64,000 nucleotides of DNA, taken from Gordonia sp. X0973 (GTDB lineage Bacteria; Actinomycetota; Actinomycetes; Mycobacteriales; Mycobacteriaceae). Shown here one piece after another: positions 1 through 64,000 of this stretch. Below the pieces are notes generated by a model. It had not been told where the DNA came from. It did no database searches and worked only from the letters and a program-made list of their open reading frames with translations. The number at the start of each line of letters is the position of its first letter. Position 1 is the first letter of the stretch. Location: contig NZ_CP054691.1 of assembly GCF_013348785.1 (NCBI RefSeq), forward strand, positions 62,001-126,000. Reading direction: 5' to 3'. The translations under genes were made by a program, and so were the position numbers.

Positions 1-374
1 CGCGCAAGACCAGCTCCGGGCGACTGGTCACGACCTCGCTGCCGGAGCCCAAGGGATTGTTCGAGAACGTCAGCCTGCCGCTCAAGGCCCAGGTCGCGAC
101 GGCGCTGTCCCGACGCAATGTGCGGGCGACGACGATGCTCAACGCCACCCCGTTCCGCCTCGCCAAGGTGGGGATCCCGACCGATGCCTCCTTCGTGTTG
201 TTGGCCGGGGTGCCGATCGTCAGCTTCATCGCAGGTCCGCTCTACATGTACGACGACGCCGACACCGTCGACAAGGTCGACCGCACGCAGCTGGTGCCGG
301 TGGCCCGGTTCTTCATCGACGTGCTGGATCGCCTCGACTCGACGCCCAGTGCCGCGATCGGGTTGCAGCCATGA
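1..374 (+). CDS. C-terminal fragment of an M28-type peptidase-like protein
   Basis: The frame is open from base 3 to the stop at 372-374, so the gene starts left of the window. The visible 123 or so residues end in a segment typical of M28 zinc aminopeptidases: a hydrophobic strand with VPIVSF, then GPLYMYDDADTVDKVD, which resembles the family's metal-site loop (usually YHTxxDTxxKVD). Here the usual His is replaced by Met (YMYDD), so either the site has diverged or the likeness is partial. A 4-base ATGA overlap links it to the next gene, a secreted hydrolase, so the two are probably co-transcribed. The assignment rests only on this C-terminal signature. Confidence 0.5.
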   Translation, partial: RKTSSGRLVTTSLPEPKGLFENVSLPLKAQVATALSRRNVRATTMLNATPFRLAKVGIPTDASFVLLAGVPIVSFIAGPLYMYDDADTVDKVDRTQLVPVARFFIDVLDRLDSTPSAAIGLQP

Positions 375-1573
375 GGCCGCTGCGCGCGGTATGCGCCGCC
401 GCGGCGCTGGCCGTGGCCGCCCCGCTCCTCTCCCTCGCCGGCACCGGACCGGTTGTCGCGCAACCGGATTCGACGGCGGGCGCGACGGCGGGTGCGGCGG
501 AGTTGACGCCGACGCACAATCCGCTCGTCGCACTGCCGGCGTCCGGGGCGGCGTATCTGATCCGCTACCGCTCGACGACGGTGCGCGGCGAACCCGTCAC
601 CCTCACCGGATCGTTGCTGCTGCCGCGTCGCCGACCGCCCGCCGGTGGGTGGCCGCTCGCCGTGTGGAACCACATGACCACCGGCGGCGCGGACAAGTGC
701 GCGCCGTCGACGGCCAAGCGCGGCAGCACCGCGCTGGCCGACATGACGTCGGGCGACGGGATCGTGGCGGCGTTGCTGCGCGACGGGTACGCCGTGGTCC
801 GACCGGACTACGAGGGGATCGGCAGTCCAGGACCCCATCCCTATCTGATCGGGTCGTCGTTGGCGCGCTCGGTGATCGGCGCGGCCCGGGCCGTGGTGGC
901 GGCGGAGCCCCGCATCGGGCGTGAGGTCGTGCTCGCGGGGCACTCCGAAGGAGCCGTCGCCGCACTGTTCGCCGCCGCGGCCCCGCGTGCCAACTGGGGG
1001 GACCTGCGGGTTCGCGCGGTCGTGGGGGTGACACCGCCGACGCGGATGGCCGACATCGTCACCGGCGTCGCGAAGGTCCCGGTGGCCGCCGGGCGCACCA
1101 CCGGTGAACTCGTCGGCCTGGCCGCGCTGCTGGTCTCCGGGGCGACGACGGTGGACCCGGACTTCGGTCGATTGATCGCCGACGGCGGGTTGAGTGCGCG
1201 GGCCAATAAGTTGATGCCCGCCGTCGAGCGTGTCTGCTACCGCGACCTGGCGTCGCCGTCGCTGTTCGGCGCGCTCGCCCCGGCCGAACTGCTCGGTCTG
1301 CGCGGCGGGGCCGCCCTGGCGCGACTGTCCGCCATCGCCGGGCGCAACGACGTCGCGCACCTGCGTCTGCCACCGGGGGTCGCGGTGCGCTTCGACGCGG
1401 GGCTGACCGATGCCGTGGCACCGGCGCCGTTGGTCGCCGAGCTCGCCCAGCACTATCGGGAGCGGGGTGTGCCGGTCACCCTCGCCCTGCACGCGGGCGG
1501 ACATGCACAGGTACCTCGTCGCCCGGAGACTGCGCCGCAGATCGTCGAGTGGTTGCGCGGTCGGGTCCGCTGA
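371..1573 (+). CDS. Secreted lipase-family alpha/beta hydrolase
   Basis: This 400-residue protein begins with a signal peptide (MRPLRAV, a hydrophobic core, then cleavage near VVAQ). It is followed by an alpha/beta-hydrolase fold of the secretory-lipase type. The nucleophile motif GHSEG places the catalytic Ser at about residue 192. A VRFDAGLTDAVAP segment and HAGGHAQ near the C terminus are likely positions of the acid and the His. Family members hydrolyse ester bonds of lipids or short acyl esters outside the cell; the substrate cannot be read here. The ATG overlaps the previous stop (ATGA), suggesting translational coupling. It converges on the S4-domain gene. Confidence 0.75.
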   Translation: MRPLRAVCAAAALAVAAPLLSLAGTGPVVAQPDSTAGATAGAAELTPTHNPLVALPASGAAYLIRYRSTTVRGEPVTLTGSLLLPRRRPPAGGWPLAVWNHMTTGGADKCAPSTAKRGSTALADMTSGDGIVAALLRDGYAVVRPDYEGIGSPGPHPYLIGSSLARSVIGAARAVVAAEPRIGREVVLAGHSEGAVAALFAAAAPRANWGDLRVRAVVGVTPPTRMADIVTGVAKVPVAAGRTTGELVGLAALLVSGATTVDPDFGRLIADGGLSARANKLMPAVERVCYRDLASPSLFGALAPAELLGLRGGAALARLSAIAGRNDVAHLRLPPGVAVRFDAGLTDAVAPAPLVAELAQHYRERGVPVTLALHAGGHAQVPRRPETAPQIVEWLRGRVR

Positions 1574-1580
1574 GTAGGGG

Positions 1581-1613
1581 CTGCCCACTCGGTGTGCTTG
1601 GGGTGCCCAGTCG
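1581..1613 (-). repeat. 22-bp-pitch intergenic repeat, locus A (two cores)
   Basis: Between the converging stops at 1573 and 1623 the minus strand carries CGACTGGGCACC starting at 1613 and CGAGTGGGCA starting at 1591, exactly 22 bases apart. The same core at the same pitch recurs at 12373-12460 and 55354-55453. As at the other sites, it lies directly downstream of a stop codon, here that of the S4 gene. Confidence 0.8.
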
Positions 1614-1622
1614 GCGGGAGGG

Positions 1623-1841
1623 TCAGGGGCGCGGGGCGCGGACGATCGCGCTGTGCTGGGTGAACTCCACGACGTCGCCGTCGACCAGCTGGCGGCCCCG
1701 GCGCGTCTCGACATCCCCGTTCACGCGGACCAGCCCGTCGCCGATCACGGCTTTCGCATCGGACCCGGAATCGATCAGATTCGCGAGTTTCAGGAACTGC
1801 CCGAGGCGGATCGAGTCGGTATCAATGGGGACTTCGTCCAT
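1623..1841 (-). CDS. Small S4-domain RNA-binding protein
   Basis: The 72-residue protein is essentially one S4 RNA-binding domain: IRLGQFLKLANLIDSGSDAK, then VRVNGDVETRRGRQLVDGDVV. It resembles YaaA/RlbA-type small S4 proteins, which bind structured RNA such as rRNA or tRNA fragments. The ATG at 1841 is preceded by TAGACT six bases upstream, suggesting a leaderless mRNA. It is transcribed away from lysX and is probably monocistronic. Confidence 0.8.
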   Translation of the reverse strand: MDEVPIDTDSIRLGQFLKLANLIDSGSDAKAVIGDGLVRVNGDVETRRGRQLVDGDVVEFTQHSAIVRAPRP

Positions 1842-1847
1842 TTCGCC

Positions 1848-1853
1848 AGTCTA
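1848..1853 (-). promoter_or_regulatory. -10 box of the S4 gene (leaderless)
   Basis: TAGACT on the minus strand ends six bases before the ATG at 1841, so transcription should start at or next to the start codon. Confidence 0.5.
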
Positions 1854-1924
1854 AGTCCCCCTCGTGGACCGCTGATTCGGTGCCATCGGATTGATCCGTC
1901 GGTGCGCGGTACTACCGTGGACGG

Positions 1925-4900
1925 GTGACCGCGACCATGCCGACCTCCCGGTCTCTCACCGCAGAGCAGGGTTCGACGACGAGCCGGGTGCGCCGCCGCC
2001 TCGCACCGTCCGGCTTCGGGGCCGACGCGCCGCGTGTGGCGTCGATCATCGTCGGAACGCTCGCCGCACTCTCGTTGGTCTCCTCGCTCTCGCCCGGCTT
2101 CCGCCACCTCCTGCATGTGCCGCGCGACTTCATCGACCGTTACGTCATCACCATGCCGGACACCAGCTTCGCGTGGGCCTTCGTGCTGGCGCTGGTGGCG
2201 ATCGCACTCGGCAACCGCAAGCGGGTGGCGTGGTGGATCTCGGTCCTCTACCTGCTGACCTACATCGGGACGAACATCGCGCTCCTGGTCGCCGCGCCGC
2301 GCTGGGTCGACGAGGAGGTCACCCGCGCCGACCGGGTCTGCGCCGGTATCGGCCTCGCCATCGACATCGTCGCGCTGATCTTCCTGGTCGCGACGCGCGC
2401 CCAGTTCTACACGCGGGTGCGCCGCGGCGCGGTGTTCACCGCCCTGGCGACGATGGTCGGCGGGTTGGCGGTCGGGACGCTGCTCGGCTGGGGCCTACTG
2501 GAGCTGTTTCCCGGATCGTTGGCGCGCGGGGAGCGGCTGCCCTATGCGGCGAACCGCGTCGTCGCCTTCGCCGCCGTGGACTCGAACAACTTCAACGGCC
2601 ATCACGCCGCCAGCCCGATCAACGGACTGCTCGGCCTCTTCGGCGCCCTCGCCCTGGTCGCGGCGGCGCTGGTGCTGTTCCGTTCGCAGCGCCTCAGCGG
2701 CTTGATGACCGAGCCCGACGAGAAGCTGATCCGGGCGTTGATCACGACCTTCAACGCCGACGACTCGCTGGCTTACTTCTCCACCCGCCGCGACAAGGCG
2801 GTGGTCTTCTCGCCCGACGGCCGGGCCGCGATCACCTACCGCGTGGAGGTGTCGGTCGGCATGGCCGGCGGCGATCCGATCGGCGACCCGGCGTCGTGGC
2901 CCGCGGTGATCGCGGAGTTCGGCGACCAGTGCGAGCGCTATGGCTGGCACCCGGCCGCGATCGGCGTCAGCGAGCGCGGGGCCGCTGCCTACGTCGACGC
3001 CGGTTTCCGACTGCTCGACATCGGCGACGAGGCGATTCTGCACCCGCGGTCGTTCACCCTCAACGGCCCGGAGATGCGCAACGTGCGCCACGCCGTCGCG
3101 CGCACCAAACGACTCGGGCTGACCGTCCGTATCCGACGGCACCGCGACATCCCCGCCGCGGAGATGGCCGGGATCATCGCGCTGGCCGACGAGTGGCGCG
3201 ACACGGACGAGGAACGCGGCTTCGCCATGGCGCTGGGCCGGCTCGGCGATCCGCAGGACGGCGACTGCCTGCTCGTCGAGGCGTTGATGGGGGAGGGCAC
3301 TCCCGACGCGCGCGCGGTCGGCATGCTCTCCTTCGTGCCGTGGGGTACGACGGGGGCGTCGCTCGACCTCATGCGGCGCGACCGCACGTCGGTCAACGGC
3401 ATCGTCGAGCTGATGGTCACCGAGTTGATGCGCAGCGCGGAGGAATTCGGCCTGACCGAGGTATCGCTCAACTTCGCGGCGTTCCGGGAGTTCTTCGAGC
3501 AGGGCAACCAACTCGGTGCCGGTCCGGTCGTGCGCGCGATGCACGCGGTGCTCACCTTCGCGTCGAAATACGTCCAGATGGAATCGCTCTACAAGTCCAA
3601 CGCCAAGTACCGGCCGGAGTGGGTCCCGCGCTACCTGGCCTTCGAGGACGCCCGCGTGGTGCCGCGCGTCGGCACGGCGGCCATCGTCACCGAGGGATTC
3701 ATCTCCCTGCCCAAGTTCACCGGGCGCGCCAAGCCGCGTCGCGACGGCACGCCGGCGGTGCCCGCGGGCGTCGACGTCGTCGCGCTGACCGACCAGCTCG
3801 CCGTCGAGGCGGCCGCACCGCCGCCCGCCGCGCGTCGGCCGGAGCAGGTGCGGGTCCGGATGAGCAAGCTCGACGCGTTGCGGGCAGCGGGGATCGATCC
3901 CTACCCGGCCGCGGGGCCGTTGGGCCGACCCAGCCACACCATCGCCGAGGCGAACGGGGTGCCGGAGGGGACCCCGGTCTCGGTCGCCGGCCGGGTCACC
4001 GGGCTGCGGGACTTCGGCGGCGTCGTCTTCGCCGATCTGCGCGACTGGTCGGGGCACTGCCAGATCCTGCTCGACGAGAAGTCGCTCGACCCCTCGACCC
4101 CGGATTTCGCGCGCGCCGTCGATCTGGGCGACCTCGTGTGGGTCGTCGGCACGACCGGGCATTCGAAGAAGGGGGAGCGGTCGGTGCTGGCCTCGTCGTG
4201 GCAGATGCTCGGCAAGTGCCTGCACCCGTTGCCCGACAAGTGGAGCGGCCTGACCGATCCGGAGGCCAAGGTCCGCCAGCGCTACCTCGATCTCGCGGTC
4301 AACGCCTCGGCCCGAGACCTCCTCGTCGCGCGGTCGACGATCATCGCGACGATGCGGTCCTTCCTGGCCGAGCGCGGCTTCCTCGAGGTGGAGACGCCGA
4401 TCCTGCAGCGCGTACACGGCGGCGCGAACGCCACCCCGTTCCGCACGCACATCAACGCCTACAACCTCGACCTCTACCTGCGGATCGCCCCCGAGCTGTA
4501 TCTGAAGCGGCTCTGCGTCGGCGGCGTCGACCGGGTCTTCGAGATCGGCCGGAACTTCCGCAACGAGGGCGTCGACTTCAGTCACAACCCGGAGTTCACC
4601 AGCCTCGAGGCCTACGCGGCGCACTGGGACTACCGCGACATGGCCGATCTGACCCGCGACATGATCCAGGCGGCCGCGACTGCCGTCCACGGCGAACCGG
4701 TGGTACTGCGACCCGACGGCCAGGGCGGCACCGAGCGCGTCGACATCTCCGGCGACTGGGCGCGCGAATCCGTGTACGACGTGGTGTCGCGCGCCGTGGG
4801 CGAGCCGATCACCCCGGAGACGGGCGCCGACGCGTTGCGCGACATCGCCGCGCGGCACCGCGTCGCCCTCCGGCCGATGTGGGATGCCGGGCAGATCGTC

Positions 4901-5299
4901 GCCGAACTGTACGAGCACTTCGGCGAGGCGCGCACCACCACGCCGGTCTTCTACTTCGACTTCCCCAGCGCCACCTCGCCGCTGACCCGACCGCACCGGG
5001 AGATCGCCGGGTTGTCCGAGCGGTGGGACCTGGTCGCGTGGGGAGTGGAACTGGGGACGGCTTACACCGAGCTGACCGACCCCGTCGAGCAGCGCCGCCG
5101 GCTCACCGAACAGTCGATGCTGGCGGCGGGCGGCGACCCCGAGGCGATGGAACTCGACGAGGATTTCCTGCAGGCGCTCGAGTACGCGATGGCCCCCACC
5201 GGCGGGCTGGGGATCGGCGTCGACCGCATCGTCATGCTCATCACGGGCAAGTCCATCCGCGAGTCACTGCCGTTCCCGCTGACGAAGCCGCAGCAATAG
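1925..5299 (+). CDS. lysX: Bifunctional lysyl-tRNA synthetase / phosphatidylglycerol lysyltransferase LysX
   Basis: At 1124 residues this matches LysX. The N-terminal third has several membrane helices and is followed by a DUF2156/MprF-like aminoacyl-transfer domain (about residues 270-560). A class II LysRS follows: the OB-fold anticodon domain starts near residue 687 ([13 protein letters not shown]), motif 2 is near 870 ([20 protein letters not shown]) and motif 3 near 1093 ([13 protein letters not shown]). The enzyme charges tRNA-Lys and transfers lysine to phosphatidylglycerol, which lowers negative membrane charge and gives resistance to cationic peptides. The GTG start at 1925 precedes MTATMP; no strong ribosome site is visible. 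All catalytic motifs look intact. Confidence 0.95.
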
Positions 5300-5359
5300 G
5301 CCGCAGTGCTCGGGCGAACCGGGTTACCCGGCGGTAGCACAGTGGTGGGGGCCACTGGT

Positions 5360-5365
5360 TAGGAT
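5360..5365 (+). promoter_or_regulatory. -10 box of rraA (leaderless)
   Basis: TAGGAT ends seven bases before the ATG at 5373 and no Shine-Dalgarno sequence intervenes. Confidence 0.55.
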
Positions 5366-5372
5366 TCACTAC

Positions 5373-5861
5373 ATGAGCATCCCCGACTTTGTGGCCACCG
5401 CCGACCTCGTCGACGAAATCGGCGACGACGTGCGCAGTTGCGACACGCAGTTCCGCCGCTTCGGCAAGCACGAGACCTTCGTCGGGCGCGTCACGACGGT
5501 CCGCTGCTTCCAGGACAACGCCCTGCTCAAGGAGGTCCTCGGCGAGGACAATCCGGGTGGCGTCCTCGTCGTCGACGGCGACGCGTCGCTGCACACCGCC
5601 CTGGTCGGCGACCTCATCGCCGAGCGCGCCCGTAGCCACGGCTGGGTCGGGCTCGTCCTCAACGGCGCCGTGCGCGACGCCGCCACCATCGACGGGATGG
5701 AGATCGGCGTCAAGGCGCTGGGCACTAATCCCCGCAAATCCGCCAAGACCGGTGCCGGGGAGCGCGACGTGCCGGTCAGCTTCGGCGGCGTCACCTTCCA
5801 CCCCGGCGACCTCGTCTATTCCGACGCCGACGGCATCGTCGTCGTCACCCCCGGTTCCTGA
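5373..5861 (+). CDS. rraA: RraA-like protein (RNase E regulator / aldolase-like fold)
   Basis: The 162-residue product matches the RraA family along its length: [21 protein letters not shown] at the N terminus, the conserved GGVLVVDGD segment, the phosphate-loop GDLIAERA, and the GAVRDA motif near residue 100. In E. coli RraA binds and inhibits RNase E; some relatives are 4-hydroxy-4-methyl-2-oxoglutarate or oxaloacetate aldolases, with the GAVRD Arg and Asp as active-site residues. Both are kept here, so either role is possible. It stands just upstream of the gabD2-like gene (54-base gap) and may be co-transcribed with it. Confidence 0.88.
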
Positions 5862-5915
5862 ACCAGATCCGCCATCGCCCCCGGGCCGTCCGCCCGCACC
5901 GCTAGGAGATCCGCA

Positions 5916-7469
5916 ATGCCAGTACCGTCCTCCGCCGTCTTCGAGCGGCTCAACACCCTCGTCGCCATCGACCCGAAGGCCAAGCGCAAGACCCGCGCGA
6001 TCCTCGAGGCGTTCAGCGGCGACGAGATCGCGCAGATCCCCGTCGGCACCGCGAAAGATCTGCAGGACGCCGTCGCCGCGGCCCGCGTCGCGCAGGAGGG
6101 GTGGGCCAAGCGCACGCCGAAGGAGCGCGCCGCGGTCCTGTTCGAGTTCGCCCGTCTCGTGCACCGTGACGCCGACGCCCTCATGGACATGGTCCAGGCC
6201 GAATCCGGCAAGGCCCGCCAATACGCGCAGGAGGAAGTCCTCGACGTCGCGCTGACCGCCCGCCACTACGCGGCCAGCGGGCCCTCGGCGCTGGCCGAGC
6301 ACAAGGTCAAGGGCATGATCCCCGGTGCCACCAGCGTGCGCGTGCGCTACCAGCCGAAGGGTGTCGTCGGCGTCATCTCGCCGTGGAACTACCCGCTGAC
6401 GCTGGCCGTCTCCGACGCTGTCGCCGCGCTGCTCGCCGGCAACGCCGTCGTCATCAAGCCGGACAGCCAGACGCCGTACTGCGCCCTCTCGGCGGCCGAG
6501 CTGCTGTACGAGGCCGGGCTGCCGCGCGAGCTGTTCGCCGTGGTCCCCGGCCCCGGCAGCGTCGTCGGCCAGGAGATCGTCGCGCAGACCGACTACGTCA
6601 TGTTCACCGGCTCGTCGCAGACCGGCTCGGAGCTGGCCGCGCAGGCGGGTAAGCGACTCATCGGATTCTCCGCCGAACTGGGCGGCAAGAACCCGCTCAT
6701 CATCACCGCCGGTGCCGACCTCGACCAGGCCGTCCCCGGTGCTGCGCGCGCGTGCTACTCGAACTCCGGGCAGCTGTGCATCTCGATCGAGCGCATCTAC
6801 GTCGAGAAGTCGATCGCCGACGAGTTCAGCAAGAAGTTCGCCGCCTTCGTCGGCGAGATGAAGCTCGGCGCGGCCTACGACTTCTCCGTCGACATGGGGT
6901 CGCTGGCCTCCGCGGCGCAGGTGCAGACCGTGCAGGCGCATCTCGACGACGCCGTGAAGAACGGGGCGAAGGTGCTGGCCGGCGGCAAGCGACGCGAAGA
7001 CCTCGGCCCCTTCTTCTTCGAGCCGACGGTGCTCGCCGACGTCACCGACGCCGCGATCTGCCACAAGAGCGAGACCTTCGGACCCCTCGTCGCGATCTAC
7101 CCGGTCGATTCCGTCGACGAGGCGATCAAGCTCGCCAACGACACCGAATACGGACTGAACGCCAGCGTGTTCGCCGGCAGCAGCGGCGAGGCCAACGCGA
7201 TCGCCGACCAGCTGCGCGCCGGCACCGTGAACATCAACGAGGGCTACGCCGCGGCGTGGGGCTCGACGGCCGCGCCGATGGGCGGCATGGGCATCTCCGG
7301 CGTCGGCCGCCGCCACGGCGAAGAGGGCCTGCTGAAGTACACCGAACCGCAGACCGTCGCCGAGCAGCGGTTCATCGGAATCGACGGAATGCGCGGCGTG
7401 CCGCAGAATGTGTTCCTTAAGCTGACCCCGAAGGCCATGGAGGCCCTCAAGTACCTTCCCGGCCGGTAG
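5916..7469 (+). CDS. gabD2: Succinate-semialdehyde dehydrogenase (NADP+)
   Basis: This 517-residue aldehyde dehydrogenase has the catalytic Glu at about residue 254 (AELGGKNP) and the catalytic Cys at 288 (NSGQLC). The PWNYP motif and the cofactor-binding FTGSSQTGSE are also present. The length and the GQLCISIERIYV signature fit the GabD2-type branch of mycobacteria, which oxidises succinic semialdehyde to succinate. Exact substrate choice within the superfamily cannot be proved by eye. A ribosome site (AGGAGA) precedes the ATG. A small secreted protein follows after 11 bases. Confidence 0.85.
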   Translation: MPVPSSAVFERLNTLVAIDPKAKRKTRAILEAFSGDEIAQIPVGTAKDLQDAVAAARVAQEGWAKRTPKERAAVLFEFARLVHRDADALMDMVQAESGKARQYAQEEVLDVALTARHYAASGPSALAEHKVKGMIPGATSVRVRYQPKGVVGVISPWNYPLTLAVSDAVAALLAGNAVVIKPDSQTPYCALSAAELLYEAGLPRELFAVVPGPGSVVGQEIVAQTDYVMFTGSSQTGSELAAQAGKRLIGFSAELGGKNPLIITAGADLDQAVPGAARACYSNSGQLCISIERIYVEKSIADEFSKKFAAFVGEMKLGAAYDFSVDMGSLASAAQVQTVQAHLDDAVKNGAKVLAGGKRREDLGPFFFEPTVLADVTDAAICHKSETFGPLVAIYPVDSVDEAIKLANDTEYGLNASVFAGSSGEANAIADQLRAGTVNINEGYAAAWGSTAAPMGGMGISGVGRRHGEEGLLKYTEPQTVAEQRFIGIDGMRGVPQNVFLKLTPKAMEALKYLPGR

Positions 7470-7480
7470 GAGAACCGATC

Positions 7481-7951
7481 ATGGAATCAGTGCACCGCCT
7501 CGGCGGACCGCGCGCCGTCGCCCTGGCCTTCGCCGCGTCGACGGTGGCGGCGGGCGCGCTCGCCGCACCCGTGTCGGCGGCCCCGACGATCCCCGGGTTG
7601 CCCGCGCCGCATCCGGCGGCCCAGATGCACCTCGCCGACTGGTACGGCACCGCGTGGGTGGCCACCGTGTTCTCGTCGGACAACGGCGGCTATGTGCTCA
7701 CCCACGACAACGGGAAGAGCGCCGTCGTCCTGGAGCAGCGCAGCGTCAAATACCGCAAGAAGGCCGACACGCGCGCCGTGACGAGGGTCGGCACGCCGTG
7801 GAAGCGGCTGGCGATCGTGCATCGGGGGCAGGGGCCGGTCTGGGGTCAGTGGACCCGACTGCCCGGCTACGTCGGCAAACAGTTCCGGCTGTGCCGCCTC
7901 GCCCCCGACGGCAAGCAGTGCACCTCGTACAGCGGCATCCTCGTTCCCTAA
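7481..7951 (+). CDS. Small secreted protein of unknown function
   Basis: The 156-residue protein has a clear signal peptide ending near AAPVSAAP, then a mature part rich in aromatic and basic residues with two Cys near the C terminus (LCRLAPDGKQC) that could form a disulfide. The family is not recognised. It sits 11 bases after the dehydrogenase gene and 33 bases before the reductase-like gene, so it may belong to one transcript, though nothing in its sequence suggests a link to succinate metabolism. Confidence 0.7.
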   Translation: MESVHRLGGPRAVALAFAASTVAAGALAAPVSAAPTIPGLPAPHPAAQMHLADWYGTAWVATVFSSDNGGYVLTHDNGKSAVVLEQRSVKYRKKADTRAVTRVGTPWKRLAIVHRGQGPVWGQWTRLPGYVGKQFRLCRLAPDGKQCTSYSGILVP

Positions 7952-7984
7952 CCGACCAGTCGATCGAACGGCGATAGGCAGCCC

Positions 7985-8632
7985 ATGTCCAAAGTGCGGG
8001 TACACAACCTCTTCATCTCGCTCGACGGCTTCGCCGCCGGAGATCACGTCACCTTCGACGAGCCGATCGGCGGCGCCCGCGCGTTGTTCGGCCGGTTCGA
8101 CGGCCGGGTGATCGGCGGCGTGCACAACGTCGACGAGCCGGTGACCGTGGACCGCGCGCTGTTCAGCATGTGGGGCCAGGGGATCGGCGCGGAGATCATG
8201 GGCCGCAAGAAGTTCGGCCCGCAGACCGGGGAGTGGCCCGACGACGGCTGGCAGGGCTGGTGGGAGGACGAACCGCCCTTCCGCACCCCGGTCTTCATCA
8301 TGACGCACTACGAGCGCGAGCCCATCGAGTTCGCGAACGGCACCGTCTTCCACTTCGTGAACGGCTCCGCGCGCGAGGTGCTGGAACAGGCGAAGGCCGC
8401 CGCCGGCGGACTCGACATCCGGCTCGGCGGCGGCCCGTCGTCGGTGCGGCAATTCCTCGCCGACGACCTCGTCGACTTCCTGCACCTGGCGACCGTCCCG
8501 GTCACCCTGGGCACCGGTGTCCGCCTCTGGGACGATCTGGCCGGACTCGAGGACCGGTTCAGCATCGAATCGATCAGCACCGAGAGCGGCCTGGTCCACC
8601 AGCTCTGGAACCGTCAGTCCTCCGGCAGCTGA
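7985..8632 (+). CDS. Dihydrofolate reductase-like (RibD C-terminal domain) protein
   Basis: The 215-residue protein belongs to the DHFR/RibD-C fold family: VRVHNLFISLDGFAAGD at the start, AEIMGRKKFGP near residue 75, then a nucleotide-binding segment LDIRLGGGPSSVRQFL. Family members bind NADPH and reduce unknown small substrates; they are widespread in actinobacteria and mostly uncharacterised. Its end overlaps the convergent DUF1059 gene by 19 bases. Confidence 0.8.
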   Translation: MSKVRVHNLFISLDGFAAGDHVTFDEPIGGARALFGRFDGRVIGGVHNVDEPVTVDRALFSMWGQGIGAEIMGRKKFGPQTGEWPDDGWQGWWEDEPPFRTPVFIMTHYEREPIEFANGTVFHFVNGSAREVLEQAKAAAGGLDIRLGGGPSSVRQFLADDLVDFLHLATVPVTLGTGVRLWDDLAGLEDRFSIESISTESGLVHQLWNRQSSGS

Positions 8633-8850
8633 GCGAACGCGGCCTTGGTGTCGCGGTACCAGTCCATCGACTTCTTCGGCCGGCGCCAGCGGGCCTTCAT
8701 CGCGTCGCGGGCCTCCTGATGGCTGGCGTCACCGGCCTTCTCGGCGTCTTTGAGGTGCTGGTCCTGCGCCTTGATCACGTCGTCGGCGGTCTCGCCGTGG
8801 TGGGCGAGGTCGCAGGGGCCGCCGAGCTGCTGGCAGGTCATGGTCTTCAT
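8614..8850 (-). CDS. DUF1059 family small protein
   Basis: This 78-residue protein starts MKTMTCQQLGGPCDLAHHGET, the pattern of DUF1059 with conserved Cys6 and Cys13 plus a His pair. A highly charged tail follows. The function of the family is unknown; the Cys/His set suggests metal binding or redox sensing. A good ribosome site (AAGGAG) precedes the ATG. It lies 92 bases downstream of, and on the same strand as, the ECF sigma factor gene, so it is a candidate member of that factor's transcript or regulon. The 3' end overlaps the convergent reductase-like gene by 19 bases. Confidence 0.78.
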   Translation of the reverse strand: MKTMTCQQLGGPCDLAHHGETADDVIKAQDQHLKDAEKAGDASHQEARDAMKARWRRPKKSMDWYRDTKAAFAQLPED

Positions 8851-8942
8851 CGTCAGTCTCCTTGATCGGGGTCGGCGGGCCTCTTCCCGCCTCTACCCCT
8901 ATTGACGATTCGGTGCGCGCAAGTGTGACAGCGCTCGTGTCG

Positions 8943-9761
8943 CTACCGCCGGACGACGGTCGGGAGAAGCTCCGCGTCGGCCCGGAAGGTGATGGTCTGC
9001 ACCACCCCGTCGGCGACCTCGAAATCGAAGACGACCATCGGCTTGCCCCGGTTGAACCACGCGAAGACCGGGCGGCCGTCGAGGATCGCCGGGAGCGCCG
9101 CATGGGCGGAGCCGTTGAAGAATTCGGCGATGGCCCGGCTGCCGTCGATCCGTGCCGGCGTGCCGGTGGTGATGGCCGCGTCGTCGGCCCGGACCTTCGC
9201 GGTGGGCGCGAGCAATGCGATCAGCCGGTCGAATTCGCCGCCGCGCGCCGCCGTCATAAAGGCGTCGATGACCTCCGCGTCGGCCAGCGATGTTTCGGCC
9301 GACGGCGAGCCGACCTTGGCGCGCGCCCGGGAGGCCAGTTTGCGCGCGGCCGCCGGGGTCACTTCGAGGGCTTCGGCGATGATCGGGAACTCGAAGCCGA
9401 AGGAGTCGTGCATGACGAACGCGACCCGTTCGGTGGGGGTCAGGCGGTCCAGCACGATGCCGAGGGCTTCACCGACGGCGACGCCGAGCAGGGCCTCGTC
9501 GGCCGGGCCGGGCTCCGGTGTCGCCTCGTGGTCATCGGGTTCGTGTGCGACCGGCACGCGGGCCTTGAGGCGGTCGAGGCACAGGCGGGTGGTGACCGTC
9601 GTGAGCCAGGCGGGCAAGTCGTCGATCTGCTGGTCGGTCCCGGCGAGCCGCAGCCAGGCCTGCTGCACGACGTCCTGCGCTTCGACGGGATCGTCGAGCA
9701 TCCGACCGGCCAACCGGGTCAGTCGGGGACGCTGCGATTCGAATAGCTCGGTCGGCGTCAT
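8943..9761 (-). CDS. SigJ-like ECF sigma factor with C-terminal SnoaL-like domain
   Basis: This 272-residue protein has sigma region 2 at residues 1-75 (DDPVEAQDVVQQAWLRL, LPAWLTTVTTRLCLDRLKA). Region 4 lies around 105-150 (LTPTERVAFVMHDSFGFEF, AAARKLASRARAKV). A SnoaL/NTF2-like domain of about 120 residues follows. In SigJ and related ECF groups this C-terminal domain replaces a separate anti-sigma factor and modulates activity. No anti-sigma gene is adjacent, as expected for the type. The DUF1059 gene follows downstream; upstream is a DUF6474 gene 14 bases away on the same strand. Confidence 0.88.
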   Translation of the reverse strand: MTPTELFESQRPRLTRLAGRMLDDPVEAQDVVQQAWLRLAGTDQQIDDLPAWLTTVTTRLCLDRLKARVPVAHEPDDHEATPEPGPADEALLGVAVGEALGIVLDRLTPTERVAFVMHDSFGFEFPIIAEALEVTPAAARKLASRARAKVGSPSAETSLADAEVIDAFMTAARGGEFDRLIALLAPTAKVRADDAAITTGTPARIDGSRAIAEFFNGSAHAALPAILDGRPVFAWFNRGKPMVVFDFEVADGVVQTITFRADAELLPTVVRR

Positions 9762-9775
9762 ACGAATCGGGCGGG

Positions 9776-10510
9776 CTATCCGCCGGCGACGCCCAGGCGC
9801 GCGAGGATGTCGGCATCGATGGCGCCCAGCTCGTTGTCGATCGACCGGTGGGCGTTCTTGCGCGCCGACGGCGACATGGACTCGGCGGCGTCGACGGCGA
9901 CCGACAGATTGGCCAACCGCGTGTCCATCGTCGACGCGAAGGCCGCGGCGTCGGCGCTCGTGTCGGTCAGCGTCAGGCTGCGCAACGACTGTTGCGTGGT
10001 GGCGATGCGGGCGGCCAGCGGTGCGCCCCGGCCGGTGAATTGGCGCAGGGTCTCCGGTGCCACGCCGGCGCGCGACGCCTGAAGGTCGTTGACCTTCTCG
10101 CGGGCGACGACGGCGCCGCGGTACAGCACCGGCCCGAGGATCGGGGCGGCGACGCGGGCGACCGAGACGAAGCGGCGCGCATTCTTCGGGGTCAGGCGCT
10201 TCTTCTTGGCGGCGGCCTCGATCTTCGCCGTCTCGGCCTTGGCGCCGGCGATCGCCGCCCGCGACGCGTGCTTGGCCTTGCGCTCGTCGGTGCGCAACTC
10301 GCGCTTGTGCGCGCGGTCGGCGCGTCGGACGTCCTTGCGCTGTGCCCGTTTGCCGTCCTTCTCGGTGCGCTTGAGTTCGGCGCGGCGCTCCTTCGCGTCG
10401 TATTTGGCTTCGAACTTGGCCCGCTGCTTGGCGGCCTTCTTCTCGGCCTTCTTCGCGGCGCGGCGCTCGCGGCGGCTCGGCTTCTGCTCGTCGGAGGAGA
10501 ACAATCCCAT
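9776..10510 (-). CDS. DUF6474-type basic protein
   Basis: The 244-residue protein begins MGLFSSDEQKPSRRERRAAKK and its first half is extremely rich in Lys, Arg and Ala, probably a long charged helix or coiled coil. The second half has a hydrophobic stretch (VARVAAPILGPVLYRGAVVA, about residues 118-137) and an Ala-rich helical tail. This layout fits the actinobacterial DUF6474 family, of unknown function. The basic helix could bind nucleic acid or acidic lipid; that is a guess. It lies 14 bases upstream of the sigma gene and could share its promoter. Confidence 0.7.
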   Translation of the reverse strand: MGLFSSDEQKPSRRERRAAKKAEKKAAKQRAKFEAKYDAKERRAELKRTEKDGKRAQRKDVRRADRAHKRELRTDERKAKHASRAAIAGAKAETAKIEAAAKKKRLTPKNARRFVSVARVAAPILGPVLYRGAVVAREKVNDLQASRAGVAPETLRQFTGRGAPLAARIATTQQSLRSLTLTDTSADAAAFASTMDTRLANLSVAVDAAESMSPSARKNAHRSIDNELGAIDADILARLGVAGG

Positions 10511-10670
10511 GCGCCCAACCCTAGGTCATCGGCCGTGGGCCTGTCTGCGGTCGCGGCGGTGAGCGCGGACCGCTCGCTTTGCTCCGGCGTTGCCGAATGC
10601 GTCAGACCCATCGGTTACGTTGAGAAGCACAATCCCGCACGACGGGGGGAGTGAACCGAAGGGGGTGGGG

Positions 10671-12356
10671 GTGAGCACGGTGGTCCGGTCTCCCGGTGAT
10701 TCTCTCCGCCCGCCGACGGGAGTGCTGCTGAGTGCTCGTGACCTCTCCGGCTGTGCCCACCGCCTTTCCCTCGACAACTCGCCCGCGGCCCGCGAACTCG
10801 GCGTCGACGTGGACGATTCCCCCGAGGTGGCGCGCCGCAAAGAAGCCGCGGTGTTGCACCGGGCGCGGGTGCGCGAGCTGCTGCGGTCCATCCACAGCGA
10901 TCAGACCTCGTCGGTCTTCGTGGCCGTCGACGAGGGACCGCGCGATCGGCGAATCGAGCAGACGCTGGCCGCCGCCGCACGAGGCGTCGGATGGATATGG
11001 AACGCGACCCTGCCCGACGACCTCGTCGGCCGGCGGCGGGGTCATGCCGAACTGCTCGTCCACGACGGCAGCGGATACATCCCGGTGATCGTCGTGAACC
11101 ACCGGGTGACCAAGCCGCTCGGCGCGTCGGCCGGCGAGGGCGAGGCGCCGCGCACCATCGTGACGAGTCCGCTGTGGGCGTGGCTGCCGATGCCCGATCC
11201 GACGCGTTCGCTGCGGCCCAACAGGCGCGATCAACAGCGACTGCAACACCTCACCGAGCTACTGGTGGCGGCCGGGCTGTCGGGTGAGCGGGGGCCGGGC
11301 CAGTGGCGCGCCGGCGTGATCGGGATGGATGCCGACTGCATCGCGGTGATCGACCTGGGGTCGATGCGGGCGGACTTCGCGGAGCTGACCGCGCAACGGC
11401 TGGCGGTCGTCGACCAGCGGGTGTCGACCGAGCCGAGCCGGATCGCGGAATGCCGCGACTGTCCGTGGTGGCCGCGCTGCGAGGCGGACCTCGTCCGGCG
11501 CGACGACGTGAGCCTCGTCGTCAACGGGATGGTCGCCGATGCGTTGCGGGACAACGGGATTGCCACGATAGCCCGGCTCGCCGCCGCCGATCCGGATGAT
11601 CCGCCGCCGCTGTGGCGGGTCGGCTCCTTCCCGGATTCGGTGGCCGCGGCGCGCTGTCACCGGACCGGGGTCGAGATGGTCCGGCGGTCGGAGAAGACCC
11701 CGGTCGCGCGGGCCGACGTCGAGGTCGACGTGGACATGGAGAGCTACGGCGAGGACGGCGCCTACCTGTGGGGCACGCTGCTCACCGACCGCACAGATCC
11801 GTCGCGACCGGTGGTCTACCGGCCGTTCGTGACGTGGCGTCCGCTGCCGACGACAGCCGAGGCGGAATCCTTCGCGGCGTTCTGGGCGTGGCTCTCCGCA
11901 GAGCGGGCGGAGGCCGAGGCGGCGGGGAAGACCTTCGCGGCGTACTGCTATTCGGAGCACGCCGAGAACCGATGGTTGCGCGGCTCCGCCGATCGCTTCG
12001 CCGGACTCCCCGGAGTGCCGTCGCGGGCCGAGGTCGAGGCGTTCATCGCGTCACCGCAGTGGGTCGACGTGTACGCGGCGGTGTCGGCGAACTTCTACTG
12101 CCCGTCGGGCAAGGGGCTCAAGCGGGTGGCGCCGGTCGCCGGATTCCATTGGCGCGACGAGGAGGCCGGGGGTGCGGCCTCGATGGACTGGTACGCGCTG
12201 GCCGTCGGGCTGGATGGATCGACCCCGGACGAGACTCAGCGCACCCGGTTGCTCCAGTACAACGAGGACGACGTCTGGGCCACCAAGATCCTGCGCGAAT
12301 GGATGGACGGCGAAGACGTCAAACGCCTCCCGACAATGCGGGAGCTGCTGGCCTAA
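10671..12356 (+). CDS. TM0106-type RecB-like nuclease
   Basis: This is a protein of about 561 residues of the TM0106 type. The N-terminal half carries a PD-(D/E)XK RecB-like nuclease core (LSARDLSGCAHRLSLDN, GHAELLVHD, ECRDCPWWPRC). The C-terminal half is an RNase H-like exonuclease (VDVDMESYGEDGAYLWG with its acidic pair, then YNEDDVWATKIL). Members are predicted DNA-processing enzymes of unknown pathway; the four-Cys cluster in the RecB part suggests an Fe-S site. I chose GTG 10671, preceded by GAAGGGGG, over an upstream TTG at 10590 that would add 27 atypical residues. It is divergent from the DUF6474 gene. The 22-bp-pitch repeat follows its stop. Confidence 0.82.
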   Translation: MSTVVRSPGDSLRPPTGVLLSARDLSGCAHRLSLDNSPAARELGVDVDDSPEVARRKEAAVLHRARVRELLRSIHSDQTSSVFVAVDEGPRDRRIEQTLAAAARGVGWIWNATLPDDLVGRRRGHAELLVHDGSGYIPVIVVNHRVTKPLGASAGEGEAPRTIVTSPLWAWLPMPDPTRSLRPNRRDQQRLQHLTELLVAAGLSGERGPGQWRAGVIGMDADCIAVIDLGSMRADFAELTAQRLAVVDQRVSTEPSRIAECRDCPWWPRCEADLVRRDDVSLVVNGMVADALRDNGIATIARLAAADPDDPPPLWRVGSFPDSVAAARCHRTGVEMVRRSEKTPVARADVEVDVDMESYGEDGAYLWGTLLTDRTDPSRPVVYRPFVTWRPLPTTAEAESFAAFWAWLSAERAEAEAAGKTFAAYCYSEHAENRWLRGSADRFAGLPGVPSRAEVEAFIASPQWVDVYAAVSANFYCPSGKGLKRVAPVAGFHWRDEEAGGAASMDWYALAVGLDGSTPDETQRTRLLQYNEDDVWATKILREWMDGEDVKRLPTMRELLA

Positions 12357-12372
12357 CGACCCCGCCGAGCGC

Positions 12373-12460
12373 CGAGTGGGCACCCCAACCCCGTCGAGTG
12401 GGCACGTCAACCCCGCCGACTGGGCACCTCAACCCGGCCGAGCGCTGGGTCGAGTGACCG
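12373..12460 (+). repeat. 22-bp-pitch intergenic repeat, locus B (three clear cores and one decayed)
   Basis: Cores CGAGTGGGCACC, CGAGTGGGCACG and CGACTGGGCACC begin at 12373, 12395 and 12417, exactly 22 bases apart. A decayed copy (CGAGCGCTGGG) begins at 12439. The array starts 16 bases after the stop of the nuclease gene and is preceded by CCCCGCCGAGCGCCG, which also precedes locus C at 55337-55351. Confidence 0.9.
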
Positions 12461-12476
12461 CGACGAAGGAGCGGTT

Positions 12477-12597
12477 GTATCGAGACCTGGGCACTCCAAA
12501 TCCCGTCGAGAGCCTGGGTCGTATCGAGACCTGGGCACCCGGTCCAGTGGGTGTGCGGTTTCAGACACCGACGTTCTCGGGTGAGGTTCCAGACACT
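12477..12597 (+). repeat. Degenerate repeats downstream of locus B
   Basis: GTATCGAGACCTGGGCAC occurs at 12477 and again at 12521, 44 bases (2 x 22) apart, so this looks like a diverged extension of the same array. Further right GGTTTCAGACAC (12557) and GGTTCCAGACAC (12585) form a second pair of direct repeats, possibly an old mobile-element end. No gene is seen between 12357 and 12635. Confidence 0.6.
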
Positions 12598-12623
12598 TCG
12601 CGCGGCAACCGGCGTGAACTGCC

Positions 12624-12629
12624 TAGCAT
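12624..12629 (+). promoter_or_regulatory. -10 box of the HD-DUF1990 gene (leaderless)
   Basis: TAGCAT ends six bases before the ATG at 12636; no ribosome site is present. Confidence 0.5.
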
Positions 12630-12635
12630 CCATCC

Positions 12636-13730
12636 ATGGACGTCGAGATCCCAGAGGCCATCGCAGCCGATCTGACCCAGCGGTGGAATGAGCCGCACCG
12701 TCGACATCACGATCAGCGGCACCTCGACGAGGTTCTCGAGGCTCTGGAGATCCTTCGGGACGAAGGGTTGGCCTTTGCCCAGCGCCCGGTCGTGTTGGCC
12801 GCCTGGTTCCACGACGCGGTCTACAAACCGCTCAGCTCCTCCAACGAGCAGGACTCCGCGGACCTGGCGCGCCGGCTCCTCGTCGACGACCCTGATCGTG
12901 ACGAGATCGCACGACTCGTCGAACTGACCACCGCGCACGATCCCGCTGCCGACGACGCCAACGGCATCGCCCTGTCCGACGCCGACTTCGCGGTTCTCGG
13001 ATCGGCCCCGGAACGCTATGACGAATACGCGGCAAACGTCCGAGAGGAGTTCCGCCGTGTGCCCGGTCGCGTGTTCCGGCGGAAGCGGGCCGAACTGCTG
13101 ACCGAGTTCTTGGGGCGTGAGCACATCTTCATGTCGCCGCAGGCGCGTGAACGCTGGGAGGCGCCGGCCCGGGAGAACATCGCGCGGGAGATCGCGGCGC
13201 TGCGCGGGTCCGAAGACGACGGGAACCCGTCGCGCGCGTCGTTCACCTATGCGGGCGTCGGCGCCACGCTGACCACCCCGCCGAGCGGATACCACGCCTT
13301 CACCCACCGCCGCCGGATCGGCTCCGGCCGGCCGCTCTTCGAGCGCGCCGCCGAGCACGTTCTCACCTTCGGCATGCAGAAGGACATCGGGATCTTCCGT
13401 GCCGCGTCGACGTCGACCGCGCATGAGGGCACCGAGTTGTCCATCCGGCTCGGCGTCGGGCCGCTCGGGATCACCGCACCCTGTCGGGTCGTCTACGTCC
13501 TCGACGAGCCCGACCGCCGGGGGTTCGCCTACGGCACTCTTCCCGGTCACCCCGAATCCGGCGAGGAACTGTTCGCCGTCGAGTACGACCCGGCCGACGA
13601 CGGTGTCTACGGCCTCGTGTCCGCGTTCTCGCGGCCCGCCGCCTGGTACGCCCGCATGGGAGGACCGGTGACCCGGCTTCTGCAGGCCTGGTTCGCGCGG
13701 CGCTACCTCGCCGCACTGCCCCGTTCCTGA
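12636..13730 (+). CDS. HD-superfamily domain fused to DUF1990
   Basis: The 364-residue protein has two parts. Residues 1-190 look like the predicted metal-dependent HD-type phosphohydrolases: NEPHRRHHDQRHLDEV near residue 18, WFHDAVY with His59-Asp60, and a later LVELTTAHDP. Residues from about 203 to the end match DUF1990: FTYAGVGATLTTPPSGYHAF, GRPLFERAAEHV, YGTLPGHPESGEELFAVEY and a terminal WFARRYL. DUF1990 usually occurs as a free-standing protein of about 170 residues, so this fusion is unusual. A possible role is hydrolysis of a phosphorylated small molecule with DUF1990 as a ligand-binding partner; this is inference. The gene converges on the surface-protein gene. Confidence 0.78.
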   Translation: MDVEIPEAIAADLTQRWNEPHRRHHDQRHLDEVLEALEILRDEGLAFAQRPVVLAAWFHDAVYKPLSSSNEQDSADLARRLLVDDPDRDEIARLVELTTAHDPAADDANGIALSDADFAVLGSAPERYDEYAANVREEFRRVPGRVFRRKRAELLTEFLGREHIFMSPQARERWEAPARENIAREIAALRGSEDDGNPSRASFTYAGVGATLTTPPSGYHAFTHRRRIGSGRPLFERAAEHVLTFGMQKDIGIFRAASTSTAHEGTELSIRLGVGPLGITAPCRVVYVLDEPDRRGFAYGTLPGHPESGEELFAVEYDPADDGVYGLVSAFSRPAAWYARMGGPVTRLLQAWFARRYLAALPRS

Positions 13731-13758
13731 TCCCCGTTCGGGTGCGTCGGAGGTCCTG

Positions 13759-14741
13759 TCAGCGGCGGATGGCGTGCAGTGCGTCGAGGAAGCGTCCGCT
13801 GCCGAGCAGCGCGAGCGTCGCCAGGCCCAGCATCGCGGCCGGTCCGTAACCCTCGGCGACCGTGCCGAAGTCACCGAGAGGTGCGGCGACGGCGGTCGGC
13901 TTGCCTGGATCCGGTGCCACCGCGGGGGCGGTGGGTGCCGGTGCGGGCCGGTTGGGTGCCGGTGCCGTGCCGGGCGCTCCAGATCCCGGGCCACCAGGGG
14001 CAGCCGGGGCACCGGGGCCGCCAGGGGCGGCGGGGCGCCGCCTGAGGGTGTGCCGGGTGCGGGTGCCGCCGGTGCGGGAGCCGCCGGTGCCGGAGCGGCA
14101 GGTGCCGGGGCAGCGGGAGGTGCGGGCGCGGCTGGCGCCGGTGGCGAGTATTGATCGGGCGTGTAGTGGTCGCCGTACCGGGTCGGGGGAAGGTCCACCG
14201 GCGGGGTACCGGCCATCGGAGGGGCGCCGCCGATGCTCGCGCCGGAGTTGGCGCCGCTGCCGGCCCCGGGAACGGTGGGAGTACCCGGCCCACCCGGTAG
14301 CGTCGGGTCGGTCCCACCCGGGTCCGAGCCAGTGCCGCTTCCGCCAGTGCCAGTCCCAGTGCCCGTGCCGCCAGTGCCCGTGCCCGTGCCGCCAGTGCCG
14401 GTGCCGGTCCCACCCGAGTCGGTGCTCGCCCCCGAGCCGGTGCCGCCAGAAGTGGTCCCACCGGTGTTGTTGCCGCCGGTGCCACCCGAGTTGTTCCCGC
14501 CGGCCCCACCGGGGTTCCAGTTGCTTCCGGGTCCACCCCCGGGCGTGCCCGTGCCCGTTCCGCCCGCTCCGAAATCGGACCCGCCGGGCGTCGAACCGAA
14601 ATCAACCGGCATCGGCGTCGCCGAGGAATCGGCGGGCGTCACGAGGAAGGCAAACGTGAAGCTCATCACACCCGCCGCCGCGAACGCGGCGGCCGTGCGC
14701 ACCGTCACCGGGGGACGGCGGAGGTTTCGCATGGACTTCAT
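13759..14741 (-). CDS. Frameshifted Pro/Gly-rich surface protein (signal peptide, repeats, C-terminal membrane anchor)
   Basis: From the ATG at 14741 the protein shows a signal-type helix (TAAAFAAAGVMSFTFAFLVT) and a Gly/Thr/Ser repeat region with many GTG steps. Next comes PPTRYGDHY, then PAPAAPAPAAP repeats. Around 14030-14045 the good frame changes: the original frame runs on into non-biological sequence, while the next frame resumes APNRPAPAP and ends GPAAMLGLATLALLGSGRFL, a membrane anchor with basic tail, stopping at 13759. One base is missing relative to an intact frame of about 327 codons. This is either a sequencing error in a G/C run or a real inactivation or phase-variation site. 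Likely a wall-spanning surface protein of unknown role. Confidence 0.6.
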
Positions 14742-15102
14742 CGATCGAGCTTTCTGGGTGTTGAACTGTTGGCGGCCGAAGAACGAAATGGCCGTCACCA
14801 GCGGGTATGCAGGCAATCTCGCTGAGATTGTCGAGTCTGGGCCGGCCGTCCGGCGCGGCGTGAAACCACCCCGCGCGCGTGCCGATCGCGGACCCGGTGC
14901 GAGTATATCCACCGAAACCGGCCACACTCCGAATCGAGCAGGTTCCCTCCGGCTGGGCCGCGCTTCGCCTACCCTACTGATCTGTTGCATTGTCGACCTT
15001 GAACCATGGTGGGTCGTAAATTCACCCAAATGGGGTATTCTGAAGAAGATTCAGGATGGACTCATTCCACGGCAAGCGAAATGCGAACGAGGAGAACCAC
15101 GT
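14742..15102. other. 361-base divergent intergenic region
   Basis: This gap separates the surface-protein gene (minus) from the EspR-like gene (plus). The right part, about 14980-15060, is clearly richer in A and T than its surroundings and holds the likely promoter of the EspR-like gene. No gene, tRNA or long repeat was seen in it. Confidence 0.6.
15036..15041 (+). promoter_or_regulatory. Candidate -10 box of the EspR-like regulator
   Basis: TATTCT lies in an A/T-rich stretch 61 bases before the ATG at 15103, giving a 5' leader of about 50-55 bases. The leader ends in a GGAGAA ribosome site. Confidence 0.4.
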
Positions 15103-15579
15103 ATGACGTCCAGCGAGGCTGGCAAGGCGGACAGCCGCGCAGCAGATCTCGAACCCGGTCTGTTTGCTCGGCGCCTAGAGGAATTGTTCCGCACCGTTCC
15201 CGGCCCGAACGGTCGTGCCTACAGCGCGAAGGCCATCGCAGCCCGGTCGACCGAGCGTGGCTTCCGGCTCGGCGAGTCGTACCTCAGCCAGCTCCGCTCG
15301 GGTAAGGCCAAGTCGCCGTCGTTCCGCACCGTCGAGGGTATCGCCGCCGCGTTCGGCGTCGACGTCCACTACTTCCTCGAGGACGGCGCCGCACAGCGCA
15401 CCCGCGAGGAAATCGACATGATGCGGATGCAGGCCGACGCCGACATCCAGCTCGCCGCCTTCCGGCTGGCCGGCCTGTCCAGCGACAAGGTGACCGTCGT
15501 CAACGAGCTCATCAAGGTGCTTCGGGAGCAGCAGGGACTGCCCCAGGACCCGCCGGAGATCAACGGCGCCAAGGCCTAG
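15103..15579 (+). CDS. EspR-like helix-turn-helix regulator
   Basis: The 158-residue protein resembles EspR of mycobacteria: LFARRLEELFRTV, then a helix-turn-helix with YLSQLRSGKAKSPSFRTVEGIAAAFGV (about residues 65-92) and a C-terminal helical dimerisation part. EspR-type proteins are nucleoid-associated regulators that bind many sites and control cell-wall and secretion genes. The start is ATG 15103, preceded by GGAGAA. It heads a same-strand run with an IrrE-like protease (118-base gap) and a membrane protein. That neighbourhood suggests a dedicated local regulator rather than the global EspR orthologue. Both readings are possible. Confidence 0.82.
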   Translation: MTSSEAGKADSRAADLEPGLFARRLEELFRTVPGPNGRAYSAKAIAARSTERGFRLGESYLSQLRSGKAKSPSFRTVEGIAAAFGVDVHYFLEDGAAQRTREEIDMMRMQADADIQLAAFRLAGLSSDKVTVVNELIKVLREQQGLPQDPPEINGAKA

Positions 15580-15697
15580 TCGATCTGGTCACATCGCGTG
15601 CGCGGATCGTGCTGCGGCCATTTCTGCGAAGTAGAATGACCTTCGCGGGCCCGGTCTTCGTTGCCCGCCATTGCTGAACCGCCGGGGGAATCCACGT

Positions 15698-16207
15698 ATG
15701 CGAAGCGAGCGCGCGCTGCGCGCACTGTGTCGCCGAGAGCTGCGCGGACTCGACCTCGATCTGCCGTTTGACGCCGAGCAACTGTGCCGCCGCTACGGCG
15801 AACGCCGCGGCCGACCCGTCAACGTCATCTCCTATCCGCTGCCCACCGGGATGCCCAACGGCGTCTGGCTTTCGGCGGGCGACGGCGACTACTTCTTCTG
15901 CCAGTCCAACACCTCGCCGATGCATCGCAACCAGATCATCGTCCACGAGTTCGGCCACATGATCGCCGGACACCAGATGCTCGGCCAGCTGGACGCGGCC
16001 GCGCTGGTGGCGCCGGGCGAGGGCGAGACAGGCGAAGCGCTCTCGCGCACCTGCTATGACGACGAGCGCGAGTGGGAGGCCGAGATGGTGGCCTCGATCA
16101 TCGTCGGATGGGCCGCCGACGCCGCCGGCGCGGTCGGGTCGACCTCCGACGACATCGGGCTGCGACGTATCCAGCGCCTCCTCGGCGGCCACGGCGGGTG
16201 GATGTAG
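15698..16207 (+). CDS. ImmA/IrrE-type zinc metalloprotease
   Basis: The 169-residue protein has the zinc motif HEFGH (His83, Glu84, His87) and a downstream EWEAEMVAS segment whose Glu near 125-128 could be the third ligand. This arrangement fits the ImmA/IrrE family. Such enzymes cleave a partner repressor, often an XRE/HTH protein encoded alongside, to switch on transcription. The partner here would be the EspR-like protein. ATG 15698 is preceded by GGGGGAA at 7 bases. The stop overlaps the beginning of the next reading frame if a GTG at 16198 is used. Confidence 0.82.
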   Translation: MRSERALRALCRRELRGLDLDLPFDAEQLCRRYGERRGRPVNVISYPLPTGMPNGVWLSAGDGDYFFCQSNTSPMHRNQIIVHEFGHMIAGHQMLGQLDAAALVAPGEGETGEALSRTCYDDEREWEAEMVASIIVGWAADAAGAVGSTSDDIGLRRIQRLLGGHGGWM

Positions 16208-16209
16208 CC

Positions 16210-17340
16210 GTGGAATCCGTCCTTCGCGCCGACGTGGTGAACCTCATCGCCCTGGCGGTCTTCGCCTTCGCGGTGTGCTGGCGGATGGACCAGATCCGAC
16301 GAGACGGCGGCGGTTTGCAGGCCACGGCGATGACCGTCAGCGTCGTCGCCTTCACCCTCGCCTTCGTCTCGGCGAACACGAATCTGGCCCAACGCCTCAA
16401 CGGCTGGACCTTCGACGGGTTCTCCCGCGTGCTCCTGTGGTCGATGCTGGCCCTCGGCGCCGGGGCGCTCGTCGTCGTCTTCTACTACTCCCCGGCGGAA
16501 TCCGGGCGGGCCCGTCGAGCCGGGATCGAAGCGGTTCCGTTGACCATCGCCGCGGCCGGGCTCCAGATCGCGATGACGCAGATCCCGCACAACCTGCGCC
16601 ACACCGACCTCACCGGCAACTCCGCCCGCTACTGGGCGTTCGCGACCTTCTTCCTCATCGCCAGCACCTATCTGGCATACGGCTTCTCCGCGTCGATCGG
16701 CAGCATCCGGCAGTTCATGCCGGCCGCCGCCGGATACCTCCGCGTCTCGCTGATACTCCTGATCGGCGGCCTCGCGGCGCTGGCCACGGCCTCCCTGGTG
16801 CAGATCGTCTTCATTCTCGGCGCGATCATCGGTTGGCACGAACTGAATCCGTTGCTCGCCGCCGCGCGCGCCCTGGCCCTGTCCGGCCTGCTCGGCTTCC
16901 TGACCGGCATCGCCTATCCGTTGCTCCACGCCCGGGTCCGCTGGATCCGGGCGCGGCTGACCCTGCGCCGCCAATACCGCGACCTCGAGCCGCTGTGGGA
17001 GACGGTTACCGGCGCGGTACCCGCCGTCGTGCTTCCCGGCCACGACGGCGAGGACCTCAAAGCGTCGGCGATGGTGCGGTTCAATCGCCGTGTCGTGGAG
17101 ATCCGCGACGCCCTGACCCAGATCAGCCCGCTGTTGCCCCACGACTTCGAGCAGAGCAGCCCGGAACGGCAGGCGAAGCTGATCAGCGCGGCCTGCCGCC
17201 GCTACCGGGACGACGGCGACGCACCCGGCGAGGTGCGCGACGTCCTGCCGGCCAGGGCGTCGACGATCATCGGCGACGCGGAGCCGCTGCGCGAGGTGTC
17301 GATCACGATGACCCGCGGCGCGCGCTGGGTTTCGAACTAG
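16210..17340 (+). CDS. Polytopic membrane protein, MAB_1171c/DUF6545 type
   Basis: The first 240 or so of 376 residues form about seven hydrophobic helices. A cytoplasmic C-terminal domain follows with RRQYRDLEPLWETVTGAVPAVV and VVEIRDALTQISPLLP. This is the pattern of actinobacterial MAB_1171c-type proteins (DUF6545), labelled putative transporters without experimental proof. GTG 16210 is chosen; GTG 16198, overlapping the protease stop, is also in frame. Close packing after the IrrE-like gene argues for one operon with it and the EspR-like gene. The C-terminal domain could be an intracellular signalling or substrate part. Confidence 0.78.
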   Translation: MESVLRADVVNLIALAVFAFAVCWRMDQIRRDGGGLQATAMTVSVVAFTLAFVSANTNLAQRLNGWTFDGFSRVLLWSMLALGAGALVVVFYYSPAESGRARRAGIEAVPLTIAAAGLQIAMTQIPHNLRHTDLTGNSARYWAFATFFLIASTYLAYGFSASIGSIRQFMPAAAGYLRVSLILLIGGLAALATASLVQIVFILGAIIGWHELNPLLAAARALALSGLLGFLTGIAYPLLHARVRWIRARLTLRRQYRDLEPLWETVTGAVPAVVLPGHDGEDLKASAMVRFNRRVVEIRDALTQISPLLPHDFEQSSPERQAKLISAACRRYRDDGDAPGEVRDVLPARASTIIGDAEPLREVSITMTRGARWVSN

Positions 17341-17398
17341 CCTGGGCTCGACGGGCCGGGCGAGAACCTTAGCTGGCGTTAACAAACCTCCGGGCACA

Positions 17399-19552
17399 AT
17401 GGAGGGGATGTCGGAAAAAACCGCTGCCGCCACCATCCGCGGCCCGCTGCGCCCGCATGAGGTCGCGCTGGCCGCTGTGCTGGGCGGCCTGACCGTCGCG
17501 ACGGTCGTCATCGCCCAGGTATTGCCGATCCTCACGTCGGTGGCACTGCTGGCGCCGGTGCCGCTCGCGCTCATCAGCCAGCGCACCCGACCGCGCGCGC
17601 TGATCGCCACCGTCGTCGCGGCGGCGGGCGTCGCCTTCGCCCTCGCCGGTCTGTCCTCGGCGGTCGGGGTCGTCGGCGCCGGTCTGATCGGCGGGGTCGT
17701 CGGCGAGATGAAACGTCGCCGCAGCGGCCTGGCCGCGTTCACCGGGGCGGCGCTGATCGTCGCCCCGATCCTGGGCGGCCTCTCGGTGCTGGTCCTGCTG
17801 GTCCTCGCCCCGCTGCGCCGACTGGTCCTGGAGTCGCTGAAGAACACCTCGAACGGCATGGCCAAGGCCATCGACGGGATGGCCGATCAGGTCGGCAAGA
17901 TCGGTGGACCCGACAACGTGACCGCCGTGCACCAACTCGCCGACGCGGTGCGCTGGCTCACCAAGCTGGGCATCGACTACTGGTGGGTGTGGATGTGGAT
18001 CTCCGGTGCCCTGGGCACCCTCGTCTCCCTCTACCTCGCGTGGTGGCTGGTCGGCGGGGTCATCGAGCGCGTCCGCGCGATCCCGAGCACCGACACCCTC
18101 GACGACGGCACCAGCGACATCGCCGATCCGGCGCCGGTCGGACCGCTTCCCGTCGAGTTGGACGCCGTCGGCTTCGTCTATCCCGGGGCATCCGGGTCGG
18201 GGTGGGATTCGGCTCGCCGGCCATCCGTCCCGGCGCTGGACGGCGTCTCGCTGCGCGTCGATCCCGGTGAATTCGTCGCCGTCGTCGGCGCCAACGGCTC
18301 CGGCAAGTCGACCGTCGCGAAAATCCTCGCGGGGCGCGCGCCGACGAGCGGCGAGGTCCGCCGACCCGGCGACCCGGGGCTGGGACGTCCCGGTGGCACC
18401 GCGATGGTGCTGCAGCGGCCCGAGACGCAGATGCTCGGCGCCCGGGTCGCCGACGACGTGGTGTGGGGGCTGCCCGCCGACGTCGAGGTCGACGTGGACG
18501 CGCTGCTCGCCGAGGTCGGGCTCACCGGCCTCGCCGATCGAGACACCGCGGACCTCTCCGGCGGTCAGCAGCAGCGCCTCGCCCTGGCTGCGGCACTGGC
18601 CCGCGACCCCGCACTGCTCATCGCCGACGAGGTCACCTCGATGGTCGACCCGCAGGGGCGCGCCGAACTACTCGAGGTCCTCGCGACGCTGCCCGCTCGG
18701 CGCGGGCTCGCCGTCGTCCTCATCACCCATCGTGCCGACGAGGCGGCAGCCGCCGACCGCGTCATCCACCTGCGCGACGGCCGGGTCGATCCCGAGCCGC
18801 CGCAGTGGCTCGGGGCGCCGGAGCCCGACGTCGCTCCGTCGGAGAAGGTCGCCGGGGTGCGCGCGCCGACAGGCGGGGAGACGCTGATCGACCTGTCCGG
18901 GGTGGGGCACAAATATCTGGCCGGCTCCCCGTGGGAGGTGACCGCCTTGCGCGACGTCACGCTCCGGGTCGGCCGCGGCGAGGGGCTGCTCATCGTCGGC
19001 GGCAACGGGTCGGGCAAGTCGACGCTCGCCTGGATCCTGGCCGGGCTGACCTCGCCCACGTCGGGAACCGCCCGGTACGAGGGGGAACCGATCGACAAGC
19101 AGGTCGGCCAGGTGAAACTGACTTTCCAGCACGCGCGGCTGCAACTGCAGCGCCCGACCCTGGGCGAGGACATCCAGGCCGCCGGCGGCGTCGACGTCGG
19201 CAGCACCGAGGTGGCGCGCCTGCTCGAGGAGGTCGGCCTGCCGCGCGAATTCGCCACGCGCAGCACCGACGCACTCTCCGGCGGTCAGATGCGGCGCGGA
19301 GTGCTCGCCGGCGCACTCGCCGGGCATCCGGAGATCATCGTCGCCGACGAGCCGTTGGCCGGTCTCGACCCGCAGGCCCGCGCCGACGTCGTCGCCCTGT
19401 TCGGGCGGCTGCGCGCCGCCGGCCTGACGTTGATCGTGATCTCACACGACCTCGACGAGATCGCGACCGTCTGCGACCGTCAGGTCGAATTGGTCGACGG
19501 CGTGCTCACCGATGCCCCCGTCGCCGCCCACCAGCAGGATGTGGCCTCATGA
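17399..19552 (+). CDS. ECF-type transporter: membrane domain fused to two ATPases
   Basis: The 717-residue protein combines an N-terminal membrane region (about residues 15-225, five or six helices) with two ABC ATPase domains. Walker A motifs are GANGSGKST at 297-305 and GGNGSGKST at 534-542. Signature motifs are LSGGQQQRL and LSGGQMRRG. The order membrane-A-A' resembles Rv2326c, and the next gene is the EcfT partner, as in Rv2325c. The membrane part probably serves as the substrate-binding S unit, so one gene would supply S, A and A'. The imported nutrient (a vitamin or metal in known systems) cannot be inferred. ATG 17399 lacks a clear ribosome site; ATG 17408 is an alternative. Confidence 0.85.
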   Translation: MEGMSEKTAAATIRGPLRPHEVALAAVLGGLTVATVVIAQVLPILTSVALLAPVPLALISQRTRPRALIATVVAAAGVAFALAGLSSAVGVVGAGLIGGVVGEMKRRRSGLAAFTGAALIVAPILGGLSVLVLLVLAPLRRLVLESLKNTSNGMAKAIDGMADQVGKIGGPDNVTAVHQLADAVRWLTKLGIDYWWVWMWISGALGTLVSLYLAWWLVGGVIERVRAIPSTDTLDDGTSDIADPAPVGPLPVELDAVGFVYPGASGSGWDSARRPSVPALDGVSLRVDPGEFVAVVGANGSGKSTVAKILAGRAPTSGEVRRPGDPGLGRPGGTAMVLQRPETQMLGARVADDVVWGLPADVEVDVDALLAEVGLTGLADRDTADLSGGQQQRLALAAALARDPALLIADEVTSMVDPQGRAELLEVLATLPARRGLAVVLITHRADEAAAADRVIHLRDGRVDPEPPQWLGAPEPDVAPSEKVAGVRAPTGGETLIDLSGVGHKYLAGSPWEVTALRDVTLRVGRGEGLLIVGGNGSGKSTLAWILAGLTSPTSGTARYEGEPIDKQVGQVKLTFQHARLQLQRPTLGEDIQAAGGVDVGSTEVARLLEEVGLPREFATRSTDALSGGQMRRGVLAGALAGHPEIIVADEPLAGLDPQARADVVALFGRLRAAGLTLIVISHDLDEIATVCDRQVELVDGVLTDAPVAAHQQDVAS

Positions 19553-20307
19553 ACGCCCTGCCGCTGCGCGAGATCCCCGGCGATTCGGTGGTCCACCGCC
19601 TCTGGGCGGGGACCAAGCTGATCGGGGTCGGGTTGATCGGCGTGCTGCTCTGGGTGCTCCCGTCGTGGCCGGCGCTGGCCGTCGTCGCCCTGGTCGTCGT
19701 CGGGGTGGCGCTGCTGGCCGGGATCCCGCTGGGTGCCGTGCCCAAGCCGCCGTGGTGGCTGTGGGCGCTGGCCGGAGCGAGCGTCGCACTCTCCGCCTCG
19801 GTTGCCGGGGTGAACGGCGGGCTGACGACGGCGCGCAGCGTCGTGCTCGGCCTGCTGGTGATCGCCGCGTCGGTACTCGTCGTGTGGACGACGCCGGCGG
19901 CCCAGCTGGCGCCGGCGATCGCGACGCTGATGCGTCCGCTGCGCTGGCTCAGACTGCCCGTCGACGAGTGGGCGGTGGTCATCGCGCTCTGCCTGCGGTC
20001 GCTCCCCCTGATGGTCGACGAACTGCTCACCCTGCGCGCGGTCCACCGGCTGCGACCCCATTCGCCGATGAAGGTCCGCCACCCGTCGTCGCAGTTGACC
20101 ATCCTCGACATGGTCGTCGCGGCCCTCTCGTCGGCACTGCGCCGGTCGGCGGAGCTGGGCGAGGCGATCACCGCCCGGGGCGGCACCGGGCGGCTCACGG
20201 TCGACGACGCGAAGCCCGGCCGCATCGACGTGATCGCGCTGGTGGTGATGGGGGTCTTCGTCGCCGCCGCGATCGCCGGGTCGTTCCTCATCCGGGGCGC
20301 GATGTGA
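19549..20307 (+). CDS. ECF transporter transmembrane T component
   Basis: This 252-residue membrane protein is of the EcfT/CbiQ type. After the opening GTKLIGVGLIGVLL come several helices, a cytoplasmic part with LRSLPLMVDELLTLRAVHRL, and AITARGG, the Ala-Arg-Gly coupling motif that grips the ATPases. Its ATG overlaps the previous stop as ATGA, so it is translationally coupled to the fused ATPase gene. It converges on sodA across a hairpin terminator. Confidence 0.88.
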   Translation: MNALPLREIPGDSVVHRLWAGTKLIGVGLIGVLLWVLPSWPALAVVALVVVGVALLAGIPLGAVPKPPWWLWALAGASVALSASVAGVNGGLTTARSVVLGLLVIAASVLVVWTTPAAQLAPAIATLMRPLRWLRLPVDEWAVVIALCLRSLPLMVDELLTLRAVHRLRPHSPMKVRHPSSQLTILDMVVAALSSALRRSAELGEAITARGGTGRLTVDDAKPGRIDVIALVVMGVFVAAAIAGSFLIRGAM

Positions 20308-20308
20308 A

Positions 20309-20340
20309 ACGCTCCCCGCGCCACAGGGCACGGGGAGCGT
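20309..20340. terminator. Bidirectional hairpin terminator between the EcfT gene and sodA
   Basis: Perfect 10-base arms ACGCTCCCCG (20309-20318) and CGGGGAGCGT (20331-20340) enclose a 12-base loop, directly after the EcfT stop and 16 bases before the sodA stop. It can serve both converging transcripts; there is no long T run. Confidence 0.7.
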
Positions 20341-20356
20341 CGAGGAGTACCGCGGA

Positions 20357-20986
20357 TCAGGCGGGGACGACCAGTCCCGAGCCCTGCTTGACGGCGCGAT
20401 CGAAGCGCTCGGCAGCGTCGGCCCAGTTCACGACGTTCCACCACGCCTTGACGTAGTCGGGCTTGACGTTCTGGTAGTCGAGGTAGAAGGCGTGCTCCCA
20501 CATGTCGAGCATGACGACCGGGATCAGGGCGGCGGAGGTGTTGCCGCTCTGATCGGTGAGCTGCTGGATCACCAGGCGCTTGCCGATGGTGTCGTAGCCC
20601 AGGATCGCCCACCCCGAACCCTGCAGGGTCGTGGCGGCGGCGGTGAAGTGCGCCTGGAACTTGTCGAAGCTGCCGAAGTCGTTGGCGATCGCGTCGGCGA
20701 GGTCACCGGTCGGCTTGTCGCCCCCGTTGGGGGAGAGGTTCTTCCAGAAGATCGAGTGGTTGGTGTGGCCGCCGAGGTGGAAGGACAGGTTGGCCGAGAG
20801 GCCGTACACCTTGTCGGCGATGGTGCCGTCCTCGCGCGCGGCGGCGAGCTTCTCCAGCGCGGTGTTGGCGCCCTTCACATAGGTGGCATGGTGCTTGTCG
20901 TGGTGCAGCTCCATGATTCGACCCGAGATGTGGGGCTCCAGGGCGCCGTAGTCGTAATCGAGATCGGGCAGGGTGTATTCAGCCAC
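20357..20986 (-). CDS. sodA: Superoxide dismutase (Mn/Fe)
   Basis: The 209-residue enzyme has all family landmarks: [20 protein letters not shown] with the first metal His, [22 protein letters not shown] with the second His, GSGWAIL, and [11 protein letters not shown] with the Asp and His metal ligands. It converts superoxide to peroxide and oxygen. Length is typical. Mn versus Fe preference cannot be told safely. The GTG start at 20986 follows GAAGGGA. A tiny membrane protein gene lies upstream on the same strand. Confidence 0.95.
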
Positions 20987-21094
20987 GATTCTTCCCTTCG
21001 CATTGCAGATGTTTGTTTCTCACCGGACCTATCCACCGTATCCCCCGGCTGTCTGACACGTCACAGCGATGGGGGGTCGGACTCGGTCTCGGGC

Positions 21095-21226
21095 TCAGAA
21101 CGCGAGGATCACCAGGAGGATGGCGAGGGGGATGAGTGTCGCGAAGGTCCACAGACAGGACGAGGAGACGTTGTAGTTGGGCGTCTCGGCTCCGGTCAGG
21201 TCCGCGCGCTGCATGGTGGTCACCAT
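21095..21226 (-). CDS. 43-residue single-span membrane protein
   Basis: A short frame from ATG 21226 (or the in-frame ATG at 21214) reads MVTTMQRADLTGAETPNYNV, then WTFATLIPLAILLVILAF, and stops at 21095. It would have a hydrophilic N terminus and one C-terminal helix. GAAAGGGGGAG stands immediately before the first ATG and 12 bases before the second, so the second start is plausible. It lies 108 bases upstream of sodA on the same strand. No family is recognised. Coding quality is suggested by the clean signal layout, not by any homologue I can name. Confidence 0.5.
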   Translation of the reverse strand: MVTTMQRADLTGAETPNYNVSSSCLWTFATLIPLAILLVILAF

Positions 21227-21347
21227 CTCCCCCTTTCGTTCCGGGGTGAAATGAGTCACACCCGTGTGTGACCGTCATCATAGGCAGATGATCCCGCCGG
21301 AGCCAAACCACACCTCGTCGGCCAGGGCGCGCAGCGCGCGAAGGCCG

Positions 21348-21353
21348 TAGAAT
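21348..21353 (+). promoter_or_regulatory. -10 box of msrA (leaderless)
   Basis: TAGAAT ends seven bases before the ATG at 21361. Confidence 0.5.
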
Positions 21354-21360
21354 CGAGGCC

Positions 21361-22032
21361 ATGTCCTGGGGTTTCTCTCGTGCAAAGCAGGAAATGGTCG
21401 CCGCGGACGATGCGCTGCCCGGTCGGGGGACGCCGATGCCGGTGGCGGAGAAGAACATCGTGCTCGGGTCGCCGATGGTCTCGCCGGCGGGGATCTGCGA
21501 TTGGGGTCCCGGCCGTCGCGCGGTCGTCCTGGGCGGCGGGTGCTTCTGGGGTGTCGAGGAGATCGTCTGGCAGCTGCCCGGCGTGTACACGACCGCCGTC
21601 GGGTACGCGGGCGGCTTCACCCCGAACCCCACCTACGAAGAGGTCTGTACCGCGCGCACCGGTCACACCGAGGCCGTCCTGGTTGTGTTCGACGAGAGCC
21701 AAACCGACCTCGAGACCATCCTGCGCACCTTTTTCGAGACGCATGACCCGACGCAGGAGATGAAGCAGGGCAACGACGTGGGCACGCAGTACCGGTCGGC
21801 GATCTACACCTGCACCGAGGCCGACGCCCAGACCGCGCGCGAGGTGGCGCAGAAGTTCCAGCCGGCTTTGACCGCCGCCGGGTACGGGCCGATCACCACG
21901 GAGATCGCCCAGCTGTCCGACGCCGGCGACGGCCGCTTCTACTATGCCGAGGACTATCACCAGCAGTACCTGGCGAAGAACCCGAACGGCTATCGCTGCC
22001 ATGCGGCGACCGGGGTGCGATTCGCGTCGTGA
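21361..22032 (+). CDS. msrA: Peptide methionine-S-sulfoxide reductase
   Basis: The 223-residue protein has the catalytic GCFWG motif with Cys61, preceded by VVLGGG and followed by [24 protein letters not shown] and TQYRSAIY. These are hallmark MsrA segments. A Cys near the C terminus (GYRCHAATG) is the probable resolving residue. The enzyme repairs oxidised methionine in proteins, using thioredoxin. The N-terminal 50 residues before the core are typical for actinobacteria. It overlaps the following winged-helix gene by 4 bases (GTGA), so the two are coupled. Confidence 0.93.
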
Positions 22033-23090
22033 TCACCCTCGAGCAGTGGAATCGCACGCTGCTGTCGCGCCAGCACCTGCTCGAACGGATCGACGAGGAT
22101 GTCATCGAGGTCCTCGACCGCTGCGTCGGGCTGCAATCGCAGGATCCGCGCCCGCCGTTCGTCGGATTGTGGTCGCGGGTCGCCGACTTCGACCCGGCCG
22201 ACCACGACGAGTTGCTGACCGACCGCGAAATCATCCGCTCGGTACTCCTGCGCGGCACCCTGATGACCGCGGACGCCCTCGACTCGCGGTGGCTGCGCGC
22301 ACTCGTCCAACCGCGGATCGCCGCCATCACCGCGTCCAACCACAAGCTGCCCGACGGGGTGGACGCGGCGGCCGTCGTCGACGAGGCCCGGTCGGCGCTG
22401 ACCGGCGGCGAACTATCCGCCGATAGTCTGCGCGATCTGCTCGCCCAGCGCTGGCCGGAGGCTTCGCCACGCGACCTGATGGCCACCGCGCGGGCGGGCC
22501 TGCACCTGGTGCAAGTGCCGCCGCGCGGTACCTGGGCCGGGTCGGGGACGATCACCTACGCGCTGCTCGACGATTGGATCGGGCCGGCCGAACCCGCCGT
22601 GGTCGACGACGAGGCCCGTCGCGATTTGATCCGCATGTACCTGCGCGGCTTCGGCCCGGCCAGCATCGCCGGGATCCAGACCTGGTCCGGGCTGACCGGC
22701 CTGCGCCCGCTGGTGCGGCAGATGGATGCCGAGTGGGAGCTGATCCGGGTCGACGGCCCCGGTGGCGAGGAGCTCTACGACCTCGACGGCCTGCCGATCG
22801 TCGACGGGGACGCCCCGGCCCCGGTCCGCCTCATCGCCCCGTTCGACCACATCCTCGTCGCACAGGCGCCCGCCGACCGGATCCGCGTCGCCGACCCCGA
22901 CCTGTTCGGGCGGACGGTCACCCCGAACGGGCGCAGCCCCGGATTCCTCCTCGTCGACGGCCGTCTCGCCGGGACCTGGCGCGTCGTCGACGGGCGGGTG
23001 GCGCTGGACTTCCTCACCGAGGTCGCCCCCGCCGCGCGTCGGGGGGCGCAGGCGGAGGCGCAACGTCTCGAGGAATTCCTCGGGCGCTAG
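22029..23090 (+). CDS. Winged-helix DNA-binding protein (HTH_42 / AlkX-like)
   Basis: The 353-residue protein fits the HTH_42 family: [39 protein letters not shown] and a C-terminal [12 protein letters not shown]. Members include YcaQ/AlkX-type DNA glycosylases and many uncharacterised relatives. The key catalytic residues of the glycosylases are not identified here, so only the fold is claimed. Translation is coupled to msrA by a GTGA overlap, suggesting a damage-repair context. Confidence 0.8.
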
Positions 23091-23130
23091 TCCGGCTCTT
23101 GCGGTGGCCGCGCCGCGGCTCTATTGTGAA

Positions 23131-23177
23131 CCTCGTTCAGAAATAAGTATGGTTAGCCTAAGTTATGCAGAACGAGG
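23131..23177 (+). promoter_or_regulatory. Inverted repeat around the iron box, including the ribosome site
   Basis: CCTCGTTC (23131-23138) and GAACGAGG (23170-23177) are perfect 8-base arms. The right arm contains the probable ribosome site (ACGAGG) five bases before ATG 23183. The arms enclose the candidate iron box, so the leader could fold and hide the ribosome site if transcription starts upstream of 23131. Confidence 0.4.
23148..23166 (+). promoter_or_regulatory. Candidate IdeR/DtxR iron box
   Basis: TATGGTTAGCCTAAGTTAT contains the core GGTTAGCCTAA. By eye it matches the mycobacterial 19-base iron-box consensus (TTAGGTTAGGCTAACCTAA) at 14 of 19 positions, read on the minus strand. It sits 17 bases before the first ABC-exporter gene, a repressing position. 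Confidence 0.65.
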
Positions 23178-23182
23178 CATAG

Positions 23183-24952
23183 ATGACCGATCTCAAAGCA
23201 CAGCAGAAGGCCGACGCCGCAGCGCTCAAGGAGCTGATGCGCCCGGTCGCCGGGCAACTCAACATCGGACGGATCCTCGCCGTGATCTCGGCGGTGCTCG
23301 CCGTCGTGCCGTATATCGCGCTGGTCCACATCGGCGCGGTCCTCCTCGATGCCGCCCGCGCTGGCACCCCCGTCGACGGCGGGCAGGTGGGCCGGTGGAT
23401 CAAGATCCTCGTCGTCACCTTCGGCCTGCGGCTGGCGTTGTACTTCTTGGCCCTGCTGATCACGCACCTCGCCGACATCCGGTTCGGCCACCACGTGCGC
23501 GAGCAGATGGCCTCCCGCTTCTCGCGGGTACCGCTGGCGTGGTTCACCTCGACCAACTCCGGTCGGGTCCGCAAGGCGCTGCAGGACGACATCGGCACGA
23601 TCCACCATCTGATCGCCCACCAACCGGTGGACGGCACCAACGCCGTCGTGATGCCGCTGGCGCTGATGGCCTACGCCTTCGTCATCGACTGGCGCCTGGG
23701 CCTGCTCGCGATAGCGACCCTGCCGCTGTACGCCGCGGCGATGTCGCTGAGCATGCGCGGCATGGGCGAGAAGACCGTCGAGATGGACCAGCGCATGGCC
23801 ACCGTCTCGGCGCGCATGGTCGAGTTCGTCACCGGTATCTCGGTGGTCAAGGCCTTCGGTCGGGTCGGCCGCGCGCATCGCGCCTACCAGCAGGCCGCCG
23901 ACGAGTTCCAGGCCTTCTACTACGACTGGGTCAAGCCGCTGATCCGGGTGAGCTCGGTGGGGACGTCGCTGCTCGCCGTGCCCCTGCTGCTGCTCATCAA
24001 CATCGGGGGCGGCACCTGGCTCGTCCACCGCGGCACGGTGACCGCAGCCGACGTGCTGGCCACCTCGCTGATCGCGTTGCTCATCCCGTACGGACTCGAA
24101 GTGCTGATGAGCGCCATGTGGTCGCGGCAGATCGCGGGCGCCGCGGCGAGCCGCATCGTCGCGCTGGTGGACACCCGGGAATTGCCCGACGTGGAGCCCA
24201 AGGAGCAGCCGGCCAGCAGCGACGTCGTCTTCGACTCGGTCAGCTACTCCTACGGCGCCGAACCCGACGCTCCGCTGGCCCTGCACGACGTCGGATTCAC
24301 CTTGCGCGAGGGGACGGTCACCGCACTCGTCGGACCGTCGGGGTCGGGCAAGTCGACGATCGCGACCCTGCTGGCCCGCTTCGACGATCCGCGCTCGGGG
24401 AGCATCACCATCGGCGGCGTGCCCGTCGCCCAGGTCGCCGACCTGTACTCCCATGTCGGGTTCGTGTTGCAGGACCCGCAGCTGCTGGGCATCAGCATTC
24501 GCGACAACATCGCGCTCGGCCGACCCGACGCCACCGACGAGGAGATCCGGGCAGCGGCCCGGGCGGCACAGGTACTCGAGGAGATCGACGCCCTGCCGAA
24601 CGGGATGGACACCGTCTACGGCAGCGATTCCGGGCTCTCCGGCGGGCAGGCGCAGCGGGTGGCGATCGCGCGGGCGCTGCTCGTCGACGCCCCGATCCTC
24701 ATCCTCGACGAGGCGACCGCTCTCACCGACCCGGAGTCGCAGCACCAGATCCAACAGGCCCTCTCGGAATTGGCGCGCGGCCGGACCGTGCTGCTGATCG
24801 GGCACCGGCCCGAGGTGATCAAGGGCGTCCACCAGATCGTGCTGGTCGACGGCGGGCGGGTCGTCGCCGCCGGAACCCACGAGGAACTGCTCGCCGAACC
24901 CGCCTATGCGCGGCTGTGGGATTCGGCCCTGGCGAACGGAGAATTGCGATGA
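23183..24952 (+). CDS. ABC half-exporter, IrtA/YbtP-like (first subunit)
   Basis: The 589-residue protein has an N-terminal six-helix ABC exporter domain (residues about 30-310) and a nucleotide-binding domain. Walker A is GPSGSGKST at 384-392, the signature LSGGQAQRV, and Walker B LILDEAT. Sequence style (VRKALQDDIGTIHHLIAHQ, ISVVKAFGR) recalls siderophore-uptake exporters such as IrtA/B and YbtP/Q, which import ferric siderophores despite the exporter fold. The IrtA siderophore-interaction domain is absent. The upstream iron box fits iron control. It overlaps the next gene by ATGA and should form a heterodimer with it. Confidence 0.82.
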   Translation: MTDLKAQQKADAAALKELMRPVAGQLNIGRILAVISAVLAVVPYIALVHIGAVLLDAARAGTPVDGGQVGRWIKILVVTFGLRLALYFLALLITHLADIRFGHHVREQMASRFSRVPLAWFTSTNSGRVRKALQDDIGTIHHLIAHQPVDGTNAVVMPLALMAYAFVIDWRLGLLAIATLPLYAAAMSLSMRGMGEKTVEMDQRMATVSARMVEFVTGISVVKAFGRVGRAHRAYQQAADEFQAFYYDWVKPLIRVSSVGTSLLAVPLLLLINIGGGTWLVHRGTVTAADVLATSLIALLIPYGLEVLMSAMWSRQIAGAAASRIVALVDTRELPDVEPKEQPASSDVVFDSVSYSYGAEPDAPLALHDVGFTLREGTVTALVGPSGSGKSTIATLLARFDDPRSGSITIGGVPVAQVADLYSHVGFVLQDPQLLGISIRDNIALGRPDATDEEIRAAARAAQVLEEIDALPNGMDTVYGSDSGLSGGQAQRVAIARALLVDAPILILDEATALTDPESQHQIQQALSELARGRTVLLIGHRPEVIKGVHQIVLVDGGRVVAAGTHEELLAEPAYARLWDSALANGELR

Positions 24953-26709
24953 CGATCCCCCTGATCGACGTGGTGCCGCGGATGCGGCGGATGGTGTCGC
25001 GCCCGCAGGGGTTGCGCCCGGCGATCGCGCTGGCGGTGATCTGCGGACTGGCCGAGGGAGTCGCGTTGGCCGCCCTGCTCCCGGCGATCAGCTCGCTGGC
25101 GTCGGGCGAGCCGGTGTGGGGTATGGGCGTCGGCGGCTGGCTGTGGGTCTTCGCGATCCTCGCCGTGGCCGGATTCGGTCTCAACTATCTGCAGAGCCAG
25201 CGGACCTATGCGGTCGCGCTGGACTTCCTCGAGAGCATCCACCGCCTCGTCGGCGACCAGGTCTCCAAGCAGCCGCTCGGGTGGTTCGCCCGCCCGGTCG
25301 CCGGGCGGCTCTCGCGGATGGTCTCCACCGAACTGATGCAGACCGGCGAGATCTTCGCCCACATGATCGGCCCGCTGGTCGCGCGGCTCACCGCCGCGGT
25401 GGTCATCGTCGTCGCCGCCTGGGTCTGGAATCCCGTGCTCGGACTGGCGTTGACCGTCGCGGCCCCGGTGTTCGTCGTGATCACCCTGGTGTCGACGGCC
25501 TTCATGCGCAAGGGGCGCAACCTGCACGAACCGGAGGAGGTCGCACTGGCCGACCGCATCGTCGAGTTCTCGCAATGCCAGGGCGCCCTGCGGTCCTGTG
25601 GCCGGTCGCACGACTTCCCGCCACTGCTCGACGCGTTGGAGCGCACCCGGGCCACCAAGCGTCGAGCGCTGTGGCTCGAGACGGTCGGCTTGCTCCTGAG
25701 CGGTGTGGCCACCCAGGTCGTCGTCGTCATCCTCATCTCGCTGGCCGGGTCGCTGGCGGTGTCGGGCTCGCTCGCCCCGATCCCCGCCCTGGCCTTCATC
25801 GGCCTGGCGATGCGCTTCACGTCGACACTCTCCACCATCACCGAGAGCGCGATGGCGCTGGAATCGCGCCGCCCGCTGCTCGACGCCCTCGACGAGGTGC
25901 TGACCGCGCAGCCACTGCCCGAGCCGCGCGACGACGTGACGCTCCCCTCCCCGGGCGCCGTCGAGTTCGACGGCGCCGGCTTCGCCTATGACGGCTCGGG
26001 CGACCCGGTCCTGCGCGACATCTCCTTCGCCGTCCCGAGCGGCTCGATGGTCGCGCTCGTCGGGCCGTCGGGAAGCGGTAAGACGACGATCGCCAAACTG
26101 GTCGCCCGGTTCTACGACGTGGATGCCGGCGAGATCCGCGTCGGCGGCGCGGCGGTGACCGAGCAACCCGTCAGCCAGCTCATGGGTCAGCTTTCGATGG
26201 TCTTCCAGGACGTCTACCTCTTCGACGACACCCTGGTCGCCAACATCGCGGTGGGCCGCGACGGGGCGACCGACGAGGAGGTGCGGGCCGCCGCCGAGCT
26301 GGCCGGTGTCGGCGAGATCGCCCGACGGCTCCCGCAGGGCTGGGAGACCCCGGTCGGGGAGGGCGGCCGGGCGTTGTCGGGTGGCGAGCGGCAACGCGTC
26401 TCGATCGCCCGGGCGCTGCTGAAACAGGCGCCCATCGTCCTGCTGGACGAGGCGACGTCGGCGCTCGACGTCGAGAACGAGGCGCATATCGTCGCTGCGG
26501 TGCAGCGGTTGCGCGAACACGCGACGGTCATCGTGATCGCCCACCGGCTCGACACGATTGCCGAGGCCGACGTCATCGTCTGCCTCGACGCCGACGGCCG
26601 GGTCGAGGCGCAGGGCACGCATGACGAGTTGCTGGCGGTGGACGACGGGACCTACGCGCGGTTCACCGAGCGGTTGCGCAGCGCGCAAGGGTGGCAACTG
26701 GCGAACTAG
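24949..26709 (+). CDS. ABC half-exporter, IrtB/YbtQ-like (second subunit)
   Basis: The 586-residue partner has the same layout: membrane domain about residues 20-300, then an ATPase with Walker A GPSGSGKTT at 372-380, signature LSGGERQRV, and Walker B IVLLDEATSALD. The ATG overlaps the first subunit's stop by 4 bases. The pair likely acts as a heterodimer for ferric-siderophore movement, inferred from the iron box and family style. No siderophore synthesis gene is seen in the window. Confidence 0.82.
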   Translation: MTIPLIDVVPRMRRMVSRPQGLRPAIALAVICGLAEGVALAALLPAISSLASGEPVWGMGVGGWLWVFAILAVAGFGLNYLQSQRTYAVALDFLESIHRLVGDQVSKQPLGWFARPVAGRLSRMVSTELMQTGEIFAHMIGPLVARLTAAVVIVVAAWVWNPVLGLALTVAAPVFVVITLVSTAFMRKGRNLHEPEEVALADRIVEFSQCQGALRSCGRSHDFPPLLDALERTRATKRRALWLETVGLLLSGVATQVVVVILISLAGSLAVSGSLAPIPALAFIGLAMRFTSTLSTITESAMALESRRPLLDALDEVLTAQPLPEPRDDVTLPSPGAVEFDGAGFAYDGSGDPVLRDISFAVPSGSMVALVGPSGSGKTTIAKLVARFYDVDAGEIRVGGAAVTEQPVSQLMGQLSMVFQDVYLFDDTLVANIAVGRDGATDEEVRAAAELAGVGEIARRLPQGWETPVGEGGRALSGGERQRVSIARALLKQAPIVLLDEATSALDVENEAHIVAAVQRLREHATVIVIAHRLDTIAEADVIVCLDADGRVEAQGTHDELLAVDDGTYARFTERLRSAQGWQLAN

Positions 26710-26712
26710 TGT
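26707..26712 (+). promoter_or_regulatory. -10 box of the TetR gene at 26719
   Basis: TAGTGT overlaps the stop codon of the ABC gene and ends six bases before the GTG start, so the regulator may have its own leaderless transcript. Confidence 0.4.
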
Positions 26713-26718
26713 GGATTC

Positions 26719-27369
26719 GTGCATGTGTCCACGCCCTCGGCGTTACCCGGCGCGAAGAAGGCGGGTCGTAAGCCCGCCTTCACCGCCGACGATGTGATCG
26801 CCGCGGCGGTCGCCGAGGGGATCGACGGGTTCACCATGTCGGCGATCGCGCGGCGCCTCGGGGTCGTGACGGGCGCCATCTACCGCTTGTTCCCGTCCCG
26901 CGACGAGCTGGTGGTCGCCTGCCTGGACACCGCGGCCGCGACGCTGCGGACCCCGGAACCGGGCGCGGATTGGCGCGGCGTGCTGCGGCTGTGGGCCGAC
27001 GAGTGCTGGCGGGTGTGCGAGGAGTTTCCCGGGCTGAGCCGTCTGGTCTACACCTTTCCCACGGCGCCGACCCGGATCGACCACGTCTTCGCCGCCTACA
27101 CCGACGCGTTGGCCGCCGTCGGCCGCACCCGGGGTCAGGCGATGTTCGCCCTCGACTTCCTCGGCGACACGGTCTTCGTGACACACCTGGGCGTCACCTC
27201 CATGCGCGCCGTCGACGATTCCGGGGCCTCCGGACTCGACCGTGTGCGCGGGGAACTGCCCGAGGGCTCGACGCTGCAGCCGCGCGACTCGTGGACCGAT
27301 CGCGGGTTACTCGACGCCAAACTCGACTTCATCATCAACGGGCTCGAGCGGGACTGGCCGCAGGACTGA
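26719..27369 (+). CDS. TetR-family regulator
   Basis: The 216-residue protein has a TetR DNA-binding domain at residues 15-65: FTADDVIAAAVAEGIDGFTM, IARRLGVVTGAIYRLFPSRDELV. A ligand-binding helical domain follows. It lies 9 bases after the second ABC gene on the same strand and could regulate that operon in response to a ligand, alongside the iron box. No obvious palindromic operator was found in the short gap. Confidence 0.85.
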   Translation: MHVSTPSALPGAKKAGRKPAFTADDVIAAAVAEGIDGFTMSAIARRLGVVTGAIYRLFPSRDELVVACLDTAAATLRTPEPGADWRGVLRLWADECWRVCEEFPGLSRLVYTFPTAPTRIDHVFAAYTDALAAVGRTRGQAMFALDFLGDTVFVTHLGVTSMRAVDDSGASGLDRVRGELPEGSTLQPRDSWTDRGLLDAKLDFIINGLERDWPQD

Positions 27370-27378
27370 GCCCCGCGA

Positions 27379-27804
27379 TCAGTTCTGCGCGACGGCCTTC
27401 TTGACGGCGGCGATCATGGAACCGATCAGGCCGTTGAGGACCGGCGTGAGCACGGCGGCCGGCACCGGGATCTTCGGGTCGGAATCCATCGTGTAGCGGA
27501 CCATGGTGCCGCCGGGGGCGTCGGCGAACTCGATCGTCCCGACATGGGAGCGGACCGGCAGGCCGCCGACCACGCGGTAGACGATCTTCTCGTCGGGGAC
27601 CAGCTCGGTGATCTGCTCGCGGATGCCGAGCTTGCCGACGCCGAGGGAGTGCACCGCGCCGACTCCCTGGCGCTCCTGCGCCCCGGGGCTCACCAGGCGA
27701 ACGGTGAGCGGGAGGAACTTGCCGGTGCCCTCGCGATCGGCGAACGCCGCGTACACGCGGGGGCGTTCGGCGGCGATGACGGCTTCAACCGTGCTGCTGG
27801 GCAT
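27379..27804 (-). CDS. SRPBCC (START-like) family protein
   Basis: The 141-residue protein is a single SRPBCC domain: STVEAVIAAERPRVYAAFAD, GVGAVHSLGVGKLGIREQIT, KIVYRVVGGLPVRSHVGTIE, GGTMVRYTMDSDPKIP. These helix-grip proteins bind hydrophobic ligands; polyketide-cyclase-like and lipid-binding roles are known. The ligand here is unknown. The start ATG 27804 follows a GGAG. It converges on the TetR gene. Confidence 0.82.
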   Translation of the reverse strand: MPSSTVEAVIAAERPRVYAAFADREGTGKFLPLTVRLVSPGAQERQGVGAVHSLGVGKLGIREQITELVPDEKIVYRVVGGLPVRSHVGTIEFADAPGGTMVRYTMDSDPKIPVPAAVLTPVLNGLIGSMIAAVKKAVAQN

Positions 27805-28179
27805 CAGTACTCCTCGGTCGGGGATCGGACAACCCGTACCGTACCGGACGGGCCGCCAGAGTTGTCCACAAGTTATCCACAGGCGCTATGCGCTTTGTCG
27901 AGCCGGACAAAAACTCCAGCGTGAAATTCACGATACTTCGAGAAAACGCGACGAAATTTCGTGAATATGTGGCGCCGTTCACAATTGGGGCCATTTTGTG
28001 CCCATCCCTGGTTAAGGCCGGTTCACTGTCCTGTATCGGCCCGGCGAGGTGATCAGGGGCGGTCCGAGGAGTTATGCCCGGCCACTGTGGATATCTTTCC
28101 GACCCGTCCCGGTGGCCTGGGCGAACCGATCGGCAGACGTTGGCCACCTGCGCTCGTCGTCATATGCCACCATGGACTC
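27805..28179. other. 375-base divergent intergenic region, partly A/T-rich
   Basis: Between the SRPBCC gene (minus) and the rhodanese gene (plus). It holds two DnaA-box-like sites (27862-27881). It also holds an A/T-rich stretch at about 27905-27990 with ATTCACGA and TCGTGAAT in opposite orientation. No convincing gene is present. Confidence 0.6.
27862..27881 (+). other. Two adjacent DnaA-box-like sites
   Basis: TTGTCCACA (27862-27870) and TTATCCACA (27873-27881) are both good matches to DnaA boxes, 11 bases apart, one helical turn. They are followed within 25 bases by an A/T-rich stretch. No dnaA or dnaN gene is near, so this is more likely a DnaA-regulated promoter or titration site than an origin. 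Confidence 0.6.
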
Positions 28180-28503
28180 ATGGCCGCATACGAACAGGTG
28201 CCGGTGGGGCAACTGCCCGACGATTTCACCGGTGAGACCGATCGTGTGCTGCTCGACATCCGCGAGCCGGACGAGTGGGCCGGCGGGCATGTCCGGGGTG
28301 CTCTGCACATCCCGCTGGGCGAGGTGCCGGAGCGGATCGACGAGATCGATCCCGACGTGGAACTGTTCGTCGTGTGCCGTACCAGCGGCCGTTCCTTCCG
28401 GATGGCCGAGTACTTCGAGCACGTGGGTCGCGAGGCACTCGTCGTCGAGGGCGGCATGGTCGCGTGGGAGGCCAGCGGCAAGCCGGTCGTCGTGGGGGAG
28501 TGA
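28180..28503 (+). CDS. Rhodanese-like single-domain protein
   Basis: The 107-residue protein is one rhodanese domain: [30 protein letters not shown], and the active loop VCRTSGRS with Cys66. Such proteins carry persulfide sulfur, for example for detoxification or cofactor synthesis. The ATG at 28180 is chosen because it gives a compact domain; longer in-frame starts upstream are within A/T-rich intergenic sequence. It is 7 bases upstream of the DUF4328 gene. Confidence 0.87.
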
Positions 28504-28510
28504 GCCGGCA

Positions 28511-29557
28511 ATGACCCAACCGCCCTACGGCGCCATGCCCCCCGGGCAGCGCCTCGTCGACCTCTGCCGCGTGTGCCGCATTCAGGCGCCCCACCGAGCC
28601 GGGCGCATCCGGTGTCCGCGCTGCAACGGGATCCTCGTCGTGGTCCCCGTCGACCAGGTGGCGCAGGCACTGGCCCAGCCCCGTCCGCCGGCGGCTCCGA
28701 TCACTCCGCACGGAGCCCCGCAGCAGCGGCCCGTCGGCGGCCCGGCCCCCGGTCGTATCCGCTGGATCGCCCAGCGCCCACCCGAGGCCCGGCCCGGTCC
28801 GCGCGCGGCGAACCTGCACCGCTCCCGCCCGACTCCGCGGTACAGCAGCATCCCGCGCTGGGGTCTGCAGGATCTGCCCGCGAGCTGGCAGGATATCCCG
28901 GTGGAGACCCAGGCCCGCTCGGAGGCCTTGAAATTCGTCGCCGCGGCGCGCCAGGTCGCGGTCGTCCTCGGGATCGCCGCGGTGTTCCACGTGCTGCGCT
29001 ACCTCGTCGCCGTCGTGGGCCGCGACCACCTGATCCCCGCCTGGCTCGACATCGTCACGGCGATCTTCGTCCAGGCCAGCGGCGTCGCCGCCCTGCTCGC
29101 GATGGGCTACGGATTGGCCCGCTTCGGGCAGTGGGTGATCGCGATGCGCGCGCTGGCCTATCGGCACGTCGACCGGCTCGAGCCGCGGCGCAGCTGGGTG
29201 CTGTGGCTGTTCTCGGTCTTCCCGTTGGTCAACCTCGTCACCGCCCCGTTCCTGCTCCGCGAGGCCGCACTCGTCGACGAGCGGGTGCTGACGCCGCGCA
29301 CGCATCTGGAATTGCGCAAGGTGTGGATCGCCTGGGCGCTGGTGAACGCCGTCGCGCTCACCGCGATAGTGATGCGCTGGGCCGGCCACCGCAGCGGCAG
29401 TCTGCAGACCCAGGCCGACGCGCTGGTGTGGGTCATCGTTTCCGGGGTGGTCTCGGCGGCTTTCGCGTGGTGGATGATCCCGCGGCTGGTGGCCGTCTTC
29501 AACCCGGCCGCGGGCCCCGCCCGTGCGCCGAGCCGCCGCCGATGGGTCAACGCGTGA
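28511..29557 (+). CDS. DUF4328 membrane protein with N-terminal zinc ribbon
   Basis: The 348-residue protein starts with a CxxC...CxxC ribbon ([20 protein letters not shown]). A Pro-rich linker follows, then four to six membrane helices ([17 protein letters not shown] onward) with the DUF4328 pattern [22 protein letters not shown]. The gene next to glpQ1 in M. tuberculosis (Rv3843c) is a similar membrane protein, so this is a conserved neighbourhood. Function is unknown; the zinc ribbon could mediate protein contacts. Its stop overlaps the start of the glpQ1 gene. Confidence 0.82.
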
Positions 29558-30336
29558 CCGAGCACCGGGTCTCCCGCTCGGGCCACCCCGCCGTCGTCGC
29601 CCACCGGGGCGCGTCCGGGGAATTGGCCGAGCACACGCTCGCCGCTTATGAACTCGCACTCGCCCAGGGGGCCGACGGCCTCGAATGCGACGTACGACTG
29701 ACCGCCGACCACGAGTTGGTCTGCGTCCACGACCGCACGATCGACCGCACCAGCGACGGCGCCGGCGTGGTCAGCGAGATGACGTTGGCGCAGTTGCGCG
29801 AATACGACTTCGGCAGCTGGAAGGGCGGCAAACCGGCGTCGGTGCTGACCCTCGACGAACTACTCACGCTCACACTGGACTGGCGCCGCCCGGTCCGGTT
29901 GTTCATCGAGACCAAGCATCCGGTGCGGTTCGGCAGCCTGGTGGAGGTGAAGCTGCTGGAGACGCTGCACCGGTTCTCGGTGGCGACTCCGCCGTCGGCC
30001 GACCACAGCCGTGCCGTGGTGATCTCGTTCTCCTCGTCGGGGGTGTGGCGGATCCGCAGGCACGCCCCGATACTTCCGACCATCCTCCTCGGCGACACCG
30101 CCCGCGTGCTGGGCGGCAGCGCCGCGACGGCGGTCGGCGCGACCGGTATCGGACCGTCGGTCGAGACGCTGCGCCTTCATCCCGAATTGGTCGACCGGGC
30201 GGCGGCGGCGGGGCGGGTCACCTACTGCTGGACCGTCGACGACCAGCCCGACGTGCAACTGTGCGCCGACCTCGGCGTGCGGTGGATCGCCACCAACCAT
30301 CCGGCCCGGGTGCGTGACTGGTTGGTCACCGTCTGA
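29542..30336 (+). CDS. glpQ1: Glycerophosphodiester phosphodiesterase
   Basis: The protein of about 264 residues matches GlpQ1/Ugp[21 protein letters not shown] with the catalytic His-Arg and Glu, [37 protein letters not shown], and CWTVDD near the end. It cleaves glycerophosphodiesters into glycerol-3-phosphate and an alcohol. ATG 29542 overlaps the previous gene by 16 bases; GTG 29554, overlapping by 4 bases, is an equal candidate. No signal peptide is seen. Confidence 0.92.
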
Positions 30337-30385
30337 GGGTCGCACTCCCATCGTGTGACGCGCGTGCGTGTGACAAGGTTGTGCC

Positions 30386-31372
30386 ATGGCGAAGAAGAGC
30401 AAGCGCGGCAGCGGACCGCGCCCCGGTAGCAATCGAGCCGAGCGCGTTGCCGCGCGCAAGGAGCGGCAGGCGGCCGCCCTGGTCGGCCCGACGCGGCCGT
30501 TCGAGGGTCTCGCCGCCGAGTGCGACCTGGTGGCGATGCGCGCATTCGTCGCGGCGGCCTCGGCCCGTCTGGCGCTGACCGAGCCGGGCCCGCCGGAGCC
30601 CGAACTCAAGTCGGTCGTCCCGGACGACGACCTCGGCCCCAACCTGCAGAAGGACGGGGTCCGCAACCACGTCAGCGTCGCCACCGTCCTGCCCGGCGCC
30701 GTCGGCGCGATCGTGCGCGACGGCAAGGGAGCGCGCGAGGGTTTCGCCGCGCTGCAGGTCGATCCCGAGCCGGTCGACATCGCCGGTGAGTTCGCGGCGG
30801 CGATCGATTGGGCCGCCCACGCCAAGGTCGACGAGCAGTACACGGGCCAGACGACGGAGAAGTCGCTCGCCGATCTGCTCGACGTGGACGCCCCCCTCGA
30901 CATCACCGTCTACGAGGACTTCTCGTGGTGGTACGCCCCCGGTGCGAAGGTCGATCCCAACGTGCAGCAGATGCTCGACCACGCCGCGGACACGATCCTG
31001 CCGACGACGCGGATGAAGCCCAAGAGCGGGCTCGGCGCGCCGTGGTGGGTGCGCGCCGGCGACAAGGCGCACCTGCGCTGGGTGCGGCCGGAGGACGAGG
31101 ACACGGTGATGACGGCCCTCGCGCGCCTGCACGCGGCGGGCCATCTCACCCTCGGCGAGGGGTCGCGCTTCGCGGGCTCCTTCCGCACGCACGGCCTGCT
31201 CGTCCCGGTCTTCGACCTGACCGTCGAGCAGGAGGCCGACCACTGGTACGACGGGCTCGACCAGTTCGACGAATGGCTCGTCGAGGCGATGGCCGACAAG
31301 TCCGAGCTGACCACCGAACAGCGCCGGTCCCGCGCCGGGATCCGGACGCGCCAAGTCACCCTGCGCGTGTAG
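30386..31372 (+). CDS. DUF5926 family protein
   Basis: The 328-residue protein begins MAKKSKRGSGPRPGSNRAER and has recognisable DUF5926 segments: RPFEGLAAECDLVAMRAFVA, DLGPNLQKDGVRNHVSV, FSWWYAPGAKVDPNVQQ. The C-terminal half has PWWVRAGDKAHLRWVRPEDE and DQFDEWL. The family is widespread in actinobacteria and has no assigned function; no catalytic motif stands out. It is 10 bases upstream of the ferritin start. Confidence 0.8.
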   Translation: MAKKSKRGSGPRPGSNRAERVAARKERQAAALVGPTRPFEGLAAECDLVAMRAFVAAASARLALTEPGPPEPELKSVVPDDDLGPNLQKDGVRNHVSVATVLPGAVGAIVRDGKGAREGFAALQVDPEPVDIAGEFAAAIDWAAHAKVDEQYTGQTTEKSLADLLDVDAPLDITVYEDFSWWYAPGAKVDPNVQQMLDHAADTILPTTRMKPKSGLGAPWWVRAGDKAHLRWVRPEDEDTVMTALARLHAAGHLTLGEGSRFAGSFRTHGLLVPVFDLTVEQEADHWYDGLDQFDEWLVEAMADKSELTTEQRRSRAGIRTRQVTLRV

Positions 31373-31375
31373 TTT
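31370..31375 (+). promoter_or_regulatory. -10 box of the ferritin gene (leaderless)
   Basis: TAGTTT overlaps the preceding stop codon and ends seven bases before the ATG at 31383, so ferritin can be transcribed alone. Confidence 0.5.
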
Positions 31376-31382
31376 TGGCGCC

Positions 31383-31919
31383 ATGACCGAACGGACCAAG
31401 TTTCAGCAGCTGCTGGCCGATCAGATCACCAACGAGTTCGCGGCCAGCCAGCAGTACAACGCGATCGCGGTGTACTACGACAACGAAGATATGCCGCAGC
31501 TCGCCCAGCACTTCTACGAGCAGGCGGTCGAAGAGCGCAACCACGCGATGATGATCGTCCAGTACTTCCTCGACCGCGGGCAGGCCGTCGAGATCCCGGG
31601 GGTCGCGGCGCCGCAGAACCGTTTCGACGATTTCACCGGGCCCATCAAGCTCGCGCTCGCGCAGGAGCAGGAAGTCACCGAGCAGATCGTCAACCTGGCG
31701 CGGGTTGCCCGGGACGACGGGGATTACCTCGGCGAACAGTTCATGCAGTGGTTCCTCAAGGAGCAGGTGGAAGAGGTGGCGACGATGACGACGCTGCTCA
31801 CCATCGCCGAGCGCGCCAAGGGCAACATCTTCGACCTGGAGACCTTCGTCGAGCGCGAGATCAACAGCACCACCGAGGCCGACGCCAATCCGCCGGCGGC
31901 CGCGGGCGGGAACCTCTAG
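31383..31919 (+). CDS. bfrB: Ferritin (BfrB type)
   Basis: The 178-residue protein is a non-haem ferritin. Ferroxidase ligands are recognisable in ITNEFAASQQY (Glu), YEQAVEERNHAMM (Glu, Glu, His) and LAQEQEVTEQI plus FLKEQVEEVA. It stores iron as ferric mineral inside a 24-mer. It corresponds in position and sequence to Rv3841. No iron box is obvious in the 10-base gap before it. The stop codon overlaps the stop of the convergent LCP gene. Confidence 0.93.
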   Translation: MTERTKFQQLLADQITNEFAASQQYNAIAVYYDNEDMPQLAQHFYEQAVEERNHAMMIVQYFLDRGQAVEIPGVAAPQNRFDDFTGPIKLALAQEQEVTEQIVNLARVARDDGDYLGEQFMQWFLKEQVEEVATMTTLLTIAERAKGNIFDLETFVEREINSTTEADANPPAAAGGNL

Positions 31920-33472
31920 CCGACCGCCGCCTGGCTCTCGTCGTCGAAAGCCTTCGGATCGACTGCCTGGCCCTTGGCGAGGCGGTCGAAGAACTCCGTC
32001 GTGTTGTCGCCGACGGAGAGCGATTCCCCGTCGTCGCTCCAGACGTCGCCGCCGGTGGGGACCGTGGCCATCACCGGATGGCCGCGCAACGACCAGGCCA
32101 GCGCCAGCAGGTTCCACGAGTGGTCGTTGGTGTCGACGGTGAGCGAGTCGACGATCCCGTTGACGAACGGGAGCAGCCGGAACGGGTTGAGCAGCACCCC
32201 AGGGCTCGTCGCCTTGTCCATCAGCGCCGCGAAGACCTTGCGCTGATTGATCACGCGCTGCAGGTCCGCGTTGGGGAAGTCGCGCGTGCGCACCAGGCCG
32301 AGGGCCTGGCGCCCGTTGAGGTCTTGGCACCCGGCCTTCAACCGCAGCCCGGCCTTGGGATCGCGCAGCGGCTCCTTCAGGCAGACGTGGATTCCGCCGA
32401 TCGCGTCGACGACGTTGGCGAAGCCGCCGAAGCCGATCTCCGCGTAGTGGTCGATGTGGATCCCCGAAATCGACTCGATGGTCCGGACCAGCAGCTGCGG
32501 GCCGCCCATGTTGAAGGCGGCGTTGATCTTGTGCTGGCCGTACCCGTCGGGGATCTGTACGAACAGGTCGCGGGGGATCGAGATGATGGCGGTCCGACCG
32601 TGCAGCGGCTTGGAGATCAGCATGATCGTGTCGGTGCGGGCGCCGCCCTCGTCGGGACCGGTGGAGTATTTGCGACGCTGCGCCGCGGTCAGACCGTCGC
32701 GTGAATCGGTGCCGACGACCAGCCAATTCATCCCGGGCGTCTGCGCGATCCGGCCGGAGAAGTTGAGCGCGTTGACGCGGTGCAGCTTGCCGTCGTAGTA
32801 GATCAGCCCGCCGACCGCCGCGACCACGGCCGTGAGCACGATGACGAGCAGCAGGCTGAGCAGATGCCGGAAGGTGAGGATCCGCCGTTTGCGCTTGGGT
32901 TTGGTCGCGCTCGACGCGGGGCGGGATTTGGCCTTGGTGGAGTTGGCCTTGACGGGCTTACGCGAAGCCGGTTTGACGGATTTCGGCGGCGCACCGGCTG
33001 TCGGACGTGACCCTCCGCGCCCGGCAGCGGGCACCGGTTCGGGGGTCTGGGTGGGCGCGTACCTCTCGTTGCGCTGCACCGGTGCGACGTGGGGCTGCAC
33101 CGCAGGGGGCTGGGACCGTCGGACCGCCGGCTGGCCGGACGGCTGCTGCGACGGTCGGACGTGCGGCGATGCCTCGCGGGAGGTGCGCTCCGGGCCCCGG
33201 GCCGGTGCCCGGCGCTGCGGCGCGTCGGGCTGCGCCGACCACGCCAGCGGCGGTTGATAGGTCGGCGGCGTGGGGGGCCGGGGGCCGACGGTGGTCGGTG
33301 GCGGCGGTCCGGGGCGCGGTGGCGGCGGGATCGTCGGACGAGGCGACGGGGGGACGGGGCCGGGGTTTGCGGCGCGCGGAACCGCGGCGCGCGGGTCCCG
33401 CGCATCCGGTCCCTGCGGTTGCTGGTCTTGGCGTCGGCGCCGCAGGTTCGGCTCGTCGCGCTGGTCAGTCAC
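31916..33472 (-). CDS. LCP (LytR-CpsA-Psr) family cell-wall ligase
   Basis: The protein of about 518 residues has a long, Pro-rich and basic cytoplasmic N terminus (residues 1-215) and one membrane helix (HLLSLLLVIVLTAVVAAVGG). The external LCP domain follows: WLVVGTDSRDGL, RTDTIMLI, SIPRDLFVQIP and HKINAAFNMGGPQLL. LCP enzymes transfer polymers from polyprenyl-phosphate carriers to peptidoglycan; in mycobacteria the polymer is arabinogalactan, matching the glf-aftB operon in this window. GTG 33472 is chosen because TAAATT stands seven bases upstream. Its TAG overlaps the ferritin stop by two bases. Confidence 0.9.
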   Translation of the reverse strand: MTDQRDEPNLRRRRQDQQPQGPDARDPRAAVPRAANPGPVPPSPRPTIPPPPRPGPPPPTTVGPRPPTPPTYQPPLAWSAQPDAPQRRAPARGPERTSREASPHVRPSQQPSGQPAVRRSQPPAVQPHVAPVQRNERYAPTQTPEPVPAAGRGGSRPTAGAPPKSVKPASRKPVKANSTKAKSRPASSATKPKRKRRILTFRHLLSLLLVIVLTAVVAAVGGLIYYDGKLHRVNALNFSGRIAQTPGMNWLVVGTDSRDGLTAAQRRKYSTGPDEGGARTDTIMLISKPLHGRTAIISIPRDLFVQIPDGYGQHKINAAFNMGGPQLLVRTIESISGIHIDHYAEIGFGGFANVVDAIGGIHVCLKEPLRDPKAGLRLKAGCQDLNGRQALGLVRTRDFPNADLQRVINQRKVFAALMDKATSPGVLLNPFRLLPFVNGIVDSLTVDTNDHSWNLLALAWSLRGHPVMATVPTGGDVWSDDGESLSVGDNTTEFFDRLAKGQAVDPKAFDDESQAAVG

Positions 33473-33479
33473 TCGGACA

Positions 33480-33485
33480 AATTTA
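33480..33485 (-). promoter_or_regulatory. -10 box of the LCP gene (leaderless)
   Basis: TAAATT on the minus strand ends seven bases before GTG 33472, which supports that start over an upstream one at 33568. Confidence 0.5.
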
Positions 33486-33608
33486 CGCACCGAGGCTGAG
33501 TCGACCCTGAACAGGGCGATTCCGTGACAATGCCATTGAACGATGGCACACTCGGCATTGACGAACATTCCAGCCCTCCCTGCGCCGGAGGTTGAGGAGG
33601 AGGCTCCG

Positions 33609-34544
33609 ATGACCGTGGTGAATGATCGGCGTGACGCGTCGACGAAGACTGCCTATGACGGCGATGCTCGGACGGCTATCGCCAGCCGCCTGTTGAAGGG
33701 CTCCTCGTCGCGGTCCTTCGACCCCATCGTCGAATTGGACTGGGAAGCCCCGCTCGAAGAGGGCAAATACTTCCTGCCGCCGCATGTGATCTCGCTCTAC
33801 GGCACGGACCTGTGGAACGCGATGACCGAGGAGGAGCGGATCGAGCTGTCGCGCCAGGAGATGGCGCATGTGCTCTCCGTCGGCATCTGGTTCGAGAACC
33901 TGCTCAACCGCGCCCTGCTGCTGCGGCTGATGCGCGAAGACCCGGCCGCCGCCACCTCGCACTACGAACTCACCGAGATGGGCGACGAGTGCCGGCATAT
34001 GACCATGTTCGGCAAGGTCATCGAGCGCAGCGGCGCGCGGCCGTACATGATGCGCCCCGTCGACCGCGCGGCGATGTACGCGCTTCCCCTGGTCATGCGC
34101 GGCACCATGCTGTGGGTCATCACCCTCGTCGGCGAGGAGTTGTTCGACGCGCTGCAGCGCGAGATGCGCACCGACCCGCAGCTGCAGCCGATCGTCGCGC
34201 GACTCATGCAGATCCACGTGACCGAGGAGGCCCGCCACATCGGATTCGCGCGCGACGGCGTGATGCGCCGCAAGCCGATTCGCGGGCGGTTCGAGACCCT
34301 GGTCGCGGCCAACCTGCACGGCCTCGGCGGGCCGGTCTTCCGGCGCCTCTTCACCAACCCGCAGATGTACAAACGCGCCGGGATCGCCGATCCGCGGCAG
34401 GCGGCGCGCATCGCCCGGGCCAATCCTTACTTCCACGAGACGACGGTCAAGGCGTTCGCGCCGCTGGCCTCCTTCCTGCGGCAGGCGGATCTGATGGGGC
34501 CGCTCGGGGAGCGGCTGTGGCGGCGCTCGGGGTTCCTGCCGTGA
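33609..34544 (+). CDS. AurF-like diiron oxygenase
   Basis: The 311-residue protein resembles the AurF p-aminobenzoate N-oxygenase family. The metal ligands are suggested by ERIELSRQEMAHVLS, ELTEMGDECRHMTMF (ExxxH-type) and HVTEEARHIGFARD. Family members use a dinuclear iron site to oxidise amines or related groups; the substrate here is unknown. ATG 33609 is preceded by a strong GAGGAGGAGG, so I prefer it to a GTG/ATG frame start at 33543. It overlaps the DUF4873 gene by 4 bases (GTGA), so the two proteins are made together. Confidence 0.82.
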   Translation: MTVVNDRRDASTKTAYDGDARTAIASRLLKGSSSRSFDPIVELDWEAPLEEGKYFLPPHVISLYGTDLWNAMTEEERIELSRQEMAHVLSVGIWFENLLNRALLLRLMREDPAAATSHYELTEMGDECRHMTMFGKVIERSGARPYMMRPVDRAAMYALPLVMRGTMLWVITLVGEELFDALQREMRTDPQLQPIVARLMQIHVTEEARHIGFARDGVMRRKPIRGRFETLVAANLHGLGGPVFRRLFTNPQMYKRAGIADPRQAARIARANPYFHETTVKAFAPLASFLRQADLMGPLGERLWRRSGFLP

Positions 34545-35209
34545 CCTCCGTCGCGCTCGTCGGGGCGTCGGAGGCGATCAGCTCCACGCGACGGCGCTTG
34601 GAGCGCTCGCCGCTCGCGTTCGACCTCGTCGACGATCCCGCGAGTGCCGACCTCGTCGTCACCGACGAGGCCCCGCCGGCGTCGAACTATCTCACCGTCG
34701 CCGCGGCCCAGGAGCCCAACCGGTTCTTCTGTCGCGACGAGTCGGTCGACTACATCGTCGCCGCGCTGACCGAGGCCCAGGTGCTCGGCGCGCGCGGGGT
34801 GCGGGTGCGCCCCCCGGTACAGGACCATCCGACGCCGATCGGGCGCCGCCGACGGTGGCGCCGGCCCGTCGACCCGCTGTCCCGGTTCGATCCGATCGAC
34901 TACGACTGGCTGACCGACGAGACCGTCGAGGCGGAGGTCTTCGACGACGACGTGCGGATCGCGGCCGACGGCGAGGAGTTCACCGCCCGCCTGCGCGCCC
35001 GTGGGCACATCGACGGCAACGACGGACTGTTCCACTGGGCGGGGATCCTGCACGGACAGCGCGCCCACGACCTCTTCGAGGCGGGCAGCAAACGCGTCGA
35101 GGTATCCCACGGCGACCACGAGCCGGTGGCCGCCCGGCTCGCCGAACTCAACCAGTGGGGCTCGGTGCGCATGACCGGCGTCGGAAAACCGCCCTGGATG
35201 ACCGACTGA
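34541..35209 (+). CDS. DUF4873-containing protein
   Basis: The 222-residue protein has an N-terminal part with a Rossmann-like feel (VALVGASEAISSTRRRLE) and a C-terminal DUF4873 domain with EFTARLRARGHIDGNDGLFHW and GVGKPPWM. DUF4873 is also found attached to flavin monooxygenases of mycobacteria. Its tight coupling to the AurF-like gene suggests a helper or redox partner for the oxygenase; that is inference. No cofactor-binding motif is certain. Confidence 0.72.
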   Translation: MTSVALVGASEAISSTRRRLERSPLAFDLVDDPASADLVVTDEAPPASNYLTVAAAQEPNRFFCRDESVDYIVAALTEAQVLGARGVRVRPPVQDHPTPIGRRRRWRRPVDPLSRFDPIDYDWLTDETVEAEVFDDDVRIAADGEEFTARLRARGHIDGNDGLFHWAGILHGQRAHDLFEAGSKRVEVSHGDHEPVAARLAELNQWGSVRMTGVGKPPWMTD

Positions 35210-35235
35210 GCCGTTTCCCACTCGGCACCCGAAGG

Positions 35236-35257
35236 TCCAACACCCGACGGTGTTGGA
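35236..35257. terminator. Hairpin after the DUF4873 gene
   Basis: TCCAACACC (35236-35244) and GGTGTTGGA (35249-35257) are perfect 9-base arms with a 4-base loop, 27 bases after the stop. There is no T run. It may be a terminator, or an operator for the secreted-protein gene that begins 46 bases later. Confidence 0.45.
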
Positions 35258-35289
35258 ACGTGTAGCGCGCTGTTGGAGACGGGCCCGCC

Positions 35290-35295
35290 TACAGT
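35290..35295 (+). promoter_or_regulatory. -10 box of the secreted-protein gene at 35303 (leaderless)
   Basis: TACAGT ends seven bases before ATG 35303. Confidence 0.5.
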
Positions 35296-35302
35296 GGTCC
35301 GC

Positions 35303-35692
35303 ATGAAGCTCGGTGCTCTCGTCCTTTCCTCCGTTGCGGTGGCCTCGGTCGTCGCCGCCCCGTTCGCGGACGCCGCTCCTCTGCCCGAGGCGCGGGTCTG
35401 CGCCGTGTGGGCGGGTAACGGCGCGCCCTTCGTCGGCCCGGTGACCGTGTCCACCCCGCAGCTCTTCGGCCCGTCGTTCACCCTCAACACCTCGCCGCGC
35501 GGCTGCATGATCTTCAAGCACCTCAAACCGCACGAGACCTACCACGCGACCGTGACGTTCTCGACCGGGGGAACGGGCACGGGGGCCGACGGGATGATGG
35601 GCTCGCCGCCGTCGAGCGTCGTGTACTCCACCCCGTGGCGTCGTGCCCCGAAGACCGGACAGTTCTCCCTGGGCAAGATCCGCATCGGCTGA
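35303..35692 (+). CDS. Small secreted protein of unknown function
   Basis: The 129-residue protein has a signal peptide (MKLGALVLSSVAVASVVAAP, cleavage near ADAA) and a small mature domain with two Cys (RVCAVW and RGCMIF) that could form a disulfide. The family is not recognised. ATG 35303 gives a classical signal peptide and has a -10 box seven bases before it; a longer in-frame start at 35273 is less likely. The long hairpin at 35706 follows. Confidence 0.7.
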   Translation: MKLGALVLSSVAVASVVAAPFADAAPLPEARVCAVWAGNGAPFVGPVTVSTPQLFGPSFTLNTSPRGCMIFKHLKPHETYHATVTFSTGGTGTGADGMMGSPPSSVVYSTPWRRAPKTGQFSLGKIRIG

Positions 35693-35705
35693 CGCGTGTC
35701 GTCCG

Positions 35706-35776
35706 GCAAACCCGACAGTTCGCGACATCCCCGACCCCGTTTCAATGTCGGGGATGTCCTGAACAGTCGGGTTTGC
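35706..35776. repeat. Long imperfect palindrome, GCAAACCC hairpin copy 1
   Basis: Arms 35706-35735 and 35747-35776 are 30 bases each with three mismatches, around an 11-base loop. The ends read GCAAACCCGACAG and CAGTCGGGTTTGC. It lies between the secreted-protein stop and the CPBP protease start and could terminate the first transcript. A shorter hairpin with the same outer GCAAACCC is at 57109-57181. Confidence 0.8.
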
Positions 35777-36523
35777 GTGGTCAGCGATCCCCGGCAGCGC
35801 CGCGCGCTGTGGATCGAGCTGGCGATCGTCGGGGTGCTGACCTTCGGGATGTCGGCGTTGCTGGCCGCGCTGTCGTTGATCGAGGCGCAGCTGACCGGCG
35901 GGATCGGGCAGAAGAGCATCGCGCTGAACCCGTCGCTCTCGACGATCGGCTGGATCGACTTCACCCGCCAAACGCTTTCGGTCGTGCGGCTGTTCGGTAT
36001 CGCCGCGCTGGGCATCTACCTGTTGTGGCGCAGCGGTATCCGCTTGTCGACGGTGGGAATCCTCCGGCGCCCCGCGCCCCGCGACCTCCCGGTCGGCGTG
36101 GGATTGGCCGCTCTCATCGGACTCCCCGGCCTCGGCCTGGTCTATGTCGCGCACCTGCTCGGGCTGAACGGTTCACTGGTCGCCAGTGACGAGCACGGCC
36201 CGTGGTGGCAGATCCCGATCCTCGTCGCGATCGCCGTCGGCAACGCGGTCGCCGAGGAGATCGTCGTGGTCGGCTATCTGCTGGTCCGACTGCGCCAACT
36301 CGGCGTGCGCGACGGCGCGGCGCTCGCCTCCAGCGCGGTCCTGCGCGGCGCATACCACCTGTACCAGGGCCTCGGCGGCGGCCTCGGCAACATCGTCATG
36401 GGGATGGTCTTCGGCCGGTTCTATCAGCGCACCACGCGGCTGTGGCCGCTCGTCGTCGCGCACGCGATCATCGACACCGTCGCGTTCGTCGGCTACCTCT
36501 TCGTCGGCAACTGGTTCGGCTAG
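35777..36523 (+). CDS. CPBP-family intramembrane protease
   Basis: This is a polytopic membrane protein of about 248 residues with the CPBP motifs: NAVAEEIVVVGYLLVRL (paired Glu and Arg), RGAYHLYQGLGG (His), and VVAHAIIDTVAF (His and Asp). The family includes CAAX-prenyl proteases and bacteriocin self-immunity or maturation proteins. GTG 35777 directly abuts the hairpin and leaves a short tail before the first helix; the frame is open further upstream through the hairpin, but that would translate the palindrome. No partner peptide gene is seen. Confidence 0.8.
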   Translation: MVSDPRQRRALWIELAIVGVLTFGMSALLAALSLIEAQLTGGIGQKSIALNPSLSTIGWIDFTRQTLSVVRLFGIAALGIYLLWRSGIRLSTVGILRRPAPRDLPVGVGLAALIGLPGLGLVYVAHLLGLNGSLVASDEHGPWWQIPILVAIAVGNAVAEEIVVVGYLLVRLRQLGVRDGAALASSAVLRGAYHLYQGLGGGLGNIVMGMVFGRFYQRTTRLWPLVVAHAIIDTVAFVGYLFVGNWFG

Positions 36524-36533
36524 AACCAACGGA

Positions 36534-37016
36534 CTACTTCGCCGCCGGCACCACCACGACCACGAGCCCGCGGTCGGTGAGATCCTCGACGAGCGGCCGT
36601 CGGGTGAGCCGCGACAACAGCGCGGCGACCCCGTGCCGGTGCGCCCCGATCACGACCGTGTCGGCCCCCGACTTCGCGGCCACCGCCCCCAGCACGGCGG
36701 CGGCGCTTCCGCGGGCGCTGTAGTAGGTCCACCCGTAGGGGGTGTCGGCGAGTGCGCTGCGCACCCACTTCGCGTTGGCGTCGCTGATCGCCCTGGTCTG
36801 CTCCTCCCAGGTGGGGGAGTCCGGGTCGATGCCGAGGTCGGAGTCGTCGGCGATGTGGGCGACGTGGAGATGGGCGTGGGTGAGCGCGGCCAAGGCGAGG
36901 CCTTCGCGCAACGCGGCCCGCGCGGCCGGGGTGCGGTCCCAGCCGACGACGATGTCGGCGTCGGACGGCTTCGCGTCGGGGGTACCGGTGCTGTCGGAGA
37001 ACGAGTTCAGGTTCAC
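36534..37016 (-). CDS. Universal stress protein family protein
   Basis: The 160-residue protein is a single UspA domain: ADIVVGWDRTPAARAALREGLALAAL at the start and GADTVVIGAHRHGVAALLSR near the end. The ATP-binding Gly motif (G-x2-G-x9-G-S/T) is only partly kept because HRHG replaces it, so nucleotide binding is uncertain. It is 10 bases downstream of the second fluoride-channel gene on the same strand and could share the fluoride-responsive transcript. Confidence 0.82.
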   Translation of the reverse strand: MNLNSFSDSTGTPDAKPSDADIVVGWDRTPAARAALREGLALAALTHAHLHVAHIADDSDLGIDPDSPTWEEQTRAISDANAKWVRSALADTPYGWTYYSARGSAAAVLGAVAAKSGADTVVIGAHRHGVAALLSRLTRRPLVEDLTDRGLVVVVVPAAK

Positions 37017-37026
37017 GGTGACACTC

Positions 37027-37410
37027 CTAGATCCGGTGGATCGCCCACGCGACCCACATTCCGGCGGCGCATGCGAGCACGGTCAACACCCATGTTCCAA
37101 CAGCGTTGACGAGGGCGAGGGTGTTGTCGTCGCGCCTGGCGAGGGCGACGGTCTCAAAGCTCGCGGTGCTGAACGTCGTGAAGCCGCCGCAGAAGCCGGT
37201 GCCGGCGACCAACGACAAGGTCGACGGGGCGCCGGCGAAGACGACGAACCCGGTCACGAGTCCGAGCAGGGCCGAGCCGACGATGTTGATGAGGATCGTC
37301 GCGACGGGTAGCCGCGTCGTCACCCACGCCTTGAATTGTGCGTCGAAGACGTAGCGCGCCACCGCGCCGGCGCCGCCCGCGGCATAGGCGGCGATCGTCC
37401 AGCTGCTCAT
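37027..37410 (-). CDS. crcB: Fluoride channel Fluc/CrcB, second subunit
   Basis: The 127-residue protein has four helices and the family signature GTGFCGGFTTFSTASFE, with NIVGSALLG. It forms a dual-topology or paired channel that exports fluoride. The ATG at 37410 overlaps the stop of the other crcB gene by 4 bases (ATGA), as is usual for paired Fluc genes that work as heterodimers. Confidence 0.92.
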   Translation of the reverse strand: MSSWTIAAYAAGGAGAVARYVFDAQFKAWVTTRLPVATILINIVGSALLGLVTGFVVFAGAPSTLSLVAGTGFCGGFTTFSTASFETVALARRDDNTLALVNAVGTWVLTVLACAAGMWVAWAIHRI

Positions 37411-37889
37411 CGGGTCACCTCCGGATCGGAAGTATCGGGGTCGACGACGGTGGGTTCGCCCAGTGACCGGCGACTCGCCAGGCGCGCCCCGATGGCCAAT
37501 CCGGCGATCGTCCCGATCGCGCCGACGATCAGCGTCGCGGCGCCGTAGCCGAGGGCGATCGGGAAGTGGCCGTCGCGGATCAGATTCACCTGCTCGCCGG
37601 CGAAGGTGCTGTAGGTGGTGAAGCCGCCGCAGATGCCGGTGCCGCCGAACAGGCGCAGTCGGCGGCTCGCTTCTTCGGGCAACCGCGACGACGAGGCGAG
37701 GAACTCCAGCAGCGCGGCCAAGACGAGCGCGCCGGAGAAGTTCACCAGGAAGGTCGTCATCGGCCACTGGCCGGAGGCTGCCGGGAACGCCTGCTCGAGG
37801 TGTAGCCGTATCGCGGTGCCGATCATGCCGCCGACGAACACCAGCACCAAACCGGGCGCGTCACGCAGGACTGCGGGGGACAGGGGCAT
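37407..37889 (-). CDS. crcB: Fluoride channel Fluc/CrcB, first subunit
   Basis: The 160-residue protein has GGMIGTAIRLHLEQAFP, NFSGALVLAAL and the signature GTGICGGFTTYSTFAGE, all Fluc/CrcB marks. A tail of about 20 charged residues follows the last helix. ATG 37889 is preceded by AAAGGAA. A fluoride riboswitch lies in its leader, so both channel genes, and perhaps the stress protein, should be induced by fluoride. Confidence 0.93.
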   Translation of the reverse strand: MPLSPAVLRDAPGLVLVFVGGMIGTAIRLHLEQAFPAASGQWPMTTFLVNFSGALVLAALLEFLASSSRLPEEASRRLRLFGGTGICGGFTTYSTFAGEQVNLIRDGHFPIALGYGAATLIVGAIGTIAGLAIGARLASRRSLGEPTVVDPDTSDPEVTR

Positions 37890-37947
37890 CGGGCCGGTTC
37901 CTTTCGCGGTCGCGGGCGATGCCGCGCGCAGGCGGCATCGAACTGAA

Positions 37948-38010
37948 CCAGGAACTATCAGCCGTGTGGCGGTTCGGGCGACCGGCGCCCCGGCGAGATC
38001 CATCGCCGTG
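37948..38010 (-). promoter_or_regulatory. Fluoride riboswitch (crcB motif)
   Basis: The minus-strand leader of crcB contains GGCGATGGATCTCGCC, then AACCGCCACACGGCTGAT and AGTTCCTGG. This order and these conserved bases (GGCGAUGG...CGCC, AACCGCC, GGCUGAU, CCU) match the known fluoride-sensing crcB aptamer with its pseudoknot. It ends about 60 bases before the ATG at 37889; that space contains GATGCCGCCTGC and GCGCGCGGCATC, which can pair as an expression-platform hairpin. Confidence 0.85.
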
Positions 38011-38025
38011 TCCTTCAACGCAGCC

Positions 38026-38031
38026 AGTATA
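38026..38031 (-). promoter_or_regulatory. -10 box of the crcB operon
   Basis: TATACT on the minus strand lies 15 bases upstream of the riboswitch aptamer, a fitting distance for transcription to start just before it. Confidence 0.55.
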
Positions 38032-38041
38032 GGGCTAACCT

Positions 38042-39076
38042 GTGATCGTGCCCGCCATCGCCTATTTCGGACCCGCCGGAACCTTCACCGAAATGGCGAT
38101 GAATCGCCTCCTCGACGCCGGTGCGGGACCGTTGGCCGGATACGCCGAGGGGGGTCTGCAGGCCCAGCCGCTGTCCAGCCCCACGGCGGTCATCGCGGCG
38201 GTGCGGACCGGGGCCGTGGACTTCGGTTGCGTCCCGGTGGAGAGTTCGGTGGAGGGCTCGGTCCCGGCGACGATGGACGCGCTGGTCCCCGACGGGGACG
38301 GGCGGGTGCAGATTTTCGCCGAGACGACCCTGGACATCGCCTTCACCATTGCGGGGGCCGCGGGGACCGAAGCGCAGGATGTGCGCACGGTGGCGGCCTA
38401 CCCGGTCGCGCAGGCGCAGGTCCGCGACAGCGTCGCGAAGCTTTTCCCGAACGCGGGGTTCGTCCTCGCCTCGTCGAATGCGGCGGCGGCCGCCGACGTC
38501 GCCGCCGGCCGGGCCGATGCGGCGGTGACCACGCCGATCGCGGCGCAGGCACACGGATTGGTCCCGCTCGCCGAGGCGGTGGCCGACAGTGCAGAGGCGG
38601 TGACCAGGTTCGTCCTGCTGGGCCGCCCGGGGCCGCCGCCGGCGCCGACCGGCAACGACCGCACGTCGGTGATCCTCGACCTGGCGAACCGGCCGGGCAG
38701 CCTGCTCGCCGCCCTCGACGAGTTCGCCGCCCGCGGTATCGACCTGACGCGCATCGAGTCCCGCCCGCGCCGGTCGGGTGCGAGTACCGGTCCCGGCCTC
38801 GAGTACCGCTTCTACATCGACGTCACCGGCCACATCGACGACGCCGCCATCGGTGAGGCACTGCGGGCGCTGCACCGCAGTGTGGAGCAGGTGGTGTTTC
38901 TCGGGTCGTGGCCCGTCGACGGTGTCGGTGGGACGCCGCCGCCGGATCATCGTGAGAGCGAGGCTTGGTATGCCGCGCTGAGGTCCGGCGCCGGGAGCGA
39001 AGCGAGCGGGCCGAATCTGGCCGGCGCCGGGAGCGAAGCGAGCGGGCCGGGTCTAGACAGCCGAAAGGGCCGCTGA
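38042..39076 (+). CDS. pheA: Prephenate dehydratase
   Basis: The 344-residue enzyme has a catalytic dehydratase domain (residues 1-200: YFGPAGTFTEMA, CVPVESSVEGSVPATMDAL, and Thr188-Arg189-Phe190 of the TRF motif). An ACT domain follows with GSLLAALDEFAARGIDLTRIESRP, which senses phenylalanine. It makes phenylpyruvate for phenylalanine synthesis. The C terminus carries an odd extension with GAGSEASGP repeated twice, encoded by a 36-base direct repeat. GTG 38042 begins the protein. It shares one base with the next gene (TGATG). Confidence 0.93.
   Translation: MIVPAIAYFGPAGTFTEMAMNRLLDAGAGPLAGYAEGGLQAQPLSSPTAVIAAVRTGAVDFGCVPVESSVEGSVPATMDALVPDGDGRVQIFAETTLDIAFTIAGAAGTEAQDVRTVAAYPVAQAQVRDSVAKLFPNAGFVLASSNAAAAADVAAGRADAAVTTPIAAQAHGLVPLAEAVADSAEAVTRFVLLGRPGPPPAPTGNDRTSVILDLANRPGSLLAALDEFAARGIDLTRIESRPRRSGASTGPGLEYRFYIDVTGHIDDAAIGEALRALHRSVEQVVFLGSWPVDGVGGTPPPDHRESEAWYAALRSGAGSEASGPNLAGAGSEASGPGLDSRKGR
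38985..39056 (+). repeat. 36-base direct repeat inside the 3' end of pheA
   Basis: Two copies of a 36-base unit begin at 38985 and 39021; the first 29 bases are identical (CCGGCGCCGGGAGCGAAG, then CGAGCGGGCCG). Each unit adds 12 codons after the ACT domain. The GAGCGAAGCGAGCG heart reads nearly the same when repeated, like an invading short element. Confidence 0.85.
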
Positions 39077-39750
39077 TGCCGCGCCTGTACCTGGTCCGCC
39101 ACGGCGAGACCACGTCGAACGTGATGCGCCGGATCGACACCGCGCTGCCCGGCGCCCAGCTCACCGACTTCGGTGTGCGCCAGGCGGCACGGTTCGCCTT
39201 GGATCGGCCCGACGTCGCGGAGCGGTCGCCGGTGTTGCTCAGCTCGGTGGCCCGGCGCGCGCAGCAGACCGCCGAGGTGATCGGGGGCCTCTGGGGGATC
39301 GACCCGGTCGTCACCGAGGGCATCCACGAGGTCCAGGTCGGCGATCTGGAGGATCGCAACGACGACGAGGCCTACAAGCTGTTCGGCGGTGTGGTGGAGA
39401 AGTGGCACCACGGGGAGAGCTCGGTGGAGCTGCCCGGCGGCGAATCCCTCGACGCGGTGCTGGCCCGCTACCTCCCGGTGATCGACGAGGTGGCCCGCTC
39501 GTACCTGGCCGGGCCCGACGGGCGCGACGTCTACGTCGTCAGCCACGGTGCGGCCATCCGCCTGATCGCCGCGCGCCTGGCCGCCGTCGACCCCGCTTTC
39601 GCCCTGCGCAACCATCTGCCCAACACCGGGCTGGTCGAACTCAGCTATGAGCCCGACACCGCCGATCAGCGGTGGGCCGCACACCGATGGGGTGGAAGCA
39701 CCGCCCCGTTCGACACCGACGAGGACGGCGACGACACCCCGATGGGATAG
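39076..39750 (+). CDS. Histidine phosphatase / phosphoglycerate mutase-like protein
   Basis: The 224-residue protein has the LVRHGETTSN motif with the catalytic His and VVSHGAAIRL with the second His, plus LSSVARRAQQTAEVI. It belongs to the histidine phosphatase superfamily and holds the place of Rv3837c next to pheA. Substrate is unknown; most such relatives are broad phosphatases rather than glycolytic mutases. The start shares a base with the pheA stop, so they are co-translated. Confidence 0.88.
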   Translation: MPRLYLVRHGETTSNVMRRIDTALPGAQLTDFGVRQAARFALDRPDVAERSPVLLSSVARRAQQTAEVIGGLWGIDPVVTEGIHEVQVGDLEDRNDDEAYKLFGGVVEKWHHGESSVELPGGESLDAVLARYLPVIDEVARSYLAGPDGRDVYVVSHGAAIRLIAARLAAVDPAFALRNHLPNTGLVELSYEPDTADQRWAAHRWGGSTAPFDTDEDGDDTPMG

Positions 39751-39754
39751 TCCG

Positions 39755-40099
39755 CTACGCCCAGCCGTGGGCGTGGAGCCACTCGTCGTCGATGCCGAAG
39801 TGATGCGCTATTTCGTGGATGACGGTGATCCGGACCTGTTCGCGCACCTCGTCGTCGGTGGAGCAGATCGCGAGGATCGAGTCGCGGTAGATCGTGATGG
39901 TGTCCGGCAGGAATCCGCCGTATTCGCTGGTGCGCTGGGTGAGGGCCACGCCCTCGTAGAGGCCGAGGATATGTGGCGACTGCGGGTGCGCCGGCTCGAC
40001 GAGGATGACGACGTTGGACATCTCCCTGGTCAGCTCTTCGGGGATCTCGTCGAGTGCGTCCGACACCAGCTCGTCGAAAGCCTTGTCGCTGATCCGCAC
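39755..40099 (-). CDS. Zincin-like small metallopeptidase family protein
   Basis: The 114-residue protein has the zinc motif HEIAHHFGI (His95, Glu96, His99) and family segments FDELVSDALDEIPEEL and LGLYEGVALTQRT. It is the counterpart of Rv3836. The family is a minimal metallopeptidase fold whose activity is not proved. It begins 1 base after the septum-formation gene stop on the same strand, and converges on the phosphatase gene. Confidence 0.88.
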   Translation of the reverse strand: MRISDKAFDELVSDALDEIPEELTREMSNVVILVEPAHPQSPHILGLYEGVALTQRTSEYGGFLPDTITIYRDSILAICSTDDEVREQVRITVIHEIAHHFGIDDEWLHAHGWA

Positions 40100-40100
40100 G

Positions 40101-41234
40101 TCAGCCGACCGGAGCGGGCACTTCGGCCGGGTTCGGCGCGATGCCGCCGGGCATCGGCACCGGCGTCGGGAGTGCGCGCCCGGGCGGTGCGGGTGGCGGC
40201 GGAGTGGGGATCTTCCCGTTGATCAGGAGCTGCTTGCGGGCGTCGCCGACCAGCGTCGCGAATCCGCCCTTGAACGGCAGTCCGATGTAGCAGACCGCCT
40301 TGCGGCTGCCGGCCAGCCAGCCGATCTCCGAGACCGTCGACCACTGCACGTTGAGCGTGGTCTTCTCGAACTCGCGCTTACCCCCCATGAACCGATGCGC
40401 CTGCACCGGGCAGATCGGGGTGAGGAATTTGTTCTGCTCGTCGATTCCCGGCCACGGCCGTCCCGAGGTGCGGGCGCCGAAACGCGCCGACATGTCGATG
40501 ATGCCGGTGGTCTGGAAGGCGTGCGGCTCGGCACAGTTGACCGGGAAGGTCGGCTGGCGGGTGGCGGGGTCGATGCCGATGCAGGTGCCCGGCGCCCACG
40601 ACTGCGACTGGTCGAGGTCGGCGACCCGGCCGGTGACCTCCATCGCGGTGCCGCCGGTGCCCTTCTCGACGAGGCCGCAGCGCAGGTCGCGCTGACCGCG
40701 GTCCCACTGCGCCTCGGACGGGTACATCAGGTTCGGCACGAAGCGGCCCTGCGGGTCGAAACGGCCCTTGAGGTAGCCGCTGATCAGGACTGGGCATTGC
40801 TCGACGCGGATCGTGGCGAAGCGGTCGGGACCGGGCCACTTCGCGGTGGGGGAGAACTCGCCGCCGGGCAGGACGGCGCCGTCGACGGCGGCGGCCACCT
40901 CGAAGCGGTGCGGTTCGCCGCAATCGACCTTGCTGGGCGAGCCGGGTTGGCCCTCGGGCCATTGCAGGCAGTCGCCGGTGACGGACCGGGTGAACGCGTC
41001 CTGGGCCACCCGGTCGCCGACGCCGATCTTGGTGACCCCGACGCGCCCGGAGCTGTCGCCGACCCCGGTGAGGACGGCGGTGGCGGCGATGGCGACGGCG
41101 CCGACGACTCCGGCGGACAGCATGACGCGCAGCGGGTGCGTGGCAAGGGCCGAACGCCACCGGGCCAAGCGGCCGGGCGCGGCGCTCTCGTCGGGCGGCG
41201 TGATCTCGTCGTCGGAAGTCATCCCCTCCATCAT
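40101..41234 (-). CDS. Membrane-anchored septum-formation domain protein (Rv3835-like)
   Basis: The 377-residue protein has a cytoplasmic N terminus, one helix ([18 protein letters not shown]) and an external part. That part holds two copies of a Cys-containing motif of the septum-formation family: DCLQWPEG...[11 protein letters not shown] and [26 protein letters not shown] Pro-rich tail ends it. It is next to serS in divergent orientation as in M. tuberculosis. Role in division is implied only by the family name. Confidence 0.82.
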
Positions 41235-41255
41235 GCCCGTTAAAGATCACATGGG

Positions 41256-41261
41256 TAGGCT
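41256..41261 (+). promoter_or_regulatory. -10 box of serS (leaderless)
   Basis: TAGGCT ends seven bases before GTG 41269. Confidence 0.5.
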
Positions 41262-41268
41262 CTGGGAG

Positions 41269-42525
41269 GTGATCGACCTCAAGACTCTTCGCGACGAGCC
41301 GGAATCGGTCCGCGAATCGCAACGCATCCGAGGCGAAGATCCCGCCCTCGTCGACCGTGCGCTCGACGCGGACACCCGTCGTCGTGAGGCTATTGTCCTC
41401 GCCGACAACCTGCGTGCCGAGCAGAAGACCCTCGGCAAGGAGGTCGGCAAGGCGAGTGGCGACGAGAAGGCGGCGCTGCTGGCCCGGGGCAAGGAGCTGT
41501 CCGAGAAGGTGAAGGCCGCCGTCGCCGCCCAGAAGGAGGCCGACGAGCAGAGCGCCGCCGCCTACCGGGCGATCTCCAACATCGTCGAAGGCGCCCCCGC
41601 CGGCGGCGAGGACGATTTCGTGCTGCTGGAGACGGTGCGCGAGCCGCGGGCGATCGCCGATCCAAAGGACCATCTCGAGCTCGGCGAGTCGCTGGGCCTC
41701 ATCGACATGGAACGCGGCGCCAAGGTGTCCGGGTCGCGCTTCTACTTCCTCACCGGCAACGGGGCGCTGCTGCAACTCGGGCTGCTCAATCTGGCCGCGC
41801 GCAAGGCCATCTCGCACGGCTTCGAGCTGATGATCCCGCCGGTGCTGGTGCGCCCGGAGATCATGGGCGGCACCGGCTTCCTCGGCGCGCACTCCGACGA
41901 GGTGTATCACCTGCAGGACGACGACCTGTACCTCGTCGGCACCTCGGAGGTCCCGCTCGCGGGCTATCACAGCGACGAGATCCTCGACCTCTCCGACGGC
42001 CCGAAGCGCTATGCCGGGTGGTCGAGCTGTTTCCGGCGCGAAGCCGGCAGCTACGGCAAGGACACCCGCGGCATCATCCGGGTCCACCAGTTCGACAAGG
42101 TGGAGGGCTTCGTCTACTGCCGCCCCGAGGATGCCGAGGCGGAGCACCAGCGGTTGCTCGGCTGGGAGCGCGAGATGCTCGACGCGATCGACGTGCCCTA
42201 CCGCGTCATCGACATCGCCGGCGGCGACCTGGGCAGCTCGGCGGCTCGCAAGTTCGACTGCGAGGCATGGGTTCCGACGCAGAACGCCTACCGCGAGCTG
42301 ACCTCCACGTCGAACTGCACGACCTTCCAGGCGCGGCGGCTCTCCATCCGCTACCGCGACGAGAACGGTAAGCCGCAGATCGCCGCGACGCTCAACGGCA
42401 CCCTCGCGACGACGCGGTGGATCGTCGCGATCCTGGAGAACCACCAGCAGCCCGACGGCTCGGTCGTGCTGCCGCCCGAGCTGGCCGCCGCCGTCGGTGT
42501 CGACGTGCTGGAGCCGAAGAAGTGA
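41269..42525 (+). CDS. serS: Seryl-tRNA synthetase
   Basis: The 418-residue enzyme starts [18 protein letters not shown] and has the N-terminal coiled-coil arm (residues about 30-105) that grips the long variable arm of tRNA-Ser. The class II core follows: [16 protein letters not shown], motif 2 [20 protein letters not shown], motif 3 [19 protein letters not shown] 41269 gives the usual length; ATG 41251 would add six residues. TAGGCT seven bases before the GTG suggests a leaderless message. It is coupled to the next gene by a GTGA overlap. Confidence 0.95.
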
Positions 42526-43058
42526 AGCCCCGCGCCGCCGCGCTGCTCGCAGCCGTCGCGGCGCTGATCGCCGCGGTCATGACCGCGCTGCCGTGGGTTT
42601 CGCTGGAATCGGCGGGGCTGCCGATGAGCTGGGCCGGTCTCGGCTTCTACTACGGCGAATATCTGATGCCGTCGGTGCCGTCGATCGTCCCCCTCGGCTG
42701 GGCCGTGGTGTTCGTCGCCTTCGAGGCCTTCGTCGCGCTGGGGGTCGCGCTCTTCTCCGGTCCCGCGCAGGCGCAGCTGCGTCGGTGGCTCTTCCTCGGC
42801 CTGGCCGGTCTCGCGGCGGCTGTCGCGGTGGTGCTCGTCGTCGCCGTCCTGGTACCGCAGATGCTGTACGGCGACATGCCCGGCCACCTCGCCGACGCGG
42901 TCGGCGGGATCGAGCGGTCGGAGGTCCACATGGGCCGCGACGTGTTGAAGGTCCCGGCGATCCTCGGCACTGCGTTCTGGCTCCTGGTGTGCAGCGGCGT
43001 GGCGCTACTCGGGTTCCGTGCGCATGCGGAACGGGGCGAACAGTGGGAATCGGCCTAG
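42522..43058 (+). CDS. Four-helix membrane protein of unknown function
   Basis: The 178-residue protein has four hydrophobic helices (residues about 5-28, 58-80, 92-112, 142-162) with a short extracytoplasmic loop [16 protein letters not shown]. No family is recognised with confidence. It begins within the serS stop (GTGA) and its end overlaps the next membrane-protein gene by 16 bases, so all three are likely one transcript. Confidence 0.72.
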
Positions 43059-43906
43059 CCGCGGCGATCGTCGCGGCGCTGGGCTACGGCCTGGCGTCGG
43101 TGCTGCAGGCCCGGGCCGCGGGCGATCAGCGCCCCGACGACGGCGGCACCCCGTCGTTGCGCTCCACCCTCACGACGATGACCAGCGCCCTGTTCATCGT
43201 CGGATTGTGCCTGGACACGGTCGGGTTCGCCGCCAACCTCGTGGCCGACCGCAACCTCGCGCTGTTCCTCGCGCAGCCGATCATCGCGTCGAACCTGGTG
43301 GTCACCGCCATCGCCGCGTCGCTGCTGCTGGGGGTGCACCTCTCGGGCCGCGACCGCGCGGCGATCGGCGCGGTCGTGCTGGCGTTGATCGCCCTCGGCT
43401 TCGCCGCCGGTACGCAGGGCGGGCCGACCTCCGGCTGGGCCGGGAGCCATCACGCGTTGGTCCACTGGGGTCTGCTGGTGATCGCGCTGGCCGTCCTGGG
43501 CGGTGGTCTGCTGTTGCTGCGCGTCGCGTCGGGGGCGACGGTGGCCGGCGTCGCCGGACTGTTGGCCGGTTCCCTGTTCGGGGTGATGGCGGTGGCGGTG
43601 CGCGTTGCCGACGGCGTCGAACCCTTCCACCTGACGTCGTTGCTGGCCGATCCGGCCGCCTACACCGTCGCCGTCGCGGGTGCAGGCGGTTTCTACCTGT
43701 TCACCGTCGCGTTGCAGACGGGTTCGGTGAACGCGGCCGCTGCCGCGCTGGTCGTCGGCGAGACGGTGATCCCCGGCGTCGTCGGCTTGGCGCTTCTCGG
43801 CGACACGGTTCGCCACGGGTGGTGGCCGGTAGCCGGCGTCGCCTTCGTCGTCGCGGTCGCCGGTGCGGTCCTCATCTCGCAATCGGATGCGACGCAGTTG
43901 GAGTAG
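43043..43906 (+). CDS. DMT/EamA-like multi-helix transporter
   Basis: The 287-residue protein has about nine or ten helices in a duplicated arrangement typical of drug/metabolite transporter-like proteins. Segments include AAALVVGETVIPGVVGLALLG and NLVADRNLALFLAQPIIASN, which recall actinobacterial EamA/NIPA-type relatives. The GTG start lies inside the previous gene. The transported compound is unknown. Confidence 0.7.
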   Translation: MGIGLAAAIVAALGYGLASVLQARAAGDQRPDDGGTPSLRSTLTTMTSALFIVGLCLDTVGFAANLVADRNLALFLAQPIIASNLVVTAIAASLLLGVHLSGRDRAAIGAVVLALIALGFAAGTQGGPTSGWAGSHHALVHWGLLVIALAVLGGGLLLLRVASGATVAGVAGLLAGSLFGVMAVAVRVADGVEPFHLTSLLADPAAYTVAVAGAGGFYLFTVALQTGSVNAAAAALVVGETVIPGVVGLALLGDTVRHGWWPVAGVAFVVAVAGAVLISQSDATQLE

Positions 43907-43920
43907 GCGAGCCGCTGCGC

Positions 43921-43960
43921 AAAAGTAGGTTCGACTTTCTATAAAGTCGGTTACACTTTT
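43921..43960 (+). promoter_or_regulatory. 40-base palindromic operator of the toxin-antitoxin-like pair
   Basis: The sequence is symmetric about 43940/43941: 14 of 20 half-site positions match, including AAAAGT outer ends and CGACTTT inner arms. It is A/T-rich in a G/C-rich region and ends three bases before the GTG at 43964, overlapping the promoter. Such sites are typical targets of ribbon-helix-helix antitoxins. Confidence 0.65.
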
Positions 43961-43963
43961 GGT

Positions 43964-44266
43964 GTGCGGATCGAGATCAGGCCCAGCGCGCGGCGGCACG
44001 GGATTACCGACGACGAGATCCGCACGGTCGTCGAGTACCCCGGCTTGCGCATGTCCGTCGCTTCGCGCAAGTCTCCCGACGCCCACCCCGAGCTGTTCAT
44101 CGGTCAGGCCGCGGCCAACGAGCCTTACCTGGAGGTTGCCGCCGAAGTCATCGACCGTACGACGGAGGTCTTCCACGCGACGATGCTGCGACAGTCCACC
44201 GTCACCAGCACCGGGATCGCCGAGTACCTCGACCCCGCCCACATCACCCGAACTCAGCGCCGGTGA
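43964..44266 (+). CDS. Probable toxin of a toxin-antitoxin-like pair
   Basis: The 100-residue protein starts MRIEIRPSARRHGITDDEIR and has YLEVAAEVIDRTTEVFHATML. The basic start, His-Gly turn and central beta strands resemble small RelE/BrnT-like ribonuclease toxins found upstream of ribbon-helix-helix genes. No catalytic set is certain. It is followed after 26 bases by the RHH gene; toxin-first order is also used by BrnT-BrnA. A palindromic operator lies just upstream. Confidence 0.65.
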   Translation: MRIEIRPSARRHGITDDEIRTVVEYPGLRMSVASRKSPDAHPELFIGQAAANEPYLEVAAEVIDRTTEVFHATMLRQSTVTSTGIAEYLDPAHITRTQRR

Positions 44267-44292
44267 GCAGCGCACCATGAAGGAGGATCACC

Positions 44293-44571
44293 ATGACACG
44301 ACGCACTGATGCCGAGTACGAAAAGCTGGCCGACGAGTTCGAAGCCGGCGACTTTACTGTGACCGGCCCGGTCGCGGTCTACCCCGAGCGTTTGCGGACC
44401 GGGCGGCCGGCAGGCGGTAAGGGCCGAAGCGGGAACACGCCTGCGATCTCGGTTCGTTTTCCATCCGAGCTGCGCAGCGCCTTGGACGACTTGGCCGCTG
44501 CGGAGTCGACTCCGGTTGCCGAGGTCATCCGGCGCGCCGTGGCAGACTACGTGGCCGCCCACCCGGTCTAA
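44293..44571 (+). CDS. Ribbon-helix-helix antitoxin-like protein
   Basis: The 92-residue protein has a C-terminal RHH fold (AISVRFPSELRSALDDLAAAES, then VAEVIRRAVADYVAAH) that would dimerise and bind the upstream palindrome. The N-terminal half (YEKLADEFEAGDFTV) is likely the toxin-wrapping segment. GAAGGAGG precedes the ATG. It is convergent with the oxygenase gene. Confidence 0.75.
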   Translation: MTRRTDAEYEKLADEFEAGDFTVTGPVAVYPERLRTGRPAGGKGRSGNTPAISVRFPSELRSALDDLAAAESTPVAEVIRRAVADYVAAHPV

Positions 44572-44585
44572 CCGTCTCCGCCGGA

Positions 44586-45584
44586 TCAGAGCAGATCGGC
44601 GTGATGCCGGGCGGCGACGTCGGGATGGGCGCGCAGACGGGCCTTGAGGATGTTGTCGCCGAAGGTGCCCGAGATCGGGTTCGACGGGTCGTCGGTCACG
44701 CCGTCGGCCTCGGCGGCCAGCTCAGGCGGCAGGTCGGCGCGCGGCATCGTCGCCGAGAGCGCCGGGTTGAAGAAGAAGGGCACGGACAGGCGTTCGGTGC
44801 CCGGCGGCGGGGATTCGACGCGGTGCATGGTGGCCTTGAGGTAGCCGTCGGTGGCGTACTCCATCGCCTCGCCGATGTTCACGACGAACGCGTCTTCCAT
44901 CGGTGGCGCGTCGATCCAGCCGCCGTCGTACTCGACCTGCAGCCCGCCCTTCCCCGGTTCGACGAGGAGCAACGTCAACACCCCCGGATCCTTGTGGGCG
45001 CCGACGCCCTGGCGGTCGTCGGATGCACGGCCGGGATAGCGGACGAGTTTGATCAACGTCGACGGACGGGTGGCAAATGCCTCGTCGAAGATGTCTGCGG
45101 GTGAGCCGAGTGCCACCGCCCATTCGCGCATGAGCCGCAGCCCGACCGCTGCGCAACGTTCCTGCCAGTCGGTGATCACGTCGCGCAGCGCCGGGAGCGC
45201 CGACGGCCACAGATTCGGCCCGTCGAGCCGCAGATACGGGGGATCGGAGCCGAGCGGCTCGTACTCGGCTGCCAGGTCGATCTGTTCGCGCCAGTCGATC
45301 GCGCCCTGGGTGTACTCGCCGCCGAAACGGGTGTAGCCGCGGAAGTGGGGGCTCCTCAGCATCTCGACGCCTAACTTGTCCTCGTCGGGGAGCGCGAAGA
45401 AGTCCCGCGCGGTGGCGAACAGCCGCTCGCGCACGTCGGCTCCGATGCCGTGTCCGACGAGGTAGAAGAACCCGACCTCATGGGTGGCCGATCGCAGCGA
45501 ATCGCGAAACGACGCGCGGTCGGCGTCATCACCGTCGAGTAGCGACAGGTCGACGACGGGCAGTTCGGTCAGTGTTGCGGCCAC
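44586..45584 (-). CDS. Isopenicillin N synthase-like 2OG-Fe(II) oxygenase
   Basis: The protein of about 332 residues belongs to the IPNS/2-oxoglutarate oxygenase family: ELPVVDLSLLDG, EVGFFYLVGHGI, HFRGYTRFGGEYT, the iron motif HKD within GVGAHKDPGVLTL, a second His in TMHRVESPP, and the 2OG-binding ERLSVPFFFNP. These enzymes oxidise small molecules using iron and oxygen; the substrate is unknown. I chose GTG 45584 because TAGCCT ends seven bases before it; the longer ATG 45614 would add ten residues. Neighbours give no pathway hint. Confidence 0.87.
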   Translation of the reverse strand: MAATLTELPVVDLSLLDGDDADRASFRDSLRSATHEVGFFYLVGHGIGADVRERLFATARDFFALPDEDKLGVEMLRSPHFRGYTRFGGEYTQGAIDWREQIDLAAEYEPLGSDPPYLRLDGPNLWPSALPALRDVITDWQERCAAVGLRLMREWAVALGSPADIFDEAFATRPSTLIKLVRYPGRASDDRQGVGAHKDPGVLTLLLVEPGKGGLQVEYDGGWIDAPPMEDAFVVNIGEAMEYATDGYLKATMHRVESPPPGTERLSVPFFFNPALSATMPRADLPPELAAEADGVTDDPSNPISGTFGDNILKARLRAHPDVAARHHADLL

Positions 45585-45591
45585 GTAGCCC

Positions 45592-45597
45592 AGGCTA
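45592..45597 (-). promoter_or_regulatory. -10 box of the 2OG oxygenase (leaderless)
   Basis: TAGCCT on the minus strand ends seven bases before GTG 45584 and would lie inside the gene if ATG 45614 were used. Confidence 0.5.
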
Positions 45598-45628
45598 GTG
45601 CTCGGGTCCGTCATCGCTCGGGTTGAGA

Positions 45629-45666
45629 CCGCCCCGGGCCGGGAGATGGAGTCCGGCCCGGGGCGG
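45629..45666. terminator. Strong hairpin after the lipase gene
   Basis: CCGCCCCGGGCCGG (45629-45642) and CCGGCCCGGGGCGG (45653-45666) are perfect 14-base arms with a 10-base loop, 18 bases past the lipase stop. It separates the lipase transcript from the oxygenase promoter. No T run follows. Confidence 0.7.
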
Positions 45667-45684
45667 GGATTGCCCCCGAGAGTG

Positions 45685-47157
45685 CTAACGACGGCCGGGC
45701 TGCCCGATCTGCATGCCGACGATCGCGGCCAGGTTGTCGCCGACGAGGTTGGCGAAGGCCGGCCATGCCTTCTGGTTGAGCGCGACCGTGCCGGCCTCGA
45801 AGCGAGTGCACCGGTTCTCGACGGGCTTGCCGTTGAAGCGGTCGTTGAGCCATACCGCCGACGACGGGAAGCTCAGCGCGGCGAGGGTGACGTGCTCGCT
45901 GAAGTGATCGCGCACGTACTCGATCCGGGCACCCGGGCGGGAGCAGTATTGGCGCACGGTGCGATCGACCTGGCCGACCGGCACGATCTCATCCATCACC
46001 GACTGGGTGATCAACATGGGGAAGTCCGGCGTCGTGCGTCCCATCCGGAGTTGGTCCAGGACCTTGCGCGCGGTCGGGGCACGCATCGGGTCCCCCGGCA
46101 CGTTGAACAACCCCTTGATGTTGATGAACGGCGCGATGGCCGCGTGGTAGGTCAGGCACATCGGGTTCTTCGACGCGACCAACGCCTGTCCGAGCGGATT
46201 CAGCTTCTTGTGCATGAACCGTTCGAGTTCGGGGTATTCGCGTGCGACGCCGATCATGCCGCCCATGATCAGCCCGGAGGTGAGGTTGCCGTTCGCGTTG
46301 GTCAGCAGGTCGGAGATGTCCGCGGGCACACCGCCCATCGCGGCGCCCACGATATTGAGTTCCGGCGCGTAGCTCTTGTGCAGTTCGGCCGCCCAGCCGG
46401 TGGCGATGGCGCCGCCGGAGTAGCCGGTCATGGTGATCTTCGCGTCGTGGGTGACGCGCAGCGGACGGAACTGCTGAGCCGCGCGGATCCCGTCGAGCGT
46501 GATGCGTCCGGCCAGCGGTCCGGCCGCATAGGCCGAGTCGGGGCCCTGGTGGTCGGGGATGACCAGCGTCCAGCCCGCGGCGACCGCGGAGTTGATCAGC
46601 AGCCCCTCGGCGTTGACGTCGGAGCTGCCGGTGATATTCGACGGGATCGAACCCATCCGAAGTTGGTAGGACGGCGAGCAGTACAGCGCTGTCCCGTCTT
46701 CGGCGATCTGATACGACAGCACGCGCGTGGTGCGGCTCGTGCGCGGCCCCTTGGGCTTGATGACCGTGGCGACGGCGGGGATGGCCTCGCCGCGGGTGTT
46801 GTTCGAGCGGTAGGAGATCTGCCAGGAGTCGACGTTGAGCGGCAGGAGGGAATAGGTGGCGAGGTTGACCCGCCGCGCGGCGATGAGTTCACCCGGCTGC
46901 AGATTCTGGTACTTGGCTTTGGGTGGCAGGTAGAAACCGGCGTCGAACTCCGGGATCGCCGGCGGGACCAGGAACGGCAGTGCGGGTTGGACCCTGGGCT
47001 GCTTCGCGGGGGACCCGGGCGCCGTGGGCGCGGCCGGGCCGGCGGTCGGCGCACCGTGACTGGCACCGGGCCCGGAGACCGCGATCAGGCCGACGAACAG
47101 GCAGATCGCGGCTAGGGTCGTCATTGCCCGCAGGAGCAGGCGAGGGGCTGGGGACAT
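45685..47157 (-). CDS. Secreted lipase (LIP family)
   Basis: The 490-residue protein has a signal peptide (MTTLAAICLFVGLIAVSGPG) and then a secretory lipase fold: AIPEFDAGFYLPP, VLSYQIAEDGTALYCSPSYQ, VIPDHQGPDSAYA and the nucleophile motif GYSGG. Later Asp (SVMDEIVPVGQ) and His (FSEHVTLA) are likely triad members. It hydrolyses lipid esters outside the cell; mycobacterial and Rhodococcus relatives use triacylglycerols. A palindrome at 47180-47203 and a TetR gene lie just upstream on the same strand. Confidence 0.87.
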   Translation of the reverse strand: MSPAPRLLLRAMTTLAAICLFVGLIAVSGPGASHGAPTAGPAAPTAPGSPAKQPRVQPALPFLVPPAIPEFDAGFYLPPKAKYQNLQPGELIAARRVNLATYSLLPLNVDSWQISYRSNNTRGEAIPAVATVIKPKGPRTSRTTRVLSYQIAEDGTALYCSPSYQLRMGSIPSNITGSSDVNAEGLLINSAVAAGWTLVIPDHQGPDSAYAAGPLAGRITLDGIRAAQQFRPLRVTHDAKITMTGYSGGAIATGWAAELHKSYAPELNIVGAAMGGVPADISDLLTNANGNLTSGLIMGGMIGVAREYPELERFMHKKLNPLGQALVASKNPMCLTYHAAIAPFINIKGLFNVPGDPMRAPTARKVLDQLRMGRTTPDFPMLITQSVMDEIVPVGQVDRTVRQYCSRPGARIEYVRDHFSEHVTLAALSFPSSAVWLNDRFNGKPVENRCTRFEAGTVALNQKAWPAFANLVGDNLAAIVGMQIGQPGRR

Positions 47158-47179
47158 GGGGTCTTCACCTTCGAGTCAT

Positions 47180-47203
47180 AAGTGAGACACACGCGGCTCA
47201 CTT
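47180..47203 (-). promoter_or_regulatory. Palindromic operator upstream of the lipase
   Basis: AAGTGAG (47180-47186) and CTCACTT (47197-47203) are perfect 7-base arms with a 10-base spacer, ending 22 bases before the lipase start. A TetR repressor gene lies 110 bases further upstream, so it is the probable binder. Confidence 0.55.
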
Positions 47204-47312
47204 TGACGTGAAAGTTAGCAGACTGTTGGCCAGATCACTGCAAGAACCCGGGAAATCGGTCGGTCTCAGGAGGAAACGGCAGGTAGGACCTGTGCACCGT
47301 TCCGGCGGGAGA

Positions 47313-48011
47313 TCACCGCGCGGCGGCCAGCGAGACCAGCACGTGCGTCAGCAGATCGACGATCTGCTCGCGCGGCGGGCGCGGATCGCTCGTGCCCCAC
47401 CGGAACACGACGTGGGTCAGGGCGCCGATGAAAGCGGTGGCGTCGTAATCCAGCTCGGCCGGATCGCGATCGGTGACGGCGGCGACCGAGGCGACGAAGA
47501 AGTCGCGCCACACCACCCGCCCGGCTTGGCGTCTTTCCTCCACGCGCTCGCCGACGCCGCCGACCTCGATGAACGAGATCCGGGTCCAGCGCGGATCGGT
47601 GGCCACCGCCGACATGTACGCGGTCATCGCGGCGTGGGCGATCGACGGCAGATCGAATGCACTGTCGCCGACGCCGGGGGCCGACCCGGCCGCCGCCTCG
47701 ATCTCGGCAGCGACCGCCGCGCCGACCGTTTCCCGCGCGACCGTCTGGATCTGCTCGTACAACTCCAGCAGCAGGTCTTCGCGGTTGTCGTAGAGCTCGT
47801 AGAACTGCCGTCGGCTCAAACCGGTCGCCGAGCACAGCGCCGCGACCGTCGTCTTGGCGAATCCGACCGTGCCGAACAGTTCCAGCCCGGCGTCGAGGAA
47901 CCGCTCCCGACGTTCGGCCCGACGGTCGGCCACCGAACGTCCGCCGTAGGAGCGCCCCACCGCCGTCGAATCGGGGGCGGGTGCGGGGTCAGCCGCCGAC
48001 GCGCTCGGCAC
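47313..48011 (-). CDS. TetR-family regulator
   Basis: The 232-residue protein has a TetR DNA-binding domain at residues 30-80 (RRERFLDAGLELFGTVGFAKTT, ALCSATGLSRRQFYELYDNREDLL), then a helical ligand domain. It lies between the MBL-Rieske gene, which it overlaps by 23 bases, and the lipase gene. It may repress the lipase through the palindrome at 47180. The GTG at 48011 gives a 30-residue extra N terminus; a shorter start cannot be excluded. Confidence 0.87.
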   Translation of the reverse strand: MPSASAADPAPAPDSTAVGRSYGGRSVADRRAERRERFLDAGLELFGTVGFAKTTVAALCSATGLSRRQFYELYDNREDLLLELYEQIQTVARETVGAAVAAEIEAAAGSAPGVGDSAFDLPSIAHAAMTAYMSAVATDPRWTRISFIEVGGVGERVEERRQAGRVVWRDFFVASVAAVTDRDPAELDYDATAFIGALTHVVFRWGTSDPRPPREQIVDLLTHVLVSLAAAR

Positions 48012-49566
48012 GGATCTCGTGGCCCTTCGACGTCAGGCAGCGCCCCGAGTCGAGGTCCCACTGCCAGCCGTGCAGGTTGCACGTCAGCTTGTTGCCCTCG
48101 ATGACACCGAACTTCTCCAGGTCGGCCTTGAGGTGCGGGCAGCGGCGCTGCATCTCCCAGCCGTCCTTGCAGATCGACGCGGAGTCGTCGTGGGCCTCGG
48201 CGAACCAGCCGTCGGCGTAGTGGATGCGCTCCTCGGTGAGGCATTTGAAGAAGGTGTAGAGGAACTCGTTGTACCCGCCGATGCGCCAGGTGGTGAAGCG
48301 CGTCGAGAGGAAGATGGTGTTCACCCAGTCCGGCTCGTCGTCGCGCAGCACGGTGCGCACCAGCTCCGGCGCGATTCGGAAGCCGTAGCGGTACTTCCCG
48401 TCGCCGTCCTCGCGCATCCGCACCGTGCGGTTGGGGAAGTCGAGCACGAAGGTCTCGTCGCCGACGACGAGGCCGACGGGGTAGCCGATGCCGTCGGAGA
48501 TGAGGTCGGAGTCCTTCATGATCGGCTCGAAGGTGGCCTTGAGCTGCGGCAACAGCGGCTCGCCGTCGGCGGGCGCCCAGGTGGCCTTCTCCGCGGCGAT
48601 GATCGGCGCGAACTTCGCCTTCATCCGCTCCAGGTAGCCGGCCTTGTTCTCGCCGAACACCTCCTCGGGCGGGTATGGGTGGTTGATCTCAACGAGGTCG
48701 GAGCCGGTGAGTTCCACCGTCGAGCCGGAGACCATCATCAGGCCGCGGTGCTTGACCCCGTCGTCGGTCCCGTGCGTCTTCATCTGCTCGAGGAATTCCG
48801 CCTGGTCCGGGAAGATGCTCGCCTGGTCCGACTCGCTGCCGGTGTTGAAGTCGTTGAGGCTGAACAGGTCCTCGTCGAGGAACATCGGCGGCCCGGCGGA
48901 CGGCACCACCCAGGTCGCGCCGACCTGCTCGATGTAGGAGCGCGCCCGGTCCATGCCGCGCTGGCGCTTCTGCTTGGCGAAGTTGGCCTTCGACTTGCGC
49001 GGGATGTCGTAGACCATCGGGTACCAGATGGCGCCCGAGTACTGCAGCAGGTGGATGTCGACGTGGCCGAACTCTTCTTTGACGACGTCGAGGTCGATCG
49101 GTCGCGCGTCGTTCATGTTGAAGCAGGTGGTCTCACCGTCGGAGACGATCAGCCCGGAGTCGCCGATCGGGCCGTCGGCCGGCGCGCGCAGCGCGATGAT
49201 CATGACGTCGAGATCGCCCTTGGGGCCGCTGACGTGGTGCTTCTTCGAGTCCTCGGTCTCCACGAACTTGGTGAATCCGAGGCGCTCCAAATCGCGCTTG
49301 AGGTCGGGCACCGGGTAGTCCGGCAGCAGCACCGTCGCGTTCTTGTTGACGTTCTCGACGAGGTTGCGCTCGTCGTAGTGGTCGCGGTGCAGGTGCGAGA
49401 CGTAGAGGTAGTCGCAGTCGCCGAGGGCCTTCCAGTCCAGCTCGGTGTTGTCCGGGAAGGGGATCCACGACGCGAAGTAGGCGGGATTGACCCACGGATC
49501 GCACAGGATGGAACCGGCCTTGGTCTGGATGTGGAAACCGGCGTGACCGACGCTGGTGATCTGCAA
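47989..49566 (-). CDS. Metallo-beta-lactamase fold fused to a C-terminal Rieske domain
   Basis: The protein of about 525 residues has an MBL-fold N terminus (QITSVGHAGFHIQT, HLHRDHYD with His58, His60, Asp62, His63). It ends in a Rieske [2Fe-2S] domain, with RCPHLKADL and CNLHGWQW supplying Cys-His and Cys-His ligands. The same two domains in opposite order occur in CMP-Neu5Ac hydroxylase; this is a different arrangement found in actinobacteria, with unknown substrate. TTG 49566 follows GGAAGG and starts directly at QITSVGH; a longer TTG start at 49599 is possible. It is upstream of, and overlaps, the TetR gene. Confidence 0.82.
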   Translation of the reverse strand: MQITSVGHAGFHIQTKAGSILCDPWVNPAYFASWIPFPDNTELDWKALGDCDYLYVSHLHRDHYDERNLVENVNKNATVLLPDYPVPDLKRDLERLGFTKFVETEDSKKHHVSGPKGDLDVMIIALRAPADGPIGDSGLIVSDGETTCFNMNDARPIDLDVVKEEFGHVDIHLLQYSGAIWYPMVYDIPRKSKANFAKQKRQRGMDRARSYIEQVGATWVVPSAGPPMFLDEDLFSLNDFNTGSESDQASIFPDQAEFLEQMKTHGTDDGVKHRGLMMVSGSTVELTGSDLVEINHPYPPEEVFGENKAGYLERMKAKFAPIIAAEKATWAPADGEPLLPQLKATFEPIMKDSDLISDGIGYPVGLVVGDETFVLDFPNRTVRMREDGDGKYRYGFRIAPELVRTVLRDDEPDWVNTIFLSTRFTTWRIGGYNEFLYTFFKCLTEERIHYADGWFAEAHDDSASICKDGWEMQRRCPHLKADLEKFGVIEGNKLTCNLHGWQWDLDSGRCLTSKGHEIRAERVGG

Positions 49567-49644
49567 CTTCTCGCCTTCCGAACGATTGGGCCGGGGCAAC
49601 GACGGGGCCGATGCCCCCGGCCGGCATACCCGTCCAGGATAAAC

Positions 49645-49680
49645 GTCCCCCCGCGCGGAACTCGATTCCGTACGGGGGAC
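49645..49680 (-). terminator. Nested hairpin terminator of the glycine-zipper gene at 49705
   Basis: Outer arms GTCCCCC/GGGGGAC (49645-49651, 49674-49680) enclose inner arms CGGAA/TTCCG (49656-49660, 49666-49670). On the minus strand the hairpin is followed by GTTTATCC, a short T-rich stretch. It lies 24 bases past the stop at 49705. Confidence 0.65.
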
Positions 49681-49704
49681 CTTCGTCGGAGTAGCCGCTC
49701 CGGG

Positions 49705-50556
49705 CTACCGGGCGACGCCGAGTGCGCGGCCCAAGTCCCGGACCGAACGGTCCAGATCGGCCCATGCGCGCGGCGGAAGCACGGACGCGTCGCCGCGGTG
49801 TGCGACGGGCAGCCGCGGAATCGTCACCGCCGTCTTCGGCAGAACCTGCCAGTTCCCGGGTAGGACCGCGACGGGTGCGAGAGCGGTCCGCGGCGGCGTG
49901 CCGGGTGCCTGGCGATGACGGTTGCGGACCTGCTGGTTGTGGTAGCGGGCGTCGGCGAGGCCTTCGGCGTAGCCCTGGTTGTAGCCGTTGACCGCACCCA
50001 GCGTGGCCCCGACGCCGGTGCCGATCGCGGCACCCACGACGGCGCCGATGGCACCGCCGACGACGGCCCCGATCATTCCGGTGGGGATGCTGACGGCGCC
50101 CCCGCCGGCGATGGCGCCGATGACCAACCCGATCGAGCCCACCGCGAGCGCGCCGATGACGGCACCCGCGATGGCCCCCATCAGGGCGCCCTGCGGTGCG
50201 GTCACGGCTGCGCCCTCGTTGCCGGAGCGGCGCGCCCAGTCCTCTTCGTTGACGATGCCGTCGGTGCTGCGGGGCTCGGCTGCCCTGGTCGAACCGAGGT
50301 CGCGGGTGAGGACGATGGGTGCGGCGGCGGCGGGTCCGGCCACGCCGATCGGCTCGGATGCGATCACGATGATCAGCCGGTCCGGCCGCACCGCCTCGTC
50401 CGCCGTCGGCGTCGCGGCCGTCGGAATCGTCGCTGCGGTGGGAATGCGATGCGCTGCGGCCGGGGCCGCGCCTGCCGTGGGGGCGAGCACCGTAGTGGCG
50501 ACAGAGGCGCAGATCAGACCGGTTGCGACCCGGACGGCAAGACGTGTGGTGGGCAT
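49705..50556 (-). CDS. Secreted glycine-zipper protein, paralogue 1
   Basis: The 283-residue protein has a signal peptide (LICASVATTVLAPTAGAAP), a variable domain with LIIVIASEPIGVAGPAAAAP, and a long Gly/Ala zipper (residues about 120-185: GAIAGAVIGALAVGSIGLVIG onward). VNGYNQGYAEGLADARYHNQ and a Pro-rich basic tail follow. It shares its whole layout with the next gene upstream (50591-51430). Glycine zippers pack membrane helices and occur in pore-forming proteins. Family name unknown. TAGATT six bases before ATG 50556 suggests its own leaderless transcript. Confidence 0.75.
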   Translation of the reverse strand: MPTTRLAVRVATGLICASVATTVLAPTAGAAPAAAHRIPTAATIPTAATPTADEAVRPDRLIIVIASEPIGVAGPAAAAPIVLTRDLGSTRAAEPRSTDGIVNEEDWARRSGNEGAAVTAPQGALMGAIAGAVIGALAVGSIGLVIGAIAGGGAVSIPTGMIGAVVGGAIGAVVGAAIGTGVGATLGAVNGYNQGYAEGLADARYHNQQVRNRHRQAPGTPPRTALAPVAVLPGNWQVLPKTAVTIPRLPVAHRGDASVLPPRAWADLDRSVRDLGRALGVAR

Positions 50557-50562
50557 CCGGAC

Positions 50563-50568
50563 AATCTA
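50563..50568 (-). promoter_or_regulatory. -10 box of glycine-zipper gene 1 (leaderless)
   Basis: TAGATT on the minus strand ends six bases before ATG 50556. Confidence 0.5.
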
Positions 50569-50590
50569 TCGCGAATAGTGCGCGCTACTG

Positions 50591-51430
50591 CTACCGGCGC
50601 GGAATCGGGATGCCGAACGCGCGGGCGAAGGCATCCTTGGCGTCCCGGATCGCGTGATGCGCCTGCGGAGGCAGTTTGACGTCGGGGATCTCGCGAGGAC
50701 CTTCGAACGGCGCCGGGTGGGCCGCTCGGGTCGGTTGCGGCAGGAAGGCCCGCACGTCGGGAAGGCCGGCGACCTGGCCGGTGGGATTGCCGGCGCGATG
50801 GCGCACCGGAACGGCCGCCGAGACAGGCTTGCCGCCGTTGCGCCGCACCGCGTCGTTGTGCGCCCGAGCCTGGTTCTGGCCGGTGATGTAACCGTTGATC
50901 CCGCCGCCGACCGCACCGAACACCGCACCGGTGATGGCACCGGTGATACCGCTGGTGATTGCGCCGACGATGATTCCAACAGGCCCACCGAAGATCCCGA
51001 ACAGCCCGCCGATGATCGCACCGGCGATGGCGCCGCCGAGTGCACCGACGCCGGCGCCGGCTGCTGCACCAGCGCCCGCGCCTTGCCATGCGGCCTGCTG
51101 CTCGTTGACGTAGCCCTGCGCGACATCGTGCTTGCCGAACTCGGCCATACCAAGGCCAACGGCGGACTTGTCGATGGCGACGACCATCGGTGCGGGTGCG
51201 GCCGGACCGGCGGTCCCGACCGGGGCCGTCGCGACGACGATGATCTCCTTGCCGGGCACCGAAGGCAGCATCGGATGCGCGGCGGGAGCAACGACGGCGG
51301 AACCGTGGGTGGCAGCGGCGGCGGGACCGGCCTGGGTGGCACCGGAGGCGGTGGGCGCGAGGAGCGCGGCGGCAGCGGTCGAGCCGATCAGGCCGACGAC
51401 AAGGCGGTAGCGCGGGGAATTGATCACCAT
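50591..51430 (-). CDS. Secreted glycine-zipper protein, paralogue 2
   Basis: The 279-residue protein repeats the plan of its neighbour: signal peptide (LVVGLIGSTAAAALLAPTAS), IIVVATAPVGTAGPAAPAPM, a glycine zipper (residues about 117-185), INGYITGQNQARAHNDAVRRN, and a basic, Pro-rich tail ending AFGIPIPRR. Identity is low outside the motif positions, so duplication is old. TACACT six bases before ATG 51430 suggests a separate leaderless transcript. No known family is recognised. Confidence 0.75.
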   Translation of the reverse strand: MVINSPRYRLVVGLIGSTAAAALLAPTASGATQAGPAAAATHGSAVVAPAAHPMLPSVPGKEIIVVATAPVGTAGPAAPAPMVVAIDKSAVGLGMAEFGKHDVAQGYVNEQQAAWQGAGAGAAAGAGVGALGGAIAGAIIGGLFGIFGGPVGIIVGAITSGITGAITGAVFGAVGGGINGYITGQNQARAHNDAVRRNGGKPVSAAVPVRHRAGNPTGQVAGLPDVRAFLPQPTRAAHPAPFEGPREIPDVKLPPQAHHAIRDAKDAFARAFGIPIPRR

Positions 51431-51436
51431 GTCCGG

Positions 51437-51442
51437 AGTGTA
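51437..51442 (-). promoter_or_regulatory. -10 box of glycine-zipper gene 2 (leaderless)
   Basis: TACACT on the minus strand ends six bases before ATG 51430. Confidence 0.5.
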
Positions 51443-51533
51443 GCGGCTGGGTCACCCGATTCCGACATTCCGCCCGGGCCCGCGGGCATCCGCTCGGGGG
51501 TCGGTACGCGGCCCGGCACGGCCCGCACCCGAC

Positions 51534-51539
51534 TAGGCT
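51534..51539 (+). promoter_or_regulatory. -10 box of the acyltransferase gene at 51547 (leaderless)
   Basis: TAGGCT ends seven bases before ATG 51547, the same box and spacing as at serS. Confidence 0.5.
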
Positions 51540-51546
51540 GAAGCAC

Positions 51547-52338
51547 ATGGAACCCGTCTACGACAGCGTCATCGCTGCGGCGCGCACCCTGTGGGCCGTA
51601 CAGGGCATCAAATTCAAAATCTCCGGCGTCGAGAACGTCCCGGCGACCGGCCCCGGGGTCGTCGCCATCAATCACACCGGCTACCTCGACTTCACGCTCG
51701 CCGGCATCCCCGCCTTCCTGCAGGGCAAGCGCAAGGTGCGCTTCATGGCCAAGAAGGAAGTCTTCGACAACAAGATTTCCGGACCGATCATGCGCGGCTG
51801 CAAGCACATTCCCGTCGACCGCACCGCCGGTGCCGACAGCTACCGCGCTGCCGTCGACTATCTGAATGCCGGTGAACTCGTCGGCGTCTACCCGGAGGCG
51901 ACGATCAGCCGCAGCTTCGAGATCAAGGGCTTCAAGTCCGGTGCCGCGCGGATGGCGTTGGAATCGGGTGCGCCCATCGTCCCGACGGTCATCTGGGGCG
52001 CCCAGCGCATCTGGACCAAGGGGCATCCCAAACATCTCGGCCGCACTAACACCCCCGTCGTGATCGGCGTCGCGGAACCGCTGGAGGCAACCGGGTCACC
52101 GGATGCCCTCACCGCCAAACTCCACGACGTGATGGTCGCCAAGCTCGACGAATTGCAGCAGCAGTACGTGGAGTTGTTCGGACCGTATCCGGAGGGCGCC
52201 TACTGGGTCCCGGCACGCTTGGGCGGCGGTGCGCCGACGCTCGAGGAGGCCAATGCCCTCGACGACGCCGAGCAGGCGGAGCGCCAGGCGCGCAAGGAGG
52301 CGCAACGGGCCGAGGGCGACGCGAATCCCGGCGCCTGA
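51547..52338 (+). CDS. Lysophospholipid acyltransferase (PlsC-like), paralogue 1
   Basis: The 263-residue protein has the acyltransferase motif NHTGYLD (His43, Asp48), a VYPEATISRSF motif near residue 116 (the EGTR-equivalent) and PIVPTVIWGA. It should transfer acyl groups from acyl-CoA or acyl-ACP to lysophosphatidate or a related acceptor, facing the membrane. It corresponds to the Rv3814c-Rv3816c group. The C terminus is a charged tail rich in Glu, Ala and Arg. A paralogue lies at 53670. Confidence 0.9.
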   Translation: MEPVYDSVIAAARTLWAVQGIKFKISGVENVPATGPGVVAINHTGYLDFTLAGIPAFLQGKRKVRFMAKKEVFDNKISGPIMRGCKHIPVDRTAGADSYRAAVDYLNAGELVGVYPEATISRSFEIKGFKSGAARMALESGAPIVPTVIWGAQRIWTKGHPKHLGRTNTPVVIGVAEPLEATGSPDALTAKLHDVMVAKLDELQQQYVELFGPYPEGAYWVPARLGGGAPTLEEANALDDAEQAERQARKEAQRAEGDANPGA

Positions 52339-52362
52339 CCCCAGGCCTCTGACCGTCGAGCC

Positions 52363-53565
52363 CTACGGGACCCGCGATCCGACGGCGACACCCGCGCGGA
52401 TCAGTTGCGATGCGACTTGGAGCGATCCGCGACGCGGGAGTGCCGCCAGGCCGGCGGCGCGCGCGGGCAGCTCGTGGACGGTCCCGTCCCGTGCCGCGCG
52501 GATGATCGCCTCGAGCGCGCGGCGATGCGAGTCCAGCGCGCTGTGGCCGGTGTCGGCGATCTCGACGAGCACCCCGTCGGGAATCAGTTCGGCGACCCGG
52601 GCGGCGATGGGCGGCGGAGTGCGCAGGTCGCGCTCGCAGGCGACGACCGCGGTCGGCCAGGTGAACCGGGGCAGCTCGTCGGGCAGGGACACGGGTTCGC
52701 CGGTGAAGGGTTCGTCGGAATGCGCGGCGAAGGGTTCGACCGGATCCAGCGGCAACCCGTCGGGATCGTGCGCATAGCCGAGTTCGCGGTAACTGATTCC
52801 GGCCACCAGATCCGGCTCCATGACATAGGGGCTGAGCCCGTCGACCTCGGCCTCCCCGAGCCCGGCTATCTGCCTCCACACCTGTCGCCCGCGTCCCCGC
52901 GCCCGGGCCACCAGCAGCCTCCGCAGCACGTCGGGCCCGGCGGCCTCGTAGACCGCGGTCACCACATCGTTGAGTTCCACCGACGGCACCACATCGGCGT
53001 CGATCAGCGCGCGCACCGCGTCCGCGGTCTCGCCCGGACCGTCGACGAGTAGCTCGCGGCGATATGCGCGAGTCACTGCCAGGTCGTCGACGACGGACAG
53101 AATCGGCGAGTCCAGCACCATCGAGGCCACGCGCTGGGGATGCCGGACACCGAACACCTGCGCCACGTAGGTGCCGTAGGAGCTGCCGACGATCACCGCT
53201 TGCTCGATCCGGGCGTCGTCGAGGACGGCGGCGAGATCGTCGGCCGCGGCGGTCACGGTCACCTCGTCGACGGCCAGCTTGGCGCCGTCGACGTCGAAGC
53301 GTGATAGGCCGACGCCGCGGTGCTCCATCATCACGATGTCGAGATCGTGTTTGGCGCCGCTGCGTCGCAGCGCCTGGTAGGGGACGGCCGACGCCAGCCC
53401 GGGCCCGCCGGGGATGACGACGACGGGAAGGCTCTGGCCCGGGGACTCGCGCAGATAGGCGATTTCGACGGCGGACGCACCGGCCGGGCGCCGCACACGA
53501 CCGCCTCCGCGTCGCAGTTCACGATCGGCGAAACGGCGCATCGCCGTCGTCCGGGCACCAGCCAT
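52363..53565 (-). CDS. Alpha/beta hydrolase, proline iminopeptidase-like
   Basis: The 400-residue protein has an alpha/beta-hydrolase core: VVIPGGPGLASAVPYQ (oxyanion HGGPG-like segment), MMEHRGVGLSRFD, nucleophile motif GSSYG in VGSSYGTYVAQVF, late Asp (ACERDLRTPPP) and His (ADTGHSALD). The layout resembles proline iminopeptidases and TAP-like peptidases. ATG 53565 is chosen because TACTCT ends seven bases before it. It lies between the two acyltransferase genes on the opposite strand. Confidence 0.82.
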   Translation of the reverse strand: MAGARTTAMRRFADRELRRGGGRVRRPAGASAVEIAYLRESPGQSLPVVVIPGGPGLASAVPYQALRRSGAKHDLDIVMMEHRGVGLSRFDVDGAKLAVDEVTVTAAADDLAAVLDDARIEQAVIVGSSYGTYVAQVFGVRHPQRVASMVLDSPILSVVDDLAVTRAYRRELLVDGPGETADAVRALIDADVVPSVELNDVVTAVYEAAGPDVLRRLLVARARGRGRQVWRQIAGLGEAEVDGLSPYVMEPDLVAGISYRELGYAHDPDGLPLDPVEPFAAHSDEPFTGEPVSLPDELPRFTWPTAVVACERDLRTPPPIAARVAELIPDGVLVEIADTGHSALDSHRRALEAIIRAARDGTVHELPARAAGLAALPRRGSLQVASQLIRAGVAVGSRVP

Positions 53566-53572
53566 GATCGCC

Positions 53573-53578
53573 AGAGTA
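53573..53578 (-). promoter_or_regulatory. -10 box of the alpha/beta hydrolase (leaderless)
   Basis: TACTCT on the minus strand ends seven bases before ATG 53565. Confidence 0.5.
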
Positions 53579-53669
53579 GCGGCGAAGCAATGCCACTGCG
53601 CCGGGTCGTCACGGAGCGGCCCGTCGTGTCCCACGGTCGCGGTATGGTCGGATCGACGAGGGAGGTCGG

Positions 53670-54449
53670 ATGGAGCCGGTGTACCGCACGCTCGAGGTGA
53701 TCGCCCACGGTCTGCGCGCCTCGCAGGGGGTGCGCATCGACTTTCGCGGGCTCGACAACCTCCCGTCGACCGGCGGCGCGGTGCTGGCGATCAACCACAC
53801 CGGCTACTTCGACTTCCTCCCCGTCGCGTTGGGCGTGGAGTCCCGCGGCAGGCGCATCCGGTTCATGATCAAGTCCGAGATGATGGACATCGGGATCATG
53901 CGGTTCCTCATCACACATACCGGGACGGTGCCGGTGGACCGCTCGGCCGGGCACGAGGCCTACGAGGCGGCGGTGACCACGTTGCGCGACGGCGAGTTGC
54001 TCGGCGTGTATCCGGAGGCGACGATCAGCCGCAGCTTCGAGATCAAGGAACTCAAGTCCGGGGCGGTGCGGATGGCGGCTGCGGCCGGGGTACCGGTCAT
54101 CCCGATCATCTGTTGGGGTGCCCACCGCCTGTGGAGCAAGGGCGGGATTCGCGCGCTGGGCCGCAAGAAGTTTCCCGTCGTCGTCGAATACGGGACGCCG
54201 ATCGATGTCTCCGACGTCGATCTGGCATCCACACCGGCGGTCGACGAGTGCGTGTCGGAGTTGCATGAAACGATGCAGTCGATGTTGCACGCCGTCCAAG
54301 ACGAGTACCCGCATCCCGCCGGCGAGCCGTGGGTGCCGCAGCGCCTCGGCGGTGGGGCGCCCAGCTATGCGGAGGCGAAGGTCATCGAGGACGAGGAGGC
54401 CGCGCGCAAGGCCGCGGCCCGTGAGGCGAAGCGCGAGTCGGGTCGGTGA
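53670..54449 (+). CDS. Lysophospholipid acyltransferase (PlsC-like), paralogue 2
   Basis: The 259-residue protein aligns end to end with the gene at 51547: NHTGYFD with His43 and Asp48 at the same positions, VYPEATISRSFEIK, and PVIPIICWGA. The two differ in the membrane-facing region, suggesting different acceptors or acyl donors. GGGAGG precedes the ATG, with TATGGT further upstream, so unlike its paralogue it has a leader. It overlaps the HAD gene by 4 bases (GTGA). Confidence 0.9.
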   Translation: MEPVYRTLEVIAHGLRASQGVRIDFRGLDNLPSTGGAVLAINHTGYFDFLPVALGVESRGRRIRFMIKSEMMDIGIMRFLITHTGTVPVDRSAGHEAYEAAVTTLRDGELLGVYPEATISRSFEIKELKSGAVRMAAAAGVPVIPIICWGAHRLWSKGGIRALGRKKFPVVVEYGTPIDVSDVDLASTPAVDECVSELHETMQSMLHAVQDEYPHPAGEPWVPQRLGGGAPSYAEAKVIEDEEAARKAAAREAKRESGR

Positions 54450-55330
54450 CGGGAGTACCTCAGGGCCCCCTCGTGTCGGGTGGGCGCCCGTCGCTCATCG
54501 CCAGCGACGTGGACGGGACGCTGCTCGACGACCAGAACCGGATCACCGACGCGACGGTGGAGGCGATCACCCGCGCCTCTCGCGCCGGCGTCGACCTGGT
54601 GTTGGCGACCGGGCGGCCACCGCGGTGGATCGCCGAGGTCACCAATCAACTGCCCGTCCCCGACGACCTGCTGTCCGTGCGCCCGGGCGGCACCCTGGTG
54701 CGATACGCGGTCTGCGCGAACGGGGCCATCGTCTACGACGTGGAGAACGACCGGATCCTGGACGCCGTGCAACTGGACGTCCCGCGGTTGCGCAAGCTGA
54801 TCTCGGTCGTCGAGGAGCTGTTGCCCCAGGCCGGGCTGGCCGCCGAACGCGTCGGAGTCTCGGCCCACGACGCCGCGACCCGGCCCTTCGTCGCCACCGC
54901 CGGATACGAGCATGCGTGGCTGAACCCCGACCACGAACTCGTCGACGATGCCGACCTCGGCGAGGCGCCAGCCGTCAAACTGCTGGCGCGCGCCCCGCAG
55001 ATGCGCAGCGAGGACATGGCCGCGCTCCTGGTCCCGGCCGTCGGGGATCTGGCCGAGGTCACCTTCTCCACGTCGAACGGGCTGATTGAGCTGTCGGTGC
55101 CGAATACGCACAAGGCCGCCGGGCTGGCGCGGCTGGCCGGGCTGACCGGGTTGCCCGCCGACGCCGTCATCGCCTTCGGCGACATGCCCAACGACGTCGA
55201 GATGCTCCGATGGGCAACCCACGGAGCCGCGATGGCGCACGGACATCCGGAGGCGATCGCCGCCGCCGACGAGGTGGCGCCGACGAACAACGACGACGGT
55301 GTGGCGACGGTCCTGAGCCGCTTCTTCTGA
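54446..55330 (+). CDS. HAD-superfamily phosphatase (Cof type)
   Basis: The 294-residue protein has DVDGTLLDD near residue 20 (nucleophile Asp), LATGRPPRWI (motif II) and AFGDMPNDVEML (motif IV), with a Cof-type cap between. It dephosphorylates small phosphorylated molecules; the substrate is unknown. It corresponds to Rv3813c, which also adjoins acyltransferase genes. It is translationally coupled to the second acyltransferase, which hints at a lipid-phosphate substrate. Confidence 0.9.
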   Translation: MTGVPQGPLVSGGRPSLIASDVDGTLLDDQNRITDATVEAITRASRAGVDLVLATGRPPRWIAEVTNQLPVPDDLLSVRPGGTLVRYAVCANGAIVYDVENDRILDAVQLDVPRLRKLISVVEELLPQAGLAAERVGVSAHDAATRPFVATAGYEHAWLNPDHELVDDADLGEAPAVKLLARAPQMRSEDMAALLVPAVGDLAEVTFSTSNGLIELSVPNTHKAAGLARLAGLTGLPADAVIAFGDMPNDVEMLRWATHGAAMAHGHPEAIAAADEVAPTNNDDGVATVLSRFF

Positions 55331-55353
55331 CCGCTCCCCGCCGAGCGCCGGGT

Positions 55354-55453
55354 CGAGTGGGCACCCCAACCCCGCCGACTGGGCACCTCAACCCCGCCGA
55401 CTGGGCACCCAAAGTGCGCCGACTGGGCACCCCACGTACATCGAGTGGGCACC
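55354..55453 (+). repeat. 22-bp-pitch intergenic repeat, locus C (five cores)
   Basis: Five cores of CGASTGGGCACC begin at 55354, 55376, 55398, 55420 and 55442, each exactly 22 bases apart. The first two are followed by near-identical 10-base tails (CCAACCCCGC and TCAACCCCGC) and the other tails differ. It starts 23 bases after the HAD stop. The stretch just before it (CCCCGCCGAGCGCCG) is shared with locus B. Confidence 0.92.
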
Positions 55454-55511
55454 AACAACGTGACCGGCTCGTTACCGACGGTGCTTGTGACGAACCGGGC
55501 CTATTCACTAC

Positions 55512-55537
55512 AGTCACACAAGTCTCATTAGTCACAC
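55512..55537 (+). promoter_or_regulatory. Direct repeat upstream of the SpoIID-like gene
   Basis: AGTCACAC occurs at 55512-55519 and 55530-55537, 18 bases apart, in the promoter region (TATTCA at 55503). GTCACA direct repeats are used by the MtrA response regulator at cell-wall genes in mycobacteria; that link is only suggestive here. Confidence 0.3.
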
Positions 55538-55567
55538 CAGCCTCACGGCGGCCAGCGAAGGGCAGTC

Positions 55568-57106
55568 ATGCGACGACGGTTTCGGAACAAGGCACTGTCG
55601 GTTGCCCTCTCCCCGGTACTCGTCGTCGGCGGTATCTCCGCCGTCGTCGCCACCGGCGCGACCGTCACGACGATCAAACTGACCGCGGGCGCCGACGTGA
55701 AGCTCGTCGGCAAGGGCCTCGGCCACGGCCGCGGAATGGGCCAATGGGGTGCCTTCGGCTACGCCAAGAAGGGCTGGCCGGCGGAGAAGATTCTGCAGCA
55801 CTATTACGGCGGCACTACCGCGGGGAAGGCGGACAAGCCCGAGGTCTCGGTGATTCTCACCAAGGCGCGATCGGTGAATGTGCGTGCGGGCGCCGGAATG
55901 CGAGTCGGTGGACAACCCGTGGCTCCCGGTCAGGCCGTGCGCCTGGCCGGGAACACGGCCACCGTCACCGCCGGGTGCAACGGGCCGGTCGTGAAGACCG
56001 TGCCGCTGGGCGCGAACCCGTTTGTCGACCCGGTCAATCCCGGGACGAGCCGTCCGCCCGCCGAGCTTCTCACGATGTGCGGCAGCAACACCGCCTACCG
56101 CGGCGCGCTGGGCGTCGTCGGCGGAAAAGTGGTCAACCGGCTCCACGTCGACGACTACGTCAAGGGAGTGATCCCGCGCGAGAGTCTGCCAAAGTGGGCC
56201 GACGAGGGTGGAAAAGAAGCACTCAAAGCGCAGGCCATCGCCGCGCGGACGTATGCGCTGGCCGCGCTCGGGCAGGGCAAGAAGATCGACGACACGATGA
56301 ACTCCCAGGTCTACGGTGGCGCCGCGGGCGAGGATCCGCGCACCAACGTCGCGGCCGACGCGACCGCCGGTCAGATCCTGCTCGCCGGCGGTGGCCCGGC
56401 CTTCACCGAATTCTCCGCGTCGACCGGGGGACACACGGCCGGTGGGAACTTCCCCGCCGTCGTCGACGACGGGGATGCCATCTCGCCGGCCCACGACTGG
56501 ACGGCGACGGTGAGTGCCGACAGTGTCGGTCACGCCTTCGGCGTCGGGGCACTCAAGGTGCTCGAGGTCGTCGAGGCCAACGGTCTCGGGCCCAACAGCG
56601 GCCGCGCGATCAAGGTGCGCGCCATCGGTTCGACCGGCACCAAAGAGGTGACCGGCGAAGAGGCGCGGTCATTGCTGAAGCTGAAGTCGTCGTGGTTCTC
56701 CGTCGTCGGCCAGCGGGTCAAGCCGAAGGTCGTCGCGGCGCCCGGCCCGAAGTCCGCGGGCGGCCTGGGGCCGCTGGAGAACTTCGACCTGGGTTCGCTG
56801 CTCGGCGGGATCACCGAGAACGTGAAGTTCGACAAGGGGGCCGTCGACGGTCTCCTCGGTGCGGCGGGGACGGCCTTCGCGCAGAAGCAGGTCGAACTCG
56901 GCGGTCCGAAGTCGCCGCTCGGCAAACCGCTGGGCGTACCCGCACTGACCGACGACGGCAGCGGGGTGCAGCAGCGGTTCACCCGCGGCGTCATGTTCTA
57001 CGCGCCGAAGACCGGCGTCGCCGCACTCTCGCACCGCGCACTCAAGGCGTTCAACGCGCGTGGCGGCCTCGTCGCCCTCGGTGTCCCCACCGCCGACGCG
57101 TTCTGA
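55568..57106 (+). CDS. Secreted SpoIID/LytB-domain protein with LGFP-type C terminus
   Basis: The 512-residue protein has a signal-type helix (LSVALSPVLVVGGISAVVAT) and GLGHGRGMGQWGAFGYAKKG. The SpoIID core (VDDYVKGVIPRES, LKAQAIAARTYAL, FSASTGGHTAGG) spans about residues 45-300. The last 120 residues have LGFP-like steps (LGKPLGVPALTDDGSGVQQRF, GVPTADAF) that bind arabinogalactan or wall glycans in this group. SpoIID cuts glycan strands lacking stem peptides, so a wall-remodelling lytic role is likely. It is near the arabinogalactan operon as in mycobacteria. Confidence 0.87.
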   Translation: MRRRFRNKALSVALSPVLVVGGISAVVATGATVTTIKLTAGADVKLVGKGLGHGRGMGQWGAFGYAKKGWPAEKILQHYYGGTTAGKADKPEVSVILTKARSVNVRAGAGMRVGGQPVAPGQAVRLAGNTATVTAGCNGPVVKTVPLGANPFVDPVNPGTSRPPAELLTMCGSNTAYRGALGVVGGKVVNRLHVDDYVKGVIPRESLPKWADEGGKEALKAQAIAARTYALAALGQGKKIDDTMNSQVYGGAAGEDPRTNVAADATAGQILLAGGGPAFTEFSASTGGHTAGGNFPAVVDDGDAISPAHDWTATVSADSVGHAFGVGALKVLEVVEANGLGPNSGRAIKVRAIGSTGTKEVTGEEARSLLKLKSSWFSVVGQRVKPKVVAAPGPKSAGGLGPLENFDLGSLLGGITENVKFDKGAVDGLLGAAGTAFAQKQVELGGPKSPLGKPLGVPALTDDGSGVQQRFTRGVMFYAPKTGVAALSHRALKAFNARGGLVALGVPTADAF

Positions 57107-57108
57107 AG

Positions 57109-57181
57109 CGCAAACCCAGCACTTTCGGACAATCCCAGCACCTCACACCCGTCGGGTCTGTCCGAAAGCGCAGGGTTTGCG
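57109..57181. repeat. Long hairpin, GCAAACCC copy 2
   Basis: Arms 57109-57131 and 57159-57181 are 23 bases with two mismatches, separated by a 27-base loop. The ends read CGCAAACCCAGC and GCAGGGTTTGCG. It sits between converging stops (57106 and 57195) and can act as a terminator. Outer bases match the hairpin at 35706-35776. Confidence 0.8.
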
Positions 57182-57194
57182 TGAGGCCTCGGCG

Positions 57195-57932
57195 CTACCG
57201 GTAGCGACAGGTGAAGTAGTAGAACTGGCCCTCGCGCTGAACGGCGTACTGCATGGTCGTCCACTGGCGTCCGGAGGGATCGGGCATGGCACGACGGTGG
57301 GCGCCGAGGTCGTCGACCAAGGTGGGCGGCAACGCGGATTCGGCGACGAACCGCAGCGGTGGTGGCGCCTGCGTCGCGAACCACGGCTCGAGGTCGAGGT
57401 CGGCCGCATCGCCCGTCGCGAAGAGTTGTGCACGGCTCGTCGTCGGCGCGGTGTCGGAGACGGTGGCCGTGACCAGAGCCAGGTCCCAATCCGGAATGCC
57501 GCTCAGCGCGGTACAGGTTTCCGCGGCGATGGCGTCCTCACGCTTGGCGATGTCGTGGGGAGACGGGCCCGGTGCACGCGTCACCCCTCCGGGCGGGGTC
57601 GGCGGGGGAAGGATTTGCCGTCCCGAGGCGGTATCCAGGATGCGGATGCCGTTCTCGTCGTCGACGAGTTGGAGGTCGGATCCGACCGGCAGGCTCCACA
57701 TGTCGATGAGCGCCGGTTCGATGCCGCAGATCTCGTTGTAGTCGACGATCTGCCAGCAGCCGTCGCTATGGAGGTAGTCGTCGGTGTCGATGTGGCTCAT
57801 GATTCGCCATCCGTTGTCCGCGGGGTCCTGCGAATCCTCGCGGACCATCCACCGCACGCGCCCACGGCCGGTAAGCACATTCGTCGTGGCGAGACACGCG
57901 CCGGCATTGGGGATGTACTCGGTGTAGGCCAT
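57195..57932 (-). CDS. DUF2185 (Imm33-like) domain protein
   Basis: The 245-residue protein has an N-terminal DUF2185 domain of about 95 residues: NAGACLATTNVLTGRGRVRW, DNGWRIMSHIDTDDYL, YNEICGIEPALIDMWSLPVG. DUF2185 (Imm33) is predicted to be an immunity domain of polymorphic-toxin systems. A Pro-rich linker and a second, unrecognised domain follow. No toxin gene is next to it, so it may be an orphan immunity gene or a housekeeping relative. TAGGAT six bases before ATG 57932 suggests a leaderless mRNA. Confidence 0.75.
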   Translation of the reverse strand: MAYTEYIPNAGACLATTNVLTGRGRVRWMVREDSQDPADNGWRIMSHIDTDDYLHSDGCWQIVDYNEICGIEPALIDMWSLPVGSDLQLVDDENGIRILDTASGRQILPPPTPPGGVTRAPGPSPHDIAKREDAIAAETCTALSGIPDWDLALVTATVSDTAPTTSRAQLFATGDAADLDLEPWFATQAPPPLRFVAESALPPTLVDDLGAHRRAMPDPSGRQWTTMQYAVQREGQFYYFTCRYR

Positions 57933-57938
57933 GCGTCG

Positions 57939-57944
57939 ATCCTA
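57939..57944 (-). promoter_or_regulatory. -10 box of the DUF2185 gene (leaderless)
   Basis: TAGGAT on the minus strand ends six bases before ATG 57932. It lies within the 23-base gap to the divergent gene. Confidence 0.5.
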
Positions 57945-57955
57945 AGGTTGTCGTC

Positions 57956-58636
57956 GTGGGTGACTTGAGCAACCGGGAAAGCATGCGTTGGTCCGCTTCG
58001 ACGCCCGCGCAGTGCTGGCAGCTGTTCTCGCAGACGCCGTTGCCGGAGATCATCCGCCGCGTCTCGCTGCTCGCCGAGTTCGAGAACTGCGCGGAAACCG
58101 AGGTCGACGGCGCGCGGCGGTTCGGGTGGGAGGACGGCGGCGGCCAGTTCGCCGTCTGGTACTTCCTGTCCGACGGCCGGGCCATGCTCCTGACCAGCGA
58201 CCATGAACTGCAACTCAACGTTTTCGGCGGTCCCGACGAATACGCCGTCCAGACCTCGTTCTTCGACGGTGTGCCCGCCGACCTGGTCGCGCTCGTCACC
58301 GATCGACCCGAGCACGACGAGACATTCAACATCGAAGGGCCGGACGGGCACACAATCGAGACGGCCGGTGGCGTCTTCTTCTTCGACGGCCAGCGCTGGC
58401 AGATCAGCCCCGGCGTCCTCGCCTACCTGGCCGACGGCCAACCCGTCGATTCGACGACGGTCGACGACGTCCTGTTCGAGTCCGGTTTCACCACCTGCCT
58501 CGAGAGCTACTGTTTCGGCGAGGAGTTCACCGTCGACGCGATCATGCGCGAGTACTACCCGTATGTGTTGGAGCCCGACGAGGAGCGGGCCCAGCGTGAA
58601 CGGTTGGCGGAGATCCTGGCCGACCCGCTTGCGTGA
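57956..58636 (+). CDS. Unknown protein divergent from the DUF2185 gene
   Basis: The 226-residue protein is acidic and aromatic-rich, without signal or membrane segments: SMRWSASTPAQCWQLFSQTP, FGWEDGGGQFAVWYFLSDGR, FFFDGQRWQISPGVLAYL. It is not recognised. The style is like small globular immunity or SMI1/KNR4-type proteins, and it starts only 23 bases from the divergent DUF2185 gene. Both hints are weak. The GTG 57956 start is uncertain. Confidence 0.65.
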   Translation: MGDLSNRESMRWSASTPAQCWQLFSQTPLPEIIRRVSLLAEFENCAETEVDGARRFGWEDGGGQFAVWYFLSDGRAMLLTSDHELQLNVFGGPDEYAVQTSFFDGVPADLVALVTDRPEHDETFNIEGPDGHTIETAGGVFFFDGQRWQISPGVLAYLADGQPVDSTTVDDVLFESGFTTCLESYCFGEEFTVDAIMREYYPYVLEPDEERAQRERLAEILADPLA

Positions 58637-58746
58637 ATACTGCTCACACGCCGCGCAAACCTGTGTTGCGGTTGGTGCCGCTTACCGGAACGAACAGCAA
58701 CCGGGATCGACTCGTCGCCGATAAGGGTTTCTCAGCCTGGGTCCGA

Positions 58747-58752
58747 TACCCT
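58747..58752 (+). promoter_or_regulatory. -10 box of the glf operon (leaderless)
   Basis: TACCCT ends eight bases before GTG 58761, so the arabinogalactan operon may begin with a leaderless mRNA. Confidence 0.45.
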
Positions 58753-58754
58753 GA

Positions 58755-59963
<1,209 letters not shown>

Positions 59964-59971
59964 GAGAAACC

Positions 59972-61912
59972 ATGACCACAGCTATCCAGAAGAAGAAGGC
60001 CGCCGCGAAGCCCGCGTCGAAGGCCGTCGAACTCCTGCAGCGCGTCATCTTCCCGCGCCCGGGCGAGCCCCTCGACGTCCGCTCGCTCTACCTCGTCGAG
60101 GCCGACGGCAACAACCGCCGGGCCCACTCCCCGTCGCGCACGTCGGTGACCATCGGCGGCGAGTCCGAGGTCAGCTTCGCCACCTACTTCAACGCCTTCG
60201 CCGCCTCCTATTGGCGGCGCTGGACGACGCTCAAGACGGTGGTGCTGCGCGTCGAGATCACCGGCACCGCCCGCGTCGACCTCTACCGCTCCAAGATCGA
60301 CGGCTCGCGCATCGGCATCGGCGGCGACCTCGTGCCCGTCGACGAGAACGGCCGCGGCGCCATCGAATTCGAACTCGACCTCGGCCCGTTCGAGGACGGC
60401 GGCTGGATCTGGTTCGACATCACGACCGACACCGACACCGAGATCACCAGCGCCGGCTGGTACTCGCCGAACCCCGCTCCGACCCCGGAAGAGGGCGGCA
60501 AGGACAAGCGCGTCACCGTCGGCATCCCGACGTTCAACCGGCCCACCGACGCGGTGGCGGCGCTCGCCGCGCTGACCAGCGACCCGATGGTCGACGCGGT
60601 CATCGACGCGGTCATCATGCCCGATCAGGGCACCCGCAAGGTCGTCGACGAACCCGGTTTCGACGAGGCGTCGGCACGCCTCGGCAAGCGCCTGCACATG
60701 TTCGACCAGGGCAACCTCGGCGGCTCCGGCGGCTACTCGCGGATCATGTACGAGGCGCTGCGCCTGACCGACAGCCCCTACATCCTGTACATGGACGACG
60801 ACATCGCGATCGAGCCGGACTCGATCCTGCGCGCGCTGGCCATGTCGCGGTTCGCGAAGACCCCGATGCTCGTCGGCGGTCAGATGCTGAACCTGCAGGA
60901 CCGCAGCCACCTGCACTGCATGGGCGAGGTCATCAACCGCCACACGTTCATGTGGACCGCGGCGCCGTTCGTCGAATACGACCACGACTTCGCCAAGTAT
61001 CCGATGAGCGACCGGGACAACTCGAAGAACCTGCACCGGCGCATCGACGTCGAGGGCAACGGCTGGTGGATGTGCATGATCCCGCGCGAATGCGCGGAGA
61101 CGATCGGCCTGCCCATGCCGCTGTTCATCAAGTGGGACGACTGGGAGTTCGCGCTGCGCGCCGCGAACGCCGGTTACCCGACGGCGACGGTGCCCGGCAT
61201 CGCGATCTGGCATATGGCCTGGAGCGACAAGGACGACGCCATCGACTGGCAGGCCTACTTCCACCTGCGCAACCGGCTCGTCGTCGCGTCGATCCACCAC
61301 GACGGCCCGATCAACGGCATCCTCACCTCGATGGCCAAGGCCACCGCCAAGCACCTGCTGTGCCTGGAGTACTCGACCGTCGCCATCCAGAACGAGGCGA
61401 TCCGCGACTTCCTCGCCGGCCCCGACCACATCCGCTCCATCCTGCCGACCGCGTTGGGCAAGGTCGCCGGGATGCGCAAGGAATTCCCCGACGCGGTGGT
61501 CCTCGATTCGGCGACGGAACTGCCGAAGGCCACCGGCGAGGCAACGGCGTTGGGCGTCAACGAGCCGAAGAACCCGGTCGTCAAGGTGCTCACCCTGGCC
61601 AAGGCCCTCCGCAACAACCTGCGCCCGGCCGACCCGCGCCACCACGAGGTGCCGCAGGCCAACTACCCGCCGGTGGAGGCCCGCTGGTTCTCGCTCGGCC
61701 GCGTCGACGGTGTGACCGTGACGACGGCCGACGGTCGCGGTGTGGTCTACCGCCAGCGCGACCGCGACAAGGCCTACGCCCTCGGCAAGGAGTCCGCCGC
61801 GCTCGTCAAAGAGCTGCGCGAGCGCTTCCCCGAGATGAAGCAGAAGTACCGGGCCGCCCACGCGGACCTCACCAGTAAGGAAAGCTGGGCGAATGTCTTC
61901 GGAATCGACTGA
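59972..61912 (+). CDS. glfT2: Galactofuranosyltransferase GlfT2
   Basis: The 646-residue enzyme has an N-terminal beta-sandwich, a GT-A core (VTVGIPTFNRPTDAV, FDQGNLGGSGGYSR, metal motif DDD in YILYMDDDIAIEPDS) and a helical C terminus. It polymerises galactan with alternating beta-1,5 and beta-1,6 linkages from UDP-Galf. Conserved later segments include WWMCMIPRE, FIKWDDWEFALRA and AIWHMAW with the catalytic Asp and metal His. It starts 8 bases after glf and overlaps the PAP2 gene by 20 bases. Confidence 0.96.
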   Translation: MTTAIQKKKAAAKPASKAVELLQRVIFPRPGEPLDVRSLYLVEADGNNRRAHSPSRTSVTIGGESEVSFATYFNAFAASYWRRWTTLKTVVLRVEITGTARVDLYRSKIDGSRIGIGGDLVPVDENGRGAIEFELDLGPFEDGGWIWFDITTDTDTEITSAGWYSPNPAPTPEEGGKDKRVTVGIPTFNRPTDAVAALAALTSDPMVDAVIDAVIMPDQGTRKVVDEPGFDEASARLGKRLHMFDQGNLGGSGGYSRIMYEALRLTDSPYILYMDDDIAIEPDSILRALAMSRFAKTPMLVGGQMLNLQDRSHLHCMGEVINRHTFMWTAAPFVEYDHDFAKYPMSDRDNSKNLHRRIDVEGNGWWMCMIPRECAETIGLPMPLFIKWDDWEFALRAANAGYPTATVPGIAIWHMAWSDKDDAIDWQAYFHLRNRLVVASIHHDGPINGILTSMAKATAKHLLCLEYSTVAIQNEAIRDFLAGPDHIRSILPTALGKVAGMRKEFPDAVVLDSATELPKATGEATALGVNEPKNPVVKVLTLAKALRNNLRPADPRHHEVPQANYPPVEARWFSLGRVDGVTVTTADGRGVVYRQRDRDKAYALGKESAALVKELRERFPEMKQKYRAAHADLTSKESWANVFGID

Positions 61913-62540
61913 GCTCTCGGCCGTCCCCGAGCCGACCGCCCCGACCGCCGTCGCGCCGACGGGCAAGGCGTCGGGCGAGGCCGCGCTCCTGGTCGCGATC
62001 CAGTCCGCCATCACCCGACCCGCGACGGTGAAGGCCGCCCGCGGCCTCTCCCACTTCGGCGAGCACTCGCTCGGCTGGTTGGCGCTGGCCGGTGCCGGAG
62101 CCCTGCTGGCGAGCCGTCGCGGGGACGAGACCGCCAAGCGCCGCTACATCGAGGCCGGCGTCGGCGCGTTCGGCGCGCATGCCGCGTCGGTGATCATCAA
62201 GCGCGTGGTGCGCCGTCCGCGGCCCGACCACCCCGACATCAAGGTCGGCGTCGGGACGCCGAGCAAGCTGAGCTTCCCGTCGTCGCACGCCACGTCGACG
62301 ACGGCGGCCGCGATCCTGCTCGGCCGCGCGGCCGGTCTCAAGCCGACCACGCTGCCCGCCGTGATCGTGCCGCCGATGCTGGTCTCGCGGCTGGTGTTGG
62401 GCGTCCACTACCCGACCGATGTGCTGGCCGGGGCCGCGATCGGTGCGGCGAGTGCCGGCGCCGTGATCGTGGGTGACAAACTATTGGGCGACACAGCGTT
62501 GGCACAGAAATTGTTCGCGTACAGAAAGCCGGGAGTCTGA
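61893..62540 (+). CDS. PAP2-family membrane phosphatase (Rv3807c-like)
   Basis: The 215-residue membrane protein has the three PAP2 motifs: KRVVRRPRP, SFPSSHATS and SRLVLGVHYPTD, with the catalytic His residues in the last two. In mycobacteria the gene at this place is proposed to remove the 5-phosphate from decaprenyl-phosphoryl-phosphoribose on the way to decaprenyl-phosphoryl-arabinose. The ATG lies within the end of glfT2, and its stop shares a base with the next ATG. Confidence 0.9.
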   Translation: MSSESTELSAVPEPTAPTAVAPTGKASGEAALLVAIQSAITRPATVKAARGLSHFGEHSLGWLALAGAGALLASRRGDETAKRRYIEAGVGAFGAHAASVIIKRVVRRPRPDHPDIKVGVGTPSKLSFPSSHATSTTAAAILLGRAAGLKPTTLPAVIVPPMLVSRLVLGVHYPTDVLAGAAIGAASAGAVIVGDKLLGDTALAQKLFAYRKPGV

Positions 62541-63487
62541 TGAGCGAGGAGCCGATCGAGCACGGCAAGGTTGTGGGTCCCCCGAAGAACCTGGCGACCG
62601 GTCTGGTCAAGGCCATCCGCCCGCGGCAGTGGGTGAAGAACGTCCTGGTCCTGGCGGCGCCGATCGTCTCCGGGAAGCTATCCTTCGACAACGCCGACAT
62701 GTGGCGCGGGGCGGGCTTGGCGTTCGTGGCGTTCTGCCTGGCCGCGTCGGCGATCTACCTGCTCAACGACAGCCTCGACGTGGAGGCGGACCGCAACCAC
62801 CCGACCAAGCGCTACCGACCGATCGCCGCCGGCGTCGTCCCCATCGGCCTCGCCTACGCGCTCTTCGTGGTGTTCGCGGTCGGTTCAATCCTGGTCGCGC
62901 TGCTAGCCAATTGGCAGACCGCCGTCGTCATCGGCGTCTACCTGGCGATCCAGATCGCGTACTGCGTCGGCCTCAAGCACCAGGCGGTGCTCGACATCGC
63001 GATCGTCTCGTCGGGCTTCCTGCTACGCGCCATCGCCGGCGGTACCGCGACGTCGATCATCCTGTCCAACTGGTTCCTGCTGGTCATGGCCTTCGGCTCG
63101 CTGTTCATGGCGGCCGGCAAGCGTTACGCGGAACTGCAGCTCGCCGAACAGACCGGTGCGAAGATCCGCAAGTCGTTGGAGTACTACACCACGACCTACC
63201 TGCGGTTCGTCTGGACGCTCTCGGCCACGGCCGTCGTCGTGTTCTACGGCCTGTGGGCGTTGCAGTCCGAGGATGGGACCGGTCGTCCCAGCGACAACGT
63301 CTTCCGCACGCTGTCGATGGTCCCGTTCACCATCGCGATCCTGCGCTACGCCGTCGACGTCGACGGGGGCGAGGCCGGGGAGCCCGAGGAGATCGCCCTG
63401 GGCGACCGCGTCCTTCAGGTCCTCGCCGTCGCGTGGATAGTATGCGTGGGTGTCGCCGTCTACGCCTACCCGCACTGGCATCACTGA
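62540..63487 (+). CDS. ubiA: Decaprenyl-phosphate phosphoribosyltransferase (UbiA family)
   Basis: The 315-residue membrane protein has the UbiA motif NDSLDVEADRNHP (residues about 76-88; NDxxDxxxD) and a second YCVGLKHQAVLDI region in place of the second DxxxD. It transfers phosphoribose from PRPP to decaprenyl phosphate, the first step to the arabinan donor. This is the target pathway of ethambutol-related resistance. It lies one base into the PAP2 stop and 4 bases before aftB. Confidence 0.95.
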   Translation: MSEEPIEHGKVVGPPKNLATGLVKAIRPRQWVKNVLVLAAPIVSGKLSFDNADMWRGAGLAFVAFCLAASAIYLLNDSLDVEADRNHPTKRYRPIAAGVVPIGLAYALFVVFAVGSILVALLANWQTAVVIGVYLAIQIAYCVGLKHQAVLDIAIVSSGFLLRAIAGGTATSIILSNWFLLVMAFGSLFMAAGKRYAELQLAEQTGAKIRKSLEYYTTTYLRFVWTLSATAVVVFYGLWALQSEDGTGRPSDNVFRTLSMVPFTIAILRYAVDVDGGEAGEPEEIALGDRVLQVLAVAWIVCVGVAVYAYPHWHH

Positions 63488-63491
63488 GCCT

Positions 63492-64000
63492 GTGAGCACC
63501 GCACCTGCCGATTCGAGTACCCGGCCGCGCAAGCGCATCGCGATCGGCAGTTTCCTCGTCGGCGTGATCGCCGTGACGACGTTGTTCGCGATCGGCGGTT
63601 GGCAGCGTCGGTGGAATGCCGACGACGGTCTGATCGTCCTGCGCACCGTTCGCAACCTGCTGGCCGGCAACGGCCCGGTATTCAACGCGGGCGAGCGGGT
63701 CGAGGTCAACACGTCGACCGCGTGGACCTACGTGATGTGGTTCTTCTCCTGGATCACCGGCGGTCAGATCGAGTGGGTGGCGATCTGGGTCGCGTTCACG
63801 CTCTCGGTGCTCGCGATCCCGCTGGCGATGTACGGCACCGCACGGCTGTACTGGCCGTCGGTCTCGGCGGCCGGCGGCCTCTCGCTGCTGCTGCCGCTGG
63901 GCTCGATCATCTACATCGCCCTTCCGCCCGCGCGCGACTTCGTGACCAGCGGCCTGGAGAACGGGCTGACGATCTTCTGGGTGGCCGGGCTGTGGTGTCT
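63492..64000 (+). CDS. aftB: Terminal beta-(1->2) arabinofuranosyltransferase, N-terminal part
   Basis: Only the first 169 codons are in the window. After a short tail comes a membrane helix (IAIGSFLVGVIAVTTLFAIGG), then WNADDGLIVLRTVRNLLAGN with the GT-C acidic pair, and FNAGERVEVNTSTAWTYVMWF. Further helices follow. Position after ubiA and the DD-containing first loop identify it as AftB, which adds terminal beta-1,2 arabinose to arabinogalactan using decaprenyl-phosphoryl-arabinose. Confidence 0.9.
   Translation, partial: MSTAPADSSTRPRKRIAIGSFLVGVIAVTTLFAIGGWQRRWNADDGLIVLRTVRNLLAGNGPVFNAGERVEVNTSTAWTYVMWFFSWITGGQIEWVAIWVAFTLSVLAIPLAMYGTARLYWPSVSAAGGLSLLLPLGSIIYIALPPARDFVTSGLENGLTIFWVAGLWC

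Follow-up and report, generated by a model that had tools for sequence, protein, structure and literature searches.

Arrays of direct repeats at two-turn pitch behind genes of Gordonia and related genera, possible docking rows for a DNA-binding protein

Three short arrays of repeated units lie behind genes in the window, a stretch of 64,000 nucleotides from Gordonia sp. X0973 (C1:62001-126000 of the genome that we call G000). All ten cores reported in an earlier note on this DNA were recovered where it had put them, and the pitch of 22 bp that it gave holds at all three loci (Table 1). Eight of the ten cores match CGASTGGGCACC exactly, and those at 12395 and 1580 each differ by one base. According to the note, all arrays begin 10-25 bases after a stop codon; this is nearly right, array C starting just short of that range. 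Taken by itself, with up to two mismatches allowed, the core occurs in the window no more often than chance would give (26 found against 29 expected); it is the recurrence at 22-bp pitch that exceeds chance.

Table 1. Arrays, the genes that precede them and an adjoining repeat. Genes are from our own prediction; names in quotation marks are labels of the earlier note only.
Feature	Position	Strand	Remarks
Array A, five units at 22-bp pitch	55354..55453	+	cores at 55354, 55376, 55398, 55420 and 55442, all five exact; 23 nt beyond the upstream gene's stop
Predicted gene before array A	54473..55330	+	"HAD"
Array B, three units at 22-bp pitch	12373..12428	+	cores at 12373, 12395 and 12417, first and third exact, second with one mismatch; 16 nt beyond the stop
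Predicted gene before array B	10722..12356	+	"RecB-like"
Array C, two units at 22-bp pitch	1580..1613	-	cores at 1602-1613 (first, exact) and 1580-1591 (second, one mismatch); 9 nt beyond the minus-strand gene's stop; between convergent genes
Predicted gene before array C	1623..1841	-	"S4"
REP-like imperfect hairpin repeat	12448..12487	+	GGTCGAGTG...GTATCGAGACC; just behind array B

Loci B and C share the leading CCCCGCCGAGCGCCG, as had been claimed, and this element resembles the left end of the separate REP-like hairpin repeat. Seven other arrays of the same genome (L118, L119, L130, twice in L135, L140 and L141) have the hairpin repeat (GGTCGAGTGACCGCGACGAAGGAGCGGTYGTATCGAGACC) fused to their first core, and in Gordonia araii it occurs as a 40-bp tandem repeat too (L306). 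Elsewhere in the window we observed a fluoride riboswitch (RF01734) at 37942-38016 on the minus strand, scoring 35 bits against a gathering score of 34, and dense short GC-rich repeats with periods of 6 to 27 bp at 13925-14571. A doublet of AGTTATCCACA, which resembles DnaA boxes, occupies 27860-27881, and a replication origin may lie near it.

Across the 3.75 Mb of G000 we counted 164 pairs of cores at 22-bp pitch (83 and 81, with at most two mismatches) against none in the reversed control, and the stretches fetched from this genome hold 47-49 arrays. In four core sets, drawn from G000, from G. araii with the metagenome-assembled genome UBA5067, and from a further Gordonia genome (G009), each array is built like a fence, with n sites and n-1 spacers. 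The CGC ahead of the first core is kept at 78-100% per base, the likeness between units drops after core position 11-12 of the last site, and the array ends coincide with a site boundary in all four core families. The repeated site is thus ~14-15 bp long, begins with CGC-CGAS and is sharp at both array ends, and the loose spacer measures ~6-7 bp; comparing each spacer of G000 with its neighbour gave 259 substitutions over 85 pairs. Arrays contain 2 to 11 units. The core varies across species (TGGGCACC, TGGGCCCT, YGTGCCC and others) in a constant frame: the type A site is CGC + CGASTGGGCACC (CGY + CGASTGGGCACC in the window genome), type B is CGC + CGASYGTGCCC and type C is CGC + CGASTGGGCCCT. 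G000 has type A, G. araii types A and B, and G009 type C. Core position 4 is G or C in 550 of the 551 sites counted for types A and C, which might have been read as a sign of minor-groove contact; strict G/C at this position fails in type B (12 T of 120) and in the genus g18 (8 A of 74), and the simple minor-groove argument is weakened by these exceptions.

The spacing of neighbouring cores, scored between 15 and 30 bp, is 22 in 336, 21 in 211 and another value in only 3 of 550 cases, in a sample where most loci had been fetched with fixed-pitch patterns and some overlapping stretches of g18, g16 and UBA5067 were counted twice. Pitch is tied to the type of core even inside one genome: in G. 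araii, type A cores are spaced by 22 bp in 69 of 70 cases and type B cores by 21 bp in 86 of 86. In G000, 5 of 133 spacings depart from 22. A search with variable spacing returned the same four of 59 Gordonia genomes as the exact type A pair (see below), with spacings that were nearly all 22 among the matches listed. A scan for non-coding repeats of period 13-40, with no core specified, covered 377 kb of four array-bearing genomes and gave 19 arrays, 13 of which have a period of 21 or 22; in two array-free Gordonia (400 kb, 200 kb each) none of 12 arrays has such a period. We also observed one g18 array with alternating 22- and 21-bp spacing (G159:C1:420060-420176), and arrays at two loci of the genome G040 (L177 and L178) with the core CGASTGGGCC(C) mostly at 22-bp pitch, a similar core being spaced at 21 bp in G009.

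The exact type A pair was found in four of 59 Gordonia genomes, with 115 occurrences in G000, 192 in G. araii (G006), 44 in UBA5067 (G010) and 3 in G009; among the matches listed (80 of 83 stretches), all were from Gordonia araii NBRC 100433 or UBA5067. A looser 22-bp triplet pattern matched 12 of 401 genomes of the family, namely G000, G. araii, all eight of genus g18 and, with one match each, G118 and G330, against 7 matches in four genomes for its reversed controls. Pairs at 21 bp were abundant in G009 (452) and G. araii (307), and occurred in six g18 genomes (15-126), in G073 of genus g16 (70) and in three of four g10 genomes (56-93, the g10 genome G096 having 5), with 3 in G000; the controls of this search sum to 6, and G014 and G079 gave only 1 match or control matches. 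Triplets at either pitch occurred in 33 of the 401 genomes, against 2 matches in reversed controls: 13 of 53 Gordonia, several of them with one match only, 8 of 9 g10, the one g16, 8 of 8 g18, and three singles (G375, G314 and G206) that we took as chance or coding matches. Related array families at 21- or 22-bp pitch are therefore present in other Gordonia and in three further genera. A loose-spacing search over 70 genomes returned 14 with matches, several of which looked coding or irregular by eye; those in G073, G096 and G075 were taken as real arrays. Spread outside the family was considered and dropped: 5 of 394 genomes in a sample of the class matched, G000 among them, and the other four had only 1-2 matches each, by eye coding or other repeats. 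In a one-gene tree, G000, G. araii, G009, UBA5067 and G040 form one clade (100/100), the branching inside it being mostly unresolved.

The preference for gene 3' ends that the earlier note had proposed was borne out by the position of arrays relative to stops and convergent gaps, with genes predicted by our own codon-pair script and boundaries that are approximate. In G000 we sorted the 41 arrays that have two or more exact units: 22 occupy convergent gaps, 10 are tandem and sense, 3 tandem and antisense, 4 divergent and 2 in an ORF, the gene pairs of the same stretches being 236 tandem, 60 convergent and 63 divergent (convergent 60/359). The arrays of G. araii and UBA5067 (n=83) comprise 45 convergent, 19 tandem sense, 10 antisense, 5 divergent, 2 inside an ORF and 2 at an edge. 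The first core falls within 30 nt of a codirectional stop, overlaps included, in 23 of 32 cases in G000 and 52 of 64 in these two relatives, and the array fills the convergent gap to within 30 nt on both sides in 12 of 23 such gaps of G000 and 37 of 50 of relatives. Pooling 189 arrays from five sets and both pitches gave 97 convergent, 43 tandem sense, 23 tandem antisense, 19 divergent, 5 inside predicted ORFs and 2 at an edge; the sense bias of the tandem arrays differs from an even split at a two-sided p of 0.019. Wherever two arrays oppose each other with no gene between them, they face each other (19 of 19). In the other genera, a codirectional gene lies 5' of 11 of the 14 g18 arrays displayed, 9 of these genes ending within 30 nt, and 5' of 6 of 7 arrays in G073 (g16), only 2 within 30 nt. 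Two sense arrays, L115:5001-5078 and 8232-8287, were observed inside one predicted ORF of 1367 codons with the reading frame unbroken. The observation survived the refuting check that the earlier note had named: a core at chance level, random spacing and no preference for gene 3' ends.

We compared sites between species. For 18 of the 49 arrays of G000 with at least two units, G. araii or UBA5067 carries an array of like direction at the orthologous position; the cases were picked by hand, and absence is under-counted because the relatives' loci were fetched for carrying arrays. At L129 the array is clearly absent from G. araii. Over 22 orthologous array pairs the cores are 94% alike, in part because the arrays were found by their cores, a circumstance from which site and direction are independent; the spacers are 60% alike, against 59% for unrelated arrays (368 of 2000 shuffles were as high). 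Array A has a counterpart in UBA5067, and in G009 an array with a different core and a pitch of 21 bp lies behind the orthologue of the gene that precedes array B. In G. araii, none of the three window arrays was found at a trustworthy orthologue, a match beside array C being discounted at only 28% identity; the CGAGTCCCCGC that G. araii keeps at site A could be a collapsed unit. The genes located by tblastn numbered 50 in G. araii, 49 in G009, 26 in UBA5067 and 11 in G040, and arrays were present behind 3, 1, 2 and 0 of them, respectively. For 18 arrays of G009 at 21-bp pitch, the G. araii and UBA5067 set held an orthologous stretch for 16, with an array nearby in 12, and the G000 set held one for 8, with an array nearby in 4; for 33 such arrays of G. 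araii, the G000 set held one for 11, with an array nearby in 7. "Nearby" here means within 250 nt plus the gap, so that some of the arrays counted are adjacent or opposing ones and do not occupy the identical site. Some shared sites differ in both core and pitch between species.

The explanation that we favour, though tentatively, is that the arrays are docking rows at gene ends for a putative protein that binds DNA sequence-specifically and probably prevents read-through. Each site of ~14-15 bp would bind one such protein, and the distance of two helical turns between sites, 21 or 22 bp, would align the bound proteins on one face of the DNA. A row behind stops, mostly directed with the gene and above all between convergent genes, would most likely prevent transcription from entering the neighbouring gene, as a directional barrier or an insulator, and the core would coevolve with its reader protein, giving rise to species dialects. 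We infer such a protein and its attachment to double-stranded DNA from the 164 pairs against none in the control, the pitch tied to core type, the sharp site ends, the convergent and facing placement, the persistence of sites, some of them with changed core and pitch, and the ordinary folding of the RNA (see below); a stop or insulation by the bound row is suggested by place and direction. The two-turn arrangement, already put forward in the earlier note, gains indirect support from families with different cores that keep to 21 or 22 bp, from the sharp ends and from sites that persist when spacers do not. Against docking we counted that most Gordonia sampled are without arrays, that G. araii lacks the three window arrays at trustworthy orthologues, that antisense tandem arrays are not rare, and that arrays occur in divergent gaps and inside predicted ORFs. 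No trade-off with known terminators is visible either, since terminator-like sites are equally rare with and without arrays.

The main rival, which stays strong and which we regard as a serious if somewhat less probable reading, is a selfish dispersed repeat, non-palindromic and REP-like: a recombinase or transposase not yet known would recognise the core and copy units, arrays would be left where they do least harm, behind stops, and the dialects would be successive invading families. The replacement of array families between close species, the arrays inside ORFs and the restriction of triplets to 13 of 53 Gordonia all fit this account, and gaps behind genes are also a typical REP location (PMC3733652). 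It is set back by the ordered direction of the arrays, with every opposing pair facing, and by the 18 same-direction orthologous partners. Nor was PF01797, the REP/IS200 transposase, found in any of 22 genomes, 13 of them array-bearing, although the same search was positive in 5 of 14 control genomes; on this result and the ordinary RNA folds we rejected membership of the REP/RAYT group. The arrays may be mobile, as the earlier note had entertained, though the known REP transposase family is absent from the genomes searched. A phage origin was rejected, as the type A pair had no exact match in a collection of viral contigs searched with the type A core only.

We consider it improbable that the arrays act as an RNA-level signal, in which the transcribed array would be a Rho loading site or the target of an RNA-binding or RNA-cleaving protein and the transcript would end or be trimmed there. 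Sense placement behind stops, the convergent preference and the facing pairs would suit any end signal of the sense strand, and the sense strands of arrays contain more C than do the 60 nt that follow other stops. The excess is mild, however (C 0.402 and G 0.308, against C 0.343 and G 0.320), seven array stretches, with z between -1.22 and 0.79, folded no better than shuffled sequences, antisense tandem arrays number 23, and an RNA signal would presumably not demand a spacing limited to 21-22 bp. Because the folds are ordinary and the C-richness mild, phased binding of protein to double-stranded DNA fits better. Neutral tandem repeats born of replication slippage and tolerated in intergenic gaps are very improbable: the varying unit number and the alternating spacers, for example at L126 and L138, which resemble duplicated 44-bp blocks, would suit them, but slippage at dozens of unrelated places would not yield one core, pitch and direction rule with the same sharp edges, nor would it leave cores alike but spacers dissimilar where sites are shared, and the two scanned array-free Gordonia had no 21/22-bp non-coding arrays in 200 kb each. 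Two further readings were rejected. For a replacement of intrinsic terminators, taken as a GC-rich hairpin and a T run, no difference was seen between gaps with and without arrays (5/23 and 4/35 in G000, 6/50 and 14/120 in the relatives). As for tRNA ends, ARAGORN run on ten loci placed tRNAs in L128 only (5217-5615, downstream side), beside a minus-strand array at 5001-5056.

Among known systems, REP and BIME elements with their RAYT transposases are dispersed extragenic repeats behind genes (PMC2817692, PMC3733652). The arrays resemble them in being numerous, dispersed and extragenic, in lying in gaps behind genes, convergent ones included, and in forming species-specific families; they differ in that their units run head to tail, always two turns apart, and that the genomes searched lack a RAYT-family transposase. 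REPs are also told by hairpins and alternating orientation, whereas the array units are not palindromic, their core has no full dyad by eye, and only whole arrays oppose each other. Plasmid iterons are direct repeats of ~17-22 bp at helical pitch, bound by Rep initiators on one DNA face at a replication origin. The arrays likewise repeat directly at a helical pitch, 547 of 550 spacings being 21 or 22 bp, but are scattered over dozens of chromosomal gene ends and not placed at a replication origin. In place and abundance they are like REPs, in their phased direct repeats like iterons, and a defining feature of each that we tested is absent from them. In eukaryotes, the Sal-box repeats, to which TTF-I binds, exemplify roadblock terminators, directional sites behind a gene that are thought to halt the polymerase; the arrays too are repeated directional sites behind a gene, here in a bacterial host and with a putative protein and halt. 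Mycobacterial MIRUs are likewise intergenic actinobacterial repeats near stop codons, and are set apart by unit length, roughly 50-100 bp against 21-22 bp; other mycobacterial intergenic motifs of similar look are known. DNA uptake sequences also have a short core that comes in lineage-specific dialects and is often found at gene ends, but are single copies genome-wide, in contrast to fixed-pitch rows at tens of loci. No description of the arrays was found in the open-licence literature, as covered by titles, abstract openings and part of the matches, which does not establish their absence from print.

Should the arrays prove to be selfish, they would represent a family of repeats that are not palindromic and lack the known REP transposase. 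Should they be docking rows, a wider proposal follows that we put forward as rather unlikely in its full form: several genera of the Mycobacteriaceae (in the sense of GTDB) would mark selected, chiefly convergent, gene ends with a dedicated protein and coevolving rows, a bacterial counterpart of the eukaryotic roadblock terminators, and dialects would switch core and pitch, from 22 to 21 bp, genome-wide with many of the marked genes unchanged. Hairpin terminators are scarce in the convergent gaps scanned, array-free ones included, and how neighbouring genes stay separated therefore becomes the question. Countable, species-variable arrays at gene ends make this separation testable, as they predict a binding protein, a rule of helical phase and a direction.
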